Source: Candidatus Altimarinota bacterium (GTDB lineage: Bacteria; Patescibacteriota; Gracilibacteria; UBA1369; LOWO2-01-FULL-3). Taken from it: a DNA stretch of 16,384 nucleotides. How positions within the stretch are numbered: position 1 is the first letter of the stretch; every line of letters starts with the position of its first letter. The stretch is from positions 1-16,384 of the forward strand of contig JAOZTS010000013.1 of assembly GCA_029939035.1 (NCBI GenBank). The letters run 5' to 3'. A model generated the notes under the pieces. It searched no databases. It had not been told where the DNA came from and saw only the letters and a list, made by a program, of their open reading frames with translations. A program made the position numbers and the translations under genes. This document shows positions 1 to 16,384 of the stretch, one piece after another.

Positions 1-16
1 AAAATTGATAATATAA

Positions 17-187
17 AAGCAGCCTGGAAGCCGAGGCAGCATATTTACAAAAACCGTTACAAAGGCAGAGGAAATATACAATCTCTCTCTTCATCCAGAC
101 GACGCCACTTTGACTTCTGATGGAAGTGTCACTTATGCCACGACACTTGTTTATGATAAATACTTCTCATCTTTATGGGGAAAGTAA
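17..187 (+). pseudogene. 3' end of an unknown protein gene, apparently frame-disrupted
   Basis: Reading the + strand in the frame that ends with TAA at 185-187 gives a protein-like tail of about 56 residues: a Thr/Lys-rich stretch, then LHPDDATLTSDGSVTYATTL and a C-terminal VYDKYFSSLWGK. The same frame has a TAA at 14-16 and no ATG, GTG or early TTG after it, so the coding sequence cannot start inside the window. The adjacent frame is open from position 1 to a TGA at 118-120. The upstream part of the gene probably lies in that frame, and a single-base indel (there is an A4 run at 15-18) would join the two. This could be a decayed gene or a sequencing or assembly error. I do not recognise the family. 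Confidence 0.4.
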
Positions 188-211
188 GCACGAATCGCAA
201 AAATGAAGAGC

Positions 212-304
212 ATATAGGGGTTAGTATTTTTTTTTTAGTTATTCAAATTTTCAAATTTTTTGAATTTTTTAGCGTTCACAAAAAAAACAACACACCCCTA
301 CATA
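212..304. terminator. Nested convergent (bidirectional) terminator
   Basis: The gap between the + strand tail gene and minus-strand mutL is a nested inverted repeat. The outer arms are TAGGGGT followed by a T10 run (227-236), and an A8 run (280-287) followed by ACCCCTA. The inner arms are ATTCAAA (241-247) and TTTGAAT (about 259-265). On either strand a G-rich arm is followed by a T run, as expected for an intrinsic terminator working in both directions between convergent genes. The middle of the outer stem is imperfect, so exact pairing should be checked by folding. Confidence 0.5.
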
Positions 305-310
305 CGGAAA

Positions 311-2053
311 CTATTTTCGCCCAAACATCTTCTCCAACTCACTCAAAGTCAAAGAAATCATAGTTGGTCGACCATGAGGACAAGTGTATGGCCTTTTCAA
401 CTTCGACATATCATCAATCAAAACCTGCATTTCCCCCAAGCTCAGCTTCTGTCCAAACTTGATAGCACTCCTGCATGACATGTAATTAATCATTTCTTCA
501 AATCCTTGCACACGCGAAGGCTTTGACTCGTTCAGAATATCATCGAGAACATCCTTTATCACGCCTTCAGCATCTTCTCCTGACAAAAACGAGGGAACAC
601 CGTTCACGACAAACGTATTGCCTCCAAAAGGCTCAATATCAAATCCTAATCCATCAAAAACCGCCTTATTTCTCTCGATCACATCAACTTCCTCTCCAGA
701 AAATTCAATCTGCAAAGGCACAAGCAATGGCTGCACAGCTTTTTGCTCATTTTCATACTGATCCATTAGCTGTTCATACCGAACTCTTTCGTGAGCCGCA
801 TGCTGATCTATCAACACAAGCCCAGTCTGATCCTGCGCAACTATATAAGATTCAGAAACCTGAGAGATGGCTTTCATAAGCCCATCCTCCTTCTCTTCAG
901 AAATCGAAGTTGGTAAAGAAGTTTGCTGGATTTGCTGAGTATCTCTCTCCGACAAAAAATCTTTGGTAAAAGAAATTGCATCCTTCACGTCACCTTTAGG
1001 TTCAGAAACAGGGAATTTATCAGACATATATCTCTTTGATTCAGTAATACCTAGCGGAGTCAGACTTTCCTTTTCCAAAGCCGCCTTCACACACGAATAC
1101 ATCGTCCTGATCATCCTCTGTTGATCTTCAAAACGCACTTCCAACTTCCGAGGATGCACATTCACATCAATCAAAGATGGATCAATCGTAATATTTATTA
1201 CAAAAACCGGTTTCTTGTTCTCCATCAACATCGAATGAAATGCAGATTTGATCGAATGCGCCAGCACAAAATGCTGGATATAACGACCATTAACAAAAAA
1301 GTACTGATGCTTCGTCGTACTTCTACTCAACGCCGGCTTTCCCACAAATCCCTCGATCTGAAAACTACTGCCCCCATAAAACACAGGAATCATAGCCTCC
1401 GAAGTCGCCACCCCAAACACATCCCTTACACGAGAAATCAAATCAGTAACAGGCGCCAAGTCAAAAACAACTTTCCCGTTATGCATCAATTTAAAAGCTA
1501 TAGAAGGATTCGCCAAAGCAATATTGTTCATAACAGAAGTTATCTGCCCAAACTCAGTACTCTCACGCTTCAGATATTTCTGACGAGCAGGAGTATTGAA
1601 AAATAAATCAAAAACCTCAATAACCGTGCCATCACTCATCCCAACTTCGCTTGCAGTCACGATTTCCCCTCCATTGCACTCAATCACCGCACCCCCAACA
1701 TCCCCAGCAGGTTTACTCTTTATCGTCATTTTCGAAACAGAGGCAATACTCGCCAACGCTTCACCTCGAAAACCCATAGTCTTTATCCTCCACAGATCCG
1801 CCTCCGAAGAAATTTTGCTCGTTGCATGCCTTTGCAAAGCCAATTCAAGATCGGCTCGCGACATCCCGCATCCATTATCAGTAATTTTCACAAAACCCTT
1901 CCCGCCATCCTTCACATCCACCAAAATCCGCGAAGAACCCGCATCAATACTATTTTCCACAAGCTCCTTCACCACCGAAGAAGGCCTCTCAACAACCTCA
2001 CCCGCAGCAATCTGGTTAACCAAATTTTCTGGAAGAATCTTTATTACAGACAT
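311..2053 (-). CDS. mutL: DNA mismatch repair protein MutL with endonuclease motif
   Basis: MutL is the GHKL ATPase that couples mismatch recognition by MutS to strand incision. Residues 1 to about 330 hold the ATPase and transducer domains: NQIAAGEVVERPSSVVKELV with ENSIDAG, then DNGCGM, then GFRGEALASI. A linker of roughly 60 residues leads to the C-terminal dimerisation and endonuclease domain. That domain has the full metal-binding motif DQHAAHERVRYE (about 416-427, matching DQHAx2Ex4E), then CRSAIKFGQ, CPHGRPT and a terminal FGRK. All conserved endonuclease-domain motifs are therefore present. The protein is 580 aa, normal for the family. I chose the ATG at 2053: it lies one base after the upstream gene's stop, is preceded by GAGAGA, and gives the usual MSVIKILPENL start. 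An in-frame TTG four codons earlier is less likely. It is the last gene of the mutS operon. Confidence 0.96.
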   Translation of the reverse strand: MSVIKILPENLVNQIAAGEVVERPSSVVKELVENSIDAGSSRILVDVKDGGKGFVKITDNGCGMSRADLELALQRHATSKISSEADLWRIKTMGFRGEALASIASVSKMTIKSKPAGDVGGAVIECNGGEIVTASEVGMSDGTVIEVFDLFFNTPARQKYLKRESTEFGQITSVMNNIALANPSIAFKLMHNGKVVFDLAPVTDLISRVRDVFGVATSEAMIPVFYGGSSFQIEGFVGKPALSRSTTKHQYFFVNGRYIQHFVLAHSIKSAFHSMLMENKKPVFVINITIDPSLIDVNVHPRKLEVRFEDQQRMIRTMYSCVKAALEKESLTPLGITESKRYMSDKFPVSEPKGDVKDAISFTKDFLSERDTQQIQQTSLPTSISEEKEDGLMKAISQVSESYIVAQDQTGLVLIDQHAAHERVRYEQLMDQYENEQKAVQPLLVPLQIEFSGEEVDVIERNKAVFDGLGFDIEPFGGNTFVVNGVPSFLSGEDAEGVIKDVLDDILNESKPSRVQGFEEMINYMSCRSAIKFGQKLSLGEMQVLIDDMSKLKRPYTCPHGRPTMISLTLSELEKMFGRK

Positions 2054-2054
2054 A

Positions 2055-3656
2055 CTATCTCTCAATATTTATATACCCCTTATCCTGATTGGTATCATCA
2101 TGGCGGTCTAATATAGCATCATCCTTATAAATGTTAAATAGAGTCGTACGCTTGGAGTAGTCTTCTAGCGTAGGGTAGCCGTTTAAAATAGTTACAGGGA
2201 AAGTATAAATAATGTAATTGTATGGAGTAATATGTAGTCCAAGCGCCATTCCTGAAGACAAAGCGTTCAGGTCGGTAATCAGTTTATTGTCGACAATAAA
2301 ATCTCCGAGGTTATGGAAAAGCAAACTTCCTTTGTAGGTTTCAAAAGGGACAACGTCTTCCAGTCCACGCCCGATAAAGATATCCACACCCTGTTTCGCC
2401 AAAGCACGTGTGAAATGTTTTCTATCTTCATCAACTTCACCTCCACCTTTGTATTCAAACAACACCACAACTTCATCCACATTTTCATCAATTTCCTTAA
2501 TCATGTCCAAATACTCTTTTTCCGCATCCTCATCCTCTATAAATTTACAGAAAACAATCTTCATATTGTTTTGCTCTTCGAGAGTACAAGCATTATCTAG
2601 ATGATCAAAAAGGTAGAAATCCGCACCCACCAAGAACCGATCCTCAGTCCCACGAATATCACGCAAAAGCTTGTTTGTAGTGTAATCCGCACTCTCATCA
2701 TAGTCTTGATCCCACTCCCAACTCGTCATAAATTCCAAAGTATTATCATCCGGCAAACTTCCAACTGCGAAAATACTCACGCCCTGGTATGGATCAACTT
2801 TCCCTTTCGAAAAAGAGAAATACAAATGACTCGTAGTCTCGTCTTCATGTTCTTCAATAAAGTCAGTCAAATTTGTATGTTTTTTCAATTCAGCTTCCAT
2901 GTATCCACGCGCCTCCATCAAACTAAGCAAAGTATAAATAGAAGAAGGGGAGTCCAACTCCAGATCAAAAATATTAGGATAATCGAAATTAGTTATAGTG
3001 GCATTAGACGCCTCATCATGGAAAAGCGCCGCTCCATCAATCACATAATGAGAAAAATCCACACTAGCCAGAACCAAAGCATCTGGGGGCAAATTCTCAT
3101 CCAAAAAAGTGCTCATTTTTTTCAGCTCACTGATCGGCGTATCCCATTTGAACAAAACCGGAACGATTTTTGCTTCAGGAAAATAATGTTTGATATAAGG
3201 AGAATGCGCAAAAATCGCATGTTCTTGAGGGAAAGCAGCATCGTTATAAACAGCTGCGCCTTCATCAACCATATCGTCAATGAGATCATCATCCAGTTCC
3301 AAATCGCCCTCAGTTGTAGAATAAACACACATCTCACACGTCTGCACATTGTCATTACCCTCTTCCAAACTCGACTCAAAATGATTAGGTCCCAAAATCA
3401 CAACAACTGAAGGGTTTTTGACCTCCGCCAAACCTTCATAAAACCTATTAGCAGTAAATTGCGTAATAGAATGATGTGGCAAAACTATTCCCATTGGTGC
3501 TGACTCAAATTCCAGAGGTTCCCCCTTGTCAAAAATATGTTCCCACATCGTGCCGTCACCTGGATAAAGCGATTCAACACGCACGGACTCCTTGCCGCAA
3601 CCAGCAAGTACGCCTGAAAATACCAACAAAATTAGTAACAAAAACAGTTTTTTCAT
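2055..3656 (-). CDS. Lipoprotein: MEMO-family domain fused to a degenerate CapA-like domain
   Basis: The protein has 533 aa. A lipoprotein signal peptide ends in the lipobox LAGC (Cys20), so it should be exported and lipid-anchored after LspA processing. Residues about 55-300 match the MEMO family (AmmeMemoRadiSam system protein B): LPHHS (His61/62), LGPNHF (His92), PQEHAIFAHSPY (143-154), IVPVL, and SVDFSHY (Asp200, His203). The cysteine ligand of human MEMO1 seems absent; the aligned stretch reads DSPSSIY (235-241). Residues about 325-480 resemble the C-terminal part of CapA-type metallophosphoesterases: QGVDIFIGRGLEDVVPFETY, then FHNLGDFIVD. The catalytic GHHPH of CapA is replaced by GRGLED, so this half is probably not an active phosphatase. 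The gene starts 5 nt after the upstream lipoprotein and ends next to mutL, indicating one operon. The MEMO call is firm; the CapA-like call is likely; the function is unknown. Confidence 0.8.
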   Translation of the reverse strand: MKKLFLLLILLVFSGVLAGCGKESVRVESLYPGDGTMWEHIFDKGEPLEFESAPMGIVLPHHSITQFTANRFYEGLAEVKNPSVVVILGPNHFESSLEEGNDNVQTCEMCVYSTTEGDLELDDDLIDDMVDEGAAVYNDAAFPQEHAIFAHSPYIKHYFPEAKIVPVLFKWDTPISELKKMSTFLDENLPPDALVLASVDFSHYVIDGAALFHDEASNATITNFDYPNIFDLELDSPSSIYTLLSLMEARGYMEAELKKHTNLTDFIEEHEDETTSHLYFSFSKGKVDPYQGVSIFAVGSLPDDNTLEFMTSWEWDQDYDESADYTTNKLLRDIRGTEDRFLVGADFYLFDHLDNACTLEEQNNMKIVFCKFIEDEDAEKEYLDMIKEIDENVDEVVVLFEYKGGGEVDEDRKHFTRALAKQGVDIFIGRGLEDVVPFETYKGSLLFHNLGDFIVDNKLITDLNALSSGMALGLHITPYNYIIYTFPVTILNGYPTLEDYSKRTTLFNIYKDDAILDRHDDTNQDKGYINIER

Positions 3657-3661
3657 AATTC

Positions 3662-4771
3662 TTATCTATAAAGTCTTCCACCCCATTCCACAACAGTGAA
3701 ACCTTCTCTTTCAGGGGTTACAAGTTTTTGCTCAGCCACCTCTACCTTTTCATCCAGTCCTTTGTAATCGAAGAATACTCTGATTACAGAATCAGGCTCA
3801 GGCAATACAGTCAAAGGGGCATATTTATCAAAATCTTCTTGTGAAATAAATGTAATAAAGTAGTAAGGATCCTCAGAAAGAATAGGAACCCAGAACTCTT
3901 TGAAATCAGCAATTTCAATCTCATTCATACCAAGAACTGCCAATTTTTCATCAAAGAATTTCTCAACTCCATCACCCTCTACTACAAATCCTTCTTCCGG
4001 AGTCACAAAATCATAAGCATACCCTTCCCAGAACAGGTAAGGATAAACCCCTCCATCTCCAAAGTTGAAAATCTTGCTATCAGGCGTAGCCACAACATTC
4101 CATCCATCACTTAATTCAGGATCAGAAATAGAAATTCCTCCAGTTGGTTCAACATCTACAAAAACCTCCATTGTTTCTTCAGGATAAAGATAAACAACAG
4201 GTTTTCCTACTTCAGCAGTTGCTGGTGAGAAGAAAACAGTTATATATGCGCTACTTGTAGACCCATCATCGTAATAAGCTTTGAATTCGTAGTCGTTTGT
4301 TCCAAAAAACAAATTGTCCCAATCCATTTTTGCTCTATAAATGAAATTTGCATCACCGACTTTAAAATCTTGCAAAGTATAAACGTCAACTCTCGGCATA
4401 GAATTTCCCATATCGCCAGACGGAATAGTCGCTGTAACTACAATTTTCTTTGTGTTAGGAGAAACAACTCCTTCAAAAATCACAGGTTCTTCATGGAAAT
4501 CACTATCAGGATCTGGGCTTTCGATAGTAATGTAATTCGCTCCAGTATAAACCTCAGGTTCTTCTTCCTCTTCTTCAGGCTCTTCCTCTTCTTCCACAAC
4601 TTCTTCCTCTTCTTCTACAACTTCCTCCTCCTCGGCAACCTCTTCTTCAACTTCTCCTTCAGGTACAAAAACTTCTTCCTCGTCTTCACCACCAAAACTA
4701 AAATCAAGACTGCAGCCAGCTAAGGCAAAAACCAAAGCGAAACTCGCTAGTAAACTTAATAACTTTTTCAT
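3662..4771 (-). CDS. Lipoprotein with Glu-rich linker and 'KPVVYLYP' domain, unknown function
   Basis: The protein has 369 aa. Its signal peptide ends in the lipobox LAGC (Cys20). Residues 29-74 form a strongly acidic spacer of Glu with Val-Val and Pro interruptions. Residues about 78-182 look like a beta-rich Ig-like module (VIFEGVVSPNTKKIVVTATI ... YEFKAYYDDGSTSSAYITVF). From residue 190 a separate domain begins with KPVVYLYPEE and continues with DGWNVVATPDSKI and YPYLFWEG. From memory this domain recurs as an uncharacterised family in candidate-phylum genomes. There are no catalytic motifs I can name. The acidic spacer would hold the folded domains away from the membrane. The gene lies 50 nt after mutS and 5 nt before the MEMO-type lipoprotein. 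A promoter-like pair precedes it, so it may also be transcribed separately from mutS. Confidence 0.8.
   Translation of the reverse strand: MKKLLSLLASFALVFALAGCSLDFSFGGEDEEEVFVPEGEVEEEVAEEEEVVEEEEEVVEEEEEPEEEEEEPEVYTGANYITIESPDPDSDFHEEPVIFEGVVSPNTKKIVVTATIPSGDMGNSMPRVDVYTLQDFKVGDANFIYRAKMDWDNLFFGTNDYEFKAYYDDGSTSSAYITVFFSPATAEVGKPVVYLYPEETMEVFVDVEPTGGISISDPELSDGWNVVATPDSKIFNFGDGGVYPYLFWEGYAYDFVTPEEGFVVEGDGVEKFFDEKLAVLGMNEIEIADFKEFWVPILSEDPYYFITFISQEDFDKYAPLTVLPEPDSVIRVFFDYKGLDEKVEVAEQKLVTPEREGFTVVEWGGRLYR
4550..4687 (-). repeat. Glu-codon tract (purine-rich low-complexity DNA)
   Basis: This stretch encodes residues 29-74 of the acidic lipoprotein. The coding strand is almost pure GAA/GAG with short GTT/GTA and CCT/CCA interruptions, giving an irregular repeat of the form VVEEEEE. 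Mixed GAA and GAG codons show it is not a perfect microsatellite, but the long homopurine/homopyrimidine run could slip in replication and vary in length between strains. Confidence 0.75.
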
Positions 4772-4779
4772 ATTTAAAC

Positions 4780-4808
4780 ATTAGAAAATATCAACCGGAA
4801 TAATACAA
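4780..4808 (-). promoter_or_regulatory. Candidate sigma70-type promoter for the lipoprotein pair
   Basis: On the minus strand there is TTGTAT (4808-4803), a 17-nt spacer and TCTAAT (4785-4780). The -10 box differs from TATAAT at one position and the -35 box matches at four of six. It ends 8 nt before the ATG at 4771, which would give a leaderless or nearly leaderless mRNA. It lies in the 50-nt gap after mutS. Evidence is consensus and spacing only. Confidence 0.4.
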
Positions 4809-4821
4809 TAAAAGCCATTTA

Positions 4822-7314
4822 TTAGCCAGTTTTCTTCTTCATCTCATTCAGTTTTCGCAAAGCTTCAATTGGAGTCAAATTATTCACATCCACTTCGCTC
4901 AAATCTTTCAAAAGTTCACGATGAACTCGATTGTCTTCAAACATTTCTTCTTGATTAGGAGCCACTCGTTTTTTTGTAATCTTTTTCGATTCTAATTCAC
5001 TCAAAACTCCACGCGCCCGCCCCACAACATCCACCGGCAAACCAGCCAGCTTCGCGACCTCAATTCCATAACTCTTATCCACTCCGCCTTCAACAACTTT
5101 GTACAAAAACACAACACCCTCAGTCTCATTTTCCCGAACAGCAACACTCATATTTTTTGCATGATCCAACTTGTCCGCAAGCTCGATCAGTTCATGATAA
5201 TGAGTCGCAAATAGAGTTTTTGCCTTAATCTTGTCATGAATAAATTCCATAATAGCCCAGGCAATACTCACTCCATCATAAGTCGAAGTTCCACGCCCAA
5301 CTTCATCCAAAATTATCAAACTTTTCTCAGTAGCCTGATTCAAAATATAAGAAGCCTCCTGCATTTCCACCATAAAAGTACTATCACCAGCCACCAGATT
5401 GTCAGACGCCCCAACTCTGGTGAAAATTCGATCCACGACGCCAATCTTCGCCGACTGCGCAGGAACAAAACTCCCAATCTGAGCCATCAAAACACAAAGA
5501 GCAACCTGCCTCAAATAAGTAGACTTTCCACCCATATTCGGTCCAGTAATCAATAAAAACGACTGATCCGCATTCATTTCGCAATCATTCGGAACAAAAT
5601 CCGATCCCATTTTCTCAATAACTGGATGCCTACTGCCAATCACATTCAGTTCTCCATCCTCAGAAACTTCCGGCCTACAATACGCCCCTCTCTCAGCATT
5701 AAAAGCAAAACAACTAAACACATCCATCTCCGCAACAGCTTTCGCAGCCAACTGCAAAGCAACTAATTCTTTCACAACTTCCATCCGAACTTTATAGAAA
5801 AGTTCATATTCTAATTCCTTGATACGATCCTCAGCAGTCAAAACCTTTTCCTCGTATTCCTTCAACTCAGGGGTGATATACCGCTCAGCATTCACCAAAG
5901 TCTGCTTTCTCACGTAATCATCTGGCACATTCCCAGCACTCGCCTTGCTGACTTCAATATAGTATCCAAAAACTTTATTAAACTTCACTTTCAAAGTACT
6001 AATCCCAGTCCTCTTGCTCTCTCTCTCCTGCAAATCCTTGATAAATGTTTTCCCCTCAGTACTAATAGATCTCAAATCATCCAACTCAGAATTAAACCCA
6101 TCCCGAATCATCCCACCATCACGAACAGAAATCGGGCACTCATCATTTATAGCTTTACCGACCAGCTCAACAATAGTAGGAAACTCAGCCACACCAGCCC
6201 CGGTCAGTTCATTCAAACGCGGAATAACTTTCAGCGATTCCTTCATTGCAACCAGATCTCTCGCATTTCCAGTCCCCAAACTCAGCCGACTCAACAGCCT
6301 TTCAATATCATAAACCTTACCCAATTCCTCTCTCACAGACCTCATCAAACTCGAGTCTCCAACAAATTTATCAACCTCTTTCAGCCGAACATCAATCTCA
6401 GCCTTCTTCAACAATGGATGCAAAACCCAATTTCGAAGCAGCCGACCACCCATCGCCGTCACAGAATTGTCCATTGCCCAAACCAAACTTCCCTCCTTCG
6501 CTCCACGACTAGTTCGAAAGAGTTCCAAATTTCTAATACAAGCTTCATCCAACGGCATAAAATCAGCCACGCCATAATAGGAAATTCTCTGAATATGTTT
6601 CAAATCAGTCTTCTGCGTCTCCTTTAAATATTCATAAAGCATTCCCGCGGCCAAAGTGGCCTGTGGCCGACTCTCTAGCCCAAAAACACTCAAAGATTTT
6701 ACTTCAAAACTATCTTTCAACGACGTCTCAGCGTCTTTCATATAAGAATACGGAAATACATATCCCTGTTTCACACGAGCAGTAAGTTCCTCTTCACAAA
6801 TACATTCAGCAGCATCCACCCTCTGCATCTCATTTTCCAATTCACTAAACTTTTCAAACTCAGTAACACGAAAGTCACCAGTCGTCACATCCGCATACGC
6901 AAACCCAAACTTCGCACCATCCTCAACCACACACGCAACATAATTATTTGCATTTCGATCCAACAATCCTTCATCAAATGTGGTACCTGGAGTCACAACC
7001 CTAACAACTTCCCTCTCCACAATCCCTTTCCCAGTCGGCTCCGTGATCTGATCACACACAGCAACTTTCTTCCCTGCTCGAGTCAGCTTCGGCAAATACT
7101 GATTCACCGCATGAAAGGGGACACCACACATCGGTGCGCTATTTGCACCACCCTTACCACGAGTCGTCAAAGTAATCTGCAAAACTTCCGCCGCCTCCAC
7201 AGCATCCTCAAAAAACATCTCATAAAAATCACCCATCCGAAAAAGCAGAATACCATCACTGTATTTCTCCTTTAGTGCTTTGTATTGCGCCATCATCGGC
7301 GTAAGCTTGGTCAT
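4822..7314 (-). CDS. mutS: DNA mismatch repair protein MutS
   Basis: MutS binds mismatches and small loops and uses ATP to recruit MutL. The 830-aa protein has the usual length. The mismatch-binding Phe-x-Glu is in GDFYEMF (Phe30, Glu32). The connector, lever and clamp regions follow, for example KVKFNKVFGYYIEVSKA at 442-458. The ATPase has Walker A GPNMGGKST (591-599), the signature GASDNLVAGDSTF (635-647), Walker B LIILDE (666-671) and FATHYHEL (702-709). Near the C-terminus QEEMF (788-792) fits the beta-clamp-binding pentapeptide. The ATG at 7314 overlaps the TGA of the upstream 73-aa gene as ATGA, so the two are probably translationally coupled. The gene ends with tandem stops (TAATAA). 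It belongs to MutS1, not the MutS2 recombination family, because it has the Phe-x-Glu motif and no Smr domain. Confidence 0.97.
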   Translation of the reverse strand: MTKLTPMMAQYKALKEKYSDGILLFRMGDFYEMFFEDAVEAAEVLQITLTTRGKGGANSAPMCGVPFHAVNQYLPKLTRAGKKVAVCDQITEPTGKGIVEREVVRVVTPGTTFDEGLLDRNANNYVACVVEDGAKFGFAYADVTTGDFRVTEFEKFSELENEMQRVDAAECICEEELTARVKQGYVFPYSYMKDAETSLKDSFEVKSLSVFGLESRPQATLAAGMLYEYLKETQKTDLKHIQRISYYGVADFMPLDEACIRNLELFRTSRGAKEGSLVWAMDNSVTAMGGRLLRNWVLHPLLKKAEIDVRLKEVDKFVGDSSLMRSVREELGKVYDIERLLSRLSLGTGNARDLVAMKESLKVIPRLNELTGAGVAEFPTIVELVGKAINDECPISVRDGGMIRDGFNSELDDLRSISTEGKTFIKDLQERESKRTGISTLKVKFNKVFGYYIEVSKASAGNVPDDYVRKQTLVNAERYITPELKEYEEKVLTAEDRIKELEYELFYKVRMEVVKELVALQLAAKAVAEMDVFSCFAFNAERGAYCRPEVSEDGELNVIGSRHPVIEKMGSDFVPNDCEMNADQSFLLITGPNMGGKSTYLRQVALCVLMAQIGSFVPAQSAKIGVVDRIFTRVGASDNLVAGDSTFMVEMQEASYILNQATEKSLIILDEVGRGTSTYDGVSIAWAIMEFIHDKIKAKTLFATHYHELIELADKLDHAKNMSVAVRENETEGVVFLYKVVEGGVDKSYGIEVAKLAGLPVDVVGRARGVLSELESKKITKKRVAPNQEEMFEDNRVHRELLKDLSEVDVNNLTPIEALRKLNEMKKKTG

Positions 7315-7532
7315 TCTTTCTTTTTTATTATAAGTCTAGCACCCTTCAAAGCCTCCAGTTTTTTACGCAATTCCTCTGTCGGTCTACGCAAAGTTTTCGG
7401 TCCGGGAGGAAATGGTACAGGGGTTGTTGGAAAAATTTGCGGAGTAATAAGTTTAGGGCCACCCTCTTCCTGTTCATCTCCATCTTCTTCTCCCTCAAAA
7501 CGCTTGCCGCCAGGGATCTTAGTGATTTTCAT
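7311..7532 (-). CDS. Small proline-rich protein translationally coupled to MutS
   Basis: This is a 73-aa protein of unknown family. It has three parts: a short basic start (MKITKIPGGKRF), an acidic stretch (GEEDGDEQEEGG, 14-25), a proline-rich segment (about 31-46, with PTTPVPFPPGP), and a basic helix-like tail (RRPTEELRKKLEALKGARL, 49-67). There is no signal peptide or membrane segment, so it should be cytosolic and largely disordered. Its TGA overlaps the mutS ATG by 4 bp, and a promoter-like pair lies 25 nt upstream, which support it as a genuine first gene of the mutS operon. No antisense or alternative-frame gene explains this stretch. A role as a MutS partner or just a coupling leader is open. 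Confidence 0.65.
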   Translation of the reverse strand: MKITKIPGGKRFEGEEDGDEQEEGGPKLITPQIFPTTPVPFPPGPKTLRRPTEELRKKLEALKGARLIIKKKE

Positions 7533-7557
7533 ATTTCATAGTTAAAAGTGGACTCTA

Positions 7558-7585
7558 ATTCTATAGAAATCACAAAGAAGTGCAA
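7558..7585 (-). promoter_or_regulatory. Candidate promoter of the mutS operon
   Basis: On the minus strand there is TTGCAC (7585-7580), a 16-nt spacer and TAGAAT (7563-7558), 25 nt upstream of the 73-aa gene's ATG. It lies in the only gap (7533-7592) between the NIF3-insert-like gene and the mutS operon. No strong terminator hairpin is visible in the same gap. Confidence 0.45.
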
Positions 7586-7592
7586 ATATTTC

Positions 7593-7916
7593 CTATTCAT
7601 TTAATAATGGATAAATATCTATAGCAGGTTCCTCGTACGGGTGAGCCCTCTTCAGCTCATCAATAACAGTCTGCAACTTTCCGTAAGGACAAATAGTCTC
7701 AATCTTCTCCTCGTCCACATCTTCAACTTGGCCAGCTTTCCCCACAAAAGGTTTCGTTCCTTCTAGTCCGCGAAAACGCCCAGTTCCTTTAGTACTAAAA
7801 CTACAAAAATCATAGTTCCCAATATGCCCAGCTCCGCACTCACTCAAAACTTTCCTCACATCATCAGCGTGACTAGTCGGGACAAACACTGCAATTTTTA
7901 CGAATTTTAGTTTCAT
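7593..7916 (-). CDS. Stand-alone NIF3/YqfO insert-domain protein
   Basis: The protein has 107 aa. It matches the extra domain found inside NIF3/YqfO-type proteins, which has a CutA1-like ferredoxin fold: VKIAVFVPTSHADDVRKVL at the start, GAGHIGNYDFCSF (28-40), GTGRFRGLEGTKPFVGKAG (44-62), and the closing RAHPYEEPAIDIYPL (90-104). The rest of NIF3 is absent, and such short single-domain versions are known in many bacteria. The biochemical role is not established; metal or nucleotide binding and trimerisation are suggested for relatives. I chose the ATG at 7916 because it gives the canonical MKLKFVKIAVFVP start. A longer reading to 8009 only overlaps the end of dinB. It begins 19 nt after the dinB stop and may be read from dinB or from its own TATAAT. 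Confidence 0.85.
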   Translation of the reverse strand: MKLKFVKIAVFVPTSHADDVRKVLSECGAGHIGNYDFCSFSTKGTGRFRGLEGTKPFVGKAGQVEDVDEEKIETICPYGKLQTVIDELKRAHPYEEPAIDIYPLLNE

Positions 7917-7922
7917 GTCGCC

Positions 7923-7928
7923 ATTATA
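7923..7928 (-). promoter_or_regulatory. Perfect -10 box six bases before a start codon
   Basis: The minus strand reads TATAAT GGCGAC ATG in front of the NIF3-insert-like gene. A start about 7 nt downstream of the -10 would fall on the ATG itself, giving a leaderless mRNA. The -35 region (TTTTGG at 17-nt spacing) is poor, so this could be chance in AT-rich DNA. Confidence 0.35.
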
Positions 7929-7935
7929 CACAAAT

Positions 7936-9135
7936 TTAAACAGCCCCAAAACTCGCCCCATTCTCTCCATAAATCTTCCGTATCCCATCAATTGCCCCAA
8001 ACAATTCATCAGTAGTTCGACTACTCGGGAAAAGACTCATATTGTAATTGCGAACAAGCCCGGTCACTCCGACCCCCAGCAATCGCACAGCCCTCCCAGC
8101 ATCCAAATTCCTCAAAAGCAACTTCTTCACAATCGGCCAAAGCTCGCTGTCCGCCGACATTAGCCCACCAAAGTTTTTGTTAAAAGCAAAATCCTCAAAT
8201 CCATGTCTGCCCACCGATCCTTCTATCTTGTAACGAATCCGCACAAACACAGTCTTTGCTTTCATCTCATATCTCCGTAGTTTCTCAAAAACTATCGCAG
8301 ACAAAGCCTTCAAAATCTTCACGCACGCCTTCTTGTCAGTCAGTCCTCCATCATAAACCGTCCGCTCTTTCGAAATAGATTTTGGCAAAGAAGAAGCAGA
8401 AATCACTTCAGAATTATCAATGCCCAGACATTTTTTCCAAATCGGCACGCCCTGCACTCCAAACTTCTCCAGAATTTCCTCAAACTTCAATGCCGCCACA
8501 TCACCCACAAGCTTCAAACCATATCTTTCCAAAGCAGCTGCAGTTTTGGGCCCTATTCCAGGAATAGCCCGCACAGGCAACGGCGCCAAAAACGCTTGTT
8601 CTTTCCCAAAAGGAACAACAGTCAACTTATGAGGTTTATTCTGACTGGAGGCCGTCTTTGATACAGTCTTGTTACTCGAAAGGCCACACGATGCAGAAAT
8701 CCCAATTCGCTTATACACCTCCATCAAAATCCCACGAGCAATCTCCGAAACACTTTTTCCATACGCCTTATCGTAACCGGTAATATCCAAATATGCCTCA
8801 TCAATAGAAGCCATCTCAACATCAGGAGTAAACTTTGAAAAGATTTCATACATGCCCTGCGAGGCCCGCCTATATGCTTCGAAATTCCCCGGCACAATGA
8901 TTCCTTTAGGACACAAACGCGTTGCCTTAAACATCGGCATGCCAGTCTTTACACCGCACGCCTTCGCCTCATAACTCGCGGCCGAGACAATGCCCTTTGT
9001 CCCAGAAGGCCCGCCAACCAAAACCGGCTTGCCTCGCAACTTGGGATTTAATACTTGTTCTACAGAGGCAAAAAAAGCGTCTGCATCGATATGTAAGATG
9101 TGACGCCTTTCCCGGCGTATCGGTAATTTAAACAT
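7936..9135 (-). CDS. dinB: Y-family translesion DNA polymerase IV
   Basis: DinB copies past damaged template bases with low fidelity. The 399-aa protein has the palm motif HIDADAFFASVEQ (Asp17, catalytic metal ligand), the nucleotide-binding YEAKACGVKTGMP (55-67), the catalytic SIDEAYLD (110-117, Asp112 and Glu113), and GLSSNKTVSKTAS (151-163). A helix-hairpin-helix type thumb follows (IPGIGPKTAAALERYG, 191-206), then the little-finger domain. NMSLF (365-369) near the end fits the beta-clamp-binding motif, with Asn where Gln is usual, and is followed by a 30-residue tail. The ATG at 9135 lies 5 nt after the 66-aa gene, and lexA is the next gene upstream, so SOS control is likely. No copy of the lexA-type operator was found immediately upstream. 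Confidence 0.95.
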   Translation of the reverse strand: MFKLPIRRERRHILHIDADAFFASVEQVLNPKLRGKPVLVGGPSGTKGIVSAASYEAKACGVKTGMPMFKATRLCPKGIIVPGNFEAYRRASQGMYEIFSKFTPDVEMASIDEAYLDITGYDKAYGKSVSEIARGILMEVYKRIGISASCGLSSNKTVSKTASSQNKPHKLTVVPFGKEQAFLAPLPVRAIPGIGPKTAAALERYGLKLVGDVAALKFEEILEKFGVQGVPIWKKCLGIDNSEVISASSLPKSISKERTVYDGGLTDKKACVKILKALSAIVFEKLRRYEMKAKTVFVRIRYKIEGSVGRHGFEDFAFNKNFGGLMSADSELWPIVKKLLLRNLDAGRAVRLLGVGVTGLVRNYNMSLFPSSRTTDELFGAIDGIRKIYGENGASFGAV

Positions 9136-9140
9136 AATCT

Positions 9141-9341
9141 TTAAAACATAACAGCTTGCCCCTCCAATTTGTATTTACCTACTTTCAGATGTCGTCTCCA
9201 AGATTTGATTCTTTGCCACAAGCTTCTTTTTTTCACGTTGATAGCTTTTCTCCACCCGTGAGCAGGATTGATTTTACTTTTCCTCAGTCTTATGGCTGAT
9301 CTTTTTTTGATGTTTGTATCGACAGTTAGTGTGATAAACAT
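9141..9341 (-). CDS. Small basic protein between lexA and dinB, unknown
   Basis: This is a 66-aa protein rich in Lys and Arg with three Trp residues in a repeated pattern (HGWRKA, SLWQRI, SWRRHL). There is no signal peptide, membrane segment or cysteine. The high positive charge suggests nucleic-acid or clamp binding, but this is inference only. I do not recognise the family. It ends 5 nt before dinB, so it is almost certainly cotranscribed with it, and it follows lexA after a 110-nt gap. There is no Shine-Dalgarno sequence; TATATT directly abuts the ATG. The absence of another open reading of similar quality on either strand and the tight fit to dinB favour a real gene. Confidence 0.6.
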   Translation of the reverse strand: MFITLTVDTNIKKRSAIRLRKSKINPAHGWRKAINVKKRSLWQRIKSWRRHLKVGKYKLEGQAVMF

Positions 9342-9451
9342 AATATATTTGGTTAATTAATTAGTTGAGTAAATAACGCTGACTTAAAAGCGCCAGCTCA
9401 AGCTGTTTTTTAGTGATTAAAATTCTACAAACTCCAACTGCCCGTTGTTTC
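9342..9451. other. lexA-orf66 intergenic region
   Basis: This 110-nt AT-rich gap holds a small inverted repeat CAGCTCAAGCTG (9394-9405), flanked on the + strand by a T6 run (9406-9411) and on the other side by AAAA. It could be a weak minus-strand terminator for lexA (CAGC-TTGA-GCTG stem, A/T flanks) but the stem is only 4 bp. TAATTAATTA (9354-9363) is a 10-bp palindrome near the 66-aa gene start. I see no clean -35/-10 pair and no copy of the lexA-type operator. Confidence 0.3.
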
Positions 9452-10078
9452 TTAGGAGTACCGCCTTATCAAGGACGTAACTGTGCCTTGTACAACCAAT
9501 TCTTCAATTGGATGTATGTCCTCATATTCCTTGTTCTCTGCTTTTAAATAAATCTTTCCTCCCTGCTTTACTAGTCTTTTCAAAGTATTTTCATTATCAA
9601 TCAAAGCCACAACAATGTCTCCGTCCTTCGCTTCTTTCTTTGTATTCACAAGAACCAAATCTCCCTCGTAAATCCCTGCGTCGATCATACTTCTTCCTGT
9701 TACTTCCAACATAAAGAAATCTTTATTATTCTTCGCAAGATCCTCTCCGACACTCATCCACCCATTCACATATTCATCAGTCACAACAGGACCACCGGCA
9801 GGAATCGAACCAAGAATTGGCAGACTCACTCCGCCCCCGATCAATTTCTGCTTTACGCTCTCCAACAATTTGATCCCTCTAGGAGTGTCATCTTTTTCGA
9901 GGTAACCTTTTTCTTGCAAAGCTTTCAAATGTTTCAAGATGCTGTTGTCAGAACTAACCTGAAATTTCTCTTTCATCTCTTTGATAGTAGGAGATTTTCC
10001 ATAAGTAGATTGGTATTCCTCAATGAATTTCAATACTGCTTCCTGTTTGTCTGTTAAATATTCGTTCATATTTCTCAT
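9452..10078 (-). CDS. lexA: SOS-response repressor LexA
   Basis: LexA represses DNA-damage genes until RecA filaments trigger self-cleavage. The 208-aa protein has an N-terminal winged helix-turn-helix (LTDKQEAVLKFIEEYQ ... SPTIKEMKEKF ... ILKHLKALQEKGYL, with RGIKL closing the wing). The C-terminal S24 peptidase domain has cleavage site Ala94-Gly95 in GSIPAGGP, catalytic Ser130 in VTGRSMIDAGIYEGDLV, and Lys167 in NTLKRLVKQGGK. Every residue needed for autoproteolysis is present. The first ATG is at 10078; a second in-frame ATG at 10069 (MNEYLTDKQ) is preceded by GAGAA and is nearer the usual family start, so either may be used. It has its own promoter with two operator-like palindromes and is followed by the 66-aa gene and dinB. 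Confidence 0.96.
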   Translation of the reverse strand: MRNMNEYLTDKQEAVLKFIEEYQSTYGKSPTIKEMKEKFQVSSDNSILKHLKALQEKGYLEKDDTPRGIKLLESVKQKLIGGGVSLPILGSIPAGGPVVTDEYVNGWMSVGEDLAKNNKDFFMLEVTGRSMIDAGIYEGDLVLVNTKKEAKDGDIVVALIDNENTLKRLVKQGGKIYLKAENKEYEDIHPIEELVVQGTVTSLIRRYS

Positions 10079-10080
10079 TA

Positions 10081-10098
10081 GGTAAGTATAAGCTCACC
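10081..10098. promoter_or_regulatory. Putative LexA operator 2 (start-site proximal)
   Basis: On the + strand this reads GGTAAG-TATAAG-CTCACC, an 18-bp inverted repeat with one mismatch between arms. It covers the expected transcription start (about 7 nt past the -10) and ends 2 nt before the first lexA ATG. It shares 11 of 12 arm bases with operator 1, while the spacers differ. Confidence 0.6.
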
Positions 10099-10101
10099 CC
10101 C

Positions 10102-10130
10102 AATATAGGTGAGGAAACTCTCACCGTCAA
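10102..10130 (-). promoter_or_regulatory. lexA promoter
   Basis: On the minus strand there is TTGACG (10130-10125), a 17-nt spacer and TATATT (10107-10102). The -35 matches the consensus at five of six positions and the -10 at five of six, with optimal spacing. The transcript would start near 10095, giving a short leader of about 17-26 nt. Confidence 0.7.
10108..10125. promoter_or_regulatory. Putative LexA operator 1 (in the promoter spacer)
   Basis: On the + strand this is GGTGAG-GAAACT-CTCACC, a perfect 6-bp inverted repeat with a 6-nt spacer. It fills the gap between the -35 and -10 boxes exactly, where bound repressor would block RNA polymerase. Its centre is 27 bp from that of operator 2. 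It does not match the E. coli CTGT-N8-ACAG or B. subtilis GAAC-N4-GTTC boxes. Confidence 0.65.
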
Positions 10131-10156
10131 GTTAAAAGAACTTTACAGACTGAAAA

Positions 10157-10690
10157 CTACATTTCTACCTCGAAGATGTTCTCCATTTTAAGCCCCCAAA
10201 TGGCTGCAAGGGGTATCAAGAAAATGTTCTTTCTATGTCGATTATAGTATCGAACCATCTTATTATAATTCTTTGATTTTTGCTCAATAGTGATCTCTAA
10301 ATCATCAATTCTCTTCCTTAATTCCAGAAAATTAGTATCTTTCGACAACTCCTGAACGCTTTTCCCAAGAGCAATAACCTTATCAATCACTTTACTCACA
10401 TCATATTCATATTCAATTTTTTTCCCACTCGCACCGTAAGATTTTGCAGCGCGCTTCCGTTTATCGATCATCTCCTGCAACAAGCTCTCCTGGTCACCAG
10501 AATACTCGCGCACAGTTTCAATCAAATTCGGCAACATATCGTGTCGCTTCCGCAACGATTCATCCACAACTTCCCATTCTTCCCGAATCCGTTTCCGCAG
10601 CCCACGAAGATGCCTTACCCCCACGATCACCCACAAAACAAGTATCAGAACGACCGCACTACCTATAATGAGAATATTTATTAGTTCCAT
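10157..10690 (-). CDS. LemA-family membrane protein
   Basis: The protein has 177 aa. One N-terminal membrane segment (about 5-25, ILIIGSAVVLILVLWVIVGV) is followed by the LemA helical bundle: EEWEVVDESLRKRHDMLPNL and IETVREYSG (38-65, the family signature with alternate Arg/Asp and a PNL turn), then a long helical region, KNYNKMVRYYNRH (140-152), and a final FLIPLAAIWGLKMENIFEVE. The topology is expected to have a short outside N-terminus and a helical domain on the other side. LemA proteins have no firm biochemical role; they are often envelope-associated. I chose the ATG at 10690, 5 nt after the glycosyltransferase stop, because the longer reading adds 17 residues that overlap that gene. 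It is the last gene of the ftsW-murG cluster. Confidence 0.85.
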   Translation of the reverse strand: MELINILIIGSAVVLILVLWVIVGVRHLRGLRKRIREEWEVVDESLRKRHDMLPNLIETVREYSGDQESLLQEMIDKRKRAAKSYGASGKKIEYEYDVSKVIDKVIALGKSVQELSKDTNFLELRKRIDDLEITIEQKSKNYNKMVRYYNRHRKNIFLIPLAAIWGLKMENIFEVEM

Positions 10691-10695
10691 ATCGA

Positions 10696-11811
10696 TTAAG
10701 AAAATAGCATATCTTTCACTTTTTGTGCAGACTTCTCCCACGAAAACCGACCCGCAAGAGCCGCCGAATCCGCAGAGAACCCATCCTGATTGGCCTTCAA
10801 CGACATTTTTTTAAACGCATCTTTCAACGCTCCCTTCTTTTCAATATCCACAAACAAAGCCGCATCTCCAGCCACTTCCCGATGCACAGGGATATCTGAC
10901 AATATCAAAGGAGCAGTACTATTCGCCGCTTCCAAAATAGGAATATTAAATCCTTCTTGATCTGAAACATTCACAAATCCCGCACAACTTCTATACATTG
11001 CCGCCAACGATTTCTCATTCAAAAACCCGGTCTTTACCACATTCTCACCTCCATCATAACTTTTATAAAGCTTACCAGCATGCAACTTTCCGCCAACCAA
11101 AACCAAAGGCAACTCTCCACCCTCGCTAACATACATATCATGCTCTTTCTTCAAATATTCCACATTCTTCCTCTCATCATATCCACCAACATATAGGAAA
11201 AACTGTTCATCTTTCAGACTAAATCGCGTCAGTACATCCGAAATATCTACACGAGGCATCAACGATTTATAAAAAGGCCCCGCATCATTATATACAACTC
11301 GAACTCTCTCCGGCTCCACATCGCAAACCGAAACAATATCCTTTTTCGAAGCTTCAGAAACTGTCAAAACCATACTTGCATTCGACACAGCTCGCTGATT
11401 CCGACCATGATACATCTTTGACAGCAAACCACGCCGATAACTCTTTCTCATCCACGGAATACAGTCATGTATAGCCACAACCGTCTTTATCCCTTTGCCA
11501 TACCAGTCCTTCGTCCATGGAATACTTGGATAAGTGTAGAAAGCAATATCCACACCCTCCTTCTCAAAAAACTCCGGCAATGATATCTGCTCCCACCAAC
11601 TTTTCTTCATCCCCTTAGTTCCGAGCAGTCTTTGTTTGATAACCTTGATTCGAACATTGCTAGGAAATGAAACCTCCACTTTTTTCGGCACAACCAGTAT
11701 GTATTCATTCCCAGGATCGATCTTTGCCAATTCCCGAAATAGATTCAAAGTATACTGTCCAATCCCAGTAAAAGGTTCACACAACAATCTCGCATTTACT
11801 CCTATTTTCAT
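10696..11811 (-). CDS. GT4-type glycosyltransferase
   Basis: The 371-aa protein has the GT-B fold. The N-terminal acceptor half begins MKIGVNARLL with GIGQYTLNLFRELAK (16-30) and AIHDCIPW (113-120). The C-terminal nucleotide-sugar half has FLYVGGYDERKNVEYL (205-220), VLVGGK, VVKTGFLNEKSL, and the GT4 EX7E motif in EGFNIPILE (Glu286 and Glu294), then LSDIPVHREVAGDAALFVD (304-322). No membrane segment is seen. The likely donor is a UDP- or GDP-sugar; the substrate cannot be told from sequence. Its ATG overlaps the murG TGA (ATGA), so it is coupled to murG. That context suggests an envelope sugar transfer, perhaps to a lipid or wall precursor, but it is not a known Mur enzyme. Confidence 0.9.
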   Translation of the reverse strand: MKIGVNARLLCEPFTGIGQYTLNLFRELAKIDPGNEYILVVPKKVEVSFPSNVRIKVIKQRLLGTKGMKKSWWEQISLPEFFEKEGVDIAFYTYPSIPWTKDWYGKGIKTVVAIHDCIPWMRKSYRRGLLSKMYHGRNQRAVSNASMVLTVSEASKKDIVSVCDVEPERVRVVYNDAGPFYKSLMPRVDISDVLTRFSLKDEQFFLYVGGYDERKNVEYLKKEHDMYVSEGGELPLVLVGGKLHAGKLYKSYDGGENVVKTGFLNEKSLAAMYRSCAGFVNVSDQEGFNIPILEAANSTAPLILSDIPVHREVAGDAALFVDIEKKGALKDAFKKMSLKANQDGFSADSAALAGRFSWEKSAQKVKDMLFS

Positions 11812-12854
11812 TTTTTATAATTAAGAATGATATCCACGATCGCCTTTAGTCCGTTCTTGTATTTATTATCATACGAAAGTTCGTTGTTGAATGTTAGGTC
11901 AATATTGCTAATGAAATCTTCTCGCGAAATATCACCACTGATCATCGACCAACCAAATTTTCTGACAAAAAGATGAGCGTTCTCTTCCTGATCTCCACGA
12001 CTGGCTTCAGTACTCAGTGGAATTATCAGAACTTTTTTCTGTAATAATGCTAATTCCGCCAACACATTTGCTCCACCCCGAGTCACAGCCATCTCACTGA
12101 TTGCATAAACGTCCGCCAATTCGCGACCCAGAAATTCATACTGCACATAACCACGTTTATTCACCCCAATATCCAAATTTCCTTTTCCAACTATATGAAC
12201 TATCTGAAATTTCTTCGTCAATTCATCCAAAGAAGCTCGTACTAAATCATTTATCTGCGCAGCACCCTGGCTTCCACCAACCACAAGAAGTACCGGTCGA
12301 TGTTTGTCGAACCCAGTAAACCGATAACCCGCCTCAATGTCTCCAGAAAGAATTTCTACACGAACAGGGGAGCCAGTATATTCAGCTTTCTTCAGAATTT
12401 TCTTTGGAAGGTAAGACAATGTTTCCTCAAAACTTACACAAACTTTCTTCGCAAATTTAAAACTAATTTTATTCGCCAACCCAGGAGAAATGTCAGATTC
12501 ATGAATCACAACCGGAATCTTTAACCATCTAGCAGCCATTACAACAGGCACGCTAACATAACCTCCTTTACTAAAAACAACATCCGGCTCAAACGCCTTC
12601 AGCAATTTCTTAGCTTGGAAAAATCCAACAGGCACTCGGAATGCATCTACCAAATTCTCAAAAGAAAAATACCTACGCAACTTACCGCAGCTCACACCTT
12701 CATATCGGACACCAACATTCTCTACCATCTTCTTTTCCATTCCATTCGTAGAACCGATGTATAGAAGTTCATTTCCATTTCTAACTTCTTCTATAACGGC
12801 CAGATTGGGTATGACGTGTCCCCCTGTTCCTCCACCTGTTAGTACTATTCGCAT
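11808..12854 (-). CDS. murG: UDP-GlcNAc:lipid I N-acetylglucosaminyltransferase MurG
   Basis: MurG adds GlcNAc to lipid I to make lipid II at the inner face of the membrane. The 348-aa protein has all signature elements: GGGTGGHVIPNLAV (7-20), SKGGYVSVP (95-103), HESDISPGLANK (118-129), VVGGSQGA (191-198), TRGGANVLAEL (258-268), the donor-binding end IIPLSTEASRGDQEENA (277-293). The canonical MRIVLTGGGTGG start at 12854 lies inside the end of ftsW, with a 74-nt overlap, so the start is well fixed by homology. At the 3' end its TGA overlaps the ATG of the glycosyltransferase. It is downstream of ftsW, the usual partner in division and wall clusters. Confidence 0.96.
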   Translation of the reverse strand: MRIVLTGGGTGGHVIPNLAVIEEVRNGNELLYIGSTNGMEKKMVENVGVRYEGVSCGKLRRYFSFENLVDAFRVPVGFFQAKKLLKAFEPDVVFSKGGYVSVPVVMAARWLKIPVVIHESDISPGLANKISFKFAKKVCVSFEETLSYLPKKILKKAEYTGSPVRVEILSGDIEAGYRFTGFDKHRPVLLVVGGSQGAAQINDLVRASLDELTKKFQIVHIVGKGNLDIGVNKRGYVQYEFLGRELADVYAISEMAVTRGGANVLAELALLQKKVLIIPLSTEASRGDQEENAHLFVRKFGWSMISGDISREDFISNIDLTFNNELSYDNKYKNGLKAIVDIILNYKK

Positions 12855-13989
12855 GATAAGTTGTATGTTGAGAAATATTTAATAAAATTCCAATTCCGAT
12901 CAGTGATGCTACCAACGACGATCCTCCATAACTCACAAACGGCAACGTGATTCCCGTCACCGGCATCAACGCCGTGTTCACAGCAATATTAATGAAAGCC
13001 TGAATAACAATCCAGGTCGTTATTCCAACGGCGACAAACATTTCATAATTACTCGCAGCCCTATTTGCAATAGTGTAACCCCGAATGGCTATCAAAAAGT
13101 AAGCCAAAACGATAAAAGTTATTCTCAGAAATCCTAATTCTTCCGCAGAAGCAGCAAAGATGAAGTCATCCGAAGCTTGCGGTAACCAATACGATTTCTG
13201 TATTCCCTGGGTCAAACCTTTTCCCCAAAAACCACCGGTTGCCACAGCAATATTCGCCTGCTGAGACTGCCAGCAATAATCCTCAATACATTCGTCCTCC
13301 ACCATCATAAATCCCTTGAATCTTTCCTGAACGTGCGGAACAGCCGACACCACCACGATAGTGGCCAACATCGCCAAAAGAACACCAAAAGCCAAATGCT
13401 TTATCCGCGCTCCTGCAACAAAGAAAATAGAGATAGCAATTATCCCAACAACCATCGTAGAACCATAATCATTCTGCAAAACAATCGGCAAAATCATCAA
13501 TCCGGTAATAATACAAAACGGAATAAATCCATTCTGGAAACTCTCCACACTATCCCGCTTTTTACTCAGCCAATACGCCAAGTACAGAATTATACCCAGC
13601 TTCGCAAACTCCGAGGGCTGCAAAGAAGTTTCAAAAATCACCAACCAGTTCGTAGCAATCGTTCCAAAAGCTTCCCCAGAAACCAGTACGATAAACAAAA
13701 GAACAATCAGGAATAAATAAAAAATAAATGAAATCCTTTTCCAAAATTTCATAGACAATTTCAAAGCTACGAAAAACGACACAATTCCAACAAAAAGCCT
13801 AAACAGATGCTTCTTAAAAAGCAGATAACAGTCCACAGCATCATCACTACAATTCGGATACACCACATCCGGTGCACTCAAACTTATAGACTTCGGCACC
13901 CCAATACTCGTGATCATAATCAGCCCAAAAATCAGCAAGAAAAGCACTGCCAAAGCCAAAACTGTATCGAACTTAAATATCTTTCTCAT
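12781..13989 (-). CDS. ftsW: Lipid II polymerase / division protein FtsW (SEDS family)
   Basis: SEDS glycosyltransferases polymerise lipid II at the septum or side wall. The 402-aa protein has about ten membrane segments, the conserved LQPSEFAKLGIILYLAYW (123-140), QNDYGSTMVV (172-181), and LPQASDDFIFAASAEELGF (269-287), where Asp275 aligns with the catalytic Asp. The late motif is TGITLPFVSYGGSSLVAS (345-362). Placement beside murG favours FtsW, but RodA cannot be excluded by sequence alone. Two outside loops carry close Cys pairs: NCSDDAVDC (Cys47, Cys54) and ECIEDYC (Cys234, Cys239). The last 25 residues are a basic tail (NRWRNRGTRHTQSGRYRRS) made by reading through the murG start in another frame. 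The ATG at 13989 is preceded by a promoter-like pair. Confidence 0.93.
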   Translation of the reverse strand: MRKIFKFDTVLALAVLFLLIFGLIMITSIGVPKSISLSAPDVVYPNCSDDAVDCYLLFKKHLFRLFVGIVSFFVALKLSMKFWKRISFIFYLFLIVLLFIVLVSGEAFGTIATNWLVIFETSLQPSEFAKLGIILYLAYWLSKKRDSVESFQNGFIPFCIITGLMILPIVLQNDYGSTMVVGIIAISIFFVAGARIKHLAFGVLLAMLATIVVVSAVPHVQERFKGFMMVEDECIEDYCWQSQQANIAVATGGFWGKGLTQGIQKSYWLPQASDDFIFAASAEELGFLRITFIVLAYFLIAIRGYTIANRAASNYEMFVAVGITTWIVIQAFINIAVNTALMPVTGITLPFVSYGGSSLVASLIGIGILLNISQHTTYHANSTNRWRNRGTRHTQSGRYRRS

Positions 13990-13998
13990 GTGGGAAAG

Positions 13999-14027
13999 AT
14001 ACTACTAGTTTAATTGTATTTTATCAA
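13999..14027 (-). promoter_or_regulatory. Candidate promoter of the ftsW-murG cluster
   Basis: On the minus strand there is TTGATA (14027-14022), a 17-nt spacer and TAGTAT (14004-13999), ending 9 nt before the ftsW ATG. Both hexamers match consensus at four of six. It sits in the 60-nt divergent gap shared with lspA; I could not place a clear lspA promoter there. Confidence 0.4.
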
Positions 14028-14049
14028 TATTTGTGGTTCCATAAAGACC

Positions 14050-14448
14050 ATGAAAAATATATCAATTCTCACTCTTTTATTAATTATCTCGGACCAAGCG
14101 ACCAAATTCCTCGCAACAAAATATTTGCCTATTTCAAAAAACACAGGGATAGCATTTGGGATACCAGTTCCGCAATTACTTCTAATCGTTCTAACAGTCG
14201 CACTTCTCGGCGTATTAGTTTACTTCATCAGAAAAGAACTCAATCTCAAAAAACATCTCGCCCAAGTATTAACAGCAGCGGTTTTGGCAGGAGGAATCAG
14301 TAATCTAGTGGATCGTCTTTATCACGGATATGTGATCGATTTCATAGCCGTATCGTATTGGCCAACATTCAATCTTGCGGACATTTACATAACTGCAGGA
14401 ATATTGTTGCTAATATCCTTTTATGGTAAACTCAAAAAAGCAAATTAA
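14050..14448 (+). CDS. lspA: Lipoprotein signal peptidase (signal peptidase II)
   Basis: LspA is the integral membrane aspartyl protease that cuts lipoprotein signal peptides just before the lipidated cysteine. The 132-aa protein is short compared with the usual 150-165 but complete in motifs: SDQATK (14-19), KNTGIAFGI (30-38), GGISNLVDRLYHGYVIDFI (81-99) with catalytic Asp88, and WPTFNLADIYI (104-114) with catalytic Asp111. Four membrane segments can be drawn. I chose the ATG at 14050 (MKNISILTLLL); a TTG reading from 14014 adds a non-conserved stretch. It is divergent from ftsW and 10 nt before the next membrane protein gene. It would process the two lipoproteins coded in the mutS-mutL operon. 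Confidence 0.95.
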   Translation: MKNISILTLLLIISDQATKFLATKYLPISKNTGIAFGIPVPQLLLIVLTVALLGVLVYFIRKELNLKKHLAQVLTAAVLAGGISNLVDRLYHGYVIDFIAVSYWPTFNLADIYITAGILLLISFYGKLKKAN

Positions 14449-14458
14449 CCTTATTCTT

Positions 14459-15223
14459 ATGGCAGAACTAGGACCACCAAAAATATCATTTCCACGTTTT
14501 CTATTAAAAATACTAGCAGGAATGACAGGAGGAGTTATCGGCACATTGTTGTTGTTACTCGTATTCGTTTTATCCTCATCAATCCTTACTCCAGTATTAA
14601 ATCCAAGTCCTGACCAATACGTCAGTCCGATCTTCATTTTCTTCTTAATGGTGATGATTTTCCTGGCAACAACTGTTGGGAATCTATTGAGCACATTCTT
14701 GATTTCATACACAGAACAGGAAAAATACACTCGCAGATCAACAGCGATCTATCAGATATTCATCGTACATATAATCATCTTTATATTAATGGTTCCCGTC
14801 TATTTCGTAACTTCTTCAATAGACATCGGAATCGTGGTCTGGGCAGTAGCACTTCACGTTATAGTTTCAGCTCAAACCAGTATGCTGGTTTTGGAAATAG
14901 TTTCCGATCGCAAATACGCCCTCGTCGGCCTCTACGGAGTAACATTTTCGATCCTAATCAGTGCTCTCGTCATCTTCCTGATGGCGAAAATCATAGAAAG
15001 TCCAACAATCCTACTATTCGCAGCTCTACCAGTAGTCTGGGGTTCAATTGCCTTCACTCAGAGCGTTGTGACCATGGTTTACGGCTGGATAGTTGAAGTC
15101 TACGACAAAGACTTCCTAGCCGCAGATACAGTCTACGGACAAGACTATGGAAAAACTGTCGAGAAAAAAGAAGCACCAAAAGCTAAGGACGAAAAAGGCG
15201 CAGACTTTTTGAGGCACAACTAG
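14459..15223 (+). CDS. Multi-pass membrane protein, unknown function
   Basis: The protein is 254 aa from the ATG at 14459 (MAELGPPKISFPRFLL). About six membrane segments can be placed: near 16-40, 56-82, 97-115, 119-145, 151-172 and 175-200. Outside these it has a charged loop (YTEQEKYTRRSTA) and a hydrophilic C-terminal tail of about 40 residues with KTVEKKEAPKAKDEKG. I recognise no enzymatic motif. An in-frame ATG at 14423 would overlap lspA by 26 nt; the later start leaves a 10-nt gap and looks more natural, but neither has a Shine-Dalgarno sequence. It probably shares a transcript with lspA. Its TAG shares the CTAG at 15220-15223 with the stop of convergent aroE. Confidence 0.75.
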   Translation: MAELGPPKISFPRFLLKILAGMTGGVIGTLLLLLVFVLSSSILTPVLNPSPDQYVSPIFIFFLMVMIFLATTVGNLLSTFLISYTEQEKYTRRSTAIYQIFIVHIIIFILMVPVYFVTSSIDIGIVVWAVALHVIVSAQTSMLVLEIVSDRKYALVGLYGVTFSILISALVIFLMAKIIESPTILLFAALPVVWGSIAFTQSVVTMVYGWIVEVYDKDFLAADTVYGQDYGKTVEKKEAPKAKDEKGADFLRHN

Positions 15224-16035
15224 ACCAACCCCTCAGAAAGCTCTTTCCGCATCACCTCAACAGGCGCATCTTTTTCCGTAAACAGTTTAAACTGCTCAAC
15301 AGCCTGATACAGAAGCATTTTGTCCCCGGTAATCACAGTCTTTCCCATACTCTCCGCCGCAACCAATAAAGGAGTCATCAAAGGTTTGTAAACAATATCC
15401 ATTACCACATCAAACCTCTTCACATATTGCTCAGAAATCAAATTATTCAACTCGGCATCAGGATTCAAAGTCCATATAGAACTCGCTTGCACCAAAATAT
15501 CTCCATCAAATTTATCCGCCTCATTAATCCCACCATACAAAACTCCTTCAAAATCTCCAGCCAACTCCTCAGCTTTATCTTTACTCCTATTAATAATTGC
15601 CACTTCGGCACCCTCCTTCAAAAGTCCATAAACCACAGCTCGAGCAGCACCTCCAGCACCGATCACGACGGCCTTCTTGCCCGAAAGCTCCCCAACAGCC
15701 TCCTTCAACGCCTTATTCGCCCCCACAAAATCCGTATTATATCCATACAAAAAGCCACCTCGATTAAGCACAGTATTCACCACCCCAATCTTTTTAGCAT
15801 CCTCATCAACTTCATCCAAGTAGGTCCTCACATCCTCCTTGTGTGGCAAGGAAACCGACAAGCCGCTCACCGGCTCGTGCCTCACAGTTTTCATGAACTC
15901 AGCCAGTTTCACATCCGGAATATCGTAAACTCGATACTCAGCATCAAGACCAGCCTCCTTAAAAGCCGCATTAAAAATAGCAGGCGACAAAGAATGCCCA
16001 GCAGGATGGGCTAAAATTCCATATTTCTTATGCAT
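15220..16035 (-). CDS. aroE: Shikimate dehydrogenase
   Basis: AroE reduces 3-dehydroshikimate to shikimate with NADPH in aromatic amino-acid and chorismate synthesis. The 271-aa protein has the substrate site GHSLSPAIFNAAF (13-25, Ser15 and Ser17), LSVSLPHKE with catalytic Lys66, Asn87, and GYNTDFVGA with catalytic Asp102. The Rossmann fold has VIGAGGAARAVVYGL (124-138), then INRSKDKAEEL, and the C-terminal part has TGDKMLLYQAVEQF with Gln244. The usual NATPxGM loop is divergent (QASSIWTL, 183-190). The start at 16035 gives the normal MHKKYGILAHPAGHS. It lies 6 nt after the slipin stop, indicating one transcript. No other shikimate-pathway gene is in the window. Confidence 0.93.
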   Translation of the reverse strand: MHKKYGILAHPAGHSLSPAIFNAAFKEAGLDAEYRVYDIPDVKLAEFMKTVRHEPVSGLSVSLPHKEDVRTYLDEVDEDAKKIGVVNTVLNRGGFLYGYNTDFVGANKALKEAVGELSGKKAVVIGAGGAARAVVYGLLKEGAEVAIINRSKDKAEELAGDFEGVLYGGINEADKFDGDILVQASSIWTLNPDAELNNLISEQYVKRFDVVMDIVYKPLMTPLLVAAESMGKTVITGDKMLLYQAVEQFKLFTEKDAPVEVMRKELSEGLV

Positions 16036-16041
16036 CTGTTA

Positions 16042-16384
16042 CTAATTATTTTTGTTCTCAAAATGATTACCGACCTTTTCGACTGCTCTCAGAATTTCGA
16101 GTGGCATCATCCAAACAGTTGTATTTGATTGATCAGATGAAAGATCGTTTACAGATTGTAAAGTACGTAGGTGCAACGCTCCAGGAGCTTCTGCCAAAGT
16201 TTTTGCAGCCTTTGCAAGATTGTCTGAAGCGATAACTTCACCTTCAGCCTTGATAATAACCGCTTTCTTTTCACGATCAGCCTCCGCAACTTTCGCCATT
16301 GTTCTCTTTAAATCTTGTGGAAGTACAACGTCCTTTAGCTCAACTGATTCAACCTTGATTCCCCAAGGATCAGTAGCTTTATCT
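16042..16384 (-). CDS. SPFH-domain protein of the stomatin/slipin type (5' end outside window)
   Basis: Only the C-terminal 113 residues are present; the gene runs past the right edge. Visible are DPWGIKVESVELKDVVLPQD, the end of the SPFH core, then LKRTMAKVAEADREKKAVII and KAEGEVIASDNLAKAAKTLAE, the coiled-coil alpha helix, and a closing GALHLRTLQSVNDLSS with NTTVWMMPLEIL, typical of bacterial slipins. Slipins form membrane-attached rings and often partner with an NfeD protein, which may lie outside this window. An internal ATG at 16299 is not the start: the slipin motif continues unbroken upstream of it. It ends in a charged tail (VGNHFENKNN). Confidence 0.92.
   Translation of the reverse strand, partial: DKATDPWGIKVESVELKDVVLPQDLKRTMAKVAEADREKKAVIIKAEGEVIASDNLAKAAKTLAEAPGALHLRTLQSVNDLSSDQSNTTVWMMPLEILRAVEKVGNHFENKNN

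Follow-up and report, generated by a model that had tools for sequence, protein, structure and literature searches.

Does the lexA gene of this Patescibacteria genome lie under operators bound by its own product, and if so, how far do such operators reach through the genome and the lineage? LexA, which keeps DNA-repair genes repressed until damage occurs, is a textbook example of a conserved regulator with different DNA targets in different bacterial groups. The window, i.e., the whole stretch of 16,384 nucleotides that was analysed, is contig 55 of a 1.1-Mb genome in 133 contigs and carries two palindromes directly upstream of lexA. Here, we propose, on the basis of sequence comparison, that these palindromes very probably serve as operators (SOS boxes) for the product of this adjacent lexA. 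Our findings indicate that a small-genome lineage keeps its damage response; in one order, the putative operator is clear-cut, the promoter frame around it hardly varies, and one family shows a joint shift of recognition helix and operator.

Two palindromes in the lexA promoter

The locus comprises the following features.

9452..10078, minus strand: lexA, 208 aa (TIGR00498, PF01726, PF00717, alignment with solved LexA chains)
10081..10098, minus strand: LexA box 2 (predicted), a one-mismatch GGTGAG-N6-CTTACC covering the site where transcription is expected to begin
10102..10107, minus strand: -10 element TATATT of the lexA promoter, with TA...T at the equivalent place in orthologues
10108..10125, minus strand: LexA box 1 (predicted), GGTGAG-N6-CTCACC, perfect, filling the -35/-10 gap and conserved in orthologous lexA and recA promoters
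10125..10130, minus strand: -35 element of lexA, TTGACG, whose final G doubles as the first base of box 1

The initial annotation had described two GGTGAG-N6-CTCACC inverted repeats, one perfect and one with a single mismatch, and both were located. On the plus strand, the perfect repeat reads GGTGAGGAAACTCTCACC (10108-10125), and GGTAAGTATAAGCTCACC (10081-10098) has the same arms with one mismatch; on the minus strand, upstream of lexA, the two read GGTGAGAGTTTCCTCACC (10125-10108) and GGTGAGCTTATACTTACC (10098-10081). The minus-strand order is TTGACG, box 1, TATATT, GGG, box 2 and then the lexA ATG at 10078. The candidate operator, therefore, overlaps the core promoter with box 1 exactly between TTGACG and TATATT, and the suggestion that one repeat fills the spacer while the other covers the expected start agrees with this frame. 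From base composition, 0.0003 perfect matches are expected per window and 0.0001 matches with at most one mismatch per 150 bp; two boxes within 45 bp are, thus, not a chance event. A chance origin was also rejected in view of the 60-genome set (own genome included), in which a search with at most one mismatch returned 349 sites versus 60 for a reversed control pattern. With three mismatches allowed, the window contains 3 matches versus a shuffle mean of 3.09, i.e., chance level, and only the two strong sites carry weight. An Rfam scan of the window gave no matches at the gathering score.

The two boxes had also been said to share their arms but not their spacers. The first part holds; the second needs refinement because the spacers are not free but prefer alternating pyrimidines and purines. 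A strict YRYRYR spacer is present in 32 of 96 recA and lexA boxes compared to ∼1.5 expected at random (1 in 64), these related sequences not being independent of each other.

The downstream gene had been taken for a fully equipped LexA, as the protein confirms. Its full-length match to TIGR00498 scores 181.2 bits versus a curated cut-off of 110.95, it contains an N-terminal winged helix-turn-helix domain (PF01726) and an S24 peptidase domain (PF00717), and its cleavage residues, an Ala94-Gly95 site and a Ser130/Lys167 dyad, agree in alignment with those of solved LexA chains. Alignment with relatives suggests that the real start of lexA may be the ATG at 10069. In the window, mutL, mutS, dinB and lexA lie close together on the minus strand (311-10078) and form a DNA-repair neighbourhood; the gap between lexA and dinB contains no box, its best candidate having 5 mismatches. 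The minus strand also carries an ORF (2055-3656) that combines Memo-like (PF01875) and PGA_cap (PF09587) domains.

We suggest that a LexA dimer on box 1 would keep RNA polymerase off the promoter and that a second dimer on box 2 would cover the lexA start site, thereby tightening autoregulation. After DNA damage, RecA-stimulated self-cleavage at Ala94-Gly95 by Ser130/Lys167 would free the promoters. Autoregulation of lexA would be tighter than control of recA, with a second box at lexA and mostly one at recA.

The box across the order and among known LexA operators

If the palindrome is a LexA box, it would be expected before other SOS genes and before lexA orthologues, as the initial annotation had proposed to check, and both expectations are borne out. 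In the genome of the window, a search with at most one mismatch returned four sites versus none for the reversed control: the two lexA boxes, a perfect box before recA (C101:6140) and a perfect box (C30:4208) followed after 80 bp by the gene of a 286-aa protein whose Cys/His pattern is HNH-like. At two mismatches, there were 21 sites versus 10 for the control and, thus, about half of the weak sites are noise. No radA turned up in the assembly, which is incomplete; the best match (E 5e-9) was recA.

Among the 60 genomes, 56 provided one recA locus each, and four (G019, G029, G041 and G051) were left out for want of a usable recA start. Three of the 56 loci were left uncounted because the N-terminus was not found by pattern; two of these (G057 and G045) have a perfect box and the third has a two-mismatch site. 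A box with at most one mismatch precedes recA in 50 of the 53 readable loci of the order (47 perfect, three with one mismatch); one further locus has a two-mismatch site and two have none, one of which has only 86 bp of upstream DNA. For lexA, the set comprised 52 distinct homologs whose LexA helix is of the SDN type, including one (G071) that belongs to a different order of the class. Of these genes, 43 have a box with one mismatch or none within 200 bp, and four more (L007, L008, L036 and L052) have it further up, 226 to 306 bp from the HMM match. The remaining five comprise three genes with two-mismatch sites only, one with three-mismatch sites only and one locus cut by a contig end. The double arrangement is common: two sites with at most two mismatches are spaced 21 to 28 bp, start to start, at 33 of the 52 genes, and are 91 bp apart at one.

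The flanks of the box hardly vary. TTGAC immediately precedes the box, or is shifted by one base, in 50/50 recA boxes and in 44/46 lexA boxes with flanks, and TA...T follows directly in 49/50 and 43/46, respectively. The promoter frame TTGAC-box-TA...T is, therefore, nearly invariant in recA and lexA.

We determined the taxonomic range by searching for the full cassette of frame and box, allowing two mismatches, in comparison with a reversed control pattern. In the phylum sample, all 12 genomes of the order had the cassette, as did one of the 274 genomes outside it (control: three genomes outside the order and one inside). In the class sample, 33 of the order's 34 genomes had it versus 3 of 158 genomes elsewhere, two of the three being of family f28 (control: two genomes outside and one inside); the only genome of the order without it, G054, has boxes of the f15 type described below. 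Its occurrence is, thus, restricted to a single order plus one nearby family. The exact cassette had no match in viral contigs. One sequence titled Nitrospirota bacterium (L134, JAUVQE010000009.1) encodes a LexA 85% identical to that of the window and has the lexA boxes of G001; this title looks wrong.

The class also has lineages with in-frame TGA codons in lexA (68 codons in seven genes); for 40 of the 68, the alignment column has a consensus residue, which is Gly in 32 cases. Absconditabacteria are among the CPR bacteria with alternate coding. According to PMC11452946, such bacteria also include Gracilibacteria. On this basis, the order is probably Peregrinibacteria-like, within Patescibacteria and close to Gracilibacteria.

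In E. coli, LexA boxes have the form CTGT-N8-ACAG, two of them lie at lexA, and recA and dinD are among the targets. The system described here is similar in its LexA family, its putative palindromic promoter operators, their number at lexA, and its predicted recA and dinD targets. It differs in the operator sequence, in the recognition helix, which is SSDNSILKHLKAL in the window LexA and RSPNAAEEHLKAL in E. coli, and in that the box here exactly fills the -35/-10 gap.

A possibility to be taken seriously, although we hold it for the less probable case, is that the mechanism is as proposed but that the motif was already reported in 2017 in a comparative genomics study of the Patescibacteria DNA damage network. 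This study, by Sanchez-Osuna (doi 10.1111/1462-2920.13826), reportedly treats the SOS response of the superphylum and, thus, shares superphylum and pathway with our analysis. Yet, with the box limited to one order and a nearby family, work on the scale of the superphylum could have arrived at other motifs. Moreover, an excerpt of PMC7739468 cites the 2017 study, together with two others, for LexA binding direct repeats, unlike the palindrome described here, and the LexA motif lists in the excerpts of PMC8565304 and PMC7739468 name other sequences. Among the papers listed in searches of open-licence literature, a scope outside which the 2017 study lies, we recognized none that describes GGTGAG-N6-CTCACC for LexA.

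The operators given in the PMC8565304 excerpts, i.e., TTAC-N3-GTAA, GGTT-N10-AACC, GTTC-N7-GTTC, GGA-N5-TCC and CTAA-N5-TTAG, are likewise lineage-specific SOS-repressor operators, and none of them occurs in the window lexA promoter. More generally, the motif had been said to match no known LexA box, and in agreement with this, none of eight known LexA-box patterns is present in 10040-10260. These patterns covered the E. coli, Bacillus, alpha-proteobacterial, Geobacter, Bdellovibrio, Leptospira and Bacteroidetes types; the alpha-proteobacterial, Geobacter, Bdellovibrio and Bacteroidetes patterns were those given in PMC8565304.

Predicted targets beyond lexA and recA

To define further targets, we used 41 sites, i.e., 40 stretches from 12 genomes, with the known lexA and recA sites left out, and one site of the own genome. 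The 12 genomes are 10 of the own family, G047 and G058, the latter contributing 2 of its 17 sites. Target genes were ORFs of at least 70 aa beginning within 260 bp of a site or crossing it, and these were grouped by BLAST; where both sides of a site had an ORF, the target was picked by judgement. Group names come from one scanned member each, except for DinD (both members) and the HNH-like group (three members). The HNH-like family accounts for 15 sites, radA for seven, Bro-N proteins for five, RhuM-type proteins for three and DinD for two. One site each was assigned to an AntA protein, a Y-family polymerase (G047), a PIF1-type helicase, a cytosine methylase, a 158-aa unknown protein and a 424-aa ORF (G018:C7) toward which the cassette points; three sites are unassigned.

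Both box-linked DinD proteins pass the NCBIfam cut-off. uvrA and imuB were not recognized among the ORFs beside the 41 sites. Among the translesion polymerase genes encountered, the Y-family polymerase of G047 has a box and the window dinB has none. radA, found above cut-off in 46 of 60 genomes, was examined at 30 loci, of which 29 were readable. A box was present at 16 of these, all in the own family (16/20 versus 0/9 outside); one of the 13 loci without a box has only 22 bp of upstream DNA. In several genomes, phage-type antirepressor (Bro-N, RhuM, AntA) or DinD-like genes lie directly behind boxes (e.g., L171, L176, L179, L180 and L182).

The largest group of targets is a family that we name HNH-like, an SOS-linked family of unknown function. 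One member, L001:560-1420, corresponds to C30:3276-4124 of the own genome (alignment A1). The family has invariant Cys/His positions at its C-terminus (nine aligned members) and no Pfam match at E 0.001 (three members scanned). Searches against Pfam and NCBIfam (nine members) and PDB sequences with E up to 10 gave weak, inconsistent matches only and, thus, the label rests on the conserved Cys/His pattern. The 13E12 HNH repeat proteins of mycobacteria are under LexA control. Like them, the family described here is multi-copy, has an HNH-like end and has some members with predicted SOS control; set beside 13E12, the three scanned members are without a Pfam match at the threshold above.

Of the 60 genomes, 46 contain the HNH-like family, and the highest number of matches in a single genome is 40 (G035). 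Considering the best locus from each of 30 genomes, a box with at most one mismatch lies within 330 bp in 23 and is absent in seven; the profile used for the search was built from box-linked members and, thus, inflates this share. In expanded genomes, copies far exceed sites (40 copies versus 4 sites in G035; 22 copies versus 8 sites in G026) and, therefore, most HNH-like copies in these genomes cannot have a box.

The box and the LexA recognition helix

Several observations link the box to the DNA-binding helix of LexA. First, the 90 distinct LexA homologs compared across order and class differ by helix: a box within 200 bp was present for 43/52 with an SDN-type helix versus 0/38 with other helices. 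For the narrower DNS class (42/50 versus 1/40), Fisher's test gave p 2.4e-16; this test ignores phylogeny, and the link is in part shared ancestry. Second, four LexA paralogs with a TSHSTAQFH-type helix, encoded in genomes of the same order (L035, L040, L041 and L058), have no box at their own promoters. Third, G071 of family f28, which lies outside the order, combines the helix NSDNSVLKHLKAL with a one-mismatch cassette upstream of lexA as well as of recA.

Fourth, family f15, two genomes inside the order (G043 and G054), has the LexA helix KSDGF[I/V]VHCIKSL, and neither genome has a perfect GGTGAG box. In three of their four lexA and recA promoters (lexA: L043, L061; recA: L115, L124), TTGAC is directly followed by T[G/A]TGAG-N6-CTCA[C/T]A; in the fourth, lexA of G043, the second arm is CGCATA. 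A search of both genomes for TTGACTRTGAG-N6-CTCAYATA with at most two mismatches returned four matches, which are lexA and recA of each, and none for the reversed control. Helix and candidate operator have, thus, moved together. On this comparison of sequences, we regard the f15 helix and cassette as a putative natural altered-specificity pair; this shift makes the change in specificity testable with few residues and bases.

These observations also bear on an alternative, namely that some other dimeric repressor uses the palindrome and controls lexA and recA incidentally. In its favour, phage-type antirepressor genes (Bro-N, RhuM, AntA) follow some of the boxes. However, the box follows LexA's own helix, the changed box of f15 is present at lexA and recA alone, a Y-family polymerase and dinD are among the targets together with lexA and recA, and the paralogs with the TSHSTAQFH-type helix are without it; we, therefore, consider control by another repressor very improbable. 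That the inverted repeats act in RNA as hairpins of an attenuator or terminator is scarcely credible: perfect inverted repeats could fold, but box 1 lies upstream of the expected start, between -35 and -10, and would, therefore, not be transcribed from this promoter; judged by TTGAC, this position holds for 44 of 46 lexA and 50 of 50 recA boxes. Orthologous promoters, SOS targets and the co-variation of helix and box instead argue for autoregulation by LexA as a dimeric repressor, as originally proposed.

Altogether, these findings can be joined in a broader reading to which we give an even chance, namely that a Patescibacteria order may have its own, undescribed LexA operator in the fixed cassette TTGAC-GGTGAG-N6-CTCACC-TATAMT, with lexA, recA, radA, dinD, phage-type antirepressors and part of the expanded HNH-like family as targets, and that one family shifted helix and operator to TRTGAG-N6-CTCAYA at lexA and recA. 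We rate this joint reading no higher because most HNH-like copies in the most expanded genomes cannot have a box.

Two minor observations concern LexA proteins with other helices. Despite its changed helix and its changed lexA and recA boxes, G043 has 13 one-mismatch GGTGAG-N6-CTCACC sites, none perfect, versus 2 for the control; some of these may mean something outside the proposed account. In two genomes of one genus of another order of the class (L146 and L148), LexA has the helix RSKNAVAKVVNAL, and both loci have GGACG-N2-CGTCC at -32 upstream of lexA, which may be another LexA box or may reflect mere relatedness.
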